Of a stretch of DNA of 64,000 nt, positions 1-64,000 are shown in pieces. The DNA comes from Aureimonas flava. Lineage in GTDB: Bacteria > Pseudomonadota > Alphaproteobacteria > Rhizobiales > Rhizobiaceae. Made by a program: the position numbers and the translations under genes. The DNA lies in contig NZ_QYRN01000005.1 in assembly GCF_003583935.1 (NCBI RefSeq), positions 248,001-312,000 on the forward strand, in the 5' to 3' direction. Numbering within the stretch: the first letter of the stretch is position 1; each line of letters begins with the position of its first letter. The notes below the pieces were generated by a model, which worked only from the letters and a program-made list of their open reading frames with translations, had not been told where the DNA came from and made no database searches.

Positions 1-1018
1 GCTTGCCGTAGAGGGTGACGAGCGTGCGCGGCTCGGCCAGAAGCGCCGCGGCCCGCTCCACCTCGGACCCGATCAGGTTCTCCATCACGCAGTCCGAATG
101 GCGCTCGCCGGAGCCGAGCGGCAGGCCCGCCACCGCGCGCACGTGCTGCTCGAACTGCGACACCGTGCAGGCGGCCTCGGTCCAGTGGCCCGAATTGTGG
201 ACGCGGGGCGCGATCTCGTTGACCAGAAGCGCGCCGTCCGCCGCGACGAAGAACTCCACCCCGATCACGCCCACGTAGCGCAGCCGGTCGAGGATCGCGC
301 GCGCCGTGGCGACCGCCGCCTCGGCGGACGCGTCCGCGACCTCGGCCGGCACGGTGGAGCGGCTGAGGATGCCCATGCGATGGACGTTCTCGGCCGGGTC
401 GAAGGCCTGGAACCCGCCGTCCTGACCGCGCGCGGCGATCACCGAGATCTCGCGCACGAACGGCACCTTGCGCTCCAGGATGGCGGGCACCGAGCCCAGG
501 CTCTCGAACACGTCGTCGTGCGGGCCGCCGGCCGCGATGGTCGCCTGGCCCTTGCCGTCGTAGCCGAGGCGGCGCGTCTTGAGGATGCAGTCGCCCCCGA
601 GGTCGAGCAGCGCGTGGTCGAGCTCCTGCGGGTCGTCCACCGCGCGCCAGGGCGCGGTGGCGATGCCGATGCCGTTCAGGAAGGCCTTCTCCACGACGCG
701 GTCCTGCGCCACCTCCAGCGCCTCGATGGGCGGATGGACGGGTGTGGCCGTGCCCAGCGCGCGAAGCGGCGCCACCGGCACGTTCTCGAACTCGTAGGTC
801 ACGACGTCGCTGCGTTCGGCCAGCGTGCGCAGCGCGGCGAGGTCGTCGTAGGCGCCGCGCACGAGTTCGTTGGCGACCTGCGCCGCCGGGCAGTCGGGAT
901 CGGGGTCGAGCACTAGCGTGCGGAAGCCGAGGCGCGCGGCGGCGGACGCCAGCATGCGGCCGAGCTGGCCGCCGCCGATGATGCCGATGGTGGAGCCGAA
1001 GGGGAGGGGGGCTGTCAT
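1..1018 (-). CDS. purK: 5-(carboxyamino)imidazole ribonucleotide synthase, C-terminus cut by window edge
   Basis: PurK uses ATP and bicarbonate to carboxylate AIR to N5-CAIR in de novo purine synthesis. The protein starts MTAPLPFGSTIGIIGGGQLG; the GIIGGGQLGRM motif, the later VTYEFENVP stretch and the ATP-grasp body are typical of the family. About 339 codons are visible, ending in the LVTLYGK segment that lies near the PurK C-terminus, so only some 15-25 residues should be missing. It lies 25 bp downstream of purE on the same strand, so the two steps AIR to CAIR are probably co-transcribed. No frameshift or internal stop is seen. Confidence 0.93.
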   Translation of the reverse strand, partial: MTAPLPFGSTIGIIGGGQLGRMLASAAARLGFRTLVLDPDPDCPAAQVANELVRGAYDDLAALRTLAERSDVVTYEFENVPVAPLRALGTATPVHPPIEALEVAQDRVVEKAFLNGIGIATAPWRAVDDPQELDHALLDLGGDCILKTRRLGYDGKGQATIAAGGPHDDVFESLGSVPAILERKVPFVREISVIAARGQDGGFQAFDPAENVHRMGILSRSTVPAEVADASAEAAVATARAILDRLRYVGVIGVEFFVAADGALLVNEIAPRVHNSGHWTEAACTVSQFEQHVRAVAGLPLGSGERHSDCVMENLIGSEVERAAALLAEPRTLVTLYGK

Positions 1019-1043
1019 GCGGACCGCCTGGATGCGGGGGAGA

Positions 1044-1547
1044 TCAATGCGCGGGCGTCGCGTCGTCGACGGGGCGCTCGGCGACGGCTTCGCTCTGGCG
1101 CGCGCGCCAGGCGTCCAGCCGCGCGGCGAGCGGGGCGTCGCCGAGGGCGAGCACGCTGGCGGCCAGCAGCGCGGCGTTCACCGCGCCGGCCCGGCCGATG
1201 GCGAGCGTGCCGACCGGGATGCCGGCGGGCATCTGGACGATCGACAGGAGGCTGTCCTGGCCCGACAGCGCCCGGCTTTCCACCGGAACGCCGAAGACCG
1301 GCAGCGGCGTCATCGAGGCCGCCATGCCCGGCAGGTGCGCGGCGCCGCCCGCGCCCGCGATCACCACCTTGAAGCCCCGCTCGCGCGCGCCCTTGGCGAA
1401 GGCGACGAGGCGGTCGGGCGTGCGGTGGGCGGACACGATCAACGCCTCGTGCGCGATGCCGAGCGCGTCCAGCGTCTCGGTGGCGTGCCGCATGGTGGCC
1501 CAGTCGGACTGGCTGCCCATGATCACGGCGACCGCGGGCGCGCTCAT
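1044..1547 (-). CDS. purE: N5-carboxyaminoimidazole ribonucleotide mutase
   Basis: PurE converts N5-CAIR to CAIR, directly after PurK. The 167-residue length is normal for class I PurE. Visible motifs are GSQSDW (residues 11-16), SAHR with the catalytic His41, and [10 protein letters not shown] (65-74). The ATG at 1547 gives the [17 protein letters not shown]-terminus expected of the family; longer upstream reading belongs to the DUF465 gene region. The start overlaps the end of the upstream small YdcH-like gene by 4 bp (ATGA), so translation of the two is probably coupled, and purK follows 25 bp later. Confidence 0.96.
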
Positions 1548-1747
1548 GCGATGATGTCCGGCAGGACCTGGTCCTCGAGGTCCTGGAGGCGGTCCTTGAT
1601 CAGGAGCTTCTTCTTCTTCATGCGCTGGATCTGCAGCCGGTCGCAGCCGGTGATCTCCATCGCCTCGATCGCCGCGTCGAAATCTGAATGTTCCTGGCGC
1701 AGCCTGGCGAGCTGCAGCCTGAGTTCGGCCTGTTCCTGATCCGCCAC
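1544..1747 (-). CDS. YdcH/DUF465 family small coiled-coil protein
   Basis: A 67-residue, highly charged, helical protein. It ends with an [19 protein letters not shown] segment, the Lys-rich tail typical of YdcH/DUF465 proteins, whose function is unknown. I chose the GTG at 1747 because the family-like sequence starts at [20 protein letters not shown]; the open frame runs further upstream but that part is Pro/Arg-rich and looks non-coding. It overlaps purE by 4 bp, so it heads a probable DUF465-purE-purK unit. A second family member lies divergently at 2031. Confidence 0.8.
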
Positions 1748-2030
1748 CCCGGTCCCCTCGAACGCGAAACCCCCGCGCCGCGGCGCCCGGTCGGCGGGCC
1801 GCGGCATCACAAAAAATCGACCCGGAACCGGCCCCGGCGGCAAGTCCTTCCAACCGCTCGGGAACGGGCGCTTCGACCCCGTCCTTTGGATATCAGGACG
1901 GCGGGAAATTAAAAACCCGGGTCTTGAACCCCATTCGACAGCTCAAACCTTATGTGACACCTTCATGGCGTCCACGACGGTCCGGTCGTCCGGACGTCGA
2001 TGGAGGCGGAAAACCCAAAGGAGCTCAAGA

Positions 2031-2204
2031 ATGTCCTTGGATGCCCATCTCGCGACCCTGGAGCAGCGCCATTCGGCCCTCAACGAGGAGATCGCATCGG
2101 CCCACACCAAGCCGGCCATGAGCGATGCGGAACTACAGGAACTGAAGCGGCGCAAGCTGGTCCTCAAGGACGAGATCGAGCGTCTGCGCCATTCGGCCCA
2201 CTGA
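2031..2204 (+). CDS. YdcH/DUF465 family small protein
   Basis: A 57-residue protein starting MSLDAHLATLEQRHSALNEE and ending with an LKRRKLVLKDEIERLRH helix, the pattern of the DUF465 (YdcH) family. The ATG at 2031 has a good ribosome-binding site (AAAGGAG at 2017-2023). Frames continuing upstream of it lack family similarity. The stretch between this gene and the divergent DUF465 gene (1748-2030) carries no other supported gene and should hold both promoters. Function unknown; homologues are common and often occur in several copies in this class. Confidence 0.85.
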   Translation: MSLDAHLATLEQRHSALNEEIASAHTKPAMSDAELQELKRRKLVLKDEIERLRHSAH

Positions 2205-2223
2205 CGATCCACGAGCATTCCCC

Positions 2224-2247
2224 GGCGCGGCCTTCCCAGGCCGCGCC
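2224..2247 (+). terminator. GC-rich hairpin after the DUF465 gene
   Basis: Perfect 9-bp stem GGCGCGGCC / GGCCGCGCC with a 6-nt loop, 19 bp after the stop codon of the small gene. There is no T-run, so it may be a weak or Rho-assisted terminator. Confidence 0.4.
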
Positions 2248-2345
2248 CTCCGATCCGCGCGCGCCCTTGTAGTCTCGCCGCAATCGGTATCTACAGCAGC
2301 CCGCCGGCCCGACCGGCCCGTTCCGCCCGCTGCGCAGATGTTTCC

Positions 2346-3005
2346 ATGATCGACGACGACCGTATCCGCCCCCGACTGGTCCTGGCGACGACCCTCCTGC
2401 CGGACGGCGAGGCCGGCGAGACCGCGCTTCGCGAGGCGCTGGACGCGGGCGACGTCGCCTCCGTGCTGATCGACCCCGCCGACCGCCAGCCGGGGCCCTT
2501 CCAGGACTTCGCCGAGCGCCTCGTGCCGGTGATCCAGGCGGCGGGCGCCGCCGCGATCGTGGCGGGCGACACGCGCTGCGCCGGCCGCGTGCGCGCCGAC
2601 GGGTTCCACGATCCCTCCGGCAGCGTGCCGGCCCTGCGCGAGGCGGTCGGCCGGTTCGCGCCCCGCCTGATCGTCGGCGCCTCGGGCTTCACCACGCGGC
2701 ACGACGCGCTGGAAGCCGGCGAGTGCATGCCGGACTACCTCTTCTTCGGAAAGCTCGGCGCCGACGCCGCGCCCGAGCCCCTGCGCCGCAATCTCGAACT
2801 GGCCGAATGGTGGGCCTCGATCGTCGAGATTCCGTGCATCGTGCAGGGGGGCTCGGATCTTGCGAGCCTGCCGGCCGCGGTCGCGACGCGGGCCGAGTTC
2901 ATCGCCCTGTCCAGCGCCGTGTTCGCCGACCTCGCGCTCGCGGGCGAACGGGTCCGGGCCGCCGAGCGGCTGATCGATGCGGCGATGGAGGAGGCCGCGG
3001 CATGA
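2346..3005 (+). CDS. divergent ThiE-like (thiamine phosphate synthase family) TIM-barrel protein
   Basis: 219 residues with the layout of thiamine phosphate synthase: the GAAAIVAGD strand, RADGFHDPSG (84-92), LIVGASG (108-114), PDYLFFG (129-135) and a glycine-rich phosphate-binding loop QGGSDLASLP (167-176). Canonical ThiE has HLGQ after the ADG strand and GVSTH in the next loop; here these are FHDPSG and GASGF. The catalytic pyrimidine/pyrophosphate-binding residues are therefore changed, and true thiamine phosphate synthase activity is uncertain. No other thi gene and no TPP riboswitch is visible nearby. The stop overlaps the start of the Sel1 gene by 4 bp (ATGA), suggesting coupled expression. 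Confidence 0.7.
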   Translation: MIDDDRIRPRLVLATTLLPDGEAGETALREALDAGDVASVLIDPADRQPGPFQDFAERLVPVIQAAGAAAIVAGDTRCAGRVRADGFHDPSGSVPALREAVGRFAPRLIVGASGFTTRHDALEAGECMPDYLFFGKLGADAAPEPLRRNLELAEWWASIVEIPCIVQGGSDLASLPAAVATRAEFIALSSAVFADLALAGERVRAAERLIDAAMEEAAA

Positions 3006-4012
3006 GGCGACTGGCGCTTCTCCTGGCGCTCCTGTCCGCCACGCCCGCCGCGGCGCAGGATCCGCCGGCCCCCGCGGCGCCCGCCGCCGGCCTCGAGGTG
3101 CCCCCGCCGCCCTTGTCGTCCAACCTCCTGCCGACCCCGGTGGCCCGCGCGAACGACGACGGTGCCGCTCCGGGCGCGCCGTCCGCCAGCGCCCAGGCCT
3201 ACGGCGCCTTCCAGCGCGGCTACTACCTTTCGGCCCTGCGCATCGCCGAGCCGCTCGCCAATCTCGGCGACCCGGCGGCGCAGACCCTGCTCGGCGAGAT
3301 CTACGGCCGCGGGCTGGGCGTCCCGCGCGACGAGACCGAAGCGGCCCGCTGGTACGGGATCGCCGCCAAGGCCGGCGTGCCGGAGGCGCAGTTCCGCTAC
3401 GCCATGCTGCTGATCGAAGGGCGCGCCGTGCCCCCCGACGACGCGACGGCACGCGACCTGATGAAGGCCGCCGCCGATGCCGGCAATCCGCTGGCCGCCT
3501 ACAACTACGGCCAGATGCTGATCCGCGCCTCGCCCACCGGCGGCTTCACCGAGGCGGCCGCCTATTTCCGCAAGGCGGCCGAATCCGGCCTTCCCGACGC
3601 GCAATACGCCCTGTCGCAGCTCTACGCCTACGGCCGGGGCACGCAGAAGGCCGACGACGCGGAGGCGCGCCGCTGGCTCGCCGAAGCGGCCAAGGGCGGC
3701 AGTGACACCGCGCAGATCGAGCTCGGCATCTGGCTGATCAACGGCCGCGGCGGCCCCGCCGATCCCCTGGAGGGCTTCCGCTGGCTCAAGGGCGCGGCCG
3801 AGCGCGGCAACCCGATCGCGGTCAATCGCATGGCCCATCTCTACAAGGACGGCGTGGGAACCCCGCGCGACCGTGGGCAGGCCGCGATGTGGACCGTGCT
3901 CGCCCGGCGCGCCGCCAATTCGGACGCCACGCTGGACGGCTGGTTCCGCGACCTGCCCGACGCGGAGCAGAAGGCGGCGCTGGAGGCGGCCAACCGCTTC
4001 CGCGCCGGATGA
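3002..4012 (+). CDS. secreted Sel1/TPR-repeat protein
   Basis: 336 residues with a Sec signal peptide (MRRLALLLALLSATPAAAQD, cleavage after about residue 18-20), a Pro/Ala-rich linker, and then a run of Sel1-like repeats. Repeat signatures such as GDPAAQTLLGEIYGRGLGV, GSDTAQIELGIWLINGRGG and GNPIAVNRMAHLYKDGVG have the A..G...Y..G spacing. Sel1 proteins are usually periplasmic scaffolds or envelope-stress adaptors; the partner cannot be told from sequence. The ATG at 3002 overlaps the ThiE-like gene's stop. It ends 146 bp before the inositol monophosphatase gene, an interval in which I see no gene. Confidence 0.88.
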   Translation: MRRLALLLALLSATPAAAQDPPAPAAPAAGLEVPPPPLSSNLLPTPVARANDDGAAPGAPSASAQAYGAFQRGYYLSALRIAEPLANLGDPAAQTLLGEIYGRGLGVPRDETEAARWYGIAAKAGVPEAQFRYAMLLIEGRAVPPDDATARDLMKAAADAGNPLAAYNYGQMLIRASPTGGFTEAAAYFRKAAESGLPDAQYALSQLYAYGRGTQKADDAEARRWLAEAAKGGSDTAQIELGIWLINGRGGPADPLEGFRWLKGAAERGNPIAVNRMAHLYKDGVGTPRDRGQAAMWTVLARRAANSDATLDGWFRDLPDAEQKAALEAANRFRAG

Positions 4013-4158
4013 CGCACGGGGCTTGAACCCACCGTTCAAGTGTGGTTGTGAGGCGCCCGTTCTCCATTTCGTCCCGCGCCGCCCTCGGTTGCGGGCACAA
4101 GGCACGCGGCCCCGCGCCGCCGCCGGTTCTTTCGATCGCTATCAGGAAAGTTGAAGCC

Positions 4159-5007
4159 ATGGCCCGTTCGGCGCTGATGAACGTGATGACGCAGGCCGCG
4201 ATGAAGGCGGGCCGCTCGCTCACGCGCGACTTCGGCGAGGTGCAGAACCTCCAGGTGTCCATGAAGGGGCCGGCCGACTTCGTCAGCCACGCCGACCGCA
4301 AGGCCGAGGAGATCGTCTTCCAGGAACTGTCGCGCGCCCGGCCGGACTGGGGCTTCCTGATGGAGGAGCGCGGCGCCGTGGAGGGCCGCGACCCGCAGCA
4401 CCGCTGGATCGTCGATCCGCTGGACGGCACCACCAACTTCCTGCACGGCATTCCGCAGTTCGCGATCTCGATCGGCCTGGAGCGCGACGGGCAGATCGTG
4501 GCCGGCGTGATCTTCAACCCGGCGAGCGACGAGCTCTACTCCGCCGAGCGGGGCGGCGGCGCCTTCCTGAACGACCGCCGCATCCGCGTCGCCGCGCGCT
4601 CCAAGCTGGCCGAATGCGTGGTGGCGACGGGCATTCCCCATCTCGGCCACGCAGACCACGCGCGCTACCTCTTCGAGGCGCGGCAGATGATGGGCGAGAC
4701 GGCCGGCATCCGGGCCATGGGCTCGGCGGCGCTCAACCTCGCCTATCTGGCGGCCGGCCGCATCGACGGCTTCTGGGAGCATTCGCTCCAGCCCTGGGAC
4801 GTGGCCGCCGGCTCGATCCTGGTGCGCGAGGCGGGCGGCTTCGTCACCCATTCGGACGGCTCGGCCTTCGAGTTCGCCGAGGGCGATCTCGCCTGCGGCA
4901 ACGAGCTCGTGCACCGGGCGCTGGTGGCGGCGCTGAAGAAGGCGAGCACGGCCATGCGCGGCGGGGCGAAGCCCCGGACCGAGCCGGCCGAGCCGAGCGA
5001 GGGCTGA
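4159..5007 (+). CDS. suhB: inositol monophosphatase family protein (SuhB-like)
   Basis: 282 residues of the Mg2+-dependent inositol-phosphatase superfamily. Metal-binding motifs are EE at 69-70 (MEERG), DPLDGTTN at 86-93 and the later WDVAAGSILVREAGG. Family members hydrolyse myo-inositol-1-phosphate, and SuhB also acts with the ribosomal-RNA antitermination complex in some bacteria. The start at 4159 (MARSALMNVM) matches known homologues; the open frame upstream of it is not conserved-looking. The last 20 residues are Pro/Glu-rich and variable. Confidence 0.92.
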   Translation: MARSALMNVMTQAAMKAGRSLTRDFGEVQNLQVSMKGPADFVSHADRKAEEIVFQELSRARPDWGFLMEERGAVEGRDPQHRWIVDPLDGTTNFLHGIPQFAISIGLERDGQIVAGVIFNPASDELYSAERGGGAFLNDRRIRVAARSKLAECVVATGIPHLGHADHARYLFEARQMMGETAGIRAMGSAALNLAYLAAGRIDGFWEHSLQPWDVAAGSILVREAGGFVTHSDGSAFEFAEGDLACGNELVHRALVAALKKASTAMRGGAKPRTEPAEPSEG

Positions 5008-5122
5008 GGCGGCCTAACGTGTTGCGCGTGGCGCGCTTTCCGCGAAAAAGCGATTTGCAGCGCGCCGCGTCTCCGCTAGCTTCCCCGCCAGCCAGCGAGT
5101 TCGCCAAGCGGGTGCCGTACCG

Positions 5123-6166
5123 ATGCAGGTTCTGAGTTCATCCCCCGACGGCCGCCCCATCCCGCATGGGGGCCCGGACCGGTTTTCCAGCCCCCTGGTC
5201 TTCCTGTGGGCCATGCTGGTTTTCCTGGCCCTGGCCGGCTTCGTGGCGATGATCCTCGGCCGGCAGGTGATCCAGGCCTTCTCCACCAATCCCGGCCTCA
5301 ACGGGCTGATCCTCGGGGTCCTGGCGGTCGGCATCCTTCTGGCGCTGCTCCAGATTCTCCGTCTGGCGCGCGAGGCCCGCTGGCTCAACGCGCTGCGCGA
5401 CAACGACCGCGAGCGCCGCGCCCGCGCACCCGTGCTGCTGGCGCCGATGGAGGCGATGGTCGGGCACGGCGCGATGCCGAGCAGCCTGCCGGCGTCGTCG
5501 GTGCGCGCGATCCTGGACTCGGTCGGCGGGCGCCTCGACGAATCGCGCGACGTGTCGCGCTATCTGGTCGGCCTCCTCGTGTTCCTGGGCCTTCTCGGCA
5601 CGTTCTGGGGCCTTCTCACCACGATCGGCTCGATCTCCTCCACGATCCAGTCGCTGGATCCGGCCGCCGGCGATGCGGCGACGGTGCTCGATTCGGTGAA
5701 GTCCGGCCTGTCGGCCCCGCTCTCGGGCATGGGCACGGCGTTCTCGTCCTCGCTGTTCGGCCTGTCGGGATCGCTCGTCCTCGGCTTCCTCGACCTACAG
5801 GTCGGTCGGGCGCAGAACCGGTTCTACACCGAGCTGGAGGACTGGCTCGCCACGGTGGCGGTGGAGGGCGGTCTGCCGATGCCGGCGATCGTCGCGCCCG
5901 AAGGGGCGGCGGTGGGCTCCAGCGGCGAGGAGTTCCGCCTCCTGTCCGACCGCATCAACCGCCTGGTGCTGGAGCATTCGACCAGCCCGCGCACCAGCGC
6001 CGCCATGGCCAACCTCGCCGAGAGCATCCAGGGCCTCGTCCAGCACATGCGCGGCGAGCAGCAGACGCTTCGGGACTTCGTGGAGGCGCAGGCCAACGAG
6101 CAGCGCGAGATGCGGCGCGTCCTGGAGCGGCTGAACCGGTCGCTCTCCGAGATCGAGCGGAACTGA
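5123..6166 (+). CDS. MotA/TolQ/ExbB-like four-helix membrane protein
   Basis: 347 residues with four predicted membrane helices at about 24-46, 60-83, 147-170 and 200-225. The third and fourth helices are flanked by the GTFWGLLTTIG and SGMGTAFSSSLFGLSGS sequences that mark the MotA/TolQ/ExbB proton-channel family. A cytoplasmic tail of about 120 residues follows. The next gene, 4 bp on, encodes the matching one-helix OmpA-domain partner, so the pair probably forms a stator-like ion channel anchored to peptidoglycan. No flagellar or Tol genes are near, so its role is unknown; database names such as flagellar motor protein would be only by similarity. Confidence 0.88.
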   Translation: MQVLSSSPDGRPIPHGGPDRFSSPLVFLWAMLVFLALAGFVAMILGRQVIQAFSTNPGLNGLILGVLAVGILLALLQILRLAREARWLNALRDNDRERRARAPVLLAPMEAMVGHGAMPSSLPASSVRAILDSVGGRLDESRDVSRYLVGLLVFLGLLGTFWGLLTTIGSISSTIQSLDPAAGDAATVLDSVKSGLSAPLSGMGTAFSSSLFGLSGSLVLGFLDLQVGRAQNRFYTELEDWLATVAVEGGLPMPAIVAPEGAAVGSSGEEFRLLSDRINRLVLEHSTSPRTSAAMANLAESIQGLVQHMRGEQQTLRDFVEAQANEQREMRRVLERLNRSLSEIERN

Positions 6167-6170
6167 GGCC

Positions 6171-7205
6171 GTGGCGCTCGGGCGCGGTCGCCGGCTGCGG
6201 CGGGACATCGATTACTGGCCGGGCTTCGTGGACGCGCTGTCCACGCTGCTCCTGGCCATCATGTTCCTCCTGTCGGTCTTCGTGATCGCGCAGTTCCTGC
6301 TCAGTCGCGACCTGTCGGGGCGCGACACGGTGCTCGACCGGCTGAACTCGCAGATCGCCGAACTCAACCAACTCCTCGCGCTGGAGCGATCCAATTCCAC
6401 CGACTTCCAGGACCAGATCGCCGCGCTCCAGGCCTCGCTGGCCGGCGCCGAGACCGAGCGCACCCGTCTCCAGGCGGCGCTGGACGGCGAACGGGCGGGG
6501 GCGGGCGGCGGTGGCGCCGCGCCCGCGGTCGGCGAGCTCCAGGCGCAGGTGGAATCGGAGCGGCAGGTCTCGGCCCAGGCGCGCACGCAGATCGACCTCC
6601 TGAACCAGCAGCTCTCCGCGCTGCGCCAGCAGATCGCGGCGCTGGAGGATGCGCTCGGCGCGTCCGAGAGCCGCGACCGCGAATCCCAGACGCAGATCGC
6701 CGATCTCGGGCGCCGGCTCAACGTGGCGCTCGCCCAGAGGGTGCAGGAGCTGGCGCGCTACCGCTCCGACTTCTTCGGCCGCCTGCGCGAGATCCTGGCC
6801 GACCGCGACAACATCCGCATCGTCGGCGACCGCTTCGTCTTCCAGTCGGAGGTGCTGTTTCCCTCGGGTGCGGACATCCTCCAGCCCGCCGGGCGCGACG
6901 AGATGGAGAAGCTCGCCGAGGCGATCATCCAGCTCAACCGCGAGATCCCGTCCGACATCAACTGGATCATCCGCGTCGACGGCCACACGGACAACGTGCC
7001 GATCAGCGGCGGCCGCTTCACCGACAACTGGCAGCTTTCCACCGCGCGCGCGGCGGCGGTGGTGCGCTTCCTGGTGCAGGCGGGCGTGCCGGCCAACCGC
7101 CTGGCGGCCACCGGCTTCGGCGAGTTCCAGCCGCTGGTGATGGGCGACACGCCGGAGGCGCGCGCCCGCAATCGGCGGATCGAGCTGAAGCTCACCGAAC
7201 GATAG
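6171..7205 (+). CDS. MotB-like protein: membrane helix, coiled coil, OmpA peptidoglycan-binding domain
   Basis: 344 residues. An N-terminal helix (about 21-45) carries an Asp at its start (Asp21 in GFVDALSTLL), like the channel Asp of MotB. A coiled coil of roughly 150 residues follows, rich in Gln/Glu/Leu heptads, and the C-terminal OmpA-like domain (about 240-344) has VDGHTDNVPI, NWQLSTARA and RNRRIELKL, the peptidoglycan-binding signature. It starts with GTG, 4 bp after the MotA-like gene, so the two are one unit. The coiled-coil spacer is longer than in MotB and could cross a wide periplasm. Confidence 0.88.
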   Translation: MALGRGRRLRRDIDYWPGFVDALSTLLLAIMFLLSVFVIAQFLLSRDLSGRDTVLDRLNSQIAELNQLLALERSNSTDFQDQIAALQASLAGAETERTRLQAALDGERAGAGGGGAAPAVGELQAQVESERQVSAQARTQIDLLNQQLSALRQQIAALEDALGASESRDRESQTQIADLGRRLNVALAQRVQELARYRSDFFGRLREILADRDNIRIVGDRFVFQSEVLFPSGADILQPAGRDEMEKLAEAIIQLNREIPSDINWIIRVDGHTDNVPISGGRFTDNWQLSTARAAAVVRFLVQAGVPANRLAATGFGEFQPLVMGDTPEARARNRRIELKLTER

Positions 7206-7223
7206 AGGGCCGAGGGGCCCTCG

Positions 7224-8447
7224 TCAGCGGCGCCCCATCTCGTCCCGGACGAGGCGCCCGAGGCGGGGGATGCCTTGCGTCACCGCGCGCTCGTCCGCCA
7301 GCGTGAACGACAGGCGCAGCGTGTTGCGGCCCGAGCCGTCGGCATGGAAGGCGCTGCCGGGCACGAAGGCGACGCGTTCCTCCGCGACGGCGCGGGCGAG
7401 CAGTGTCGCCGTGTCGATGCCCTCGGGAAGCGTGACCCAGACGAACATGCCGCCCTGGGGCCGGCTCCATTCGACGCCGGCCGGCATCGCCGCCTCCAGC
7501 GCCGCGAGGATCGCGTCGCGCCGCGCGCCGTAGACCTGCCGGACCTTCTCGACCTGGGCCGCGTAGCTGGTCTCGGCGACGCGGTGGATGGCCATCTGGT
7601 TGATGGAAGGGCTGTGGAGGTCGGCCGCCTGCTTCATCAGCACGAGCTTCTCCACGATGCGACGCGGCGCGCAGATCCAGCCCATGCGAAGGCCGGGTGC
7701 AAGGATCTTGGAGAACGAGCCGCAGTAGATCGTGCGGGCCGCGTCCAGGCCGCCGGAGCGGGCGCAGTCGAGCGCCGCGATCGGCGGCACGGGGTCGCCC
7801 TCGTAGCGCAGCGCCTGATAGGCGGCGTCCTCGATCACGGCGATGTCGAGCTCGGCGGCGAGGTCCAGCACCGCCTCGCGCTGTGCCAGGGTCAGCGTCT
7901 CGCCGGTGGGATTGGCGAAGTCGGGCACGAGATAGGCGAACTTGGCGCGCCCGCCGGCCTTGGCGGCGGCCTCGGCATAGGCGGCGGGCGTGGTGTTGCC
8001 GCCTTCGGGGGCCAGGCGGTCGTAGGTCGGCTCGTAGGCGTTGAAGGCCTGGAGCGCGCCGAGATAGGTCGGCCACGCGACCAGCGCCGTGTCGGCGGGC
8101 GACAGCATCAGCTTGCCGAGATAGTCGAGCCCCTGCTGCGAGCCGGAGGTGATGAAGACGTTGCCCTCGTCGCAGGGAACGCCGAGCGTTGCCATGTGCG
8201 CGGCGAGCCAGCGGCGCAGCGGCAGGTAGCCCTCGCTCACCTGGTACTGCAGGGCGGCGTCGGCCTGGGCGCCGCCGAGGACGTCGGCATAGGCCTGGCG
8301 GAAGGCCTCGTGCGGAAACAGCGCGGGGTCGGGGATGCCACCGGCGAAGGAGATGATGTCCGGTTGGTCGAGGAGCTTCAGGAGTTCCCGGATTTCCGAT
8401 GCCTTCATGCGGCTGGAGCGGGTGGCGAACAGGTCGGTCAGGGTCAT
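7224..8447 (-). CDS. PLP-dependent aminotransferase (class I/II, 2-aminoadipate/LysN-like)
   Basis: 407 residues of fold-type I aminotransferase. Motifs include the AGGIPDP stretch near residue 35, NPTGE (179-183) and the PLP-binding lysine in SFSKILAPGLRMGW (Lys247). The sequence is closest in pattern to the LysN/2-aminoadipate aminotransferases that use various amino acids and 2-oxoglutarate; the true substrate cannot be fixed. Two ATGs lie six bases apart (8453 and 8447). AGGAGG abuts the first and is six bases from the second, so 8447 is preferred. It converges on the OmpA-domain gene, with a GC hairpin at 7205-7222 between them. Confidence 0.88.
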   Translation of the reverse strand: MTLTDLFATRSSRMKASEIRELLKLLDQPDIISFAGGIPDPALFPHEAFRQAYADVLGGAQADAALQYQVSEGYLPLRRWLAAHMATLGVPCDEGNVFITSGSQQGLDYLGKLMLSPADTALVAWPTYLGALQAFNAYEPTYDRLAPEGGNTTPAAYAEAAAKAGGRAKFAYLVPDFANPTGETLTLAQREAVLDLAAELDIAVIEDAAYQALRYEGDPVPPIAALDCARSGGLDAARTIYCGSFSKILAPGLRMGWICAPRRIVEKLVLMKQAADLHSPSINQMAIHRVAETSYAAQVEKVRQVYGARRDAILAALEAAMPAGVEWSRPQGGMFVWVTLPEGIDTATLLARAVAEERVAFVPGSAFHADGSGRNTLRLSFTLADERAVTQGIPRLGRLVRDEMGRR

Positions 8448-8536
8448 GGACATCCTCCTGCGCGTCCTTCACCACATGCGCGGAGAATATGTCAACAATG
8501 CTGACCTATTTTCTTTTCGGCGGGTGGCCCGGACGC

Positions 8537-10348
8537 CTATTCGGCAGCGCCCCGCAGGGCCGCCTCCGCTGCGCCGAACTGGAGCCGCGCAAGGCGCGCA
8601 TAGGCACCGTCCGCCGCGATCAGGCTGGCATGGGTGCCTTCCTCGACGATCCGTCCGCCGTCCACCACCAGGATGCGGTCGGCCTTCAGGATGGTGGCGA
8701 GACGGTGGGCGATCACCAGCGTGGTGCGCCCGCGCATCAGCCCGTCCAGCGCGGTCTGGACCAGCCCCTCGCTCTCGGCGTCGAGCGCCGAGGTGGCCTC
8801 GTCCAGGAGCAGGATCGGCGCGTCGCGCAAGATGGCGCGGGCGATCGCCACGCGCTGGCGCTGGCCGCCCGACAGGGTGACGCCCCGCTCGCCGACCGTC
8901 GTGTCGAACCCGTCCGGCAGGTGGCGCACGAAGGGCGTGACCAGCGCCGCCTCGGCCGCCGCCTCGATCTGCGCGCGCGTGGCGTCCGGCCGCCCGAAGG
9001 CGATGTTGGAGGCGAGCGTGCCGGCGAAGATCGTGACGTCCTGCGGCACCAGCGCGATGCGCCGGCGCAGCGCATGGAGCGCGACGCGGCGGATGTCGAC
9101 GCCGTCCACCAGGATGCGACCGGCGGCCGGGTCGTAGAAGCGCTCCAGAAGCGCGAACACGGTGGACTTGCCCGCGCCCGACGCGCCGACGAGCGCCACC
9201 GTCTCGCCCGGACGGACCTCGAACGAGAGGCCCCGCAGCGTCGCGCGCCCGGGGCTCGTCGGATAGTGGAACGCGACGTCCTCGAAGCGCACCGCGCCGG
9301 TGGGAACAGCCGGAAGCGATACCGGGGAGGCGGGATCGGCGATCTCCGACCGGTCCTCCAGGAGTTCGGACAGGCGCTCCGTCGCGCCGGCCGCCGCGGT
9401 CAACTCGCCCCAGACCTCGGAAAGCTGGCCGAGGCTGGAAGCGGCGAACACGGCGTAGAGCAGGAACTGCCCGAGCGTGCCGGGCGTCATCGTTCCGCCG
9501 ATCACCTGTTGCGCGCCAACCCAGAGCACGGCGACGATCGAGGCCGTGACGAGGAAGATCGCGAAGGCCGTGAGCCCGGCGCGGGCGGAGACCGAGCGGC
9601 GCGCGGCCTCGAAGGCGTCCTCCACGGCGGCGTCGAAGCGCGCGCGCGCCTCGCCCTCGGCGGTGAAGGCCTGCACGGCACGCACCGAACCGATGGCCTC
9701 GCCGGCATAGGCGCCGGCGCCGGCCAGGACGTCCTGCGCGGCGCGCGAGCGAGCCCGCACGCTGCGCCCGAAGGCGACCAGCGGCAGGACGATCAGCGGG
9801 ATCGCGCCCAGGACGATGGCGGACAGGCCGGGGCTCGTCACCACCATCATCGCGGCGGCGCCCACGAACAGGATCGAGTTGCGCAGCGCCAGCGAGGCCG
9901 TGGCGCCCACGGCGGACTTGATCTGCGTCGTGTCGACGGTGAGGCGCGAGACGATCTCGCCCGAGAGGTTGCGGTCGTAGAAGGCGGGGGAAAGGGTCAG
10001 GACATGGGCGAACACGTCCCGCCGCAGCGCCGCCACGACGCGCTCGCCGATGGTGATGACGAAGTAGTAGCGGCCGGCGCTCGCCAGCGCGAGCACCAGG
10101 GCGAGCACCGCCAGCATGCCGAAATAGGAGTTCACGAAGGCCGTATCGGCCGAGGCGAAGCCGTGGTCCACAACGCGCCGCACGGCGAGCGGCAGGGACA
10201 GCGTGGTCACGGACGCGAGCGCCAGGAAGAACAGTGCCGCCGCCACGTGGCCCTTGTGGCGGACCATGTAGGGCCACAGGCGGGCCAGCGGCTTCAACGT
10301 GCGGCGGGGCGCCCCGCCGCCGGCCTTTTCGGCGGTTCCGTTTCGCAA
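8537..10348 (-). CDS. ABC exporter half-transporter (membrane domain fused to ATPase)
   Basis: 603 residues. The N-terminal membrane domain has about six helices (residues 35-310), and the ATPase domain carries Walker A GASGAGKS (388-395), the LSGGQRQR signature and Walker B ILLLDEATSALD. It belongs to the MsbA/LmrA-type exporters, which act as dimers in the inner membrane to export lipids or drugs. The substrate is not evident; the gene is separate from any lipopolysaccharide locus here. It is divergent from rpmE, and the 194 bp between them should hold both promoters. Confidence 0.92.
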   Translation of the reverse strand: MRNGTAEKAGGGAPRRTLKPLARLWPYMVRHKGHVAAALFFLALASVTTLSLPLAVRRVVDHGFASADTAFVNSYFGMLAVLALVLALASAGRYYFVITIGERVVAALRRDVFAHVLTLSPAFYDRNLSGEIVSRLTVDTTQIKSAVGATASLALRNSILFVGAAAMMVVTSPGLSAIVLGAIPLIVLPLVAFGRSVRARSRAAQDVLAGAGAYAGEAIGSVRAVQAFTAEGEARARFDAAVEDAFEAARRSVSARAGLTAFAIFLVTASIVAVLWVGAQQVIGGTMTPGTLGQFLLYAVFAASSLGQLSEVWGELTAAAGATERLSELLEDRSEIADPASPVSLPAVPTGAVRFEDVAFHYPTSPGRATLRGLSFEVRPGETVALVGASGAGKSTVFALLERFYDPAAGRILVDGVDIRRVALHALRRRIALVPQDVTIFAGTLASNIAFGRPDATRAQIEAAAEAALVTPFVRHLPDGFDTTVGERGVTLSGGQRQRVAIARAILRDAPILLLDEATSALDAESEGLVQTALDGLMRGRTTLVIAHRLATILKADRILVVDGGRIVEEGTHASLIAADGAYARLARLQFGAAEAALRGAAE

Positions 10349-10380
10349 ATCGGCTGCCCCTTGCGGCCGCCCGGCGGCCC

Positions 10381-10409
10381 TTGTGCGCTATCGGGGCCTG
10401 ATGTATAGG
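10381..10409 (+). promoter_or_regulatory. candidate sigma-70 promoter for rpmE
   Basis: TTGTGC (10381-10386) and TATAGG (10404-10409) with a 17-bp spacer, in the divergent interval upstream of rpmE. The leader would be about 125 nt. Seen by eye only. Confidence 0.4.
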
Positions 10410-10542
10410 CTCGCCCTTGAATTTGAAAGCGATCGCGCTCCTCATTCCGGTCCTTGGTCGAAATGTCCACCCGGCGCCCCTGCCGGCGGGCTGCTTCCAT
10501 GGCCCTCAGTGGGTGCGAGCGCGAAAGCCTGGGAAACGAGCG

Positions 10543-10764
10543 ATGAAGCAGAACATCCACCCCGACTACCACACGATCACCGTCGTGATGACCAACGGCA
10601 CCGAGTACCAGACGCGTTCGACCTGGGGCGCCGAGGGCGACAAGCTGAATCTCGACATCGACCCGATCAGCCACCCGGCCTGGACCGGCGGCAACCAGCA
10701 GATGCTGGATCGCGGCGGCCGCGTTTCGCGCTTCAAGAAGCGCTACGAGGGCCTCGGCATCTGA
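10543..10764 (+). CDS. rpmE: 50S ribosomal protein L31
   Basis: 73 residues starting [22 protein letters not shown] and ending [12 protein letters not shown], the typical L31 sequence. It contains no cysteines, so it is the zinc-independent C-minus form. The ATG at 10543 begins the conserved sequence; the longer upstream frame is not ribosomal. The gene is monocistronic, followed at once by a strong hairpin terminator. Confidence 0.95.
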
Positions 10765-10789
10765 TCGCCGACTTAGCGAGCGATCGGAG

Positions 10790-10813
10790 AACCCGGCTCC
10801 GGCCGGGTTTTTT
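10790..10813 (+). terminator. intrinsic terminator of rpmE
   Basis: Stem ACCCGGC / GCCGGGT (7 bp) with a 4-nt loop, followed directly by a run of T residues to 10813. A good Rho-independent terminator on the plus strand. Confidence 0.85.
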
Positions 10814-10837
10814 CGTTGCGCCGTCCCCGAACGGAAA

Positions 10838-10869
10838 AAGGGCGCGCGGGTGGAGGCCCGCGCGCCCTT
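10838..10869 (-). terminator. intrinsic terminator of rcdA (minus strand)
   Basis: A 13-bp inverted repeat AAGGGCGCGCGGG / CCCGCGCGCCCTT with a 6-nt loop. Read on the minus strand it is followed by a T-run (AAAAA on the plus strand at 10835-10839), 25 bp after the rcdA stop. It may act in both directions. Confidence 0.75.
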
Positions 10870-10894
10870 CTTTCGTGTCCGACATGCGGTGCCT

Positions 10895-11416
10895 CTACAC
10901 CGCGAAGGCGGTCCGCAGCAGGTGCATCTGCTCGCCCACCGGATTGGCGGAACCGTCGACCTGCGGGTCGCCGTAGATCTCGCGGTCGAGAAGCGCCACG
11001 CGGCGCTCCAGCATCACGGCGCGCTCCACGAGGTCGCGGAAGGCGAGGGGGAGTTCCTCGTAGAACGGCGAGTCCGCGCCGCCGCCGATGCCGTCCAGCC
11101 GGACCTTGACCTTCTCGGCCTCGACCTGCGCGCGGGACATGTCGCCCTGGTTGGCGGCCCGCTGGAGGAGGAGCCAAGAGGCGACCTGCATCAGGCGCGT
11201 GGTGAGGCGCATGGATTCGGCCGCGTAGAGCGTCGACGCCCCGCGCGAGATGGCGCGCGCGTCGCGCCGTCCGTCCCCGTCGAGATAGGCCGCGGTCTCG
11301 TCGACCAGGGTCATCCCCTCGTCGAAGATCGGTTGGAACGAGGACGAGAAGGCAAGCCGTTCCGCCAGCCTGACCGTTCGGGTGGGTTCGCCGTGATCGA
11401 GAACTGAATGTGTCAT
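10895..11416 (-). CDS. rcdA: RcdA-like regulator of CtrA degradation (DUF1465 family)
   Basis: 173 residues, mainly helical, of the DUF1465 family whose Caulobacter member RcdA is a ClpXP adaptor that links PopA to CtrA proteolysis at the start of replication. Visible family features are the AERLAFSSSFQPIFDEGM region near residue 18, AESMRLTTRLMQVASWLLLQRA in the centre and the variable C-terminal tail. The start at 11416 gives MTHSVLDHGEPTRT. Its upstream region has two GANTC sites (11440-11444 and 11495-11499), the CcrM methylation motif. The family assignment is good; the adaptor role in this organism is inferred. Confidence 0.82.
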   Translation of the reverse strand: MTHSVLDHGEPTRTVRLAERLAFSSSFQPIFDEGMTLVDETAAYLDGDGRRDARAISRGASTLYAAESMRLTTRLMQVASWLLLQRAANQGDMSRAQVEAEKVKVRLDGIGGGADSPFYEELPLAFRDLVERAVMLERRVALLDREIYGDPQVDGSANPVGEQMHLLRTAFAV

Positions 11417-11768
11417 GCGCGGAAAACCGACCTTGAAGCGAATCGTTGCAGGGGCGTCCCGCCGGCTCGGCGCGCCGCCGCCCTGTCGCTCCTAGAATCT
11501 ACGTCCCGGTCCCGATGCGCAAGCAGGCCCGGCCATTGTTGGTTAACGGCCGGAAAGCATGTCGAACCCCTGGCGCTGCGGCAAAAAGAGAGCCGCACGG
11601 GGCGGCTCTTGAGGTTCAACAGGGAGGTTCGACAACCGGCAAGGTCGCCATCCAAAGCAATCTGGACTGCCCCGACTATGCGCCGGAATGGTCAACGAGG
11701 GGTTAATCCGGGGAGGACATTTCGCCGGCTCGCGTTAAGTGGGAGCGACGTTGCAGGAGATGTGCCCG
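11417..11768. other. 352-bp divergent intergenic region, rcdA / quinone oxidoreductase
   Basis: No gene is supported here. It holds two GANTC sites (11440-11444 and 11495-11499), a GC hairpin CCGGCC/GGCCGG (11529-11553), and a second hairpin at 11590-11608 that is followed by a T-run when read on the minus strand. Short minus-strand frames overlap the region but show no recognisable protein. Both flanking promoters should lie here. Confidence 0.6.
11583..11608 (-). terminator. hairpin with T-run on the minus strand, upstream of rcdA
   Basis: Stem GAGCCGC (11590-11596) / GCGGCTC (11602-11608). On the minus strand the stem is followed by CTCTTTTTGC, the form of an intrinsic terminator. It stands 170 bp before the rcdA start and follows no known gene, so it could end a small RNA or act as an attenuator in the rcdA leader. 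Confidence 0.45.
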
Positions 11769-12776
11769 ATGACCCAGCCCGAAGAGATGACGATCATGGC
11801 CCTGGACGGTCACGGCGGACCGGAGGTCCTCGTCGAGCGCACCGCCGCGGTGCCCCGGCCGGGTGCGGGCGAGGTGCTGATCGCGGTGCACGCGGCGGGC
11901 GTGAACCGGCCCGACGTCCTCCAGCGCATGGGCGCCTATCCGCCCCCGCCGGGCGCGCCGGACTGGCCGGGGCTGGAGGTCGCCGGCACGGTGGCGGCGG
12001 TGGGGCCTGGCGTGTCGCGCTGGCGCGAGGGCGACCGGGTGATGGCGCTGCTCGCCGGCGGCGGCTACGCCGAATACGCGTTCGCCGACCAGGGCTCGGT
12101 GCTGAGCGTGCCGGCGGGGCTCGGCATGGTGGAGGCGGCCGCGATCCCCGAAACCTTCCTCACCGTCTGGCAGAACGTCTTCCAGCGCGGCGGGCTGCGG
12201 GCGGGCGAGACCTTGCTGGTGCACGGAGGCACAAGCGGCATCGGCACGGTGGCGATCCAACTCGCCCACGCCTTTGGCGCCCATGTCGCGACCACCGTGG
12301 GCAGCGCGGACAAGGCGGAGGCGGCGCGCCGGCTCGGAGCGGAGCTCGCGGTGAACTATCGCACCGAGGACTTCGTGGCGGCGCTCGGGGGGTGGCGCGA
12401 CGGGCGCGGCGTCGACCTGACGCTCGACATGATCGGCGGCGACTACCTGGCGCGCAACGTCGAGGTGGCGGCGGAGGACGGGCGCATCGTCCAGATCGCG
12501 CATCTGGGCGGGCGCCGGGCCGAGCTGGACCTCTTCGCGGTGATGCGCAAGCGCGTGGTGCTGACCGGCTCGACGCTGCGCGCGCGCGATGCGGCGTTCA
12601 AGGCGGCCCTGGCGGCCGAGCTGGAGGAGAGGGTCTGGCCGCTCGTCGCCGAGGGCCGCGTGAAACCGCTGATCGACGCGACCTTCGCGCTGACCGATGC
12701 GGCGCGCGCCCATGCGGCGATGGACGCCGACCACATCGGCAAGATCGTTCTGGTGACGCGCGCCGGCGCGCGGTGA
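11769..12776 (+). CDS. NAD(P)H-dependent quinone oxidoreductase (zeta-crystallin/PIG3 family MDR)
   Basis: 335 residues of the zinc-free medium-chain dehydrogenase/reductase superfamily. Motifs include AAGVNRPDVLQRMGAYPPPPG, GLEVAGTV and the cofactor loop HGGTSGIGTVAIQLA. Family members reduce quinones or enones with NADPH. I chose ATG 11769 because AGGAGA at 11755-11760 is eight bases upstream; GTG 11739 would place the Shine-Dalgarno inside the gene. A further ATG at 11787 is possible. It is monocistronic, with no neighbour hinting at a pathway. Confidence 0.88.
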   Translation: MTQPEEMTIMALDGHGGPEVLVERTAAVPRPGAGEVLIAVHAAGVNRPDVLQRMGAYPPPPGAPDWPGLEVAGTVAAVGPGVSRWREGDRVMALLAGGGYAEYAFADQGSVLSVPAGLGMVEAAAIPETFLTVWQNVFQRGGLRAGETLLVHGGTSGIGTVAIQLAHAFGAHVATTVGSADKAEAARRLGAELAVNYRTEDFVAALGGWRDGRGVDLTLDMIGGDYLARNVEVAAEDGRIVQIAHLGGRRAELDLFAVMRKRVVLTGSTLRARDAAFKAALAAELEERVWPLVAEGRVKPLIDATFALTDAARAHAAMDADHIGKIVLVTRAGAR

Positions 12777-12905
12777 GACGGGGCGGGGCACGCATCGTTC
12801 CTTGCGAACCGAGCCGCGCATGCCTATAGTCAGCGTCGATTTCCGGAATTCGTGGCATGACCACAGCCCGCCTGACCGGGGCGGGCCCACAGGAGACCTA
12901 TATCC

Positions 12906-13607
12906 ATGGCTCAGCAGCTTCTGATGCCCAAGGCCACGGCCGTCTGGCTCGTCGACAACACGTCCCTGTCCTTCGAACAGATCGCCGAGTTCTGCACGCT
13001 GCACCCGCTGGAGGTGAAGGCGATCGCGGACGGGGAGTCGGCGCAGGGCATCAAGGGCATGGATCCGATCATCACCGGCCAGCTCACGCGCGACGAGATC
13101 GTGCGCGCCGAGAAGGACGAGAAGCATCGCCTGAAGCTCGCTCCGCCCAAGGTCCGCGTGCCCGAGGCCAAGCGCAAGGGGCCGCGCTACACGCCAGTGT
13201 CCAAGCGTCAGGACCGCCCGAACGCGATCCTCTGGCTGGTGCGCAACCATCCCGAGCTCAAGGATCCGGCGATCTCGCGCCTCGTGGGCACGACCAAGCA
13301 CACGATCGAGCAGATCCGCGAGCGCACCCACTGGAACTCGGCCAACCTCCAGCCGATGGACCCAGTGACGCTCGGCCTGTGCTCGCAGATCGACCTCGAC
13401 CTCGAGGTCGAGAAGGCCTCGCGCGGCATGCCGCGCCCGGAGGAGGTGGCCGAGGAGGAGCGCCTGCTCTCGGCGGCCCAGACCCAGAACTACCGCGCCG
13501 CACCGCGCGAGGACGACGAGCTCGACGCCGCCGCCGTGTTCGCCAAGCTCACCTCCATGCGCCGCACCGAGCCGGAGGAGAACGAGGAGGAGGACGAGCT
13601 GCGCTGA
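12906..13607 (+). CDS. trcR: TrcR-like cell-cycle transcriptional regulator (DUF1013)
   Basis: 233 residues of the DUF1013 family, named TrcR from alphaproteobacterial cell-cycle work. An N-terminal segment LPKATAVWLVDNTSLSFEQIA-like (residues 6-27) and a central VRNHPELKDPAISRLVGTTKHTI segment resemble helix-turn-helix units. The C-terminus is acidic (EEENEEEDELR). The protein is almost universal in alphaproteobacteria; its targets are not well defined. The start follows a GGAGA-containing leader. A bidirectional hairpin terminator follows. Confidence 0.85.
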   Translation: MAQQLLMPKATAVWLVDNTSLSFEQIAEFCTLHPLEVKAIADGESAQGIKGMDPIITGQLTRDEIVRAEKDEKHRLKLAPPKVRVPEAKRKGPRYTPVSKRQDRPNAILWLVRNHPELKDPAISRLVGTTKHTIEQIRERTHWNSANLQPMDPVTLGLCSQIDLDLEVEKASRGMPRPEEVAEEERLLSAAQTQNYRAAPREDDELDAAAVFAKLTSMRRTEPEENEEEDELR

Positions 13608-13635
13608 GCGGCCGCCTCCACCGCGACCCCACGAG

Positions 13636-13659
13636 AAGGGCGGCCCTCGGGCCGCCCTT
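13636..13659. terminator. bidirectional hairpin between trcR and the SDR gene
   Basis: Perfect 10-bp stem AAGGGCGGCC / GGCCGCCCTT with a CTCG loop, placed between two convergent stop codons. It is flanked by A/T-poor sequence, with only a short T-run on either strand. Confidence 0.65.
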
Positions 13660-13665
13660 TCGCGT

Positions 13666-14481
13666 TCAGCCGTTGCCGCGGAAGCCGGGATAGAGCGCCA
13701 TGCCGCCGTCCACGAACAGGGTCTGCCCGACGATGTAGTCCGAGGCGTCGGAGGCCAGGAACGCCACGACGCGGCCGACGTCCTCCGGATCGCCCACCCG
13801 CCCATGCGGGATCAGCGCCAGCATCGCCTCCCGTCCGCCTTCCTTCTCGCGTTCGCTGCGGTTGATGTCGGTGGCGATGGCGCCGGGCGCGACGGCATTG
13901 ACGCGGATGCCCTCGGCGGCGACCTCCTGCGCGACGGATTCCATCAGCAGCTTCAGCCCGCCCTTCGACGCCGCGTAGTTGACGTGGAAGGCCCAGGGAA
14001 TGCGCTGGTGCACGGAGGAATCGAAGATCAGCTTGCCCAGCGCGCGGCTGACCTCCGGCCGCCTTCCCTTGGTGCGGAACCGGCGCACCGCCTCGCGCGC
14101 CATCAGGAAGCCGCCGGTGAGATTGGTGCGGATCACCGTTTCCCAGTCCTCGAGGCTCATGTCGGCGAGCGCGGCGTCCCGCTGGAGCCCGGCGTTGGAG
14201 ACGGCGATATCGACCGGCGCGAGCCGCTCCTGCGCCTCGTCGAACAGGCGCGCGACGTCCGCCTCGGCGCCGACGTCTCCCTGCACGGCGATCGCGCGCC
14301 GGCCGAGATCCCGGATCATGGCCACGGTCTCCTCCGCGCCCTCGCGCGAGCCGTGATAGTTGACCGCGACGTCGGCGCCCGCGCGCGCCAGCTCCACCGC
14401 GCAGGCCCGGCCGATGCCGGCCGAGGCGCCGGTGACCACGGCCACCTGGCCCGCGAGGGAGTGGAGGTCAGAAGATGCCAT
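13666..14481 (-). CDS. SDR-family oxidoreductase (glucose 1-dehydrogenase-like)
   Basis: 271 residues of a classical short-chain dehydrogenase. The cofactor motif TGASAGIG is at 17-24, NAG at 96-98, and the catalytic Tyr169-x3-Lys173 in NYAASK with Ser155/156. The insertion and QRIPWAFHVNYAASKGG region resemble glucose 1-dehydrogenases. The start overlaps the end of the glycoside hydrolase gene by 14 bp, so the two are one unit: the hydrolase could release glucose that this enzyme then oxidises. Substrate is inferred, not shown. Confidence 0.88.
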   Translation of the reverse strand: MASSDLHSLAGQVAVVTGASAGIGRACAVELARAGADVAVNYHGSREGAEETVAMIRDLGRRAIAVQGDVGAEADVARLFDEAQERLAPVDIAVSNAGLQRDAALADMSLEDWETVIRTNLTGGFLMAREAVRRFRTKGRRPEVSRALGKLIFDSSVHQRIPWAFHVNYAASKGGLKLLMESVAQEVAAEGIRVNAVAPGAIATDINRSEREKEGGREAMLALIPHGRVGDPEDVGRVVAFLASDASDYIVGQTLFVDGGMALYPGFRGNG

Positions 14482-16336
14482 CGGGGTCCTCGATCATCTG
14501 GAAGCCGGCATGGTGCGGATCGGACCCGTCGCCGCGCAGCGCCCGGTCGAGCCAGATGGCGGCCGAGATCAGCGACAGGTGGGTGAGACCCTGCGGGAAA
14601 TTGCCGAGATGCTGCCCGTCGGTGGACAGCTCCTCGGCGTAGAGGCCGAGATGGTTGGCGTATGCGTGCAGCTTCTCGAACAGGAGGCGGGCCTCCGCGA
14701 CGAAGCCCGTTCGCGCCAGCGCCTCGACGTACCAGAACGAGCAGATGGTGAAGAAGCCTTCCTCGCCCTCCAGCCCGTCGTGGTTCGACGGGCCGTTGAT
14801 GTAGCGGCGCACGAGGCAGTCATGGACCAGGGTCTCGCGCACCGCCTTGAGCGTCGAGATCCACATCGGGTCGCGCGGGTTGATGAAGCGCACGAGCGGC
14901 ATCAGCAGCACCACGGCGTCCAGCGTGTCGCCGCCCTTGAACTGGGTGAAGGCGCCGATCTCGGGGTTCCAGAACTCCTCCACGATGGTGCGCTGGATCC
15001 GGTCGCGCTGCTCGTGCCAGAGCGCGAGGTCGGCCGGCATGGACTCGCGCACGGCGATGCGGATCGCCCGGTCGATCGCCACCCAGCACATCAGGCGCGA
15101 CGACAGATACTCCTTGTCCTCCCCGCGGCTCTCCCAGATGCCCCGATCGGGCAGGTGCCAGTTGCCGCAGAGCCAGTCGATCAGGCCGGTGAGCTTGGCC
15201 CAGACACTGTAGCTCGGCTTTCCGCGCGCCCGCGTCGCGATGTAGACCGCGTCCATGAACTCGCCGTAGATGTCCATCTGGCGCTGGTCGAAGGCGCCGT
15301 TGCCGACGCGCACCGGCTTCGACCCGCCGTAGCCGGCAAGGTTCGGCAGCTCGGTCTCGGCGAGTTCGCCCCGTCCGTCCATCCCGTACATGATCTGCAG
15401 CCCGGACCGCTCGCCGTCGCTCTCGGCCACCCGCTCCATCAGGAAATGGATGAAGGCCTCGGCCTCGTCGAAGTAGTTGAGGCGCGACAGGGCGTAGAGG
15501 GTGAAGGCGGAATCGCGCACCCAGCAGAAGCGGTAGTCCCAGTTGCGCTCGCCGCCCACCACCTCCGGCAGGCCGAAGGTCGCGGCCGCCGCGATCGAGC
15601 CGTGGCGGGCCGAGGTCAGGAGCTTCAGCGTCAGCGCCGAGCGCACCACCAGCTCGCGCCAGAAGGTCGGATAGCGCCCGCGCGAAACCCAGTCGTGCCA
15701 GTAGGCGCGGGTGTCGCGGAACGAGGCGCGCACATAGGCGTCGTCCGCGGCGGACCATCCCTCGCGGGCCGGGCACAGCACCGCGAAGGCGGTCTCGCCC
15801 TCCGCGAGCGTCACCTCGCCGGTCACCGCGCCGCCCTCGACGCGCAGCGGCACCGAGGTGTGGAGGAGGATCGTCTCGCGCCCGCCGTCGCCGCGCGTCC
15901 ATTCGATGCGCGCGCCGTCCGGCGTCGGGGTGAGGTCCGGAACGACGGCGGCGTATTCGGGGCGCGGCTCGAGGCGCAGCGCGAAGGCGACCGGTCCCAT
16001 GATCGCCTTGGCGCGGCGCACGATGCGCCCCGATCCGTCGAGCGGCATGAAGTCGGACACTTCGCCGATGCCGTCCTCGCCCAGGAAGCGCGTCAGGAGG
16101 ATGTTGGTGTCGGGCAGGTAGATCTGGCGCCGGCCCATGCCCTCGGCCGTCGCCCAGAGCCGGAACTCGCCGCCCCGTTCGGGATCCAGCAGCGAGGCGA
16201 ACAGCGTCGGCGAATCGATGTTCGGGTGACACAGGAAATCGATGCGCCCGTCGGGTGTCACCAGGGCGAGCGTGTTCAGGTCGCCGATCACGCCGTGCTG
16301 ACCGATCGGGTTGGGAATGCGGGGAGACGACGGCAT
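14468..16336 (-). CDS. glycoside hydrolase family 15 protein (glucoamylase/trehalase type)
   Basis: 622 residues, the usual length for bacterial GH15 enzymes. An N-terminal beta domain (IGDLNTLALVTPDGRIDFLC) is followed by an (alpha/alpha)6 barrel with GGERNWDYRFCWVRDS, GIWESRG (candidate general acid Glu) and GEEGFFTICSFW (candidate base Glu). Family members cleave alpha-glucans or trehalose to glucose; there is no signal peptide, so a cytoplasmic substrate such as trehalose or glycogen fragments is likely. I chose ATG 16336 because the family sequence starts there; a GTG 18 bp upstream is possible, and no strong ribosome-binding site marks either. Confidence 0.9.
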   Translation of the reverse strand: MPSSPRIPNPIGQHGVIGDLNTLALVTPDGRIDFLCHPNIDSPTLFASLLDPERGGEFRLWATAEGMGRRQIYLPDTNILLTRFLGEDGIGEVSDFMPLDGSGRIVRRAKAIMGPVAFALRLEPRPEYAAVVPDLTPTPDGARIEWTRGDGGRETILLHTSVPLRVEGGAVTGEVTLAEGETAFAVLCPAREGWSAADDAYVRASFRDTRAYWHDWVSRGRYPTFWRELVVRSALTLKLLTSARHGSIAAAATFGLPEVVGGERNWDYRFCWVRDSAFTLYALSRLNYFDEAEAFIHFLMERVAESDGERSGLQIMYGMDGRGELAETELPNLAGYGGSKPVRVGNGAFDQRQMDIYGEFMDAVYIATRARGKPSYSVWAKLTGLIDWLCGNWHLPDRGIWESRGEDKEYLSSRLMCWVAIDRAIRIAVRESMPADLALWHEQRDRIQRTIVEEFWNPEIGAFTQFKGGDTLDAVVLLMPLVRFINPRDPMWISTLKAVRETLVHDCLVRRYINGPSNHDGLEGEEGFFTICSFWYVEALARTGFVAEARLLFEKLHAYANHLGLYAEELSTDGQHLGNFPQGLTHLSLISAAIWLDRALRGDGSDPHHAGFQMIEDPDGIF

Positions 16337-16542
16337 CGGGCGGACTTCGATCACTAACCTGTGGTTCGTGGAAACAAGGTCGGGCGCCCGCGCGGAAAGG
16401 AAAGGTCGCCGGGCGTCGGCGCGACCTCGGCCGGCCACGCGCATTCCAGCGCCCGATTGCTCCATTCCGCCGCATTCGCTATCCAGATGCGGATGTCGAG
16501 GCGCCGGCGCGGCGGCGTCGCCTCGATCGGCCTGGAGATGTC

Positions 16543-17529
16543 ATGAGCGCAATGGAAGACAGCCTGCGGCGTGCCTTGCAGGGCGGCGACGCGAGCGATC
16601 CGGCCTTCCGGGAAAGCATCTACGCCGCTTCCGAACGCGCCCTGGAGCGGATGCTCGAGACGCGCGGCGCGGAGGAGGCGGAGGTCGCCGCCCAGCGCGC
16701 CAGGCTGGCCGAGACGATCGATCGCGTCGAGGCGGACTATGCCGACTGGCCCGCGGACGGCGCGCCCGCGCCGGAGGAGGCCGATCCGGGCCTTGCACCC
16801 GATACCCCGCAGGCCGGCGAATACGCCGCGCCGCTCGACGGCGAGCCGCGCGAGCCGCGCGCCTTCGAGCCCGTCGAGGCGGTGGAGGATCCGGCCGCCA
16901 GCACCTGGACGCCGGGCGGCGAGCGCCCGCCCGCCGCCGCGCCGGTGCGCGACGCGCGCTCGGCGCGCTCGGTCCTGATCGCGGCCGTGGTGTTCGCGCT
17001 GGTGCTGGCGCTTCTGGCCTACTTCGTCGGCGGCATGATCCGGGGATCGGCGCCCGCTTCCCCGACCGCGCAGAACGAGACCTCCGCCCTGGACTGGATC
17101 ACCGTGTTCGACGGCGACGACCTGGAGAGCCTTTCGACGCCCGAAGGCGGGCGGATCGAGGCGGCGCCCCGGTCGGGCGGGCGCGACGCGGTGCGCGTGT
17201 CGGGCCCGACGGCGGGCGAGGGCGAGGTGCTGATGGCCATCGGCCCCGGCGTGGTCGGCGAGATCGCCGGCTCCAACGTGCGCATCGAGGTGACGGCGGG
17301 ATCGCCGGACGGCACGGCGCGCGAGTTCTCCGTTCGCTGCCTGTTCGGCGGCACGAGCCTGTGCGAGCGCCAGCGCTTCTCCACCACGATGAGCGAAGAG
17401 GCCTTCATCTTCGACGTGCCGGTGCCGGCCGACGCGCGCTCGCCGGCCTCGATCGCCATCGAGCCGGGCGTCAACGGCACCACCAACGACGTCGACGTCT
17501 TCTCGCTGCGGCTTCGCCGGGTCGGCTGA
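16543..17529 (+). CDS. single-pass membrane protein of unknown function, upstream of phoR
   Basis: 328 residues. A helical N-terminal part (1-70) with a Glu/Arg-rich pattern is followed by a Pro/Glu-rich linker (71-140), one strong membrane helix (about 144-165, VLIAAVVFALVLALLAYFVGG) and a C-terminal domain of about 160 residues that seems beta-rich and has two cysteines (CLFGGTSLC). With a basic flank RDARSARS before the helix, the C-terminal part should be periplasmic. I do not recognise a family. It ends 23 bp before phoR on the same strand, so a link to phosphate sensing is possible but only by position. The in-frame ATG at 16543 has a CTGGAG site nearby. Confidence 0.8.
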   Translation: MSAMEDSLRRALQGGDASDPAFRESIYAASERALERMLETRGAEEAEVAAQRARLAETIDRVEADYADWPADGAPAPEEADPGLAPDTPQAGEYAAPLDGEPREPRAFEPVEAVEDPAASTWTPGGERPPAAAPVRDARSARSVLIAAVVFALVLALLAYFVGGMIRGSAPASPTAQNETSALDWITVFDGDDLESLSTPEGGRIEAAPRSGGRDAVRVSGPTAGEGEVLMAIGPGVVGEIAGSNVRIEVTAGSPDGTAREFSVRCLFGGTSLCERQRFSTTMSEEAFIFDVPVPADARSPASIAIEPGVNGTTNDVDVFSLRLRRVG

Positions 17530-17552
17530 GCGTCCAACATCCGGGGCAAGAC

Positions 17553-18830
17553 GTGAACGAGACGGGACGCTCCGGCGGGGAAACGGCGCGACGCTGGCTT
17601 CGCCGGGCGCCGGCGCTGATCTTCGCCGCCGGCCTCGCGCTGGTGGCCGCGACGGTGGCCGAGGCGCGATGGGCGGCCTTGGCCCCGCTGGCGGCCGGCG
17701 CGCTGGCGCATTTCCTGCTGCGCGGTGCCGACGGCACGCTGCCGCGCCGCGCCGCGTCCGGCCGCGCCCGGCAGACGCCGCTCTGGCCGGACGCCAGCGT
17801 CAAGAGTGTGGTGGAGGCGGTGCGCGAGCCCGCCGCCGTGGTGGATCGCTCGCTCGCCTTGCGGTTCGCCAACGCCGCCGCGATGCGCGCCTTCGGCCCC
17901 TTCGTGCTGGGCGACCCGATCGCCATGCGCTTCCGCTCGCCCGACCTTCTGGCGGCGCTGGAGCGCGCGGTGGAGAGCGACGAGCCCGACCAGGAGGAAC
18001 TTGCCGAGCGCCTGCCGGCCGACCGCTCCTGGGGTGTCGACATCCTGCCGCTCGGCCTGGCGGGCGAGGAGCGGCCGCCCTTCTTCCTGCTCCTGTTCCG
18101 CGACCACACGCAGGCCCGGCGGCTCGAGCGGATGCGCACCGACTTCGTCGCCAATGCCAGTCACGAGCTGCGCACCCCGCTCGCCTCCCTGTCGGGCTTC
18201 ATCGAGACACTGAAGGGGCCCGCCCGCGACGACGCGGCGGCGCATGCCCGGTTCCTCGACATCATGCAGGACCAGGCACGGCGCATGTCGCGCCTGATCG
18301 ACGACCTTCTGTCGCTGTCGCGGATCGAGACGCGCCGCCGGCTGCGTCCGAACGAGGCGGCCGACATCGCCGACGTCCTGCGCAGCGTGGCGGGCCAGCT
18401 CGGGCCGCAGGCCGCCGACAGCGGCCTCGCGGTGCGGCTGGTCGGTCTCGACGGGGAGGGCGTCCTCGTGAACGGCGACCGGGACGAGCTGATCCAGGTC
18501 TTCGCCAATCTCTTCGAGAACGCCTGCAAGTACGGCAGCGACGGCGGTCGGGTGGAGATCGGCCTCCGGCGCGACGGGGAGGGCGTGGAGGCCTATGTGC
18601 GCGACTTCGGCAAGGGGATCCGGGCCGAGCACGTGCCGCGCCTCACCGAACGCTTCTATCGGGTCGAGGAGGGGGCGACGGGCAAGCCAGGCACCGGTCT
18701 CGGCCTGTCGATCGTGCGCCATGTGCTGACCCGTCATCGGACTCGGCTGTCGATCGTCTCCGAGCCCGGAAAAGGCGCGACCTTCGCGGTCCGATTCGTC
18801 CGGTTTCTCGACGCGATCGAAAAAACGTAG
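17553..18830 (+). CDS. phoR: phosphate regulon sensor histidine kinase
   Basis: 425 residues. Two short N-terminal membrane helices (about 20-55) are followed by a PAS-like region (about 85-185), the HisKA motif NASHELRTP with phospho-acceptor His204, and an ATPase domain with NLFENACKYG, the G1 box DFGKGI, and GTGLGLSIV. PhoR phosphorylates PhoB when phosphate is limiting and is restrained by PstSCAB and PhoU. The gene begins with GTG at 17553. Its position before pstS, with phoB at the end of the same run of genes, supports the name. Confidence 0.92.
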   Translation: MNETGRSGGETARRWLRRAPALIFAAGLALVAATVAEARWAALAPLAAGALAHFLLRGADGTLPRRAASGRARQTPLWPDASVKSVVEAVREPAAVVDRSLALRFANAAAMRAFGPFVLGDPIAMRFRSPDLLAALERAVESDEPDQEELAERLPADRSWGVDILPLGLAGEERPPFFLLLFRDHTQARRLERMRTDFVANASHELRTPLASLSGFIETLKGPARDDAAAHARFLDIMQDQARRMSRLIDDLLSLSRIETRRRLRPNEAADIADVLRSVAGQLGPQAADSGLAVRLVGLDGEGVLVNGDRDELIQVFANLFENACKYGSDGGRVEIGLRRDGEGVEAYVRDFGKGIRAEHVPRLTERFYRVEEGATGKPGTGLGLSIVRHVLTRHRTRLSIVSEPGKGATFAVRFVRFLDAIEKT

Positions 18831-18848
18831 CGAACGTAATAGGTTAAA

Positions 18849-18881
18849 CTGTCACAATCTGTATAGGAAGCTGTCATATAG
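18849..18881 (+). promoter_or_regulatory. Pho-box-like PhoB binding repeats before pstS
   Basis: CTGTCAC (18849-18855), CTGTATA (18859-18865) and CTGTCAT (18871-18877) repeat at 10-12 bp spacing, matching the CTGTCAT unit of PhoB sites, about 100 bp before the pstS start. The third copy is followed by ATAG. This is the expected position for PhoB activation of pst. Confidence 0.75.
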
Positions 18882-18976
18882 GAGTTGCGCGAGGTGGTTA
18901 GACCATCCGCGAACCGGTGCCGCAGACCTGATCGTCGGGCGGTTCGCTTTTGAAACTCCATGACGGAGACAATCTC

Positions 18977-20023
18977 GTGTTGCACAAGACGCTTGCCGGC
19001 CTCGCGCTCGGCGCCGCCTTCGCCCTTTCCAGCCAGGCCTTCGCGCAGTCCGCCGAGCCCGTGCAGGCGGCCGGTTCCTCGACGGTTCTGCCCTACGCGC
19101 AGATCGTGGCCGAGAACTTCGGCGAGGTCTATCCCGACTTCCCGACCCCGGTGGTCGAGTCCGGCGGCACCTCGGGCGGCTTCCGCCAGTTCTGCCAGGG
19201 CGTCGGCCCCGCCACGGTCGACATCGCCAACGCCTCGCGCCCGATCTCGGCATCCGAGAAGAAGGCCTGCAAGGACGGCGGCGTCAACGAGATCCAGGAA
19301 GTGCGCTTCGGCTACGACGGCATCGTCTTCGCCTCGTCCGCCCAGGGCCCGAGCTTCGCCCTGACGCCGGAGGCCGTGTTCAACGCGCTGGCCGCCAAGG
19401 TCGTCAAGGACGGCAAGGTCGTGGACAACGCCAACACGGCCTGGAACGAGGCCGACGCCTCGCTGCCCGCCCAGCCGATCGCCGCCTTCATCCCGGCCGA
19501 GAACCACGGCACGCGCGAGGTCTTCGAGGAGAAGCTCCTGGTCGCCGGCTGCGAGGCCTCGGGCGCGCTGGAGGCCTACAAGGCGTCCGGCATGGACGAG
19601 AAGGCGGCCAAGGAGCAGTGCCACCAGGTCCGCAACGACGGCAAGGCGACCGACATCTCGGGCGACTACACTGAGACCCTGGCCCGCATCGCCGCCAACC
19701 CGCAGGGCATGGGCGTGTTCGGTCTCGCCTTCTACGAGCAAAACCAGGACAAGCTGAAGGTGGCGACCGTCTCCGGCGTCACGCCCTCGGTCGAGAGCGT
19801 CGCTTCGGGCGAGTATCCGGTCTCGCGTCCGCTGTTCTTCTACGTCAAGAAGGCGCACATCGGCGTGGTGCCGGGCCTGTCCGAGTTCGTGGACTTCTTC
19901 CTGTCCGAGCAGATGGTCGGCCCGGACGGCCCGCTCGCCCAGTACGGCCTGGTTCCCGCGCCGGAGGAGCAGCGCGAGGAGGCCCGCCAGAAGTTCACGG
20001 CCGGCACCGCGATCGAGGGCTGA
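18977..20023 (+). CDS. pstS: phosphate ABC transporter substrate-binding protein
   Basis: 348 residues with a Sec signal peptide ([21 protein letters not shown]) and the PstS phosphate-binding motifs [12 protein letters not shown] and [12 protein letters not shown]. It captures periplasmic phosphate for PstCAB. No in-frame ATG gives a signal peptide: GTG at 18977 has GGAG (18965-18968) eight bases upstream and is chosen; TTG 18980 is the alternative. It is the first gene after the Pho-box element, and a 10-bp-stem hairpin lies between it and pstC. Confidence 0.93.
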
Positions 20024-20072
20024 CCGCCCGCACGAGGCGCGCGGCCCCACTCGGGGCTGCGCCGTCGCCCAC

Positions 20073-20096
20073 GGCGGTCCGGTGTTCCGGACCGCC
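20073..20096 (+). other. intercistronic hairpin between pstS and pstC
   Basis: Perfect 10-bp stem GGCGGTCCGG / CCGGACCGCC with a TGTT loop in the 106-bp pstS-pstC gap. It lacks a clean T-run. Such hairpins after a binding-protein gene often stabilise the upstream mRNA segment or end part of the transcripts, giving more PstS than PstCAB. Confidence 0.6.
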
Positions 20097-20129
20097 TCGT
20101 TCGTTCATCCTGTCGGGAGACGAGGAACG

Positions 20130-21608
20130 GTGTCCATCCTAGCAATCGTTCTGATCGTGCTGACGCTCGGCGCCGCCGGTTTCGCGCTGGCGCGGCGACG
20201 AAGCGCGCAGCTCGCCGCCGGCTCGACCGACAAGCTCCACTCCCGCTCGATCTATCACGGCGTCTATGCCGCGATGGCGACGACGATCCCCGCGCTTCTC
20301 CTGATGGCGCTCTGGCTCGCCGTCTCGCCGGTGGTCGTCTCGAGCCTCGTCACGGCGCCCGTCGCCGCCGCCGGCGAGACCGACCTCGCGCCGACGCTAC
20401 GCGCCAGCCTGGTGCGCTCGATCGGCGAGGGCGTCCGCCTCCTGCCGGCGGAAGAGCGGCAGGGCCTCGACAGCATCGGCGTCGCCGAGCTGCGCCCGCT
20501 GCTCGCCCGGCGCGGCATTCCGGTGCCCAGCGAAGCGACGGACTCGATGGTCCGGCAGGCGCTGGAGCGCAACGGGCTGGAGGACACGAGCCGGCTGGCG
20601 ATGACCGTCGCGGTGATCGCGGTCTCGCTCGGCGGTCTGGTCCTCGCGCTTCGCCGAATCGCGGTGCGCCTGCGCGCCCGCAACAGCGTCGAGGCCGTGG
20701 TCAAGACGTTCCTGGTGCTCTGCTCCTCGATCGCCATCCTGACCACGATCGGCATCGTCTTCTCGATGCTGTTCGAATCGATCGACTTCTTCAGCCGCGT
20801 ACCGCCCGCCGACTTCTTCTTCGGCACCGTGTGGGAGCCGCGCTTCGCGGCGGCGGGGTCGTCCGCCACCGGCCAGTTCGGCCTGATCCCGCTGCTTCTC
20901 GGCACGCTCTACATCGCGTTCGTGGCCATGCTCTTCGCGGTGCCGGTCGGCCTGTTCGCCGCCATCTACATGGCCGAATACGCGTCCGACCGCCTCCGTT
21001 CGGTGGTCAAGCCGCTGCTCGAGGTGCTGGCCGGCATCCCGACCATCGTCTACGGCTTCTTCGCGCTGATCACCGTCGGCCCCTTCCTGCGGGACCTGTC
21101 GGGCGACATCCACGGGCTCTTGACCGGCAACTACGCGAGCTTCATCCAGGCGCAGTCGATCCTGACCGCCGGTCTGGTGATGGGCATCATGCTGATCCCC
21201 TTCGTGTCGTCGCTGTCGGACGACATCATCACCGCCGTTCCGCGCTCGCTGCGCGACGGCTCTCTGGGCCTCGGCGCGACCCCGTCGGAGACGGTGAAGA
21301 AGGTGGTTCTGCCGGCGGCGCTTCCGGGCATCGTCTCGGCGCTGCTGCTGACCGCCTCGCGGGCGATCGGCGAGACCATGATCGTGGTGCTCGCCGCCGG
21401 CATCGCGGCCAACATCACGGCCAACCCGTTCGAGGCGATGACCACGGTGACGATCAAGATCGTCTCGCAGCTCACCGGCGATCTCGACTTCACCTCGCCG
21501 CAGAGCCTCGTGGCCTTCGCGCTCGGCATCACCCTGTTCGCGATCACCCTGATCCTCAACGTCATCGCGCTGGCCATCGTGCGCAAGTATCGGGAGCAGT
21601 ACGACTGA
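20130..21608 (+). CDS. pstC: phosphate ABC transporter permease PstC
   Basis: 492 residues. An N-terminal extension with two membrane helices and a periplasmic loop (to about residue 190) is followed by the transport domain with about six helices and the [27 protein letters not shown] region. The long N-part is normal in this class. GTG 20130 is chosen because GAGG lies about five bases upstream; the frame could start at an earlier GTG (20082), but that lies inside the hairpin. Its stop overlaps the pstA start by one base. Confidence 0.92.
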
Positions 21609-22936
21609 TGAGCGACGCGACCTTTCCTGCCGGCGGCCGCGCGGTCGCCGACGCCAAGGCGCCGCCGCGCCGCGACATCGGCCTGAAGCGGCGCTACGCC
21701 TCCGAGCGCCGGTTCAAGGCCTACGGCATCGCGGCCATCGCGGTCGGCATGATCTTCCTCGCCACGCTTCTGTGGACGGTGGTCAGCCAGGGCTACACCG
21801 CGTTCTGGCAGACCCAGATCCGCCTGCCGATCACCTTCTCCCAGAGCGTGATCGACCCGAAGAACACGGGCGGCAAGGACCTCCAGGCGCTGCGCCTCGC
21901 CAACTATCCGAAGCTGGTGCAGGACGCGCTGGTCCAGCGGCTCGGCATCGACCCCAAGAACCGCGCCGACGTCACGGCCGCCACGCAGCTCGTCTCGCAA
22001 GGGGTGCGCACCCAGCTCGGCGGCATGGTGATGGAGGACCTGTCGGTGATCGGCACCACGCAGGACGTCTGGCTCTACGCCAACTCCACCGTGGATTCGG
22101 CGGTGAAGGGGCAGTTCGACCTGTCGATCCCCGAGGAGCGTCGTCCGATCAAGGACAAGCAGCTCGAATGGATCAGGACGCTGGAGCAGGCCGGCGACAT
22201 GGAGCAGCGCTTCAACACCGGCCTCTTCACCTTCGGCGCCTCCTCGCGCGCCGAGACGGCGGGCGTCGGCGTGGCGATCATCGGCTCGCTCTACATGATG
22301 GCGATCGTGCTCGCGCTGGCCCTGCCGATCGGCGTCGCCGCCTCGATCTACCTCGAGGAGTTCGCGCCCAAGAACCGCTTCACCGACTTCATCGAGGTCA
22401 ACATCAACAACCTGGCGGCCGTGCCCTCCATCGTCTACGGCCTCCTGGGTCTTGCGATCTTCGTCAACTACATGGGCCTGCCCCGCTCGGCCTCGCTGGT
22501 CGGCGGCCTGGTGCTGACGCTGATGACGCTGCCCACCATCATCATCGCGACGCGCGCGGCCCTGAAGGCGGTTCCGCCCTCGATCCGCGCCGCGGCGCTC
22601 GGTCTGGGCGCCTCGCGCATGCAGATGGTGTTCCACCACGTCCTGCCGCTCGCCATGCCCGGCATCCTGACCGGCACGATCATCGGCCTCGCCCATGCGC
22701 TGGGCGAGACGGCGCCGCTGCTCCTGATCGGCATGGTGGCCTTCGTCGCCAACTATCCGACGACGCCGATGGACCCCTCCACCGCGCTGCCCGTTCAGAT
22801 CTACATGTGGGCCAACGAGGCGGAGCGCGCCTTCGTGGAGCGCACTTCGGGCGCCATCATCGTGCTCCTCCTCTTCCTGGCCGTGATGAACATCACGGCG
22901 ATCATTCTTCGCCGCCGCTTCGAGCGGCGCTGGTAA
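21608..22936 (+). CDS. pstA: phosphate ABC transporter permease PstA
   Basis: 442 residues, long for PstA because of an N-terminal DUF3333-type part: one helix (about 38-60) and a large periplasmic segment (about 60-210). The permease domain follows with [29 protein letters not shown] and LGLGASRMQ, the ATPase-coupling loop. It makes the channel with PstC. The stop of pstC and its start share TGATG, so translation is coupled; pstB begins 11 bp after its end. Confidence 0.92.
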
Positions 22937-22947
22937 AGGCGACATCC

Positions 22948-23760
22948 ATGATGGAACAGCTTCCGATCAAGGCCGCCGTCCCGGCCGCGGCCGCCATGGC
23001 CCCGGCGGCCAAGATACGCGGCAAGGACGTATCGGTCTTCTACGGCTCCAAGCAGGCGCTCTTCGCCGTCGACCTCGACGTCTACGAGCAGCAGGTCACC
23101 GCGCTGATCGGCCCGTCGGGCTGCGGCAAGTCCACCTTCCTGCGCACGCTGAACCGCATGAACGACACGGTGGACGGCGCCCGCATCGAGGGAAAGGTCA
23201 CCCTCGACGGCGAGGACATCTACCACTCGGGCATCGACGTGGTGGAACTGCGGGCCCGGGTCGGCATGGTGTTCCAGAAGCCGAACCCGTTTCCCAAGTC
23301 GATCTTCGACAACATCGCCTACGGACCCAAGATCCATGGCCTCGCGCGCTCCAAGGCGGATCTCGAGGAGGTCGTCGTGACCTCGCTGCGCAAGGCGGGC
23401 CTGTTCGAGGAGGTGAAGGACCGGCTGCACGATCCCGGGACCGGCCTCTCGGGCGGCCAGCAGCAGCGCCTGTGCATCGCGCGCGCGATCGCGGTCAGCC
23501 CCGAGGTCATCCTGATGGACGAGCCCTGCTCGGCGCTCGACCCGATCGCCACCGCGACGGTCGAGGAGCTGATCGACGAGCTGCGCCAGAACTACACGAT
23601 CGTGATCGTGACGCACTCGATGCAGCAGGCGGCGCGCGTCTCGCAGCGCACGGCCATGTTCCACCTGGGCAAGATCGTCGAGGTCGGACCGACCGAGAAG
23701 ATGTTCCAGAACCCGGACGACAAGCGGACCCAGGACTACATCACCGGCCGCTTCGGCTGA
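22948..23760 (+). CDS. pstB: phosphate ABC transporter ATP-binding protein PstB
   Basis: 270 residues with Walker A GPSGCGKS (55-62), the QKPNPFP PstB signature region (110-116), LSGGQQQR (167-174) and Walker [13 protein letters not shown] (187-198). It powers phosphate import and takes part in signalling to PhoR through PhoU. Two adjacent ATG codons occur at the start; 22948 is used. phoU starts 51 bp later. Confidence 0.96.
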
Positions 23761-23811
23761 CCGGAGCGACGCAACCGGGCACCGCCCGCATCCATGAGGG
23801 AGCCGAGCGCC

Positions 23812-24534
23812 ATGGTACAACACATCGTCACGTCCTACGACGAAGAGCTCAAGTTCATCCTGCGTCGCATCTCCGAGATGGGCGGTCAGGCCGAGCGCAT
23901 GGTGGAACAGGCCGTCTCGGCGCTGATCCGCTCCGACGCCGGCCTCGCCCAGTCGGTGGTGGCGGACGACGTGCTTCTCGACGCCGCGCAGCGCGAGATC
24001 GACGAGCATGCGATCATGACCATCGGCAAGCGGCAGCCGATGGCCCACGACCTGCGCGAGATCGTCGGAGCCATCCGCATCTCCAACGACCTGGAGCGCA
24101 TCGGGGATCTGGGCAAGAACATCGCCAAGCGGGTTCTGGCGGTGCACGACCACGCCCAGCCGGTGCAGCTCGTGCGCGGCATCGAGCACATGTCGGAGCT
24201 CGCCCTCGGCCAGCTCAAGGAGGTGCTCGACGCCTACGCCACGCGCGACCACCTGCGCGCGGAGGCGATCCGGCGCGGCGACCAGGAGATCGACGCCCTC
24301 TACACCTCGATCTTCCGCGAGCTCCTGACCTACATGATGGAGGATCCGCGCAACATCACCGCCTGCACGCATCTCCTGTTCTCCGCCAAGAACATCGAGC
24401 GCATCGGCGACCACGCCACCAACATCGCCGAGACGATCTTCTACGTGAAGACCGGCAGCCAGATGGAGATCGAGCGGCCCAAGGGCGACTCGACGCCGAC
24501 CCTGGTGGCGCCGGTCGGCGCGCGAGGCGCCTGA
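23812..24534 (+). CDS. phoU: phosphate signalling complex protein PhoU
   Basis: 240 residues, two PhoU three-helix bundles in tandem. Metal-binding-type motifs ISNDLERIGDLGKNI and AKNIERIGDHATNIAE mark each half. PhoU links the PstB transporter to PhoR and represses the regulon when phosphate is plentiful. ATG 23812 (MVQHIVTSYDEEL) is chosen over 23794 because GGGAG lies nine bases before it. phoB starts 2 bp after the stop. Confidence 0.95.
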   Translation: MVQHIVTSYDEELKFILRRISEMGGQAERMVEQAVSALIRSDAGLAQSVVADDVLLDAAQREIDEHAIMTIGKRQPMAHDLREIVGAIRISNDLERIGDLGKNIAKRVLAVHDHAQPVQLVRGIEHMSELALGQLKEVLDAYATRDHLRAEAIRRGDQEIDALYTSIFRELLTYMMEDPRNITACTHLLFSAKNIERIGDHATNIAETIFYVKTGSQMEIERPKGDSTPTLVAPVGARGA

Positions 24535-24536
24535 CC

Positions 24537-25268
24537 ATGGCGCCCCGCATCACGGTGGTGGAGGACGAGGAGGCGCTCTCGATCCTCCTGCGCTACAATC
24601 TGGAAGCCGAGGGCTACGCCGTCGACACCATCGCGCGCGGCGACGAGGCCGACCTCCGGCTCAAGGAGCAGGTGCCGGACCTCCTGCTGCTGGACTGGAT
24701 GCTGCCCGGCCTGTCCGGCGTCGAGCTGTGCCGGCGGCTGCGCGCGCGGCCCGAGACCGAGCGTCTGCCGATCATCATGCTGACGGCGCGGGGCGAGGAA
24801 TCGGAGCGGGTGCGCGGCCTGTCGACGGGCGCCGACGACTACGTGGTCAAGCCGTTCTCGACGCCCGAGCTGATGGCGCGCGTGCGCGCCATGCTGCGCC
24901 GGGTGAAGCCGGAGCGGATTTCCAGCCAGCTCGTGGCGGGCGACATCGACCTCGACCGCGAGACGCATCGTGTCCGACGCGCGGGACGCGAGCTGAAGCT
25001 CGGACCGACCGAGTTCAAGCTCCTGGAGTTCCTGATGCAGTCGCCCGGCCGCGTGTTCTCGCGCGAGCAGCTTCTGGACGGCGTCTGGGGACGGGACATC
25101 TACGTCGACGAGCGCACCGTGGACGTCCATGTCGGGCGGCTGCGCAAGGCCGTCAACCGGGGGCGCCAGCGCGATCCGATCCGCACCGTGCGCGGCGCGG
25201 GCTACGCGCTGGACGAGACCTTCACCGCCGCGCCCGCGCGTGCCGGGGTCCGCACCGAGACCGTCTGA
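24537..25268 (+). CDS. phoB: phosphate regulon response regulator PhoB
   Basis: 243 residues. The receiver domain has Asp10-Glu11, phospho-acceptor Asp53, Thr83 and Lys105 (VVKPF). The winged-helix DNA-binding domain has GPTEFKLLEFLM, VDVHVGRLRKAV and RTVRGAGY. It would be phosphorylated by PhoR and bind the Pho-box-like repeats before pstS, activating its own operon. The C-terminal tail beyond ALDE is about 20 residues and Ala-rich. The gene closes the pst operon, and the next gene converges on it 24 bp away. Confidence 0.95.
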   Translation: MAPRITVVEDEEALSILLRYNLEAEGYAVDTIARGDEADLRLKEQVPDLLLLDWMLPGLSGVELCRRLRARPETERLPIIMLTARGEESERVRGLSTGADDYVVKPFSTPELMARVRAMLRRVKPERISSQLVAGDIDLDRETHRVRRAGRELKLGPTEFKLLEFLMQSPGRVFSREQLLDGVWGRDIYVDERTVDVHVGRLRKAVNRGRQRDPIRTVRGAGYALDETFTAAPARAGVRTETV

Positions 25269-25292
25269 CGGCCGCGGTGCCGGCGCGCGGCC

Positions 25293-25541
25293 TCAGGCCG
25301 CGTCGCCCTTCAGGAAGGGCTCCACGGTGCCCTTCAGCTTGAGCAGGATCGGCTTGCCCTTCCGGTCGCGCGCCGTGCCGGCGGCGACCCTGATCCAGCC
25401 CTCGCTCACGCAATACTCCTCGACATTGGTCTTCTCGGCACCGTTGAAGCGGATACCGATGCCCTGCGACAGGAGCGCCTCGTCGTGGAACGGGCTGTCG
25501 GGGTCGATGGCGAGGCGGTCGGGGAGGGGGCTCTGGCTCAT
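25293..25541 (-). CDS. DUF3297 family protein
   Basis: 82 residues, starting MSQSPLPDRLAIDPDSPFHD and containing FNGAEKTNVEEYCVSEGWIRV and KGKPILLKLKGTVEPF. This is the pattern of the DUF3297 family of small cytosolic proteins, function unknown. The ATG at 25541 begins the conserved sequence; the open frame upstream is Arg-rich and unlike the family. It is convergent with phoB and separated from gcrA by a terminator hairpin. Confidence 0.85.
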   Translation of the reverse strand: MSQSPLPDRLAIDPDSPFHDEALLSQGIGIRFNGAEKTNVEEYCVSEGWIRVAAGTARDRKGKPILLKLKGTVEPFLKGDAA

Positions 25542-25618
25542 GCGCGCCCCATAGCGCAACGAACCGCCGCGCGCCAGCCTTCGGCTGTCGGTGCCGTTCG
25601 CTCGGACCGCCAACGGAA

Positions 25619-25646
25619 AAGGCCCCGGCGGGATCGCCGGGGCCTT
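25619..25646. terminator. bidirectional hairpin after gcrA
   Basis: A 12-bp stem AAGGCCCCGGCG / CGCCGGGGCCTT with a 4-nt loop, 22 bp after the gcrA stop (minus strand). A-run before and T-run after the stem allow termination of the minus-strand gcrA transcript. Confidence 0.8.
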
Positions 25647-25668
25647 CCTTGTCGGATGAGCGTCGTCG

Positions 25669-26271
25669 TCAGCGGACGCGGCGGCGCTCGGAAACCGGCT
25701 GGAACGCGATGCGCGCGTGGTACTGGCAGTAGGGCGAGGCGTCCGGCGCGTGGTTGCCGCAGAAGCGGAACTCGTCCGACAGCGGATCGCCGAGCGGCCA
25801 CTTGCAGGTGCGGTCGGAAAGCTGGACCAGCGTCAGGTTGCGCGAGATCGGCACCACTTCGCCGGGCCCGTGCTGCACCTCGACACGGCCGACGACCTCC
25901 TCCTCCTCGACCTCCGGCTCGATCTCGAGCTTCAGGGCGGTGGCGCCGAGCGTCGCCGGGCGGGCCGGCCGCACGGGCACGGTGGCGGCCGGGGCGATCG
26001 CCGCGACGGCCGGCGTGGCGACGGGCACGATGCGCGGCGCGGGCACCTCCTCGGGTGCCGTCTCCACCAGCACGGGGCGGATCACGCGGGGCGCCACGGC
26101 CGCTTCCATCGGCGTGGAGGCCTTGAGGCGGCTGTCGAGCTTCAACCGGTGCACCTTGCCGATCACCGCGTTGCGCGTCACACCGCCGAGCTGGGCGGCG
26201 ATCTGGCTGGCGCTCAGCCCCTCGCCCCAGAGCTGCTTCAGAAGATCGATCCGCTCGTCGGTCCAACTCAT
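25669..26271 (-). CDS. gcrA: GcrA cell-cycle regulator
   Basis: 200 residues. The N-terminal helix-turn-helix (MSWTDERIDLLKQLW...GGVTRNAVIGKVHRL, residues 1-45) recognises GANTC sites methylated by CcrM. A Pro/Ala/Glu-rich linker (50-140) follows, then the C-terminal RNA polymerase sigma-70-interacting part with TCKWPLGDP, FCGNHAP and YCQYHARIAF. GcrA controls S-phase gene expression in Caulobacter and related bacteria. A GACTC site (26277-26281) lies only six bases before its start codon. Confidence 0.95.
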   Translation of the reverse strand: MSWTDERIDLLKQLWGEGLSASQIAAQLGGVTRNAVIGKVHRLKLDSRLKASTPMEAAVAPRVIRPVLVETAPEEVPAPRIVPVATPAVAAIAPAATVPVRPARPATLGATALKLEIEPEVEEEEVVGRVEVQHGPGEVVPISRNLTLVQLSDRTCKWPLGDPLSDEFRFCGNHAPDASPYCQYHARIAFQPVSERRRVR

Positions 26272-26675
26272 GAACTGACTCCTAACTCTTGGCCCGTGCG
26301 ACGCGCCGCCGATCCACTCGGCCTGACCAGAAGGACCCAGAACTACCAGATGTGGTAGGAGGCCGTTTTCGCCGCACGAAATATGGTGTCTAGCGTCAAC
26401 TTAACTCGCTGCGGGCTTCTGTGGCAAGGCACGCACAGTGTTGCACGAATCGCTTTTGCGGCTTTTCAACAGCTTGCTGTCCCGCGGATCGGGCTCGGAA
26501 GGGCCGGAAATCCGGGGTTTCGATTGACAATCGGCCGCCGCCGCGTGGTATAGCGGGGCTGCCGCCTCGCCCCGCGCGCGTGGCCCGTCGCCGCCTCTGC
26601 GGCGCGGCGGCGATCCCCGACGGACCGCTTCGAGCCGTCGCCCCGAACCGCCCTTCAACCCAAGAAGCCAGCCCC
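26272..26675. other. 404-bp divergent intergenic region, gcrA / argD
   Basis: No gene is supported here. Near gcrA it has a GACTC (GANTC) site at 26277-26281. The argD side carries a sigma-70-like promoter (26524-26554), leaving an argD leader of about 120 nt. No riboswitch or leader-peptide pattern stands out. Confidence 0.6.
26524..26554 (+). promoter_or_regulatory. sigma-70-like promoter for argD-argF-hslO
   Basis: TTGACA (26524-26529) and TATAGC (26549-26554) with a 19-bp spacer; reading the -10 as GGTATA gives 17 bp. The -35 is a perfect consensus. It is in the right place to drive argD. Confidence 0.6.
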
Positions 26676-27881
26676 ATGTCCGAGCACGACAATCCGCTTT
26701 TCGCCACCTTCGCCCGCGCGGACCTTCGCGTCGAGCGAGGAGAGGGCGTGTGGCTCGTCACCGAGGACGGTCGGCGCTTCCTGGACTTCACCGGCGGCAT
26801 CGCCGTCAACTCGCTCGGCCATGCCCATCCGCATCTCGTGGCGGCGCTGACCGACCAGGCGTCGCGCCTGTGGCATGTGTCCAACCTGTTCCAAATCCCG
26901 GGCCAGGAGCGCCTCGCCGCACGCCTTGTGGAGGCCTCCTTCGCCGACAAGGTGTTCTTCACCAATTCGGGCGCGGAGGCGCTGGAATGCGCGATCAAGA
27001 CCGCGCGCCGCTACCAGTACGTGTCGGGCCGGCCGGAGCGTTTCCGCATCCTCACCTTCGAGGGGGCCTTCCACGGCCGCACGCTCGCCACCATCGCGGC
27101 CGGCGGCCAGAAGAAGTACCTGGAAGGCTTCGGGCCCAAGGTCGAGGGGTTCGACCAGGTGCCGTTCGGCGACATCGCCGCCGCGCGCGCCATGGTCGGC
27201 CCGGAAACGGCGGCGATCCTGATCGAGCCGATCCAGGGCGAGGGCGGCGTGCGCGCCGCGCCGCCGGAGTTCCTGCGCGAGCTTCGGGCCCTGTGCGACG
27301 AGCACGGCCTGCTCCTGGTCTACGACGAGGTGCAGACCGGCATCGGACGCACCGGGCGCCTGTTCGCCTACGAGAACGCCGGGGTCGAGCCCGACATCCT
27401 GGCTTCCGCCAAGGGCATCGGCGGCGGCTTCCCGTTGGGCGCGTGCCTGGCGACGGCCGAGGCCGCCAAGGGCATGACGGCCGGCACCCACGGCACCACG
27501 TTCGGCGGCAATCCGCTCGGCATGGCGGTCGGCAACGCGGTGCTCGACGTCGTGCTCGCCGAGGGCTTCCTGGAGGACGTGCGCCGCACCGCGCTTCTGT
27601 TCAAGCAAAGCCTCGCCTCGCTGAAGGACCGCTACCCGGACGTGGTGGAGGACGTGCGCGGCGAGGGGCTTCTGATCGGAGTGCGCCCGCGCGTGCCCAA
27701 CGGGCAGTTCGTGGAGGCGCTGCGCGGGCACCTGCTCCTGGCGGCGCCCGCCGGCGACAACGTGGTGCGCTTCCTGCCGCCGCTCGTGGTGTCGGCCGAC
27801 GAGGTGCGCGAGGCGATGGAACGGATCGAGGCGGCGGTGGCGGACCTTTCGGCCGGCGCGAGCGAAAGCTCTGCCGCATGA
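26676..27881 (+). CDS. argD: acetylornithine aminotransferase
   Basis: 401 residues of class III PLP aminotransferase. Motifs are [17 protein letters not shown] (95-111), the EPIQGEGG loop (184-191), [15 protein letters not shown] (213-227) and the PLP-binding Lys246 in ASAKGIGGG. It makes N-acetylornithine for arginine synthesis, and may also serve succinyldiaminopimelate. The start at 26676 gives the normal N-terminus. argF follows with a 4-bp ATGA overlap and hslO after that, an order seen in many Hyphomicrobiales. Confidence 0.95.
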
Positions 27882-28813
27882 GCGCCGCGACCTCGACCCC
27901 CCGCCACTTCCTCGACCTGTCGGCCGTCGCGCCCCAGGACCTGCGCGCCATCCTCGACGACGCCGGCGAGCGCAAGGCGCTCGGCCGCGCCGCCCCGCGC
28001 CCGCTGGAAGGGCGCATGCTGGCGATGATCTTCGAGAAGCCCTCGACGCGCACGCGCGTCTCGTTCGATGTGGCCATGCGCCAGCTCGGCGGCGAGACGC
28101 TGTTCCTTTCGGGGTCCGAGATGCAGCTCGGGCGCGCTGAGACCATCGCCGACACCGCGCGCGTCCTGTCGCGCTACGTCGACGCGATCATGATCCGCAC
28201 CACCGAGCATTCGCGCCTCCTGGAGATGGCGGACGCCGCCACCGTGCCGGTGATCAACGCGCTGACCGACGACACCCACCCCTGCCAGATCATGGCCGAT
28301 CTCCTCACCTTCGAGGAGCATCGCGGCTCCGTGAAGGGCAAGACCTTCGCCTGGACGGGCGACGGGAACAACGTGCTCAACTCGCTGATCGAGGCGGCCG
28401 GTGCCTTCGACTTCTCGCTGCGTGTGGCGACGCCGCAAGGCTCCGACCCCGATCCGCGCTACGTCGAGCGCGCGCGGGCGGCCGGCGCGCGCCTTCATCT
28501 GACGCGCGAGGCGGAAGACGCGGTGGCGGGCGCCGACTGCGTCGTGACCGACACCTGGGTTTCCATGGGCCGCGAGGCGGAGGCGCGGGGGCACAACGTC
28601 TTCCTGCCGTACCAGGTCAACGCCGCGCTGATGCGCCACGCCCGCCCCGACGCGCTGTTCATGCACTGCCTGCCGGCCCATCGCGGCGAGGAGGTGACGG
28701 ACGAGGTGATCGACGGGCCGCAGTCGGTGGTGTTCGACGAGGCCGAGAACCGGCTCCACGCGCAGAAATCGATCCTCGCCTGGGCTTTCGGTGCCGTTGC
28801 CGCCCATGGTTGA
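27878..28813 (+). CDS. argF: ornithine carbamoyltransferase
   Basis: 311 residues. The carbamoyl-phosphate site is STRTR (56-60); ornithine-binding motifs [17 protein letters not shown] and [11 protein letters not shown] are intact. It converts ornithine and carbamoyl phosphate to citrulline, after ArgD in the pathway. The start overlaps the argD stop by 4 bp, and its stop lies inside the start of hslO (8-bp overlap), so the three genes are translationally coupled. Confidence 0.96.
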
Positions 28814-29804
28814 GCACGGGACGGAACTCGGCGAGTTCGGCTTCGCCGGCGACGACGCGGTGGTGCCCTTCGCCGTCGAGGCGCTGGACGCGCGCGGGCG
28901 CGCGGTGCAGCTCGGCGACATGGTGGACACCATCCTGGCGCGCCACGACTATCCCGAGCCCGTGGCGCGGCTGCTGGCCGAGATGATCGTCCTCACCGTG
29001 CTCCTCGGCACGTCCTTGAAGTTCGACGGCAAGTTCATCGCCCAGACCCAGACCGACGGTCCCGTCGACCTCCTGGTGGTGGACTTCGCCATGCCGTCCA
29101 GCGTGCGAGCCTATGCGCGCTTCGATGCCGACCGGCTGGCCGAGGCGGCGGCGGCGCGACGCACCGATCCGGCGGAGCTTCTGGGCCACGGCATCCTGGC
29201 CCTGACGATCGACCAGGGCGCGCACATGCAGCGCTACCAGGGCATCGTGGAGCTGTCCGGCGACACGCTGGAGGCGGTCGCCGAAACCTATTTCCGCCAG
29301 TCCGAGCAGATCCCGACCACCGTGCGGCTCGCCGTCGCGCGCATGTCGCGCCGGCGCGACGGCGGGGGCTTCGCCGAGAGCTGGCGGGCCGGCGGGCTGA
29401 TCGCGCAGTTCCTGCCCGAGGCGCCCGAGCGCATGCGCCTGGCCGACCTGCCGGGCGGCGACGCGCCGGAAGGGGCGGTGTCCGAGATCTTCACCGAGGA
29501 CGACGCATGGACCGAGGTCCAGGCGCTGGTCGGCACGGTGGAGCCCTCCGAACTCGCCGATCCCGACGTCGGCGTCGAACGGCTGCTGTTCCGCCTGTTC
29601 CACGAGCGCGGCGTGCGCGTCTTCCCCGCCACCCCGGTGCGCGACGACTGTTCCTGCAACCGCGAGAAGATCCGCGGGGTGCTCGACGGCTTCTCGGCCG
29701 AGGATCTCGAGCACAGCACTGAAGATGGCCGCATCCACGTGACGTGCGAGTTCTGCGGCGAAGGCTACGACTTCTCGCCGGACGAGTTCAGCCCGAAGTC
29801 CTGA
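28806..29804 (+). CDS. hslO: redox-regulated chaperone Hsp33
   Basis: 332 residues. The C-terminal redox switch has the four zinc cysteines: Cys282 and Cys284 (CSC) and Cys314 and Cys317 (CEFC). Oxidation releases zinc and turns Hsp33 into a holdase for unfolded proteins. The N-terminal core has [17 protein letters not shown] and [14 protein letters not shown] 28806 overlaps the end of argF; no other nearby start fits the family. Its place after argF is conserved in this order of bacteria, though the link to arginine synthesis is not understood. Confidence 0.95.
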
Positions 29805-29819
29805 TCCCGGCGCGCCGGC

Positions 29820-29975
29820 TCATAGCCCGCCGTAGCGCTGGACGAGGTCCCACGCGCCCTTCGCGAGCGCGATCGTCGCGAACCCGCCGCCCGCCACCAC
29901 CGCCGTCAGCAGCAGCAAGGTGGTGCGCCGGTCACGTGGGCTCTCCGGCTGCTTGTCGTCTTTCCTGGTCGTCAT
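29820..29975 (-). CDS. small single-pass membrane protein, hypothetical
   Basis: 51 residues: a charged N-terminal stretch (MTTRKDDKQPESPRDRR) followed by a membrane helix LLLLTAVVAGGGFATIALA and a short tail. The frame runs further upstream without a plausible start. I do not recognise a family. It is convergent with hslO and divergent from the GntR gene. Coding is plausible from the compact hydrophobic helix after a basic segment, but it is short. Confidence 0.5.
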   Translation of the reverse strand: MTTRKDDKQPESPRDRRTTLLLLTAVVAGGGFATIALAKGAWDLVQRYGGL

Positions 29976-30110
29976 TCCGCCAATACGGCGTGCCCCGCGT
30001 CCGGGTTCCCCGATGTCTTTCCGGGCTTGTGCCGCGCGGCGCACCGGCGGCGCGCGGTCGTTCCAGCGACGGCGGTCTCCGCAGCGTCGCCCTTGGCACC
30101 GTCGTCGCAC

Positions 30111-30128
30111 TGGCATACTAGTATGCCA
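30111..30128. promoter_or_regulatory. 18-bp perfect palindrome, probable GntR operator
   Basis: TGGCATACTAGTATGCCA reads identically on both strands. It ends 27 bp before the start of the GntR-family gene. The size and symmetry suit a dimeric FCD-type GntR regulator, so it is probably the autoregulatory site. Confidence 0.7.
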
Positions 30129-30155
30129 CGATGTCTCGCTGTTCTCGCCTCATCC

Positions 30156-30872
30156 ATGACGGCCGATAGGTTTCTCGACCCGCCGAACCGGGAGCCAGCC
30201 GTCGCCGCGCAGCCGCGTCGCCTCACCTCGGCCACCCAAGTCTTCGAGGCGCTGCGCGCGGACATCGTGTCGGCCCGCCTCGCACCGGGCACGCCGCTGG
30301 CGGACCGTGGGCTGGTGGATCGTTTCGGCGTCAGCCGCACGCCGGTGCGCGAGGCGCTGATCCGGCTCGCCGAGATCGGACTGGTGGACGTGCGGCCGCA
30401 GTTCGGCACCTTCGTCTCGCGCGTGCCGGTGCGGGCCATCCCGGAAGCGGTGCTGATCCGCAAGGCGCTGGAAGGCGTCACGGTGGACAAGGCGGCGGAG
30501 CGCGTCGCCACCGGTCGCCTCGACGCCTTGGAGCGCGCGATCCGCAGGCAGAAGGCGAGCGCCGCGGTGGGCGACAACGACGGGTTCCACGAGGCCGACG
30601 AGGCCTTCCACGCCGCGATCGCCGATCTCGCCGGCCATCCGGGCATCTGGACGCTGCTCCTGCAGGCCAAGGTGCAGCTCGACCGCGCGCGGCGCCTGAC
30701 GCTGCCGATCCTCGGACGCGCCGAGCAGGTCGTCGTCGAGCACGAGGCGATCCTGCGCGCCATCGCGGCAGGGGATCGCATCGGCGCCCGCACGGCGATG
30801 GAGGGGCATCTCGGCGCCGTGATCCCGGATCTCGCCGAGATCCGCGCGCGCCATCCCGACTATTTCATCTGA
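30156..30872 (+). CDS. GntR-family transcriptional regulator, FCD domain
   Basis: 238 residues. The N-terminal winged helix (about 25-90) contains LVDRFGVSRTPVREALIRLAEIGLV and QFGTFVSRV. The C-terminal FCD helical domain has the metal/ligand residues in FHEADEAFHAAIADLAGH and EHEAILRAI...MEGHL. FCD regulators of this type commonly sense sugar acids. It lies 34 bp before uxuA on the same strand and has a perfect palindrome in its promoter, so it most likely regulates this hexuronate locus. ATG 30156 is preferred; an in-frame ATG at 30123 would start inside the palindrome. Confidence 0.88.
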   Translation: MTADRFLDPPNREPAVAAQPRRLTSATQVFEALRADIVSARLAPGTPLADRGLVDRFGVSRTPVREALIRLAEIGLVDVRPQFGTFVSRVPVRAIPEAVLIRKALEGVTVDKAAERVATGRLDALERAIRRQKASAAVGDNDGFHEADEAFHAAIADLAGHPGIWTLLLQAKVQLDRARRLTLPILGRAEQVVVEHEAILRAIAAGDRIGARTAMEGHLGAVIPDLAEIRARHPDYFI

Positions 30873-30906
30873 CGACGGCCTGCAGGGACCGGGAAGGGGA
30901 GTATCG

Positions 30907-32106
30907 ATGCGCCAGGGCTGGAGATGGTTCGGACCGGACGCCAACGTGACGCTGGACGAGGTCCGGCAGGTGGGGGCGACCGACGTCGTCTCGGCGCTGC
31001 ACGAGGTTCCGATCGGCGAGGTCTGGACGCGGGCGGCCGTGGAGGCGCGCCGCGACCTGATCGAGACGACGCCGCCCGGCCGCGCGCCGCTGCGCTGGTC
31101 GGTCGTGGAAAGCATCCCCATTCCCGATGCGGTGAAGCGGACGGGGGGTGCCGCGCGGGCGGAGATCGACGGCTGGATCGCCAGCCTGGAAAGCGTCGCC
31201 CGGGCCGGCATCGGGATCGTCTGCTACAACTTCATGCCGGTGGTCGACTGGTGCCGCACCGAGCTCGACCACGTGACCGACACGGGCGCGACGGCGATGC
31301 GCTTCGACTTCGAGACCTTCGCGGCCTTCGAGCTGCACATCCTCCGGCGGCCCGGCGCAGAGCGCGACTACGCGCCCGAGGAGCAGGCGCGCGCCCGCGC
31401 CCGGTTCGAGGCGATGGGCGAGGGCGAGATCGCCGCCCTCACGCGCAACATCGCCAGCGCGCTGCCGGGCTCCACCACCGAGCCGATGACCATTCCCGGT
31501 TTCCGCGACAAGCTGGCCGAGTATCGCGACGTCGACGCGGCGCGTCTTCGCCGCCATCTCGTGGAGTTCCTGGAGGCTGTGACGCCGGCCGCCGAGGCGT
31601 TCGGGGTCAAGCTGACGCTGCACCCGGACGATCCCCCGCGCCCGCTCTTCGGCCTGCCGCGCGTCGCCTCCACCGAGAAGGACTACGCCGCGCTGTTCGA
31701 CGCGGTGCCCTCGTCCGCCAACGGCATGTGCTACTGCACCGGCAGCCTCGGCGTGCGGGCCGACAACGACCTGCCCCGGATCGCCCGCCGCTTCGCCTCG
31801 CGCATCCACTTCGCGCATCTGCGCGCCACCCGGCGCGAGGCCGACCCGCGCTCGTTCCACGAGTCAGCGCATCTCGAGGGGGACGTCGACATGGTCGCCG
31901 TGCTGCGCGAGCTGGTGGCCGAGGACGGCAAGCGCGGCAGGAGCGAGACGATCGTCTTCCGCTCCGACCACGGCCATCGCATGCTGGACGACCTCCACAA
32001 GGCGGTGACGCCCGGCTATCCCGCCACCGGCCGCATGCGCGGGCTGGCCGAGCTTCGCGGCATCCTCCACGCGCTCGGCCACCCGCCGGAGCGACCGGCC
32101 GCGTGA
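30907..32106 (+). CDS. uxuA: mannonate dehydratase
   Basis: 399 residues. UxuA dehydrates D-mannonate to 2-keto-3-deoxygluconate in glucuronate breakdown. The start MRQGWRWFGPDANVTLDEVRQVGATDVVSALHE is typical; later LTLHPDDPPRPLFGLPRVAST, NGMCYCTGSLG and FRSDHGHRML carry the metal-binding His/Cys residues. It follows the GntR regulator by 34 bp. Mannonate oxidoreductase (UxuB) is not present beside it. Confidence 0.95.
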   Translation: MRQGWRWFGPDANVTLDEVRQVGATDVVSALHEVPIGEVWTRAAVEARRDLIETTPPGRAPLRWSVVESIPIPDAVKRTGGAARAEIDGWIASLESVARAGIGIVCYNFMPVVDWCRTELDHVTDTGATAMRFDFETFAAFELHILRRPGAERDYAPEEQARARARFEAMGEGEIAALTRNIASALPGSTTEPMTIPGFRDKLAEYRDVDAARLRRHLVEFLEAVTPAAEAFGVKLTLHPDDPPRPLFGLPRVASTEKDYAALFDAVPSSANGMCYCTGSLGVRADNDLPRIARRFASRIHFAHLRATRREADPRSFHESAHLEGDVDMVAVLRELVAEDGKRGRSETIVFRSDHGHRMLDDLHKAVTPGYPATGRMRGLAELRGILHALGHPPERPAA

Positions 32107-32195
32107 GGGCGCGGCGGGCGACCCTTTCCAGGGTCCGGTTCGGCCACTAGACAGTGGGCGGGATCGCCGCGGAGGCGGCTGCGGGAGATGCGGAC

Positions 32196-33605
32196 ATGAC
32201 GGAGCTGGCCGAGCGGCTTTCGGACATCCTCGGGCCCAAGGGTTGGATCCCGGCGGCGGATGCAAGGCCGTGGACCCGCGACTGGCTGGACCGCTACGGC
32301 GCGCCGCCGCTCGGCGTCGCCCGGCCCGCCGCCACGGCCGAGGTCTCGGCCGTGCTTGCGGCGGCCCATGCGGCCGGCGTTCCGGTGGTGCCCCAGGGCG
32401 GAAATACGGGCCTGTGCGGCGGCGCGGTGCTGGGCGCGCCGGGCGGCGTGATCCTGTCGCTCGCCCGGATGGCGGCGCGCGGCGAGCCCGACGCGGCCAG
32501 CGGCTCGATCGAGGTCGAGGCCGGGCTGGTGCTCCAGGCGTTGCACGAGGCGCTGGACGGGTCCGGCCTGATGTTCCCGATGCACCTGGGCGCCGAGGGC
32601 AGCGCGCAAATCGGCGGCCTGATCGGCACCAATGCCGGCGGCAGCCACGCCTTCCGTTTCGGCATGATGCAGGATCTCGTGCTGGGGCTGGAGGTTGTGC
32701 TGGCCGACGGCACGGTCTGGAACGGCCTGCGGGCCGTGCAGAAGGACAATGCCGGCTACCAGCTCCGCCGGCTGTTCTGCGGCTCGGAAGGCACGCTCGG
32801 CGTCGTCACCCGCGCCGTTCTGAAGCTCCATCCCGCGCCCCGCCAACGCGCGACGGCGCTCCTGGTCCTGCCCGATGCGGCCGCCACGGTGGCCTTCGGC
32901 ACGCGGCTGCGGGCGGAGGCGGGGGACGTGCTCACCGGACTGGAATTCTTCAGCGAGATCGGGCTCGAACTCGCGCTGCGCCACATCCCGGCGCTCTCCT
33001 ATCCGCTGGGGACGCGGGGCGGCTGCTACCTCCTGGTGGAGGTCGCCAGCGCCTCCGACTGCATGCCGCTGGAGGACATCCTCTCCGCCACGCTCGAATG
33101 GGGCATGGGGGAGGGGCTCGTGCTGGACGGGACGATCGCCGCCTCGCAGGCCCAGCGCGCGGCCTTCTGGCGGCTGCGCGAGGAGCAGCCGGAGGGCCAG
33201 CGGCTGGAAGGGGCGCAGCTCAAGCACGACGTCGCCGTGCCGCCCGGCCGGATCGCCGAGTTCCTGCGGGCGGCCGGTGCGCTGTGCGAGCGCCTCCTGC
33301 CGGGCGTGCGCGTCAACCCGTTCGGCCATCTGGCGGACGGCAACGTCCACTACAACCTATCGCCCCCGGAAGGGGCGGCGGACTTCGACGGCAGGGCCGG
33401 CGAGATCGGGCTCGCCGTCGCGCGGCTGGCGACCGGGATGGGCGGCAGCTTCGCGGCCGAGCACGGCCTCGGGCAGGCCAAGGCTGGGCTCGCCGACACG
33501 CTGCGCTCGCCCGAGGAGCGGCGGCTGATGCGGGCGCTGCGCCGGGCGCTCGATCCCGGCGAGACGCTCAACCCCTGGGCGTTGGCGCCGGCGGACGGGG
33601 GGTAG
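32196..33605 (+). CDS. FAD-linked 2-hydroxyacid dehydrogenase (GlcD/D2HGDH family)
   Basis: 469 residues of the FAD-binding type 4/C-terminal oxidase family. FAD motif PQGGNTGLCGGAV, NAGGSHAFRFGM, CGSEGTLGVVT, and the C-terminal FGHLADGNVHYN and EHGLGQAK metal- and substrate-site segments are seen. Members oxidise D-lactate, glycolate or D-2-hydroxyglutarate and related acids. It starts 89 bp after uxuA on the same strand, so it may oxidise a product or entrant of the same sugar-acid route; the substrate is unknown. ATG 32196 follows GGGAGA. Confidence 0.88.
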   Translation: MTELAERLSDILGPKGWIPAADARPWTRDWLDRYGAPPLGVARPAATAEVSAVLAAAHAAGVPVVPQGGNTGLCGGAVLGAPGGVILSLARMAARGEPDAASGSIEVEAGLVLQALHEALDGSGLMFPMHLGAEGSAQIGGLIGTNAGGSHAFRFGMMQDLVLGLEVVLADGTVWNGLRAVQKDNAGYQLRRLFCGSEGTLGVVTRAVLKLHPAPRQRATALLVLPDAAATVAFGTRLRAEAGDVLTGLEFFSEIGLELALRHIPALSYPLGTRGGCYLLVEVASASDCMPLEDILSATLEWGMGEGLVLDGTIAASQAQRAAFWRLREEQPEGQRLEGAQLKHDVAVPPGRIAEFLRAAGALCERLLPGVRVNPFGHLADGNVHYNLSPPEGAADFDGRAGEIGLAVARLATGMGGSFAAEHGLGQAKAGLADTLRSPEERRLMRALRRALDPGETLNPWALAPADGG

Positions 33606-33632
33606 AGCCGATCCGCCCCTCGCCGGCCACCC

Positions 33633-34889
33633 TCAGTCGAGCGCCGCGGCGACTGCGTCGAAGAACACCAGCGGATCCACGGGCTCCTTGCCCACGGGTT
33701 TGGGCTGCGCGCCGAAGGTGACGATCACGACGTCGCGCTTGGGATTGATGTAGATGTTCTGCCCCTGGATGCCGATCGCGGCGAAGGCGCCGTCGGCGAT
33801 CGACGGCTCGGTCCAGCCCGTCCACCACATGTAGCCGTAGTCGAGCTTGGAGCCGTCCTCGAGCGCGGTCGGGCCGGCGGCTTCCCGCACCCAGCCGTCC
33901 GGCAGGATCGAAGCGCCGTCGATCGTCCCGTTCTCCAGGAAGAACTGGCCGAAACGGGCGTAGTCGCGTAGCGTCGCCGAGATGCCGGAGCCGCCGATCT
34001 CGTGCCCGTCCGGCGAATCCAGCCACCAGTTGGCGTCCGCCTCCATGCCGTAGGGCACCCAGATCTTCTCCGACAGGTACTCGGCCAGCGGCTTGCCGAC
34101 CGCGCCGCGCACGACCTCGCCGAGCACCTGCGTCTCGCCGGTGGAGTAGTTGTTGGCGGTGCCGGGCTCGGCCGCGCGCGGCAGGCTCGCCATCAGCTTC
34201 ATCGCGGAGCCCGGCTCCTGCGAGACCTGCGCCTTCAGGAGCGCGCGCCGGTCGGAGGCCGGGTCGGTATAGGTCTCGTTCCAGCGAACGCCCGAGGTCA
34301 TCGTCAGCACGTCGCGCAGGGTGACGCCCTCGTAGGCGCTGCCCTTCAGGGCGGGCACGTGGTCGGTGACCGGCGCGTCGAGACCGGAGAGCTTGCCCTC
34401 CTTGATGGCGATGGCGGCGAGCGTCGAGGTGATGGACTTCGCCACCGACATCGACATCCAGCGCGTGTCCGGCGTGTTGCCGCGCTGGTATGTCTCGAAC
34501 GCGACCTTGCCGTCCTTCAGCACGATCATGGCGGTGAAGCTGTCCAGCGCCATCACGTCGAAGAGGTCGTAGGTCTTGTCTCCCTCGGTGAAGACGACCT
34601 CGCCGAGCGGCGTCTCGGCTGCGGGGAGCGCGCGCACGGTGCCGCCGGCCGCGATCGTGCGCGTCGGGAACAGGCGGTCGATGTTGCGGAAGGTCGACAC
34701 CGCCTGGTCGGGCAGGAGCTTGCCTTCGTAGACCTGCGTGACCGTCCCGATCGGCTCCTGCGCATGCGGATAGTCCGCCGCCCGGCTCGGCGCCGCAACC
34801 AGCACCAGGCCTGCCAGGGCGCAGGCGATTCCCGTTCCGCTGCGCGCCCGCGCGCCCGCCGTCCCCACGATCCGCTTCCGCATCGCCAT
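33633..34889 (-). CDS. secreted serine hydrolase (beta-lactamase/class C PBP family)
   Basis: 418 residues with a signal peptide (about 1-38, SGTGIACALAGLVLVAAPSRAAD) and the family catalytic motif Ser148-x-x-Lys151 (SVAK) followed by a NNYSTGE segment holding the second-motif Tyr. Later RDYARFGQFFLENG is typical. Such proteins are esterases, D-aminopeptidases or carboxypeptidases, and beta-lactamase activity is not implied. The first ATG (34889) has GGAGG four bases upstream; ATG 34883 is an alternative. Confidence 0.88.
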   Translation of the reverse strand: MAMRKRIVGTAGARARSGTGIACALAGLVLVAAPSRAADYPHAQEPIGTVTQVYEGKLLPDQAVSTFRNIDRLFPTRTIAAGGTVRALPAAETPLGEVVFTEGDKTYDLFDVMALDSFTAMIVLKDGKVAFETYQRGNTPDTRWMSMSVAKSITSTLAAIAIKEGKLSGLDAPVTDHVPALKGSAYEGVTLRDVLTMTSGVRWNETYTDPASDRRALLKAQVSQEPGSAMKLMASLPRAAEPGTANNYSTGETQVLGEVVRGAVGKPLAEYLSEKIWVPYGMEADANWWLDSPDGHEIGGSGISATLRDYARFGQFFLENGTIDGASILPDGWVREAAGPTALEDGSKLDYGYMWWTGWTEPSIADGAFAAIGIQGQNIYINPKRDVVIVTFGAQPKPVGKEPVDPLVFFDAVAAALD

Positions 34890-34962
34890 CTCCCCTCCGA
34901 ATCAACGTGGGCAGTGTTTCCCGGCTAAGGAGCGGAAGGCAAGGCAGGACGGGAACGCGCGT

Positions 34963-35493
34963 CTACTGCGACAGCGTCAGCCGTCCGCCTTCCGCCTGGA
35001 AGCGCGCGAGGCGCTTCAGGAAGCTCATGCCGAGGAGCGTCGTGCCGGGGCCTTGCCCCTGCAGCACCATGACGTCGACGTCGAACAGCTCCACCGGGCC
35101 GATCGACAGGCGCCGCACGCTGGCGAGCGCGGCCCGCACGCTCCCCTGCGCCGTCTGCGCCCGGTACACGAAGTCGGATGGCCCGACGCGCAGCCCGAGG
35201 CGCCGTGCCGCGTCCTCGCCGAGCGCCACGTAGGTCGCGCCCGTGTCGATCATCACGTCCTCGTTTCGCCCGTCGAACCGGGCGAGGGTGCGGAAGTGGC
35301 CGTCGGCGCCCGCTTCGAGGCGGACGGTGCGGCCGGTGGCCGGCGGCAGGGCAGCCTCCACGACGGGTCGGGGCGAATCCAGTCGCTCCACCTCGCCCTC
35401 CGAGACGAGGTTGGCCCGGTAGCGCTCGAAGGCGGAAGGGAAGACGAGCGCGATCGCCGTGGCGCCGACGAGAAGGGGAAGGAGCTTGGACAT
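34963..35493 (-). CDS. membrane-anchored retropepsin-like aspartic protease (clan AA, TIGR02281 type)
   Basis: 176 residues. One N-terminal membrane helix (about 4-22), a linker, and a protease domain with the catalytic motif DTGA (83-86) preceded by hydrophobic residues and followed by LGMSFLKRL near the C-terminus, the second signature of the family. It is one half of the aspartic protease fold and would need to dimerise. Homologues occur widely in alphaproteobacteria, usually of unknown substrate. Start ATG at 35493 has GGAAGGAG upstream in the coding direction of the leader; the open frame upstream of it belongs to unrelated sequence. Confidence 0.85.
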   Translation of the reverse strand: MSKLLPLLVGATAIALVFPSAFERYRANLVSEGEVERLDSPRPVVEAALPPATGRTVRLEAGADGHFRTLARFDGRNEDVMIDTGATYVALGEDAARRLGLRVGPSDFVYRAQTAQGSVRAALASVRRLSIGPVELFDVDVMVLQGQGPGTTLLGMSFLKRLARFQAEGGRLTLSQ

Positions 35494-35606
35494 CGGCCGG
35501 CATCCGGGACTGGCGCGCCGAAAGCGCCGCGCCGGTCCAGCCTGAACCAGCCGGGTTGCCAAAGCGTTGAGGCGCGCGAACCTCGCGCGGGGCAGGGGGC
35601 CGGCGG

Positions 35607-36236
35607 CTACTTGGTGCCGTACATCCGGTCGCCCGCGTCGCCGAGGCCCGGCACGATGTAGCCCTTCTCGTTGAGCTGCCGGTCGATCGCGGCGGTGAAG
35701 ACCGGAATGTCGGGATGGGCGTCGCGGAAGCGTCGGATGCCCTCGGGCGCCGCGAGCAGGCACAGGAAGCGGATGTTGCGCGCGCCCCGGCTTTTCAGCA
35801 TGTCCATGGCGGCGGTGGCCGAGTTCGCCGTGGCCAGCATCGGGTCGACCACGATGATGAGGCGGTTCTCCAGATCCTCCGGCGCTTTGAAGTAGTATTC
35901 CACCGGCTGCAGCGTCTCGTGGTCGCGATACAGGCCGACATGAGCGACGCGCGCGGCGGGCACCAGGTCGAGCATGCCCTCCAGGAGCCCGTTGCCGGCG
36001 CGCAGGATGGAGGCGAAGACCAGCTTCTTGCCTTCCAGGATGGGCGCCGTCATCGGCTCCATCGGCGTCTCGATCTCGACTGTGGTGATGTCGAGGTCGC
36101 GCGTCACCTCGTAGCACAGGAGCGTCGAGATCTCGCGCAGCAGGCGGCGGAAGCTCGCGGTCGAGGTTTCGCGTTTGCGCATCAGGGTCAGCTTGTGCTG
36201 GACCAGCGGATGATCGATCACGGTGACGCCGTCCAT
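35607..36236 (-). CDS. upp: uracil phosphoribosyltransferase
   Basis: 209 residues, the usual length. [12 protein letters not shown], the PRPP-binding loop [17 protein letters not shown], and the C-terminal uracil-site stretch [17 protein letters not shown] are intact. It salvages uracil to UMP. deoB lies upstream on the same strand with 81 bp between, consistent with a pyrimidine/nucleoside salvage group. Confidence 0.96.
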
Positions 36237-36317
36237 GCGGATGTCCCTTCGGCTGATGTCTGCCCCAAGCCTCTAGTGCCTGCGGCCCGCGCCGCCAAGG
36301 TCGCGGGGTCCGGGCGT

Positions 36318-37511
36318 CTACAGAAAGCTCGCCCCGTGCGGGCCGTGCGGCAGGCCGAGATGGGCGGCGACGCTCTCGCCGATGTCGGCGAAGGTGGGGC
36401 GGGTGCCGATCGAACGCGGCCGGATGCCCGGCCCGAAGCCGAGCACGGGCACTCGCTCGCGCGTGTGGTCGGTGCCGGGGAAGGTGGGATCGCAGCCGTG
36501 GTCGGCGGTGAGGATCGCAAGGTCCCCGTCCCTGAGGCGCACCGCCAGCTCGGGCAGGCGCCGGTCGAAGGCCTCGAGCTCCGCCGCGTAGCCGGCGACG
36601 TCGCGCCGATGGCCGTGCACGCTGTCGAAGTCCACGAAGTTGGCGAACACGAGGTCGCCGTCGCCCGCCTCGTCCACCGCGCCGAGAAGCGCGTCGAACA
36701 GGGCCATGTTGCCGTTGCCCTTGCGCACCTCGGAGATGCCGCGATGGGCGAAGATGTCGCCGATCTTGCCGACCGCCGTCACCCGGCGTCCGGCGGCCAG
36801 CGCGCGGTCGAGAAGGGTGGGCTCGGGCGGGGGAACGGCGTAGTCGCGGCGGTTGCCCGTGCGCCGGAAGGTGGCGGCGGTTTCGCCGAGGAACGGCCGG
36901 GCGATGACGCGGCCGATGTTGAGCGCGTCGACGTGCCGGCGCGCGATCTCGCACAGGGCGTAGAGCCGGTCGAGACCGAAGGCGGTCTCGTGGGCGGCGA
37001 TCTGCAGCACGCTGTCGGCGGAGGTGTAGAGGATCGGCATGCCGGTGCGCAGGCTGCGCTCGCCCTCGGCCGCGATGATCTCGGTGCCGGACGCATGTCG
37101 GTCGCCGAGGATGCCGGGAAGACCGGCCTCCCGCACGATCGCGGCGACGAGCGCGGAGGGCAGGCAGGGCACGGTGTGCGGAAAGTAGCCCCAGTCGAAG
37201 CGCACGGGCACGCCCGCGATCTCCCAGTGGCCGGAAGGGGTGTCCTTGCCGCGGCTGATCTCCTCGGCCGCGCCGTGCAGCCCCGCGGGCGCCGGGCCGT
37301 CGTCGAGACCGGCGGCGGCGAGAAGGCCGAGGCGTTCGAGGTGCGGGATGGCGAGCGGACCCTTTCGCAGACCCGCCCTGTCGGCCCGACCGGCGAGCGC
37401 GGCCGCACGGATGTGGCCGAACGTGTCGGCGCCCGAGTCGCCGAAGTCGGCGGCGTCCGGCGCGTGGCCGATGCCGAAGCTGTCGAGCACGATCAGGATT
37501 GCGCGGGCCAA
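36318..37511 (-). CDS. deoB: phosphopentomutase
   Basis: 397 residues of the alkaline-phosphatase-type superfamily. Metal motifs [11 protein letters not shown] (9-19) and [20 protein letters not shown] are present, with [10 protein letters not shown] near residue 89. DeoB interconverts ribose-5- and ribose-1-phosphate (and the deoxy forms), linking nucleoside breakdown to central metabolism. It ends just before upp, so the two probably share a transcript. Confidence 0.96.
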
Positions 37512-37594
37512 GCGTCCCTCCTCTTGCGGGCCTCCCTTCGGCGACGAAAGCGGCCGATCCTGGGCGGCCCCGGATCGGGCCGCGCGCGGGCCGC

Positions 37595-38041
37595 TCAGTT
37601 GGCCGGCTGGGACAGGCCGTCGTGCTGCTTGACCTGGTCCACGGCCACGCTGAAAGCGCCTAAGTCGTCGCCGATCACGACCTTCGGCGCGCAGATCGGC
37701 GAACAGGAATAGGTGGTCCTCACGTCCTGTCGATACACGCGCACCGAGTGGTCCTCGACGCTGGAAACCAGAACGCTGTCGTCCAGCATGACCTCGCCGT
37801 CGTTGTCGAGGACCACGAGGTTGGTCACGCCGTAGGACCGCCCGGTCAGCACCAGCGTGCGCGAATCGTGGATCGTGATGTCGGCGATCGAGGGGTTGCC
37901 GATGATCACGCTGGCCGCCTGTCGCGGGATGCGCAGGATCCGAGCCTGGTCGATCGGCACGGTCAGGCCGTCCGTGCTTCCGGCCTGCGCGACGGAGGGA
38001 CCGGCAAGAAGGACGACCGCTGCGAGAACGACGTGACGCAT
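37595..38041 (-). CDS. stand-alone CpaC N-terminal-domain (pilus assembly) protein
   Basis: 148 residues. A signal peptide ([21 protein letters not shown]) is followed by the domain found at the N-terminus of CpaC secretins: [30 protein letters not shown] and [20 protein letters not shown]. There is no secretin domain. Two cysteines in YSCSPICAP are unusual. It lies on the opposite strand before flp, so it may be an accessory periplasmic pilus protein. The start at 38041 was chosen because the signal peptide begins there. Confidence 0.8.
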
Positions 38042-38169
38042 GGAACAGACTCCGCCGGTCGCAAGATGCCGGCAGTCCAATTCGTAATGCCGCGATGATT
38101 AAGGAGAGGTTGCCTCACTTCGTTTGCAATGCCTTCACCATGGCGCGAGCGGGAAAGGTTTCACGCTTT

Positions 38170-38188
38170 CTTAAGGGTGTTCCTTAAG
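38170..38188. repeat. 7-bp inverted repeat upstream of flp
   Basis: CTTAAGG (38170-38176) and CCTTAAG (38182-38188) are perfect inverted copies spaced by GTGTT. This is in the 243-bp gap between two divergent pilus genes and 97 bp before flp. The TTAA boxes are nine bases apart, not the seven of a normal CtrA site. A regulator-binding site is likely but not identified. Confidence 0.55.
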
Positions 38189-38284
38189 CCAGCGGAAAAC
38201 GCTTCCCGGTAGTGTGGGACATACCGAACGACGGACGATGTCGGGTCGTCGGGACTGGTTTCCATCGAACGGGCAGGAGTTTCC

Positions 38285-38464
38285 ATGTTCAAGCTCATCA
38301 AGCGTTTCCGCAAGAACGAATCCGGCGCGACCGCGATCGAATACGGTCTGATCGCCGCTCTCGTCGGCATCGCCATCATCACCGGCGCGAGCGCGCTCGG
38401 TTCGTCTCTGAGCAGCACCTTCTCCTATATCGGCACCGAGCTCGACGGCGCCCGCCCGAACTAA
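38285..38464 (+). CDS. flp: Flp/PilA type IVb pilin
   Basis: 59 residues. A short positive leader MFKLIKRFRKNESG precedes the processing motif, with cleavage between Gly14 and Ala15 of SGATAIEYGLIA, then the hydrophobic helix LIAALVGIAIITGASAL. It is the major subunit of the Flp pilus, matured by CpaA. RBS GCAGGAG is 6 bases from the ATG at 38285. It is followed 52 bp later by cpaA. Confidence 0.95.
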   Translation: MFKLIKRFRKNESGATAIEYGLIAALVGIAIITGASALGSSLSSTFSYIGTELDGARPN

Positions 38465-38516
38465 CCGATATCACTACGAAGGTTAGCTGACCCGACGAAG
38501 AGGAGGACCCGTTTCC

Positions 38517-39008
38517 ATGGCAGCGGTCCTCCTTTTCGCGTTTCCGATCGCCATGGTCCTGGCCGCGGCCACCGACCTCGCCTCCATGACGATCCCCAAT
38601 CGGCTGGTCCTGGCGCTGGCGCTGGTGTTCCCGGCCTTCGCCCTGGCCGCCGGCTGGCCCCTGCCATCCGTCGGGGTGCATCTCGCGGCGGGCCTCGCCA
38701 TGCTGTGCATCACCTTCGGGTGCTTCGCCGCCGGCTGGATGGGCGGCGGGGACGCCAAGCTCCTGGCGGCGGCCGCGTTGTGGCTCGGCCCGACGCCCAC
38801 GCTACTGACCTTCCTGGTCTGGACCTCGGTCCTCGGCGGCGTCCTGACGCTGGCCTTCGTTCTCGCCCGGACGTGCCTTGCGCCCACCACCGGCGTGGCA
38901 TCCCTGGACAGGCTCCTGCGCGCCGACACCGGCATTCCCTATGGGGTGGCCATCGCGGGCGGGGGGCTTCTCTCGGTCCCGGCGCTGCTGGCGACGCTGC
39001 CCGCCTGA
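38517..39008 (+). CDS. cpaA: prepilin peptidase CpaA (TadV type)
   Basis: 163 residues with about five or six membrane helices. The two catalytic aspartates of the A24 family are visible: Asp20 in TDLASMTIPN and Asp79 in GGGDAKL. It cuts the leader from Flp pre-pilin in the inner membrane. It follows flp and precedes cpaB; the 127-bp gap to cpaB carries a CtrA-like site. Confidence 0.92.
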   Translation: MAAVLLFAFPIAMVLAAATDLASMTIPNRLVLALALVFPAFALAAGWPLPSVGVHLAAGLAMLCITFGCFAAGWMGGGDAKLLAAAALWLGPTPTLLTFLVWTSVLGGVLTLAFVLARTCLAPTTGVASLDRLLRADTGIPYGVAIAGGGLLSVPALLATLPA

Positions 39009-39057
39009 CGGTCCGGTTTACGGTTCCTCACCCCGGACCGCCCGCGTCAGCAAAGCG

Positions 39058-39072
39058 TTAACCATGCCTTGA
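39058..39072 (+). promoter_or_regulatory. CtrA-like site before cpaB
   Basis: TTAACCATGCCTTGA matches TTAA-N7-TTAA with one mismatch (the second box is TTGA) and includes the TTAACCAT half-site. It lies 64 bp upstream of the cpaB start, after cpaA, so a second promoter for the cpaB-tadC genes is possible. Confidence 0.5.
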
Positions 39073-39135
39073 GGATTTATCCTCCATAACGCCTCATCGG
39101 TCGATTTCCCCGAGACCGCAAGAGGAGTTGAGAGG

Positions 39136-39957
39136 ATGCAGGCAGCCCGCTTGGCGATCTTCGGCGTAGCAGCCGTGGCTGCGGTCGGGGCCGGTTTGCT
39201 CGCACTGAACCTCGGCAAGGCACCGCCCGAGCCGATCATCATCTCCGCGCAGCCCGTCCAGCCGCCGATCAAGCTCGTGGAGGTCCTCGTGGCCTCCAAG
39301 GACATCGGCATGGGATCGGCCACCGCCGGCGCGCTCGACTGGATGAAGTGGCCCGAGGACGGCGTCACCGAGACGCTGATCCGCCGCGACAAGCGGCCCG
39401 ACGCCATCGACGAGCTGAAGGGCACGGTCGCCCGCCAGAGCTTCTTCTCGGGCGAGCCGATCCGCGAGGCGAAGCTGATCCACTCCGATCGCGGCTTCAT
39501 GTCCGCGATCCTGCCGACGGGCAGCCGCGCCGTCGCGGTGCAGATCTCGCCCGATACCTCCGCCGGCGGCTTCATCCTTCCGAACGACCATGTCGACGTC
39601 ATCATGACGCGCGCGCGTCCGACCGTCGAAGGACAGCCCGCCAGCTTCGACACCCAGACCGTCCTGAAGAACCTGCGCGTCCTCGCCATCGACCAGACGA
39701 TCGAGGAGAAGGAGGGCGAGCGGGTGGTCGTCGGCTCCACCGCGACGCTGGAGGTCGATCCCAACCAGGCCGAGGCGCTGACGGCGGCCCAGCGCATGGC
39801 GGACCGGCTGGTCCTGTCGCTGCGCTCCCTGTCCGACTCCGTACCCGGCTCGCCCGGCTACGCCGCCTTCCTGCTGGAGCAGGCGAAGGGTCCGAGCCAC
39901 AACGAAATCCGCCTCGTCCGCTATGGCAAGACGACCAACCTGACCGCGGGGAACTGA
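39136..39957 (+). CDS. cpaB: Flp pilus assembly protein CpaB (RcpC)
   Basis: 273 residues. An N-terminal membrane helix (about 5-25) is followed by an SAF-type domain (VEVLVASKDIGMGSATA) and the conserved AVAVQISPDTSAGGFILPNDHVDVIMT. It is a periplasmic assembly factor of the Tad/Cpa pilus. cpaC follows 3 bp later. Confidence 0.93.
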   Translation: MQAARLAIFGVAAVAAVGAGLLALNLGKAPPEPIIISAQPVQPPIKLVEVLVASKDIGMGSATAGALDWMKWPEDGVTETLIRRDKRPDAIDELKGTVARQSFFSGEPIREAKLIHSDRGFMSAILPTGSRAVAVQISPDTSAGGFILPNDHVDVIMTRARPTVEGQPASFDTQTVLKNLRVLAIDQTIEEKEGERVVVGSTATLEVDPNQAEALTAAQRMADRLVLSLRSLSDSVPGSPGYAAFLLEQAKGPSHNEIRLVRYGKTTNLTAGN

Positions 39958-39960
39958 CCG

Positions 39961-41538
39961 ATGGCCAACCGCATCCTGCGACCCCTGGCCCATGTCGCCA
40001 TGGCCGCCTTGGCGGCCGGCGCGCCGGACATGGCGCTGGCCGCGTCGAACGACGCCATCATCTCCGTGCACCGGCTCAACCAGACGATCCCGCTCGGCCT
40101 GGCCAAGAGCAAGGTGGTCGATCTGCCGCGCGACGCCCACGACATAGTGGTGGCCGATCCCTCGGTGGCCGACGCGGTCACGCGCACGCCCCGGCGGATC
40201 TATCTCTTCGGCAAGCGGGTCGGTCAGACCAACATCTTCGTGTTCGATGCGGCCGGTCGCGAGATCGCCGTCCTGGACCTCAAGATCGAGCGCGACATCG
40301 AGGGGCTGGCCGCCACCATCCGCCGCTTCATCCCGACCGCGGACGTCAAGGCGGAGATGCTGAACGACAACGTCATCCTGACGGGAACCGTGCAGAACGC
40401 GCAGGACGCGGCACGCGCCGTGGACCTCGCCACGATCTTCACGCGCGGCGGCGAGGCGACCACGGGCCAGTACGTCAGGACGGCGTCGGCCTCGAGCACG
40501 TCGGCCAGCATTTCCTCCTCGTCCGTCTCGCAGATCGCCCCGAGCCTCCAGCGCAGCCAGATCGTGAACCTCCTCCAGATCCAGGGCGAGGACCAGGTCA
40601 CGCTCAAGGTGACCGTGGCGGAGGTACAGCGCTCCATCGTGAAGCAGCTCGGCATCGACGGCATCGGCATCGCCTCGATCGACGGCATCGCTTTCTCCGC
40701 CGCGACCGACAACCCGTTCGGCCTCGGCAAGGCGATCTCGAACTCCGGCCTCAACCTCCTGAACGGCGGCAGCAGCGACAACGGCATCTCGGCCCAGCTC
40801 CAGGCGCTGGAGCAGGCGGGCGTGATGCGCACCCTGGCCGAGCCGAGCCTCACGGCCATCTCGGGCGAGAGCGCCTCGTTCAAGGTTGGCGGCGAGTTCT
40901 CGATCGCCAGCGGCAAGAGCGAGACCGCGCAGACGCGCACGGCGATCCTCAACAACGCCGGCAACATCGTCGGCTACGACACGACGCCGGCCAGCGTGGA
41001 GTACGAACACCGCGAGATCGACTACGGCATCGGCCTCGACTTCACCCCAGTGGTCCTGTCGCCTGGCCGCATCAGCCTGAAAATCCGCACCTCCGTGTCC
41101 GAGCCGACCTTCGAGTCGCCTTACGCCATTCCGGGCGGCATCGCGCCGGGCGTCAATCTCGTGGGTATCCGCAAGCGCCTCGCCGACACCACGGTGGAGC
41201 TGCCCTCCGGTGGCAGCCTGGTGATCGCCGGCCTCGTGCGCGACGAGATGCGGCAGGTGATCTCCGGCTATCCCGGCCTGTCCAAGATCCCGATCCTCGG
41301 CACGCTGTTCCGCTCGCGCGACTTCCAGCGCTACGAGACCGAGCTCGTCGTGATCGTGACGCCCTACCTCGTGCGGCCCGTGGCGCGTCAGGACCTCGCG
41401 CGGCCCGACGACAACCTGGCCTTCACCTCGGACGGTTCCGGCAACCTTCTCGGCCGCATCAACCGCGTCTACGGCCGGTCCGAATCCGCCCCTCCGTCCA
41501 GCCGCTACCACGGCACCGTTGGATACATCTACAAATGA
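39961..41538 (+). CDS. cpaC: Flp pilus outer-membrane secretin CpaC (RcpA)
   Basis: 525 residues. Signal peptide (to about residue 27), an N-terminal domain with NQTIPLGLAKSKVVDLPRDAHDIVVADP, a BON-like central part, a Ser-rich loop near residue 180, and the C-terminal secretin domain with GGSLVIAGLVRDE and KIPILGTLFRSRDFQR. It forms the outer-membrane channel for the pilus. The last codon overlaps the cpaD start (ATGA). Confidence 0.95.
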   Translation: MANRILRPLAHVAMAALAAGAPDMALAASNDAIISVHRLNQTIPLGLAKSKVVDLPRDAHDIVVADPSVADAVTRTPRRIYLFGKRVGQTNIFVFDAAGREIAVLDLKIERDIEGLAATIRRFIPTADVKAEMLNDNVILTGTVQNAQDAARAVDLATIFTRGGEATTGQYVRTASASSTSASISSSSVSQIAPSLQRSQIVNLLQIQGEDQVTLKVTVAEVQRSIVKQLGIDGIGIASIDGIAFSAATDNPFGLGKAISNSGLNLLNGGSSDNGISAQLQALEQAGVMRTLAEPSLTAISGESASFKVGGEFSIASGKSETAQTRTAILNNAGNIVGYDTTPASVEYEHREIDYGIGLDFTPVVLSPGRISLKIRTSVSEPTFESPYAIPGGIAPGVNLVGIRKRLADTTVELPSGGSLVIAGLVRDEMRQVISGYPGLSKIPILGTLFRSRDFQRYETELVVIVTPYLVRPVARQDLARPDDNLAFTSDGSGNLLGRINRVYGRSESAPPSSRYHGTVGYIYK

Positions 41539-42242
41539 GAGCGCACGCGACCCCCTCCGCCGCCCGGCGCCTCGCCTCGGCCGGCTTCGTCCTGGCCGCC
41601 CTCGGCCTCGCCGGCTGCGCGCAGCGCCCGGACGCCTCGTTGAACTTCGTGCCGGACGACTACCGCGCCCGCCATCCGATCATCGTCGGCGAGGCCACGC
41701 AAGACCTCGACATCCTGGTCGCCTCGTCCGAGACGCGACTGACCTACGCCGACCTCACGCGGGTGCAGAGCTTCGCCGCGCGCTTCCGCGCCTCCCGCGC
41801 CGCCGTGATCCGCATCCAGACCCCGGCCGGCACGCGCAACGCCGCCGCGGCGGGGCTGGTGGTCAAGGACATGGTGCGCGCGCTGGGCCGCGAAGGCGTG
41901 CCGCACTCGCGCATCCTCGTCTCCTCGTACGACGTCGACGCCGGCGGCGAGGCGTTCCCGATCCGCCTCTCCTTCAACGGGCTCACAGCCGCACTCGACC
42001 ACCCGTGCGGCCAGTGGCCGAAGGATCTCGGCGACACCTACCAGAACCGCAACTACGAGAACTTCGGCTGCGCCAGCCAGGCCAACCTCGCCGCCCAGAT
42101 CTCCGATCCGCGCGACCTGCTCGGGCCGCGCGGCATGAGCGAGATCGACGCCGAGCGTCGGACCACAGTGATCGGCGACTACCGGCAGGGCAACGCGACG
42201 GCCTCCGAACGAAGCCGAACCGAATCCAACTACGACTGGTAG
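41535..42242 (+). CDS. cpaD: pilus lipoprotein CpaD (RcpB-like)
   Basis: 235 residues. The lipobox LGLAGC, near residue 28, marks it as an outer-membrane lipoprotein. DYRARHPIIVGE and HPCGQWPKDLG...NFGCASQANLAAQI are typical of CpaD. It aids secretin assembly. It overlaps cpaC by 4 bp; cpaE follows 13 bp on. Confidence 0.92.
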   Translation: MRAHATPSAARRLASAGFVLAALGLAGCAQRPDASLNFVPDDYRARHPIIVGEATQDLDILVASSETRLTYADLTRVQSFAARFRASRAAVIRIQTPAGTRNAAAAGLVVKDMVRALGREGVPHSRILVSSYDVDAGGEAFPIRLSFNGLTAALDHPCGQWPKDLGDTYQNRNYENFGCASQANLAAQISDPRDLLGPRGMSEIDAERRTTVIGDYRQGNATASERSRTESNYDW

Positions 42243-42255
42243 GAAGGTGCCGTCC

Positions 42256-43530
42256 ATGTCATCCACGCCCTTCTCCGAGACCGCCTACCATCTCGACGAC
42301 GAGACGCTGAGGGAGCGCCTCGACGCGCTCCGACCCATCCCGCGCATCTCGGTCCAGGCCTTCTGCGAGACGCCCGAGGTCGCAGGCGTGATCGAGGCCG
42401 CCGGTGCCGATCGGCGCATGTCCAAGGCGCATCTGCGCGTCCACACCGGGGGCATCCGCGCCGCGGCCGAACACTACGCTTCGGCGCCCACGCCCAACCT
42501 GGTGATCCTGGAATCCCAGTTCGCCCCGGCCGAGCTCCTGGCCGAGCTCGACACGCTCGCGGAAGTCTGCGATCCCGGCTCGAAGGTCGTGGTGGTCGGC
42601 CACTGCAACGACGTGTCCCTGTACCGCGAGCTGACGCGGCGCGGCATCTCGGAATACGTGCTGGCCCCCATATCCCTGTCCGAGCTCGTGGGCCTCGTGT
42701 CGCAGCTCTTCGCCGCGCCGGACGCGGCGCCGCTGGGCCGCTCGGTCGGATTCGTCGGCGCCAAGGGCGGCGTCGGCTCCTCCACCGTCTCGCACAACGT
42801 CGCCTGGTCGATCGGCAAGCTGTTCGCCTCCGACGTGGTGCTGGCCGACCTCGACCTGCCCTTCGGCACCGCCAACATCAACTTCGACAAGGATCCCGCC
42901 CAGGGTGTCGCCGAGGCCGTGTTCTCGGCCGACCGGCTGGACGAGGTGTTCCTCGATCGCCTCCTGGCCAAGTGCGCCGACCACCTGTCGCTGCTGGCGG
43001 CCCCGTCGACGCTGGAGCGGACCTACGACTTCGAGCCGGAGGCCTTCACGCCGCTGATCGAGGCGGCCCAGCGCGGCACGCCCTCGGTGGTGCTCGACCT
43101 GCCCCATGCCTGGAACGACTGGACGCGCAGCGTGCTCCAGCGGATCGACGAAATCGTCATCGTGGCGACGCCGGACCTCGCCAACCTGCGCAACGCCAAG
43201 AACCTCGTCGATACGCTGAAGCGGCTGCGGCCGAACGACGTGCCGCCGCGGCTCGTGCTCAACCAGACCGGCATGCCCAAGCGCCCCGAGATCGACCCGC
43301 AGGAGTTCGCCGAGCCGCTGGGCCTCGCCCCGCTGGCGACGATCGCCTTCGACCCGGCCGTGTTCGGCACGGCGGCCAACACGGGGCGGATGGTCTGCGA
43401 GGCGGAGCCCAAGCATCCGTCGGTGGAGGCGTTCGCCGAGATCGCCCACGCGGTGACCGGGCGCAACCCCGCCAAGCGGGCGCAGAAGTCGGCGCGGTCC
43501 GGCCTGTTCGGCCTGATGCGCCGCCGCTAG
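42256..43530 (+). CDS. cpaE: pilus localisation ATPase CpaE (TadZ)
   Basis: 424 residues. A receiver-like N-terminal domain (about 30-155) is followed by a ParA/MinD-type domain with an atypical Walker A AKGGVGSST (169-177): signature Lys170 is kept but the second lysine of KGGVGKT is Ser175. Such loss is common in TadZ/CpaE proteins, which position the pilus machine at the pole. ATG 42256 has AGGAAGG nine bases upstream and is chosen over GTG 42247. Confidence 0.92.
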   Translation: MSSTPFSETAYHLDDETLRERLDALRPIPRISVQAFCETPEVAGVIEAAGADRRMSKAHLRVHTGGIRAAAEHYASAPTPNLVILESQFAPAELLAELDTLAEVCDPGSKVVVVGHCNDVSLYRELTRRGISEYVLAPISLSELVGLVSQLFAAPDAAPLGRSVGFVGAKGGVGSSTVSHNVAWSIGKLFASDVVLADLDLPFGTANINFDKDPAQGVAEAVFSADRLDEVFLDRLLAKCADHLSLLAAPSTLERTYDFEPEAFTPLIEAAQRGTPSVVLDLPHAWNDWTRSVLQRIDEIVIVATPDLANLRNAKNLVDTLKRLRPNDVPPRLVLNQTGMPKRPEIDPQEFAEPLGLAPLATIAFDPAVFGTAANTGRMVCEAEPKHPSVEAFAEIAHAVTGRNPAKRAQKSARSGLFGLMRRR

Positions 43531-43543
43531 GTTCGGAGGAAAC

Positions 43544-45022
43544 ATGTTCGGAAAGCGCGGACCCGACACCCCGGCCAAGGCTCCCATGCCGGCCGCCGCC
43601 CTGGCACCGGCGCCCGCGCGCCCGGCGGCTCCCGCCCCGGTCGCGGCTCCGGTCGCGGCGGCGGCGCCCGCGCCGGCGCGCCGCGCCCCCGAGCCGCCGC
43701 CCGCATCCGCAACCGCCGCCAAGCCCCGGTCCGACAGCTACTACGAGACCAAGAGCAAGGTCTTCGCCGCGCTGATCGACACGATCGACCTGTCGCAGCT
43801 CGCCCGGCTCGAAACCGAAGCGGCGCGCGAGGAGATCCGCGACATCGTCAACGACATCATCGCGATCAAGAACTTCGCGATGACGATCGCCGAGCAGGAA
43901 AGCCTGCTGGCCGACATCTGCAACGACGTGCTCGGCTACGGGCCGCTCGAGCCGCTGCTGGCGCGCGACGACATCGCCGACATCATGGTCAACGGCGCCC
44001 GGCAGACCTTCATCGAGGTCGCCGGCAAGGTGCACGAGGCGGGCGTCCGCTTCCGCGACAACCAGCAGCTCCTCAACATCTGCCAGCGCATCGTCAGCCA
44101 GGTCGGGCGACGCGTCGACGAATCCTCGCCGATCTGCGACGCGCGCCTGCCCGACGGCAGCCGCGTCAACGTTATCGCGCCCCCGCTCGCCATCGACGGC
44201 ACCGTCCTGACGATCCGCAAGTTCAAGAAGGACAAGCTGACGCTGGATCAGCTCGTGAACTTCGGCGCGATCTCGCCAGAGGGCGCGGAAATCCTTCAGA
44301 TCATCGGTCGCGTCCGCTGCAACATCGTGATCTCGGGCGGCACGGGCTCGGGCAAGACGACGCTCCTCAACTGCCTGACGCGCTACATCGACGAGGACGA
44401 GCGCATCATCACCTGCGAGGACTCGGCCGAGCTCCAGCTCCAGCAGCCCCATGTCGTGCGCCTCGAGACCCGCCCGCCCAACATCGAGGGCGAGGGCGAG
44501 ATCACCATGCGCGATCTCGTCAAGAACTGCCTGCGCATGCGCCCCGAGCGGATCATCGTCGGCGAGGTGCGCGGCCCCGAGGTCTTCGACCTCCTCCAGG
44601 CGATGAACACGGGCCACGACGGATCGATGGGAACGATCCACTCCAACTCGCCGCGCGAGTGCCTCAACCGTATCGAATCCATGATCGCCATGGGCGGCTT
44701 CTCCCTGCCGTCGCGCACGGTCAAGGAGATCATCACGGGCTCCATCGACGTGATCGTGCAGGCGGCCCGCCTGCGCGACGGCTCGCGCCGCATCACCCAC
44801 ATCACCGAGGTGCTGGGGATGGAGGGCGACGTCATCACCACGCAGGACCTCTTCGTCTACGACATCCTCGGCGAAGACACGCGCGGTAGGCTGATGGGCC
44901 GCCACCGATCCACCGGCGTCGGGCGCCCGGCCTTCTGGGACCGCGCGCGCTACTACGGCGAGGAGCAGCGGCTCGCGCGCGCGCTCGATGCGGCCGAGGT
45001 CAAGGGCGGGACGGGCGCATGA
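43544..45022 (+). CDS. cpaF: pilus assembly ATPase CpaF (TadA)
   Basis: 492 residues. A disordered Ala/Pro-rich N-terminus (10-60) precedes the ATPase core with Walker [10 protein letters not shown] (about 265-273), the Asp box [21 protein letters not shown], Walker B VGEVRGPE and [11 protein letters not shown]. It powers pilus extension and retraction. It overlaps tadB by 4 bp, which implies tight coupling. Confidence 0.96.
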
Positions 45023-46017
45023 TCGCGATCGCGTTCGTCGCCCTCGCCACGATCGCGCTCGGGGCCCTGACCTATGCGATCCTGGAGCCCCGCCTCCAGG
45101 TCGAGAAGAACGCGCGAAGCCGCCTCGGCCAATACAAGCAGAGCGAGAGCGATGCCCTCGCGAAGCGGCAGGCGCGCGACCGCATGCAGGAGGTGGCCAA
45201 GCGCCGCAAGTCGATCCAGTCGTCCCTGGACGACCTCGACAGCAAGCAGAAGGCCAAGTCCCGCCACGCCCGCAACGCGACGATCGACAGGCGCATCGTC
45301 CAGGCGGGGCTCAAGCTGTCGATGCGCGCCTTCGTGCTCGCCAGCGTCGGGCTCGGCGTCGTGATGGCCCTCGTGGCGCTCGTCTGCGGCGCTCCGCTGC
45401 TGGTGGCCGCCGGCATCGGCATCGTGGGCGGCCTCGGCGTGCCGCGCTGGCTCCTCGGCTTCCTGCGCAAGCGGCGGCAGAAGAAGTTCGTGGACGAGTT
45501 CGCCAATGCCGTGGACGTGGTGGTGCGAGGCATCCGATCCGGCCTGCCCTTGAACGACACGCTGCGCATGGTGGCCGCCGAGACGCCGGAACCCGTCCGC
45601 TCCGAGTTCGCCCGCGTGGTGGAGGGGCTTCAGATGGGCCTCTCGATGACCGAGGCGGTGGAGCGGCTCTACCAGAACATGCCCCTGGCCGAGACCAACT
45701 TCTTCGCGATCGTGGTGTCGATCCAGAGCCAGGCGGGCGGCAATCTCGGCGAGGCCCTGTCCAACCTGTCGCGCGTCCTTCGCGAGCGAAAGCGGATGAA
45801 GGGCAAGATCCAGGCGATGTCCATGGAGGCCAAGGCATCCGGCGCCATCATCGGCGCTCTGCCGTTCATCGTCGGCTTCCTCGTCTACCTCACCTCGCCC
45901 GACTACATCTCGATCCTCTTCACCACCAGCTCGGGCAACCTGGTTCTCGTGTGCGCGGGCATCTGGATGTCGGTCGGCATCGTCGTCATGCGCAACATGA
46001 TCAACTTCGACTTCTGA
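45019..46017 (+). CDS. tadB: pilus inner-membrane platform protein TadB
   Basis: 332 residues. A type II secretion F-type domain (RKKRQKKFVDEFANAVDVVVRGIRSG) lies between membrane helices at both ends; a basic coiled region (about 35-90) follows the first helix. TadB and TadC form the inner-membrane platform worked on by CpaF. tadC lies 56 bp downstream. Confidence 0.94.
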   Translation: MIAIAFVALATIALGALTYAILEPRLQVEKNARSRLGQYKQSESDALAKRQARDRMQEVAKRRKSIQSSLDDLDSKQKAKSRHARNATIDRRIVQAGLKLSMRAFVLASVGLGVVMALVALVCGAPLLVAAGIGIVGGLGVPRWLLGFLRKRRQKKFVDEFANAVDVVVRGIRSGLPLNDTLRMVAAETPEPVRSEFARVVEGLQMGLSMTEAVERLYQNMPLAETNFFAIVVSIQSQAGGNLGEALSNLSRVLRERKRMKGKIQAMSMEAKASGAIIGALPFIVGFLVYLTSPDYISILFTTSSGNLVLVCAGIWMSVGIVVMRNMINFDF

Positions 46018-46073
46018 CGCCGCGCGGTGGCCTCGGCGCCACCCGGACGGCGGCCCTCTAGGATGCAGCGCCC

Positions 46074-47063
46074 ATGGACGCAGTTCTGAGCCTCCTCGGC
46101 CTATCGAGCCAGGCGGCGCTCGGCCTTCTGGTGGCCGTCGCCGTGTTCGCGACCTTCGTCTCGGTGGCGCTGCCGCTGCTGACAGGGCGCGAGATGAAGA
46201 CGCGGATGCGCGCCGTGGCGCTGGAGCGCGAGGAACTGCGCGCGAGAGAGCGCGCGCGCCTGGCGAGCGAGCGCGACTTGGGGCGCGGCCGAGGCCTGCG
46301 CAAGGAGCAGGACGTGTCGTTCGCGGCCCGCGTCGTGGAGCGGCTGGACCTGCGCACCGCGCTGATGGACGAGGCCACGCTGGCCAAGCTGCGCGTGGCG
46401 GGACTGCGCTCGCAGCGGGCCACCACCCTGTTCCTGTTCTGCCGGGTGACCCTGCCGCTCGTGTTCGGTCTGCTGGCTGTCTTCTACATCTTCGGCCTCA
46501 AGCTGATGGCGGGATACACGCTTCCCGTGCGCCTGTTCGTCTGCATCCTGGCGGCCTATGCCGGGTTCTACGCGCCCAACTTCTACGTCAGCAACCGATC
46601 CACCAAGCGCGGCCAGTCGATCAACCGTGCCTGGCCGGACGCTCTGGACCTGCTCCTGATCTGCGTCGAATCCGGCAATTCGATCGAGGCCGCGTTCCGC
46701 CGCGTCGCGGACGAGATCGGCATCCAGTCGATCGAACTGGCGGAGGAACTGGTGCTGGTCTGCGCCGAGCTCTCGTATCTGCCGGAACGGCGCCAGGCCT
46801 ACGAGAACCTCGTCGCCCGCACCGGCATGGAATCGGTGCGCTCCGTCTCCACCGCGCTGATCCAGGCCGAGCGCTATGGCACGCCGCTCGGCGTGGCGCT
46901 GCGCACCATGTCCCAGGAAAGCCGCGACATGCGCATGATGGCGGCCGAGAAGAAGGCCGCCGCGCTGCCTCCCAAGCTCACCGTGCCGATGATCCTGTTC
47001 TTCCTGCCGGTTCTCTTCGCCGTGATCATCGGCCCGGCCGCGATCCAGATCATCAACCGGTGA
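46074..47063 (+). CDS. tadC: pilus inner-membrane platform protein TadC
   Basis: 329 residues. An F-domain core (WPDALDLLLICVESGNSIEAAFRRV) has membrane helices before and after, and the RLFVCILAAYAGFYAPNFYVSN segment is typical of TadC. It completes the inner-membrane complex. The plus-strand run of pilus genes ends here; no tadE/tadF gene follows in this window. Confidence 0.94.
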   Translation: MDAVLSLLGLSSQAALGLLVAVAVFATFVSVALPLLTGREMKTRMRAVALEREELRARERARLASERDLGRGRGLRKEQDVSFAARVVERLDLRTALMDEATLAKLRVAGLRSQRATTLFLFCRVTLPLVFGLLAVFYIFGLKLMAGYTLPVRLFVCILAAYAGFYAPNFYVSNRSTKRGQSINRAWPDALDLLLICVESGNSIEAAFRRVADEIGIQSIELAEELVLVCAELSYLPERRQAYENLVARTGMESVRSVSTALIQAERYGTPLGVALRTMSQESRDMRMMAAEKKAAALPPKLTVPMILFFLPVLFAVIIGPAAIQIINR

Positions 47064-47212
47064 AGCGATGACCCTGGAGGATGCGGGTGTGGCCGGTCCT
47101 ACGCCGGCCGATCCGTGACGTCCGGACGCAAAGGATGCGTCGCGACGTCGCCCGTTCGCGTAGCGTTCGCTAGGCGGACGGCCGCGCCTCCATTCAGGCG
47201 GCGGGGCGTGCG

Positions 47213-48097
47213 TCAGCCGCGGTCCTCGGCGGCGAGTTCGGACCAGGTGTTCTTCTGCGACAGCATCTGGCGCAGATAGACGACGTTGGCCTTGGCCTCC
47301 TCGGGGCTGAGAACGGCCGAGGCGGTGCGCTCGGCCTCGTCGAACCGCCCCTGCAGGCCCATCACCAGCGCCAGGTTCTGGCGCACGCGGGCGTCGGCGC
47401 CGGGCTGGGCCACGGCGCGCGAGAGGTAGCTCTCGGCCTTCGGCAGATCGTTGGCCAGAAGGTAGGACATGCCGAGGTTCGACAGGATCGAGGGCTCGCT
47501 CGGCTGGATCACCAGCGCCTTCTCGTAGAGGACGCGCGCCTTCTGGGGCTGGCCGAGCTGGTCGAGGATGGCGCCTTCGGCCGAAAGGAGGCGCCAGTCG
47601 GGGCGGTCCGGCGTCTGGGCGCGGCGCACGGTCTCCAGCGCCTTGGGCAGATCGCCGGCGGCGGCCAGCGCCTTTCCGTAGGCCGACAGGACGTCGCGGT
47701 CGTTGGGATGGGCGATCGCCATCTGCTGCATCACAGCGAGCGACTGATCGTTGCGGCCGGTCATCTGGAGCGCCGAGGCGAAGGCGAGGCCGTTGTCCTT
47801 GTCCTTCGGGTTGCCGTCGTAGCGCGCGCCGTAGGCCCGGACCGCGCCGGCCAGTTCCTCGGCCGACATCTCGGACAGCGGCTTCTCGCCGCGCAGGGCG
47901 GTGGCCGAGGCGGACGCCGCAGGGGAGGGGCCGATCGACCCTGTGTGCATGCGCGAGGTCTGGTTGCAGCCGGCCAGCGCCGCCAGCGCGGCCAGGCCCC
48001 CGGCGAGCGCCGCCCGCCTTGCGCGAAGCGCCGGCCGGGCGTAGGCCCCTTCGTGAAGCGAGGCGGCGGACCGGCTGAAAGGTTCGATGGCGCGCAT
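47213..48097 (-). CDS. tadD: TadD-like TPR lipoprotein
   Basis: 294 residues. A lipobox LAALAGC (near residue 44, after an unusually long N-terminus) and a TPR array with DVLSAYGKALAAAGDLPKALETV, RVLYEKALVIQPSEPSILSNLGMSYL and VRQNLALVMGLQGRFDEAE. TadD is a pilotin-like Tad protein. It is convergent with tadC, 149 bp away. ATG 48097 was chosen; a later start just before the signal sequence would shorten the long N-terminus. Confidence 0.88.
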   Translation of the reverse strand: MRAIEPFSRSAASLHEGAYARPALRARRAALAGGLAALAALAGCNQTSRMHTGSIGPSPAASASATALRGEKPLSEMSAEELAGAVRAYGARYDGNPKDKDNGLAFASALQMTGRNDQSLAVMQQMAIAHPNDRDVLSAYGKALAAAGDLPKALETVRRAQTPDRPDWRLLSAEGAILDQLGQPQKARVLYEKALVIQPSEPSILSNLGMSYLLANDLPKAESYLSRAVAQPGADARVRQNLALVMGLQGRFDEAERTASAVLSPEEAKANVVYLRQMLSQKNTWSELAAEDRG

Positions 48098-48196
48098 GGG
48101 TCCCGATCCGGCTGTGCAGTCTGTCGCCAAGCCATAAATCGTTAACCTTACCGCTCCCTTAATCCTTCGGAGCGCGCCACGAGGAACCCATCGCCC

Positions 48197-49579
48197 ATGA
48201 CATCCCGCCTCCTGCCCCCGGGTTCCGCCGCACGCCCCGTCCACCTCGCGGGCGAGGGCGACACCGCCGCGCTGCCGGAGGCGCTCGGGTCCTGGGCCCG
48301 CGCGACGGGCTGGAAGGGCGGAGCGGGCAGCGTCCTTCTCGCGCCGGGCGCCGACGGGGCGCTCGCCTCGGCCGCGCTCGGCCTCGGCGCACCCGGCGCC
48401 GGCGCGGCGGAGCGGTCGCTGCTCACCGGCGCGCTGGCGACCGGCCTGCCGGCCGGCGACTGGGCCTTGGCCGCCGGCCACGGGCTGGACCCGGATCTGG
48501 CGGCGCTCGGCTTCCTGCTCGGCGCCTATCGCTTCGACCGCTACCGGTCCAAGGCCGCCGACGACGGGCCGCGGCTGGCGCTGCCCGAGGGTGCCGACGA
48601 GGCGCGCGTGCGCCTGGAGGCGGCCGCCGCCGCGCTGGTGCGCGACCTCGTCAACACGCCCGCCAACGATCTCGGGCCGGACGGGATCGAGGCGGCCGCG
48701 CGGGCGCTGGCGCGCGAATACGGGGCGAGTGTCTCGGTGACGGCGGGCGACGAGCTTCTGTCCGCCGGCTTCCCGATGATCCACGCCGTGGGCCGTGCGA
48801 GCGCGGTGGCTCCACGCCTGATCGACATCGGCTGGGGTCCGGAGGACGCGCCCCGCGTGACGCTGGTGGGTAAGGGCGTCGCCTTCGATACCGGCGGTCT
48901 CGACATCAAGCCCGCGTCCGGCATGCTCCTGATGAAGAAGGACATGGGCGGCGCGGCCAACGTGCTCGGGCTTGCCCGCATCGTGATGGGCGAGGGGCTG
49001 CGGGTGCGCCTGCGCGTGCTGATCCCGGCGGTCGAGAACGCCATCGCCGGCAACGCCTTCCGGCCCGGCGACGTGCTGCCGAGCCGCAACGGCAAGACGG
49101 TGGAGATCGGCAACACGGACGCGGAAGGGCGGTTGATCCTCGCCGACGCCCTGAGCCTTGCCGACGAGGAGGCGCCCGAGATCCTGGTCGACATGGCGAC
49201 GCTCACGGGGGCCGCGCGCGTCGCGCTGGGCCCGGACCTGCCGCCCTTCTTCACCGACGACGAGGGTTTCGCGGCCGAGCTCGCGGCCGCGGCGTCCGCC
49301 GTTCACGACCCGCTCTGGCGCCTGCCTCTCTGGAAGCCCTACGCGCGGAACCTCGCCTCCAAGATCGCCGACGTCAACAACGTGACGGCCGACGGGTTCG
49401 CCGGGTCGGTCACCGCGGCGCTGTTCCTGCAGGGCTTCGTCGCCCGGGCGAAGACCTGGGCGCATCTCGACGTCTACGGATGGCGCCCGCAGGCGGGGCC
49501 GACCGGCCCGGCCGGCGGCGAGGCGCAGGGCATCCGCGCGCTCGCCAGGGTGCTGCGGGCGCGCTATCCGGCTTCTTGA
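48197..49579 (+). CDS. M17-family leucyl aminopeptidase
   Basis: 460 residues. The catalytic metal motifs are VGKGVAFDTGGLDIKP, MKKDMGGAA and NTDAEGRLIL. It hydrolyses N-terminal residues of peptides in the cytosol. The N-terminal domain is Ala/Gly-rich and shorter than in PepA. It is divergent from tadD; the next genes are a MarR-like regulator and an NlpC/P60 hydrolase, and the three run in the same direction. Confidence 0.9.
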   Translation: MTSRLLPPGSAARPVHLAGEGDTAALPEALGSWARATGWKGGAGSVLLAPGADGALASAALGLGAPGAGAAERSLLTGALATGLPAGDWALAAGHGLDPDLAALGFLLGAYRFDRYRSKAADDGPRLALPEGADEARVRLEAAAAALVRDLVNTPANDLGPDGIEAAARALAREYGASVSVTAGDELLSAGFPMIHAVGRASAVAPRLIDIGWGPEDAPRVTLVGKGVAFDTGGLDIKPASGMLLMKKDMGGAANVLGLARIVMGEGLRVRLRVLIPAVENAIAGNAFRPGDVLPSRNGKTVEIGNTDAEGRLILADALSLADEEAPEILVDMATLTGAARVALGPDLPPFFTDDEGFAAELAAAASAVHDPLWRLPLWKPYARNLASKIADVNNVTADGFAGSVTAALFLQGFVARAKTWAHLDVYGWRPQAGPTGPAGGEAQGIRALARVLRARYPAS

Positions 49580-49651
49580 AACGGCCTCAATCCCCATGTC
49601 CTGTGACCGGACCGGTTCCGAAACGAGAGCCGGATTCGGTGGGGACCGGGG

Positions 49652-50002
49652 ATGGCGATCGAGATCCGCCCGGCGCAGGCACTGCGCCTGCTGCACGGCA
49701 ACGCATTGAAGCAGACGCACGAGGCGGGACCGGATCTGACGACCCGCCAGACCGCGATCCTCCTGACCGTCTATCTGGAGCCGCCGCCCCATACGGTGCG
49801 TGGGCTGGCCGAGAAGCTGAAGGTCACCAAGCCCGTGGTGACGCGCGCCCTCGACACGATGGGGCGGCTCAACCTCCTGGAGCGCCGGCGCGATCCGCAG
49901 GACCTGCGCAACGTGCTCGTGCGCCGCACGGTGGAGGGCAGCCTCTTCGTGTCGCAGATGGCCGACCGGCTGGTGGACGAGGCAGGCGGGCTCGCCCGAT
50001 GA
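49652..50002 (+). CDS. MarR-family winged-helix protein
   Basis: 116 residues, short for MarR (normally about 140). The winged helix is intact: LTTRQTAILLTVYLEPPPHTVRGLAEKLKVTKPVVTRALDTMGRLNLLERRRD. Dimerisation helices at both ends are trimmed. Its stop overlaps the start of the hydrolase gene by 4 bp (ATGA), so it may control that gene or act with it. Target unknown. Confidence 0.82.
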   Translation: MAIEIRPAQALRLLHGNALKQTHEAGPDLTTRQTAILLTVYLEPPPHTVRGLAEKLKVTKPVVTRALDTMGRLNLLERRRDPQDLRNVLVRRTVEGSLFVSQMADRLVDEAGGLAR

Positions 50003-50862
50003 CGGTGGCGCTGGACCGCCGCATCCACGCCGCGCGCCCGGACCTTGCCGACGAGCGGCTGCGCGGGCGCGTCGAGGCCGACCGCTTCGTGCGCGGCGAG
50101 CCCGCTCACGTCGACGCGCCGCTGGCCGACCTGCGCCGCCATCCCTCGCCCGACGCCCCGCTGGAGACGCAGTCCCTGCACGGAGAGTCGGTGACGATCT
50201 TCGAGGAGACGCCGGAGGGCTGGTGCTGGGTGCAGCTCGAGCGCGACCGCTATGTCGGCTGGATGCCGGCCGCGGCGATCCTCGCGGGGCCGCCGCCGGA
50301 GGCGACCCACCGGGTGCGCGTGCCCCGGACCTTCGTCTTCCCGGGCCCGGACATCAAGCGCCCGCCGATGCGCGAGCTGACGCTGGGCGCGCGCGTCAGC
50401 GTCCGTGCCGAGGCCGAGGACCACAACGCCACCTATGCGCTGATGCTGCCCTTCGGCGCGGTCGTGGTGCAGCATCTCGAACCCGCCGATGTCCGCACCG
50501 CCGATTTCGTTTCGGTGGCGGAAGAGTTGCGGGGGGTGCCCTACCTATGGGGCGGCAAGTCGGCTTCGGGCATCGACTGCTCGGGCCTCGTGCAACTAGC
50601 CTTGAGCTTTGCGGGCATCGAGGCGCCGCGCGACACCGATCTTCAGGCCGCGTCGCTGGGGCGTCCCCTCCGGGCGGACGAGCCCTTGCAGCGAGGCGAC
50701 CTCGTGTTCTGGCGCGGCCATGTCGGGGTGATGCTGGACGGGGAGACGCTGCTCCACGCCAACGCCCACCACATGATGACGGCGGCCGAACCGCTGGCCG
50801 AGGCCGAGCGGCGGGCGCTCGCCAAGGGCTCGCCCGTGACGGTGCGGCGGCGCCTCGGCTAA
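49999..50862 (+). CDS. NlpC/P60-family peptidoglycan hydrolase with SH3-like domain
   Basis: 287 residues. An SH3-like part (about 50-125) with TPEGWCWVQLERDRYVGWMP is followed by the NlpC/P60 domain with catalytic Cys in GIDCSGLVQ and His in RGHVGVMLD, and HANAHHM as the third polar site. The likely activity is D-gamma-glutamyl-L-diamino acid endopeptidase on cell-wall peptides. There is no signal peptide, so a role in recycling is possible, as in the YkfC type. Coupled to the MarR-like gene. Confidence 0.9.
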   Translation: MTVALDRRIHAARPDLADERLRGRVEADRFVRGEPAHVDAPLADLRRHPSPDAPLETQSLHGESVTIFEETPEGWCWVQLERDRYVGWMPAAAILAGPPPEATHRVRVPRTFVFPGPDIKRPPMRELTLGARVSVRAEAEDHNATYALMLPFGAVVVQHLEPADVRTADFVSVAEELRGVPYLWGGKSASGIDCSGLVQLALSFAGIEAPRDTDLQAASLGRPLRADEPLQRGDLVFWRGHVGVMLDGETLLHANAHHMMTAAEPLAEAERRALAKGSPVTVRRRLG

Positions 50863-50866
50863 GGCG

Positions 50867-51808
50867 TCAGTAGCCGGCGCCGCGATCCACCACGTTGCCG
50901 AGCGCCTCGCCGCGCCGGTGCGCCGCGATCTGCGACATGATGATCGGTGCGAGCGCCGCCGGATCGGACGAGGCGGCGGCGTGCGGCGTCACGAACACGC
51001 GGGGATGGCGCCAGAGCGGGCTGTCCGGGGCGAGCGGCTCGCGCTCGAACACGTCGAGCGAAGCCTCCATCAGGCGCCCGTCGTTCAGCGCGCGCAGGAT
51101 GGCGGAATCCTTCTGGAGGCCACCGCGCCCCGCGTTCACCAGCGAGGGCGTGCCGAGCGGCGTCTCCCGCTTCAACCGCGACAGGAAGCCGTCGTCGATC
51201 ATGCCCCGCGTTTCCGCGGTGAGCGGCAGGAGCACGACCAGGATGTCCGCCCGCGACAGCACGGCGTCGAGCCCGGCCTCGCCGTGGAAGCACTCGACGC
51301 CTTCGACCGTCTTCGGGCGGCGGCTCCAGCCCGAGACGCGGAAACCGAGGGTCCCGAGCTTGGATGCGGCGTCGCGGCCGAGTTCGCCGAGCCCGAGCAC
51401 GCCGACCTCGATCTCGGACGCCGCCGGCTGGCGCCGCTCGTTCCAGATCCGCGCCGCCTGCTGCGCGCGGTAGGTCATGCCGCGCCGGTGGTGGTCGAGC
51501 ACCCGCCACACGACGTATTCGCTCATGCGGTGGGTCAGGTCGTCGGCCACGATGCGCAGGATCGGCACGTCCGGCAGCGTCTTGTCCTGCAGGATGTGAT
51601 CGACGCCGGCGCCGAGCGAGAACACGGCGCGCAGGTTCGGCAGGTTCGACAGCACGCCGGGCGGCTGCCGCCAGACCACGGCGTAGTCGATGCTCTCGTC
51701 GGCCGCGCTGGCGGGACGCAGCACCACCGTTTCGCCGGGCGCGGCCGCCAGGAGGGCCTCCATCCAGCGCGTGGCGTCGAAACCGGTGACGGAAAGGAGG
51801 ATGCTCAA
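50867..51808 (-). CDS. ghrA: glyoxylate/hydroxypyruvate reductase (GhrA-type D-2-hydroxyacid dehydrogenase)
   Basis: 313 residues. NAD(P)-binding GVLGLGELGRDAASKLG, catalytic Arg in NAGRGGL, Glu in DVFEREPLAPD and His in TPHAAASS are all present. Members reduce glyoxylate or hydroxypyruvate. The start overlaps the Nudix gene's stop by 4 bp, tying it to the yej run; a functional link is not known. It converges on the NlpC/P60 gene 4 bp away. Confidence 0.9.
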   Translation of the reverse strand: MSILLSVTGFDATRWMEALLAAAPGETVVLRPASAADESIDYAVVWRQPPGVLSNLPNLRAVFSLGAGVDHILQDKTLPDVPILRIVADDLTHRMSEYVVWRVLDHHRRGMTYRAQQAARIWNERRQPAASEIEVGVLGLGELGRDAASKLGTLGFRVSGWSRRPKTVEGVECFHGEAGLDAVLSRADILVVLLPLTAETRGMIDDGFLSRLKRETPLGTPSLVNAGRGGLQKDSAILRALNDGRLMEASLDVFEREPLAPDSPLWRHPRVFVTPHAAASSDPAALAPIIMSQIAAHRRGEALGNVVDRGAGY

Positions 51809-52464
51809 GAGACGGGGTCCGTTTGGATCGAATCGGCGAGAAGCGCGGCATGGGCACGGCCGTGGCGCGCGAACCAGTGCGTCGCGCAGACCAGGAACCC
51901 GTTCTGCACGGCGCCCCGGTCCACCGCGTCCAGCAGCGCGTCGAAGGGGGCGGGGATGGCGAGGATGTCCTCGTCCTCGTCGGCCTTGCCGCCCCGGCCG
52001 GTGAGGTGCGCGGTATCGACGATGGCCAGGAACACCATCGCCAGTTCGTCGGTGAGCCCGGGCGTCGACAGGACGGAGAAGCAGTGCGCCACCGCGCGCG
52101 GCCGGAGACCCGTCTCCTCCTCCAGTTCGCGCGCGGCGCCGGCGGCGGGGTCCTCGCCCTCGTCGATGCCGCCGGCCGGCAGCTCCAGCGGCGCGGCGTG
52201 AGGCGTCGCGAGCGCGGCGCCGACGCGGAACTGGCGGATCACGACGATCGCGTCCCGCGCCGGATCGTAGGGGATCACCACGGCGCAGCGCCCGCCGCGC
52301 ACGATCTCGCGCCGCACCCGCCCGCGCCGCGCCTCGGCCAGCGGCGCGTGGGTCAGCGTGAGCACGTCGAGCGGGCGGAACCCGTCGAACACGCGCCGCT
52401 CCTCGCTGACGGAGAAGTCGAGCGGCTGGTCCTCCAACCGCGCGCGGTAGGTCGGGGCGCTCAC
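51805..52464 (-). CDS. Nudix hydrolase (ADP-ribose/sugar-nucleotide pyrophosphatase type)
   Basis: 219 residues. The Nudix box is GGIDEGEDPAAGAARELEEETG (about residues 97-118). The surrounding LPAGGIDEGE and VLSTPGLTDELAMVFLA fit the ADP-ribose pyrophosphatase subgroup. It hydrolyses nucleoside diphosphate derivatives. It overlaps yejF upstream and ghrA downstream by 4 bp each, so all three are translationally coupled. Confidence 0.9.
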   Translation of the reverse strand: MSAPTYRARLEDQPLDFSVSEERRVFDGFRPLDVLTLTHAPLAEARRGRVRREIVRGGRCAVVIPYDPARDAIVVIRQFRVGAALATPHAAPLELPAGGIDEGEDPAAGAARELEEETGLRPRAVAHCFSVLSTPGLTDELAMVFLAIVDTAHLTGRGGKADEDEDILAIPAPFDALLDAVDRGAVQNGFLVCATHWFARHGRAHAALLADSIQTDPVS

Positions 52465-54116
52465 TGGGCGACGTCCGCCGCGCCGGCCGCCTCGATGCGG
52501 AAGGCGGCGGCCATCAGGGCCTTGGTGTAGTCGGTCTTCGGGCGCTCGAAGATCTCCTCCGAGGGGCCGCGCTCCACCACCTGGCCGCCGCGCATCACGA
52601 TCACCTCGTTGGCGAGCGCGCGCACGACCTTGAGGTCGTGGCTGATGAAGAGATAGGCGAGGTCGTGCTTGCGCTGAAGGTCGCGCAGGAGATCGACCAC
52701 CTGCGCCTGCACGCTCATGTCGAGCGCCGAGGTCGGCTCGTCCAGCATCACGAAGCGCGGGTTGAGCACCATGGCGCGGGCGATGGCGACGCGCTGGCGC
52801 TGGCCGCCGGAGAACTCGTGCGGGTAGCGGAAGCGCGTCGCGGGATCGAGGCCGACCTCCTCGAGCGCGGAGACGACGCGCGCGTCCCGCTCCGCCTTCG
52901 AGAGCTTCGGCTGATGCACCTGCAGGCCTTCCGCCACGATGTCGGCGATGGGCATGCGGGGGCTGAGCGAGCCGTAGGGGTCCTGGAACACGATCTGGAT
53001 GCGGTCGCGCCAGTCGCGCATCTCGCGCGACGACTTGGTGTCGATCCGTGTCCCGTCGAAGCGGATCTCGCCCTCGCTCGCGATCATCCGGCAGAGCGCG
53101 AGGCCGAGCGTCGTCTTGCCCGAGCCGGATTCGCCGACGACGCCGACCGTCTGACCGGCGCGCACGGCGACGTCGATCCCGTTCACCGCCTTCACATGGT
53201 CGCTCACGCGCCGCATGAGGCCCGTGCGCACGGGAAACCAGACCTTCACGCCCCGGCCTTCCATGACGAGCGGCGCGTTGGCGTTGGCGGCCGGCGGGCG
53301 TCCCTTCGGCTCGGCCGCCAGAAGGTGCTTGGTGTAGGCGTGCTGCGGGTTGGCGAAGATCTCCGCCGTCGGTCCGGTCTCGACGATCTCGCCGCGATAC
53401 ATCACGCAGACCCGGTCGGCGATGCGCCGGACGATGCCGAGGTCGTGGGTGATGAAGAGGAGGCCCATGTCCCGCTCGGCCTGGAGCCGTTTCAGGAGCT
53501 CGAGAATCTGCGCCTGCACCGTCACGTCGAGCGCGGTGGTCGGCTCGTCGGCGATCAGGAGGTCCGGCTCGTTGGCGAGCGCCATGGCGATCATTACGCG
53601 CTGCCGCTGGCCGCCCGACAGCTGGTGCGGATAGGAGCCGAGCCGCTTCTCGGGCTCGCGGATGCCGACCTGATGGAGCAGCTCGAGGGTGCGCTCGCGC
53701 GCGGCCCTGTCGGACAGGCCGCGATGGATCTTCATCACCTCGCCGATCTGGCGCTCGATCGTGTGGAGCGGATTGAGCGAACTCATCGGCTCCTGGAAGA
53801 TCATCGAGATCTTGTTGCCGCGCACGCCGCGCAGCGCCTTGTCGTCGGCGGCGATGAGATCCTTCCCCTGGAAGACCACGGCGCCGCCGGGATGGCTGGC
53901 GGACGGATAGGGGAGGAGCTTGAGGATCGACAGCGCCGAGACCGACTTGCCCGACCCTGATTCGCCGACGAGCGCCACCGTCTCGCCCTTGTGGATCGCA
54001 AAGGACACGCCTTTGACGGCAAGGCTCGTCTCGCCGTTCTGGTGGAAGGCGACCTTCAGGTCGCGGACGTCGAGAAGCGGTGCGCCGGCGTCGGGGCGGG
54101 GGGCGATCTGGCTCAA
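52461..54116 (-). CDS. yejF: peptide ABC transporter, double ATP-binding protein YejF
   Basis: 551 residues with two complete ATPase domains. The first has [16 protein letters not shown] and [11 protein letters not shown]; the second has [17 protein letters not shown] and [11 protein letters not shown]. This is the YejF form that drives YejBE, the peptide importer also used by microcin C. It is cut off from yejE by a cation-transporter gene, 15 bp upstream; its own stop overlaps the Nudix gene. Confidence 0.94.
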
Positions 54117-54131
54117 GCGGCTCTCATCCTC

Positions 54132-55139
54132 TCAGGCCGGACGGGGGTGGGCGCCGTGGGCGTGGTGATGGTGCCCGTGATCATGGCTCGCGTGGTCATG
54201 GGCATGATCGCCGCCGCAGGCGGTTCCCGCATCGGCGCAGTGCCCGTGCTCGAGTTCCACCGTCGCGTGGTCGATCCGGAAGTCGTCGCTCAGCATCGCC
54301 TTCACGCGGCGCACCACGGCCGTCCCGTCGGCGCCCTCCGGCACGCAGACATGAAGCGTCGCCGCCCGGCGGCGCGGCGTGATCATCCAGACATGGACGT
54401 GGTGCACGTCCTCGATGCCGGGGATCGCTGCGCGCAGGTGGCGGCCGACCTCCGTGCCGTCGACGCCCGCCGGCGCACCCTCCAGGAGCACGTGCGCGGA
54501 CTCCCGCACCAGACGCCAGGCGTTGGCGAGGATCAGGAGGCAGACGAGGACGGACAGGATCGGGTCGATCTGCGTCCAGCCGGTGGCAAGGATCACCACC
54601 GACGCCACGATGGCGGCGACGGAGCCGAGAAGGTCGCCGAGGACATGCAGCAGCGCGCCGCGCATGTTGAGGTCTTCCTTGTCGCCCCCGTGGAGCACGT
54701 AGAAGGCCGCGACGTTGACGAGGAGACCGGCGACGGCGACGACCAGCATCGGGCCGGCGAGGATCTCGACCGGCTCCGAGAACCGCCGCCACGCCTCGTA
54801 GACGATCACGGCGGTGATGCCGAAGAGCACGAGGCCGTTGGAATAGGCGACGAGGATCTGGAACCGGTCGTAGCCGTAGGACCGCTTGGCGTCGGCCGGC
54901 CGAAGGGCGAGGCGCGCGGCGGCGAAGGCCAGGACGAGGCCGGCGAAGTCCACGAACATGTGGCCGGCATCGGCGAGAAGCGCGAGCGAGCCGGAGATCA
55001 GACCGCCCGCGATCTCCGCCAGCATGAAGAGGCCGGTGAGGGCCGCCGCGATGCCGAGCCGCTTGGTGCTGGCATGCGCGGCATGGTCGTGGTGGTCGTG
55101 GCCGGCGTGGTCGTGGGAATGGCCGTGATGGTCGCTCAT
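54132..55139 (-). CDS. cation diffusion facilitator (Zn2+/Co2+ exporter) within the yej operon
   Basis: 335 residues with six predicted membrane helices. The metal site motif is LLADAGHMFVDF in helix II and LLHVLGDLLGS in helix V. It has His-rich ends: SDHHGHSHDHAGHDHHDH at the N-terminus and DHAHDHASHDHGHHHHAHG at the C-terminus. The family exports zinc, cobalt or similar ions from the cytosol. ATG 55139 begins the His-rich sequence; the frame upstream overlaps yejE. It begins 7 bp after yejE and ends 15 bp before yejF, so it is embedded in the operon. Confidence 0.92.
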   Translation of the reverse strand: MSDHHGHSHDHAGHDHHDHAAHASTKRLGIAAALTGLFMLAEIAGGLISGSLALLADAGHMFVDFAGLVLAFAAARLALRPADAKRSYGYDRFQILVAYSNGLVLFGITAVIVYEAWRRFSEPVEILAGPMLVVAVAGLLVNVAAFYVLHGGDKEDLNMRGALLHVLGDLLGSVAAIVASVVILATGWTQIDPILSVLVCLLILANAWRLVRESAHVLLEGAPAGVDGTEVGRHLRAAIPGIEDVHHVHVWMITPRRRAATLHVCVPEGADGTAVVRRVKAMLSDDFRIDHATVELEHGHCADAGTACGGDHAHDHASHDHGHHHHAHGAHPRPA

Positions 55140-55146
55140 GACGCGG

Positions 55147-56370
55147 TCACCGGAAGCTCTTGCGAGGGTCGAAGGCATCGCGCACCGCCTCGCCGACGAA
55201 GACGAGAAGCGAGAGCATCAGCGACAGGACCACGAAGCCCGAGATGCCGAGCCAGGGTGCCTGGAGGTTGTTGCGGCCCTGCGCCAGGAGCTCGCCGAGG
55301 GATGGCGAGCCGGGCGGCAGTCCGAAGCCCAGGAAGTCGAGCGACGTCAGCGTGGTGATCGACCCGTTCAGGATGAAGGGCAGGAAGGTCAGCGTCGCCA
55401 CCATGGCGTTGGGCAGGAGGTGGCGGCCCATGATGGTCCAGTCGCCGACGCCGAGCGCGCGGGCGGCATTGACGTATTCGAAGTTGCGCGCGCGCAGGAA
55501 CTCGGCCCGCACCACGCCCACGAAGGCCACCCACGAGAACAGGAGCATGATGCCGAGGAGGATCCAGAAGCCGGGCGGCAGGATCGCGGCGACGATCAGG
55601 AGCAGGTAGAGCACCGGGATCGAGGACCAGATCTCGATGAAGCGCTGGAACAGAAGATCGACCCAGCCGCCGAAATAGCCTTGAACGGCGCCCGCGAAGA
55701 CGCCGATCACGGCCGAGGCGGCGGTCAGGATCAGGCCGAACAGGACGGAGATGCGGAAGCCGTAGATCAGCCGGGCGAGCACGTCCCGCGCCTGGTCGTC
55801 GGTGCCGAGCCAGTTCCAGTTGCCGACCGTGCAGTTGGGGTCGGCCACCCCTTGCGGGTAGCGCGCGCAGCGCTCCTCCTTGGAGAAGGTCCAGGACGGC
55901 GGGGAGGGGGCGGGCGTCGGGATCTCGTTGTTGACGCTCTGGTAGGAGTAGCGGATCGGCGGCCAGATCATCCAGCCGTTGGCGGCGATCTCGTCCTGGA
56001 TGAACGGGTCGCGGTAGTTGGTGACGGGCAGGAAGCCGCCGAACACCTCCTCCGGGTAGTCCCGGAAGATCGGCGCGTAGTACTCGTTCTTGTAGGAGAT
56101 CAGGATCGGCTTGTCGTTGGCGACGAACTCGGCGCAGAGCGTCACCACGAAGAGCAGGCCGAAGATCCAGAGCGACCACCAGCCGCGCCGGTTGGCCTTG
56201 AAGTTCTGCCAGCGGCGCTGGTTGAGCGGGGACAGGCGCGGCGGCCGGCCCATGGCGACCACCGGCGGCCCGGCCTGGGCGACGCCGCTGGCGCCGCCCT
56301 GCGCCTCGCGCAGCGTGGCCGGCTCGGCCGGGCGATCCTTGGCGTTGCGGTCCTCGACGGTATCGGTCAC
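55147..56370 (-). CDS. yejE: peptide ABC transporter permease YejE
   Basis: 407 residues. An N-terminal helix (about 70-92) and a large extracytoplasmic stretch (to about 200) precede the permease domain with RNFEYVNAARALGVGDWTIMGRHLLPNA, the ATPase-contact loop. The C-terminus ends EAVRDAFDPRKSFR, typical of YejE. It follows yejB by 4 bp. It works with YejB and YejF to import peptides. Confidence 0.93.
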   Translation of the reverse strand: MTDTVEDRNAKDRPAEPATLREAQGGASGVAQAGPPVVAMGRPPRLSPLNQRRWQNFKANRRGWWSLWIFGLLFVVTLCAEFVANDKPILISYKNEYYAPIFRDYPEEVFGGFLPVTNYRDPFIQDEIAANGWMIWPPIRYSYQSVNNEIPTPAPSPPSWTFSKEERCARYPQGVADPNCTVGNWNWLGTDDQARDVLARLIYGFRISVLFGLILTAASAVIGVFAGAVQGYFGGWVDLLFQRFIEIWSSIPVLYLLLIVAAILPPGFWILLGIMLLFSWVAFVGVVRAEFLRARNFEYVNAARALGVGDWTIMGRHLLPNAMVATLTFLPFILNGSITTLTSLDFLGFGLPPGSPSLGELLAQGRNNLQAPWLGISGFVVLSLMLSLLVFVGEAVRDAFDPRKSFR

Positions 56371-56374
56371 CGGG

Positions 56375-57460
56375 TCAGACCTCCCGCCGCTCGAAGTCGA
56401 TGCGCGGATCGATCCAGGTATAGGTGAGGTCGGAGATCAGCGTGGTCACGAGCCCGATCAGGGAGAAGATGTAGAGCGTGGCGAACACCACCGGATAGTC
56501 CCGCTTGTAGATGCTCTCGAAGGACAGGAGGCCCAGCCCGTCCAGGGAGAAGATGGTCTCGATCAGCAGCGAGCCGGCGAAGAAGGCCGAGATGAAGGCG
56601 CCCGGAAAGCCGGCCACGATGATGAGCATTGCGTTGCGGAAGACGTGGCCGTAGAGCACGCGCCGCTCGGCGAGGCCCTTGGCCCGCGCGGTGGTCACGT
56701 ACTGCTTGCGGATCTCGTCCAGGAACGAGTTCTTGGTCAGGAGCGTGGTGGTGGCGAAGGCCGAGAGCGACAGCGCGATCAGCGGCAGCGTCAGGTGCCA
56801 GAAGTAGTCGGCGATGCGCGCCGGCCAGGACAGCTGCGCCCAGTTGTCGGAGGTGAGGCCGCGCAGCGGAAACCAGTCGAGGAACGAGCCGCCCGCGAAC
56901 AGGACGATCAGCAGGACGGCGAACAGGAAGCCGGGGATCGCGTAGGCGACGATGATGACGGCGCTCGTCCAGGTGTCGAAGCGCGAGCCCTCGTGCAGCG
57001 CCTTGCGGATGCCGAGCGGGATCGAGATCACGTAGGAGAGAAGCGTGATCCAGAGGCCGAGCGAGATCGATACGGGCAGCTTCTGGACGATCAGGTCGAC
57101 CACGGTGGCGTTGGAGAAGAAGCTCGTCCCGAAGTCGAAGCGGGCGTAGTTCCAGATCATCTCGCCGAAGCGCTGCCAGGCCGGCTTGTCGAAGCCGAAC
57201 TGCTCCTCCAGCCGCTTGATGAACTCCGGGTCGAGCCCCTGCGCCCCGCGGTAGCCGGACGTGTCGCCGCTCTGGGCGGCCATGTCGCCGCCCCCGCCGC
57301 CCAGCCGGTCCGCCGCGCCGCCGCCCTGGCCCTGGAGGCCGGCGATCACCTGCTCCACCGGGCCGCCGGGCGCGAACTGGATGACCACGAAGGACACGGC
57401 CATGATCCCGAGCAGCGTCGGGATCATCAGGAGAAGGCGTCGAAGGATGTATGCGGCCAT
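56375..57460 (-). CDS. yejB: peptide ABC transporter permease YejB
   Basis: 361 residues with the DppB-type first helix MAAYILRRLLLMIPTLLGIMAVSF, a variable Gly-rich loop (about 45-70), five further helices and the coupling loop RKQYVTTARAKGLAERRVLYGHVFRNA. It pairs with YejE. It begins 38 bp after the yejA gene at 57499. Confidence 0.94.
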   Translation of the reverse strand: MAAYILRRLLLMIPTLLGIMAVSFVVIQFAPGGPVEQVIAGLQGQGGGAADRLGGGGGDMAAQSGDTSGYRGAQGLDPEFIKRLEEQFGFDKPAWQRFGEMIWNYARFDFGTSFFSNATVVDLIVQKLPVSISLGLWITLLSYVISIPLGIRKALHEGSRFDTWTSAVIIVAYAIPGFLFAVLLIVLFAGGSFLDWFPLRGLTSDNWAQLSWPARIADYFWHLTLPLIALSLSAFATTTLLTKNSFLDEIRKQYVTTARAKGLAERRVLYGHVFRNAMLIIVAGFPGAFISAFFAGSLLIETIFSLDGLGLLSFESIYKRDYPVVFATLYIFSLIGLVTTLISDLTYTWIDPRIDFERREV

Positions 57461-57498
57461 TCAGCGGTTCCGTTGTGCGAAGGCGTCGGCGGGCGCGA

Positions 57499-59379
57499 TC
57501 ACGCCCGGCCGATCGCCTTGGCCTTGGATTCGTCGTACCACCAGAGATGTTCCACCGGAAAGCCGTATTCGGGCTTCGTGGGCGCCATGCCGAACATGTC
57601 CCACCACGCGCTGTTGTGGCCCTCGGCGTGGATGTTCGGGATCCAGTCGAGCCGCCAGCGCAGCACGCGGTCGAGCGCGCGCATGGTATGCGTCAGCTCG
57701 TCGCGGCTCCTCGCCTCGCCGATCCGGTCGAGAAGTCGGTCCACCGCCGGGCTCGCCATGCCGGGATAGTTGTAGGACCCGTCGCGGTCGCGCGCGTTCG
57801 AGCCGAAGAAGAGCGACATCCCTTCGCGCGTCGGCGTGCCGTTGAAGCCGAAGCGGCAGAGGATCATGTCGAAGTCGAAGCGGTTCAGCCGGTCCTGATA
57901 CTGGGCGGCGTCCACCACGCGCATCGACGCCTCGACGCCGAGCAGCTTCATGTTCTCGACCATCTTCCCGTAGACGCGACCCTGCTCGGGGTCGTTCAGG
58001 AGATATTCGAGGCGGAATGGCTGGCCGGCCGCGTCCACTAGGGTCGAGCCCCGCCGCGTCCAGCCGGCGGCGGCGAAGAGCTCGGAGGCTTCGCGCAAGG
58101 GCCGACGGTCGCGGCCCGAACCGTCGGTGACGGGCTGGGTCCAGACCTCGCCGAAGACCTCCGGCGGCAGGTCGGCCCGCAGCGGCTCGAGGACGGCGAG
58201 TTCCTCCGGCGTCGGCGCGCCGGTCGCCACGTAGTCCGACAGCTCGAACGGCGACTGAGAGTGCTGGCGCAGGCCGAACAGGAGGTTGGCGTTGGTCCAC
58301 TCGAAGTCGAAGCACAGGTTGATCGCGCGTCGCACCCGCGCGTCGCCGAACTGGGCCCGGCGCTGGTTCAGCGCCCAGCACTGGAAGTTCGGCCAGCTCT
58401 CGCCGGGGATGGTGTCGCGCTTCACGCGTCCGTCCTGCGCGGCCGGGAACGCGTATTCGCTCGCCCAGGCGCGCGGCGTGAACTCCTCGCGATAGGTCAC
58501 GTCGCCCTTCTTGAAGGCTTCCAGCGCGGCTTGACGGTCTCGGAAGCACTCGACGCGGATGGTCTGGAAATGGCCGAGCCCCTTGGAGAAGGGCATGTCG
58601 CGGCCCCAGTAGTCGGCGCGCTTCTCGTACTCGATGAAGCGCCCGGCGGCGTAGCGGCCCACCTCCCATGCTCCGGAGCCGGGAATAGCATCGAAGCCGC
58701 CCTGCCCGAAGGGTCGGTCGGCGAAGAAGGCGGCCGGCACGATCGGCATCGACAGCGCGGCCAGCGCGGTCGGCACGGTCTGGCGGCCGGAAAAGACGAT
58801 GCGAACGGTCCGCTCGTCCTCGGCGGCGACCTCGGTCACCTCCACGAGCTGGATGGCAAGGGACGGATGGCCCTCCCGTTTCAGCGTGTCGTAGGAGAAC
58901 ACGACGTCGGCGGCCGTCACCGGCGCGTCGGTCGAGAAGCGCGCCTCAGGCCGCAGCCGGAAGGTGAAGCGGTTGCCGTCGGCGGAGACCGCGACGCTTT
59001 CGGCCAAAAGCCCGTAGATCGCGTCCGGCTCGTCCAGCGTGGAGAGCATCAGGCCCTCGTAGAGCATCTCCATGCGCGGCGGCGCGTTGCCTTGGAGCAC
59101 CAGCGTGTTGAACGTGTCGAACGTGTCGGGGGACTGGTTGAAGAACCAGGACGGCACGGTGAAGGTGAACCGGCCGCCGGCCGGCGCCTCCGGCGTCGCG
59201 TAGTCGAACTGCGCGTAGTCCGCCGGATATTTCAGATCGCCGAAGGCCGACAGGCCGTGCAGCGGCGTGTCGGCGGGATTGTCGGCGAAGGACAGGCGGG
59301 GCAGGGCGGCGGCCGCCGCCGCGCCCATCGCCAGCTTGCCGAAATGGCGACGGCTGATGCGAACGAAGCTTTCCGTCAT
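57499..59379 (-). CDS. yejA: extracellular peptide-binding protein YejA, Tat signal
   Basis: 626 residues of solute-binding family 5. The N-terminus MTESFVRISRRHFGKLAMG has a twin-arginine motif (RR at 10-11, SRRHFGK) and a following Ala-rich helix, so it is exported folded through Tat. The mature part has FGDLKYPADYAQFDYATPEAPAGG and PIVPAAFFADRPFGQGG as in YejA. It lies 10 bp after a second YejA-like gene. Confidence 0.93.
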   Translation of the reverse strand: MTESFVRISRRHFGKLAMGAAAAAALPRLSFADNPADTPLHGLSAFGDLKYPADYAQFDYATPEAPAGGRFTFTVPSWFFNQSPDTFDTFNTLVLQGNAPPRMEMLYEGLMLSTLDEPDAIYGLLAESVAVSADGNRFTFRLRPEARFSTDAPVTAADVVFSYDTLKREGHPSLAIQLVEVTEVAAEDERTVRIVFSGRQTVPTALAALSMPIVPAAFFADRPFGQGGFDAIPGSGAWEVGRYAAGRFIEYEKRADYWGRDMPFSKGLGHFQTIRVECFRDRQAALEAFKKGDVTYREEFTPRAWASEYAFPAAQDGRVKRDTIPGESWPNFQCWALNQRRAQFGDARVRRAINLCFDFEWTNANLLFGLRQHSQSPFELSDYVATGAPTPEELAVLEPLRADLPPEVFGEVWTQPVTDGSGRDRRPLREASELFAAAGWTRRGSTLVDAAGQPFRLEYLLNDPEQGRVYGKMVENMKLLGVEASMRVVDAAQYQDRLNRFDFDMILCRFGFNGTPTREGMSLFFGSNARDRDGSYNYPGMASPAVDRLLDRIGEARSRDELTHTMRALDRVLRWRLDWIPNIHAEGHNSAWWDMFGMAPTKPEYGFPVEHLWWYDESKAKAIGRA

Positions 59380-59389
59380 CGGTCGGCCC

Positions 59390-61369
59390 TCAGGGTCGCG
59401 AGGCGGGAATGGCGGGCGCGGCGGCCGGGTCGGGCGCGCCCGCAGCCGCCTGATCTGCCGGCGTGTTCACCGGCACCTCGCCCTTGACCCACCACGAGAA
59501 CGGATCGATGCCGGCATAGGCCGGTCGCCGCTCGGGCATGCCGAACTTGTCCCACCAGGCGAGCCAGATGTTGGGGTTGTGGTACTGCGGCACGACGTAG
59601 AAGTTCCACAGGAGAACCCGGTCGAGGGCGTGCGTCGCGGCCACGAGACTGTCGCGGTCCGGCGCGTAGATGATCTTCTCGATGATGGCGTCGACGGCCG
59701 GGTTGCGGATGCCGGCCGCGTTGCGGCTACCCGGCTGGCTCGCCGCCGCGCTGGACCAGAAGTCGCGCTGCTCGTTGCCGGGCGAAAGAGACTGCGCCAT
59801 GACGTCGGTCACTACGTCGTAGTCGAAATTGTCGGCGAGCGCCTGATACTGCGAGGCGTCCACGATGCGCGTCGAGGTCTCGATGCCGAGACGCTTGAGC
59901 TGGTTGGCGAAGGGATCGATGACGCGGCTCGAGGACGGGTCGGCCGCCAGGAACTCGATGCGGAACGGCTCGCCCTTGGCGTTCACGAGCTGCGAGCCCT
60001 GCCGCTTCCAGCCGGCCTGCGTCAGGAGTTCGAAGGCCTCGCGCAGGTAGGTGCGCTCGGCGCCCGGGTCCGAGTAGTCGGGCAGGGTGAAGGGCGTCGT
60101 GAAGACTTCGGGCGGGATCTCGGCGCGCAGCGGCTCGAGGATCTTCAGCTCCGCCTCGCTCGGCAGGCCCGAGGAGGCGAGCTCGGTGCCCTGGAAATAG
60201 CTCGTGGTGCGCGCGTACTGCCCGTAGAACAGCGAGCGGTTCATCTCCTGGAAGTTGTAGGCGAGCGTCAGCGCGTGACGCGTGCGCGGATCGGAGAACT
60301 TCTCGCGCCGCGTGTTGAGCACGAAGCCCTGCATCGGCTCGCCGCTCTCGGAGGGAATCGCCTCCTTCTTGACGCGCCCGTCGCGGAAGGCGGGGAAGTC
60401 GTAGCCCTGCGCCCAGCGGCCGGCGCTGTTCTCCGAGCGGTAGTCGGAGAAGCCGCCGCGCTTGAAGGCCTCCCAGCCGGCGCTCTGGTCGCGGAAGTAG
60501 GTGTAGCGGATCTCGTCGTAGTTGAAGCGGCCGCGGCGGGGGCCCTTGTCCGCCGCCCAGTAGTCCGGCACGCGCTCCCAGGTGACGGTGGACCCGGGCT
60601 GGTAGGCCTTGACGCGGTAAGGGCCCGATCCGACCGGGACCTCCAGCGTCGGGTTGTCGATGTCGCGCTTGCGCCCCTGCGCGTCCGTGCCTTCCCAGAA
60701 GTGCCGGGGCAGCACCACGAGGTCGCCCATGATGTTGGGCAGCTCGCGGTTTCCGGTCTGATCGAAGCGGAAGGTCACCTCGCGCTCGCCGGTCACCTCG
60801 GCGCTGGTCACGTTGTGGTAGTAGTTGGCGTAGAGCGGGGACAGGCGCGTCACCGTCCGGAAGGTCCAGATCACGTCGTCGGCGGTGATCGGCTGCCCGT
60901 CCTGGAAGCGGGCGTCGGGATCGAGACGGAAGGTGACGGAGGAGAAGTCGTCCGGGTAGCGCATCGCCTCGGCGATCAGCCCGTGGCTGACGCCCGGCTC
61001 GTCCGGTGCCTGGTCCATCAGCGTGTCGTAGGCGATCCCCCCGCCGAAGGCGGCGAAGCCGGCCGCCGGGGTGCCTCGGACGGGGAAGGGGTTGAAGCTG
61101 TCGAACGTCCCCGACGTCTGGAGATTGAGGCGCCCGCCCTTCGGCGCGTCGGGGTTCACATAGTCGTAATGGGCGAAGTCGTCGCCGTATTTCGAGGGCC
61201 GGATCAGCGACGACGAGGTCCGCCATTCGCCCGCCTGCCGCGTCGGCGTACCGGGCGCTGCGGGTGCCGCCGCCTCCTGCGCCAGGGCCGGCGCGCCCGA
61301 CAGGGCGAGGAAAGCGGTCAGGGCGAGGGCGGACACGGCGCGCGAGACTGGCGGCAAATCGATCTCCAT
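59390..61369 (-). CDS. extracellular peptide-binding protein, YejA paralogue, Sec signal
   Basis: 659 residues of the same family. The signal sequence MEIDLPPVSRAVSALALTAFLALSGAPALAQ lacks a twin arginine, so export should be by Sec. Mature motifs YGDDFAHYDYVNPDAPKGG, GSGPYRVKAY and VRHALTLAYNFQEMNRSLFYGQY-like RTRHALTLAYNFQEMNRS match YejA. The C-terminal end is Ala/Pro-rich. It is the first gene of the yej run, and probably recognises a different set of peptides from its paralogue. Confidence 0.93.
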   Translation of the reverse strand: MEIDLPPVSRAVSALALTAFLALSGAPALAQEAAAPAAPGTPTRQAGEWRTSSSLIRPSKYGDDFAHYDYVNPDAPKGGRLNLQTSGTFDSFNPFPVRGTPAAGFAAFGGGIAYDTLMDQAPDEPGVSHGLIAEAMRYPDDFSSVTFRLDPDARFQDGQPITADDVIWTFRTVTRLSPLYANYYHNVTSAEVTGEREVTFRFDQTGNRELPNIMGDLVVLPRHFWEGTDAQGRKRDIDNPTLEVPVGSGPYRVKAYQPGSTVTWERVPDYWAADKGPRRGRFNYDEIRYTYFRDQSAGWEAFKRGGFSDYRSENSAGRWAQGYDFPAFRDGRVKKEAIPSESGEPMQGFVLNTRREKFSDPRTRHALTLAYNFQEMNRSLFYGQYARTTSYFQGTELASSGLPSEAELKILEPLRAEIPPEVFTTPFTLPDYSDPGAERTYLREAFELLTQAGWKRQGSQLVNAKGEPFRIEFLAADPSSSRVIDPFANQLKRLGIETSTRIVDASQYQALADNFDYDVVTDVMAQSLSPGNEQRDFWSSAAASQPGSRNAAGIRNPAVDAIIEKIIYAPDRDSLVAATHALDRVLLWNFYVVPQYHNPNIWLAWWDKFGMPERRPAYAGIDPFSWWVKGEVPVNTPADQAAAGAPDPAAAPAIPASRP

Positions 61370-61520
61370 CTGGCGGGGCCGGCGCGGCGGGCGGGCCGGA
61401 TGCCCAGACCCCGCCCGAGCTTTGTGGCCTTCCTCGGGCGAAAGGCGCGTCTGACGAAAGTGTAAGCTTCGCCGCCACCCTGTCCACCCGAGCTAGCGCG
61501 CGAACCGGGCCCGAAACGAA

Positions 61521-61550
61521 GAAAGCCGGACCTTGGCCGGTCCGGCTTTC
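61521..61550. terminator. terminator hairpin after the cytochrome c gene
   Basis: A 12-bp stem GAAAGCCGGACC / GGTCCGGCTTTC with a 6-nt loop, 24 bp after the stop of the minus-strand cytochrome gene. The TTTC at the stem base serves as a short T-run. Confidence 0.7.
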
Positions 61551-61574
61551 CCGTCGTCGAAGCGTCTTCTGTGC

Positions 61575-62555
61575 TTACTGCGCCGGAGCCGGAGCCGGAG
61601 CCGGATTTTCGGCCGGGGCGGCGGGAGCCGCCGGCGTCGCGGGGGCCGGGTTCTGCTGCGGGGCCTGCGTGCCCGGTGCCTCCGGCGCGGCCTGGCCCGG
61701 CTCGGCCGGCGGCACGGGGGCACCCGCCGGCGCGCTGGTCGCGTTGTCGCCGGTGGCGGGCACCGTTCCGGCGGGCGGGGTGGTCGGGGCGGCGCCCGTG
61801 GTCTGGTCGGTGGTGCCGGCGCCCTGCGGCTGGCTCACCGCGTCGTTGGGCAGCGCGTTCGCGTTGGTGGTGGCGTTCGGCGTGGTCGGCGCGGGGGCGG
61901 CCGCGCCCTCGGCGGGCGCCGCGGCACCCTCGGCCGGCGCTGCCCCTTCGGCAGGTGCCGCGCCCTCGGCCGCCGCTTCGCCGCCGGCCGGCGCGCCGGC
62001 GTCGGGCGCGGGCGGCGGGGGCGGGTTGTCGGACAGGGTGCCGAGATAGGCGAGAAGGTCCGCGCGCTCCTGGTCCTTCGGGATGCCCGCGAAGCCCATG
62101 GCCGTGCCCTGGACGTACTGCTTGGGGCCGTGCAGGAAGTGGTTCAGGTGGTCCCAGTCCCAGACGACCGACTTGCCCTGCGAGAACTCGGTCAGCGCCG
62201 CCGAGTAGCTGAAGCCCTCGTGCGAGGCGATCGGCCGGTTCACGATGTCCCACAGGTCGGGGCCGACCTTGTTGGGGCCGCCCTTCTCGCCCGAGTGGCA
62301 GGCCTGGCAGCGCTTGAAGATCGCCGCGCCCGCCTCGGCGTTGGCGGACTGCATGAGCTGGCCGACCGGCGTCACCTCGTTGGCGGCCGGGGCGGCGCCG
62401 CCGCCGGCCGGCGCGTCGGGCACCGCGATCTCGAAACCGGGTTTCTCGGGCGTCTCTGCGTGGAAGATGCCCTCGGCCAGTAGGCTGCCGCCGAACAGAA
62501 CGAACACGGTGCCGAGCAGGGCGCCGAAGATCTTGTTGGCCTCGAACGAATTCAT
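61575..62555 (-). CDS. cycM: membrane-anchored cytochrome c (CycM/c552-like) with long Ala/Pro/Glu-rich tail
   Basis: 326 residues. An uncleaved N-terminal helix (about 8-28, [20 protein letters not shown]) is followed by a class I cytochrome c domain with the haem motif CQACH (83-87), axial Met153 in GTAMGFAG, and [13 protein letters not shown]. It would pass electrons between bc1 and the oxidase. Beyond residue 177 comes a tail of about 150 residues with repeated APAEGA units and no predicted fold; ordinary CycM proteins stop at the domain end. The start at 62555 ([11 protein letters not shown]) matches homologues. Confidence 0.9.
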
Positions 62556-62765
62556 GATAAAGGGCGGCTCCCTCTGCAGCCGGCGCAAGGGGCCGACGAC
62601 ACGCGCTTTCGACGTTCCGCGGACCGAAGCGTGTTCCGCCGGCTCCGGCGGCCCCTGCTGAGCCCGTCAATTGGAAGCGTTCTGACATTCCGATCGGAAT
62701 CGATCAAGCGCCCTCCTGTCACAGCTTCGCCTAAATTTCCCACGTCCGCACCAGAGTTCCCGTCC

Positions 62766-64000
62766 ATGTCCACCATGATCCTCATCCCGTCCCGACTGGC
62801 CTCGACCCGGCTTCCCGCCAAGCCGCTCGCCGACATCGCGGGACGTCCGATGATCGTGCGCGTGGCCGAGCGTGCGCGCGAGGCCGCCATCGGCCGCGTC
62901 GTGGTGGCCACCGACGATCCCTCGATCCGGGACGCGGCGGTGGCGGCCGGCTTCGAGGCGGTGATGACGGGCGGCCACCACCAGTCGGGCTCGGACCGGA
63001 TTTTCGAGGCGCTGGAGCGCCTCGATCCGGCGGGCGAGGTGGAGACGGTGATCAACCTCCAGGGCGACCTGCCGACCATCGAGCCGGAGACGATCCGCGC
63101 CGTGCTGCGCCCGTTCGAGGATCCGCGCTGCGACATCGCAACCGTCGCGGTCGCCATCGCGAACGAGGCGGACCGGGACGATCCGAGCGTGGTCAAGCTG
63201 GTCGGCACGCCGGTGGGGCCGGACCGGCTGAGCGCCCTCTACTTCACCCGCGCCACGGCGCCCACGGGCGAGGGGCCGCTCTATCACCACGTCGGCATCT
63301 ACGCCTATCGGCGGGCGGCGCTCGCGCGTTTCGTGGCGCTCGCGCCCTCGCCGCTGGAGACGCGCGAGAAGCTGGAGCAGCTCCGCGCGCTGGAAGCGGG
63401 AATGCGGATCCAGGCGGAGGTCGTGGACGCCGTGCCGCTCGGTGTCGACATGCCCCATCAGCTGGAGGAGGCGCGCCGCTTCTTCGAGCCGGCGGCCCGT
63501 TCGGGCCGGATTTCCTTCCAGGGCGAGCCGGGCGCGAATTCCGACACCGCGTCCCGCACCATGTATCCCGATCTCGAGCCCCTGCCGTGCCCGACCTTCG
63601 AGGATGCGCTGGCCGCCGTGACGCGCGGCGAGGCCGACCTCGCGATGATCCCGATCGAGAACACCATCGCCGGCCGCGTCGCCGACATCCACCATCTCCT
63701 GCCCGTCTCGGGCCTCCAGATCGTGGGCGAGTTCTTCCTTCCGATCCGCTTCCAGCTCATGGCGAAGCGCGGGGTGGCGATGGGCGACATCCGCGAGGTG
63801 CACAGCCATATCCACGCCCTCGGCCAGTGCCGCGGCATCCTGCGCCGCAACGGCTGGAAGCCGGTGGTGGCCGGCGACACGGCCGGAGCGGCGCGCGTCG
63901 TCTCGCAGATGCCGGAGCCCCACGTCGCCGCGCTCGCGCCGCGCCTGGCGGCCGAACTCTACGGGCTCGACATCCTGGCCGAGAACGTCGAGGACGCCGA
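62766..64000 (+). CDS. kdsB-pheA: KdsB-PheA fused reading frame (CMP-Kdo synthetase / prephenate dehydratase), cut by window edge
   Basis: One uninterrupted frame of 411 codons to the window end. Residues 1-237 are a complete 3-deoxy-manno-octulosonate cytidylyltransferase ([52 protein letters not shown]). From residue 248 the sequence is prephenate dehydratase ([41 protein letters not shown]). No stop codon separates them, and no start codon lies at the junction (F-F-E-P-A-A-R-S-G). The last in-frame ATG before it is at 63450, in [10 protein letters not shown], where KdsB normally has Thr; it could serve as an internal start. KdsB activates Kdo for lipid A; PheA makes phenylpyruvate. In related bacteria they are adjacent separate genes. 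The start is preceded by a spaced leader divergent from the cytochrome gene. Confidence 0.88.

Follow-up and report, generated by a model that had tools for sequence, protein, structure and literature searches.

The window analysed here, a 64,000-nucleotide stretch of the Aureimonas flava genome, ends inside an open reading frame that raises the following question: are the genes for CMP-Kdo synthetase (KdsB), a lipopolysaccharide enzyme, and prephenate dehydratase (PheA), an enzyme of phenylalanine synthesis, truly joined into one gene, and would this gene act as a single protein? The frame is on the forward strand, opens with the ATG at 62766, and was read without a stop codon as far as the window end at 64000. 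On the 413 kb genome contig (G000:C22) it continues for another 364 bases to a stop codon at C22:312362-312364, corresponding to window position 64364, and comprises 532 codons. A preliminary description of the locus had reported a complete CMP-Kdo synthetase running without a stop into prephenate dehydratase, in a predicted protein of about 500 residues. The first statement is borne out, as the frame exceeds the NCBIfam equivalog cut-offs for both enzymes, and the second was close to the actual 532 residues. Judged by its sequence, the gene is very probably a real, genus-wide fusion that would specify one polypeptide of about 532 residues carrying two enzymes that most likely act independently.

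The KdsB domain (62766-63482, + strand) covers residues 1-239, where it matches model NF003948 and the fold of PDB entry 3k8d. It is followed by a linker, FEPAARSG (63483-63506, + strand; residues 240-247), which was placed from the alignment of fused proteins, and then by the prephenate dehydratase (PDT) catalytic domain, which has a fold match to 6vh5 and runs from residue 249 to 424 (63510-64000, + strand, truncated by the window end). The ACT domain sits after residue 424, outside the window. Searched as a full-length protein, the KdsB model NF003948 scored 378.4 bits over residues 1-241 (cut-off 281) and TIGR00466 scored 196.7 bits (cut-off 155.2), while the PheA model NF008866 scored 458.5 bits over residues 246-525 (cut-off 359) and PF00800 scored 187 bits (cut-off 25.2). 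The NF003948 match extends to model position 244 of 248 and that of NF008866 starts from position 5 of 283, so either enzyme is nearly intact at the junction. Other models stayed below their cut-offs, both for KdsB (NF009905, 232.6 versus 255; NF003950, 204.3 versus 234) and for PheA (NF008865, 191.8 versus 219). A chance open frame was ruled out, since each half scores above the cut-offs of curated families and all 21 genomes of the genus preserve the joined frame.

Two further features are seen on the opposite strand of the window. Beside the fusion is a c-type cytochrome gene (61578-62555, - strand), whose product gave a sub-cut-off match to cytochrome c-550 (62.9 versus 240 bits) and has a long Ala/Pro-rich tail with repeated PAEGAA-like units. 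Two adjoining genes (57499-61369, - strand) code for large ABC-transporter substrate-binding proteins of 626 and 659 aa, which fell under the cut-off for all NCBIfam models among the matches listed.

Compared with stand-alone KdsB, 3-deoxy-manno-octulosonate cytidylyltransferase (NF003948, TIGR00466; PDB 3k8d and 8ees), the fused gene holds the whole enzyme with the same fold and motifs, but has no stop codon, and the second enzyme begins about 8 residues on. The sequences RLPxKPL, QGDxP and LGVD, which we take to be the conserved nucleotide/metal motifs of KdsB, are intact in all 21 fused proteins, and RLPxKPL, QGDxP and GVD are also shared with the Klebsiella pneumoniae enzyme (8ees). Likewise, the catalytic and ACT parts of a monofunctional PDT-ACT prephenate dehydratase (NF008866, PF00800; 6vh5) are complete in the fusion, and the stretches IENT, DTAG, NxTRF and, in the ACT domain, KLESYQ, presumably the conserved motifs of this family, occur in 21 of 21 fused proteins as well as in 6vh5. 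In line with the earlier statement that both domains keep their signature motifs, ten patterns were each found in every fused protein, although they were written from these very sequences as aligned and show only the absence of degradation.

A search of the genus recovered the fusion, without an internal stop, from all 21 Aureimonas genomes. Twelve of these correspond to records named Aureimonas (L036-L047), all of which read as fused, and three are single-contig assemblies (G003, G005 and G006). Within the genus, searching relatives for the same fused gene, a check proposed in the preliminary description, returned 21 joined copies and none with a stop at the junction. In a tree built from the KdsB and PDT parts of 123 loci, with L024 as the root, the 21 fused sequences all group together (ultrafast bootstrap 99), and the deepest branch within this clade is the pair L022/L023, which are 67–68% identical to the query. 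Since the fused copies form a single clade, their sequences make one ancestral event likely.

Outside the genus, a search of relatives (E-value limit 1e-3) found no stop-free match over both halves in any of 40 genomes; the matches in G021 and G053 span both halves and contain one stop. By our reading, the two halves lie on the same strand of one contig, no more than 400 nt apart, in 33 of these 40 genomes, so that the earlier view that relatives carry kdsB and pheA side by side as separate genes applies to most of them but not to all. Wider draws were then compared, which overlap and are samples, and from which a very diverged fusion could escape through the E-value limits. No fusion was found among the 56 non-genus matches of the family draw (at E ≤ 1e-130, 61 matching genomes out of 297, five of them from the genus), each having at least one stop, nor in the order draw (52 of 397 at 1e-110) or the class draw (24 of 385 at 1e-90), where a stop was present in each of the 51 and 23 others, respectively. 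The phylum draw matched 57 of 398 genomes at 1e-75, 56 of them others; a single stretch matching both halves, always with a stop, was present in 13 of the 56, and the match was confined to the KdsB half in the other 43, some of which have PDT as a separate piece. Aurantimonas, Jiella and Fulvimarina, which we take to be the sister genera of Aureimonas, may or may not be included in these draws.

Unfused loci in which kdsB is followed by pheA numbered 102, a count that leaves out L002, L032-L035 and the duplicate genus loci L036-L047. The kdsB stop lies 24–81 nt (median 34) upstream of the PheA match, and the two genes share a frame at 95 loci and differ in frame at 7, a ratio biased by the ranking of the loci with a fused query. 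This Alphaproteobacterial pair has the same two genes in the same order as the fused gene, but with a stop and a separate start in between. Adjacent separate genes in relatives (102 loci) and a joined frame in one clade (21 sequences) are the pattern by which a gene fusion is recognized. The Aureimonas ancestor would have lost the stop of kdsB and the start of pheA, separated by a few dozen bases, so that the frames became joined, plausibly by a small deletion in the tightly spaced gene pair. Such a deletion may have been tolerated because the C-terminus of KdsB and the N-terminus of PheA can apparently be joined.

The two halves and the linker differ in constraint. Averaged across every pairing of the 21 genes, pN/pS was 0.36 for the KdsB core, 0.46 for the last KdsB helix, 0.88 for the linker, 0.31 for PDT and 0.30 for ACT; these values are rough, because pS, taken as a raw proportion, comes close to 0.46. 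At the sequence level, both enzymes are clearly constrained and the linker, 8 codons long (9 in one species, L018), hardly so. AlphaFold, run with a 63-row alignment on the orthologue L036 (89% identity across 411 shared residues), gave a model that contains both folds, with a mean pLDDT of 83.5 and a pTM of 0.60. The last KdsB helix spans residues 230-239 of this model, which has the same numbering, and PDT strand 1 begins at residue 248. Foldseek matched the model to 6vh5, a PDT with phenylalanine (68–69% identity in the aligned part), and to 3k8d, Escherichia coli KdsB with CTP and 2-deoxy-Kdo (41% identity), so the structure prediction suggested earlier as a check does return the two expected folds. 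The modelled placement of the KdsB and PDT-ACT domains relative to each other is not reliable, because of the pTM of 0.60 and the range of mean pLDDT across the five models, from 66.9 to 83.5 (66.9–82.2 for the other four). Another near fold of the PDT half is 7am0, titled as a quorum-quenching acylase (GqqA), which is 53–54% identical in the aligned part; a side activity of the fused PheA is conceivable.

From these data, we infer an intact, single bifunctional polypeptide. Its N-terminal domain is predicted to convert CTP and Kdo to CMP-Kdo, and its C-terminal PDT-ACT part to convert prephenate to phenylpyruvate, probably with phenylalanine feedback via ACT. Folding and function of the two parts are most likely independent, with the short and weakly constrained linker as the tie between them. 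The same linker gives some room for a different outcome, in which cells make the fusion polypeptide and then cleave it to release KdsB and PheA as separate proteins: pN/pS peaks in this stretch, as might be expected of an exposed, cleavable tether. However, no conserved cleavage motif was seen by eye in the linker alignment, and we consider cleavage unlikely.

A gene with two products is also to be weighed, in which free PheA is made besides the fusion from an internal start such as the in-frame ATG at 63450-63452 (+ strand; residue 229, just after LGVD), the site named in the preliminary description. This ATG lies 20 codons upstream of ISFQGE and is common to six of the 21 species (L001 and L003-L007); in seven more, an ATG (L008, L018) or a GTG (L014-L017, L019; L017 also has a TTG) is found elsewhere between LGVD and I[SA]FQGE, and PheA of unfused relatives begins about 7–8 codons before the same motif. 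Against this, a screen for ATG, GTG and TTG found none of the three between LGVD and I[SA]FQGE in eight species (L009-L013, L020, L022 and L023), so the PDT-ACT enzyme, here preceded by KdsB, lacks in these species an ATG, GTG or TTG start of its own, unlike the monofunctional form. In A. flava, the ATG at 63450 is the sole such codon between LGVD and ISFQGE; it precedes the linker, which itself holds no ATG, GTG or TTG, in keeping with the earlier remark that the junction codons contain no start. No purine-rich, Shine-Dalgarno-like stretch was seen by eye in the 16 nt upstream of it, and the ATGs that follow lie within the conserved PDT N-terminus. A conserved internal start was rejected, the site being present in six species only, and the sequences speak against a required one. 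Moreover, as kdsB has no stop, ribosomes making KdsB must continue into PheA, and free PheA could only add to the fusion, not replace it. Lack of conservation of the internal start makes a two-start gene distinctly unlikely. The bifunctional protein, which had been offered as another option, is favored at the sequence level by the open junction in all 21 genomes and by this lack of a conserved start. The idea of lipopolysaccharide and phenylalanine enzymes in one polypeptide holds directly for the gene, and presumably for the protein; no Aureimonas proteome was present among the literature matches listed.

Most Gram-negative bacteria require KdsB. Each of the 21 genomes has one PF00800 match, inside the fused frame, a count that covers this PDT family and not the PheC-type cyclohexadienyl dehydratases. 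Matches to TIGR00466 below the cut-off are present in every genome, and in 20 of 21 the fused copy alone exceeds it. All 21 genomes contain PF04413, the Kdo transferase (WaaA) family, and CMP-Kdo is therefore presumably needed. With a single PDT (21/21), a single KdsB (20/21) and PF04413 (21/21), both Kdo activation and prephenate dehydration probably depend on the fused gene. The exception is G014, taken to be Aureimonas frigidaquae, which has a second, free KdsB over the TIGR00466 cut-off. This stand-alone protein (246 aa) scored 352.4 bits against a cut-off of 281, and its gene sits between those for KdsA and a KpsF/GutQ-family isomerase, forming a compact Kdo cassette (L032:476-3191) that perhaps, at a guess, serves a capsule. 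It provides a natural comparison for the fused KdsB within one genome.

The Kdo/lipopolysaccharide and aromatic pathways both draw on phosphoenolpyruvate, and the fusion could be regulatory, with phenylalanine bound to ACT altering CMP-Kdo synthesis or the joined domains forming a special assembly. The nearest solved PDT, 6vh5, is a phenylalanine complex, and all 21 fused proteins keep the ACT segment around GGFATNG.NMTKLESYQ. ACT conservation, however, would be expected of PheA by itself, and the weakly constrained linker gives no sign of a tuned interface, so we hold a regulatory role to be very improbable. Equally small is the chance that the candidate control link exists in its specific form, whereby CMP-Kdo synthesis by the KdsB half responds to phenylalanine or prephenate bound in the PDT-ACT half; if it did, the outer-membrane lipopolysaccharide output of Aureimonas would be tied to aromatic amino acid status. 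The suggestion that an assembly or sequencing error had concealed a stop or frameshift is refuted, and has next to no likelihood left, because the junction is open in all 21 genus genomes, among them the single-contig assemblies and records that carry a wide variety of accession prefixes.

Fusions involving prephenate dehydratase are known. In the chorismate mutase-prephenate dehydratase (P-protein, NF007910), PDT-ACT likewise follows another enzyme, but that partner catalyses the pathway step just before PDT, whereas the partner here is a lipopolysaccharide enzyme. Membership of the P-protein family was rejected, as NF007910 scored 131.3 against a cut-off of 577 bits, matching only from model position 100, and the N-terminal part of the fused protein is KdsB where the P-protein has chorismate mutase. 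Exported chorismate mutase-cyclohexadienyl dehydratase fusions, as far as the accessible part of the source describes them, are a rare fusion at the prephenate-dehydrating step; they unite two consecutive enzymes of one pathway, are exported and carry a PheC-type dehydratase, unlike KdsB-PheA (PMC10520331). Our literature search, which covered mostly titles and the beginnings of abstracts and lay outside most subscription journals, found no description of a kdsB-pheA fusion, and within that scope it agrees with the earlier statement that none is known. We regard both enzymes as known and their combination in one gene as new.

On the sequence evidence, the most likely reading is that two independent enzymes were fused passively through stop loss, and the main consequence would probably be the fixed one-to-one production of two unrelated activities. 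Annotation pipelines may, we suppose, name such a protein after one half alone. 'Rosetta stone' inference would predict a functional link between KdsB and PheA, one that is perhaps non-existent if the fusion is passive. With two pathway-unrelated enzymes locked in one gene over a whole genus, Aureimonas is a clear example with which to ask if selection favors fusions between adjacent genes of unrelated pathways or simply allows them.
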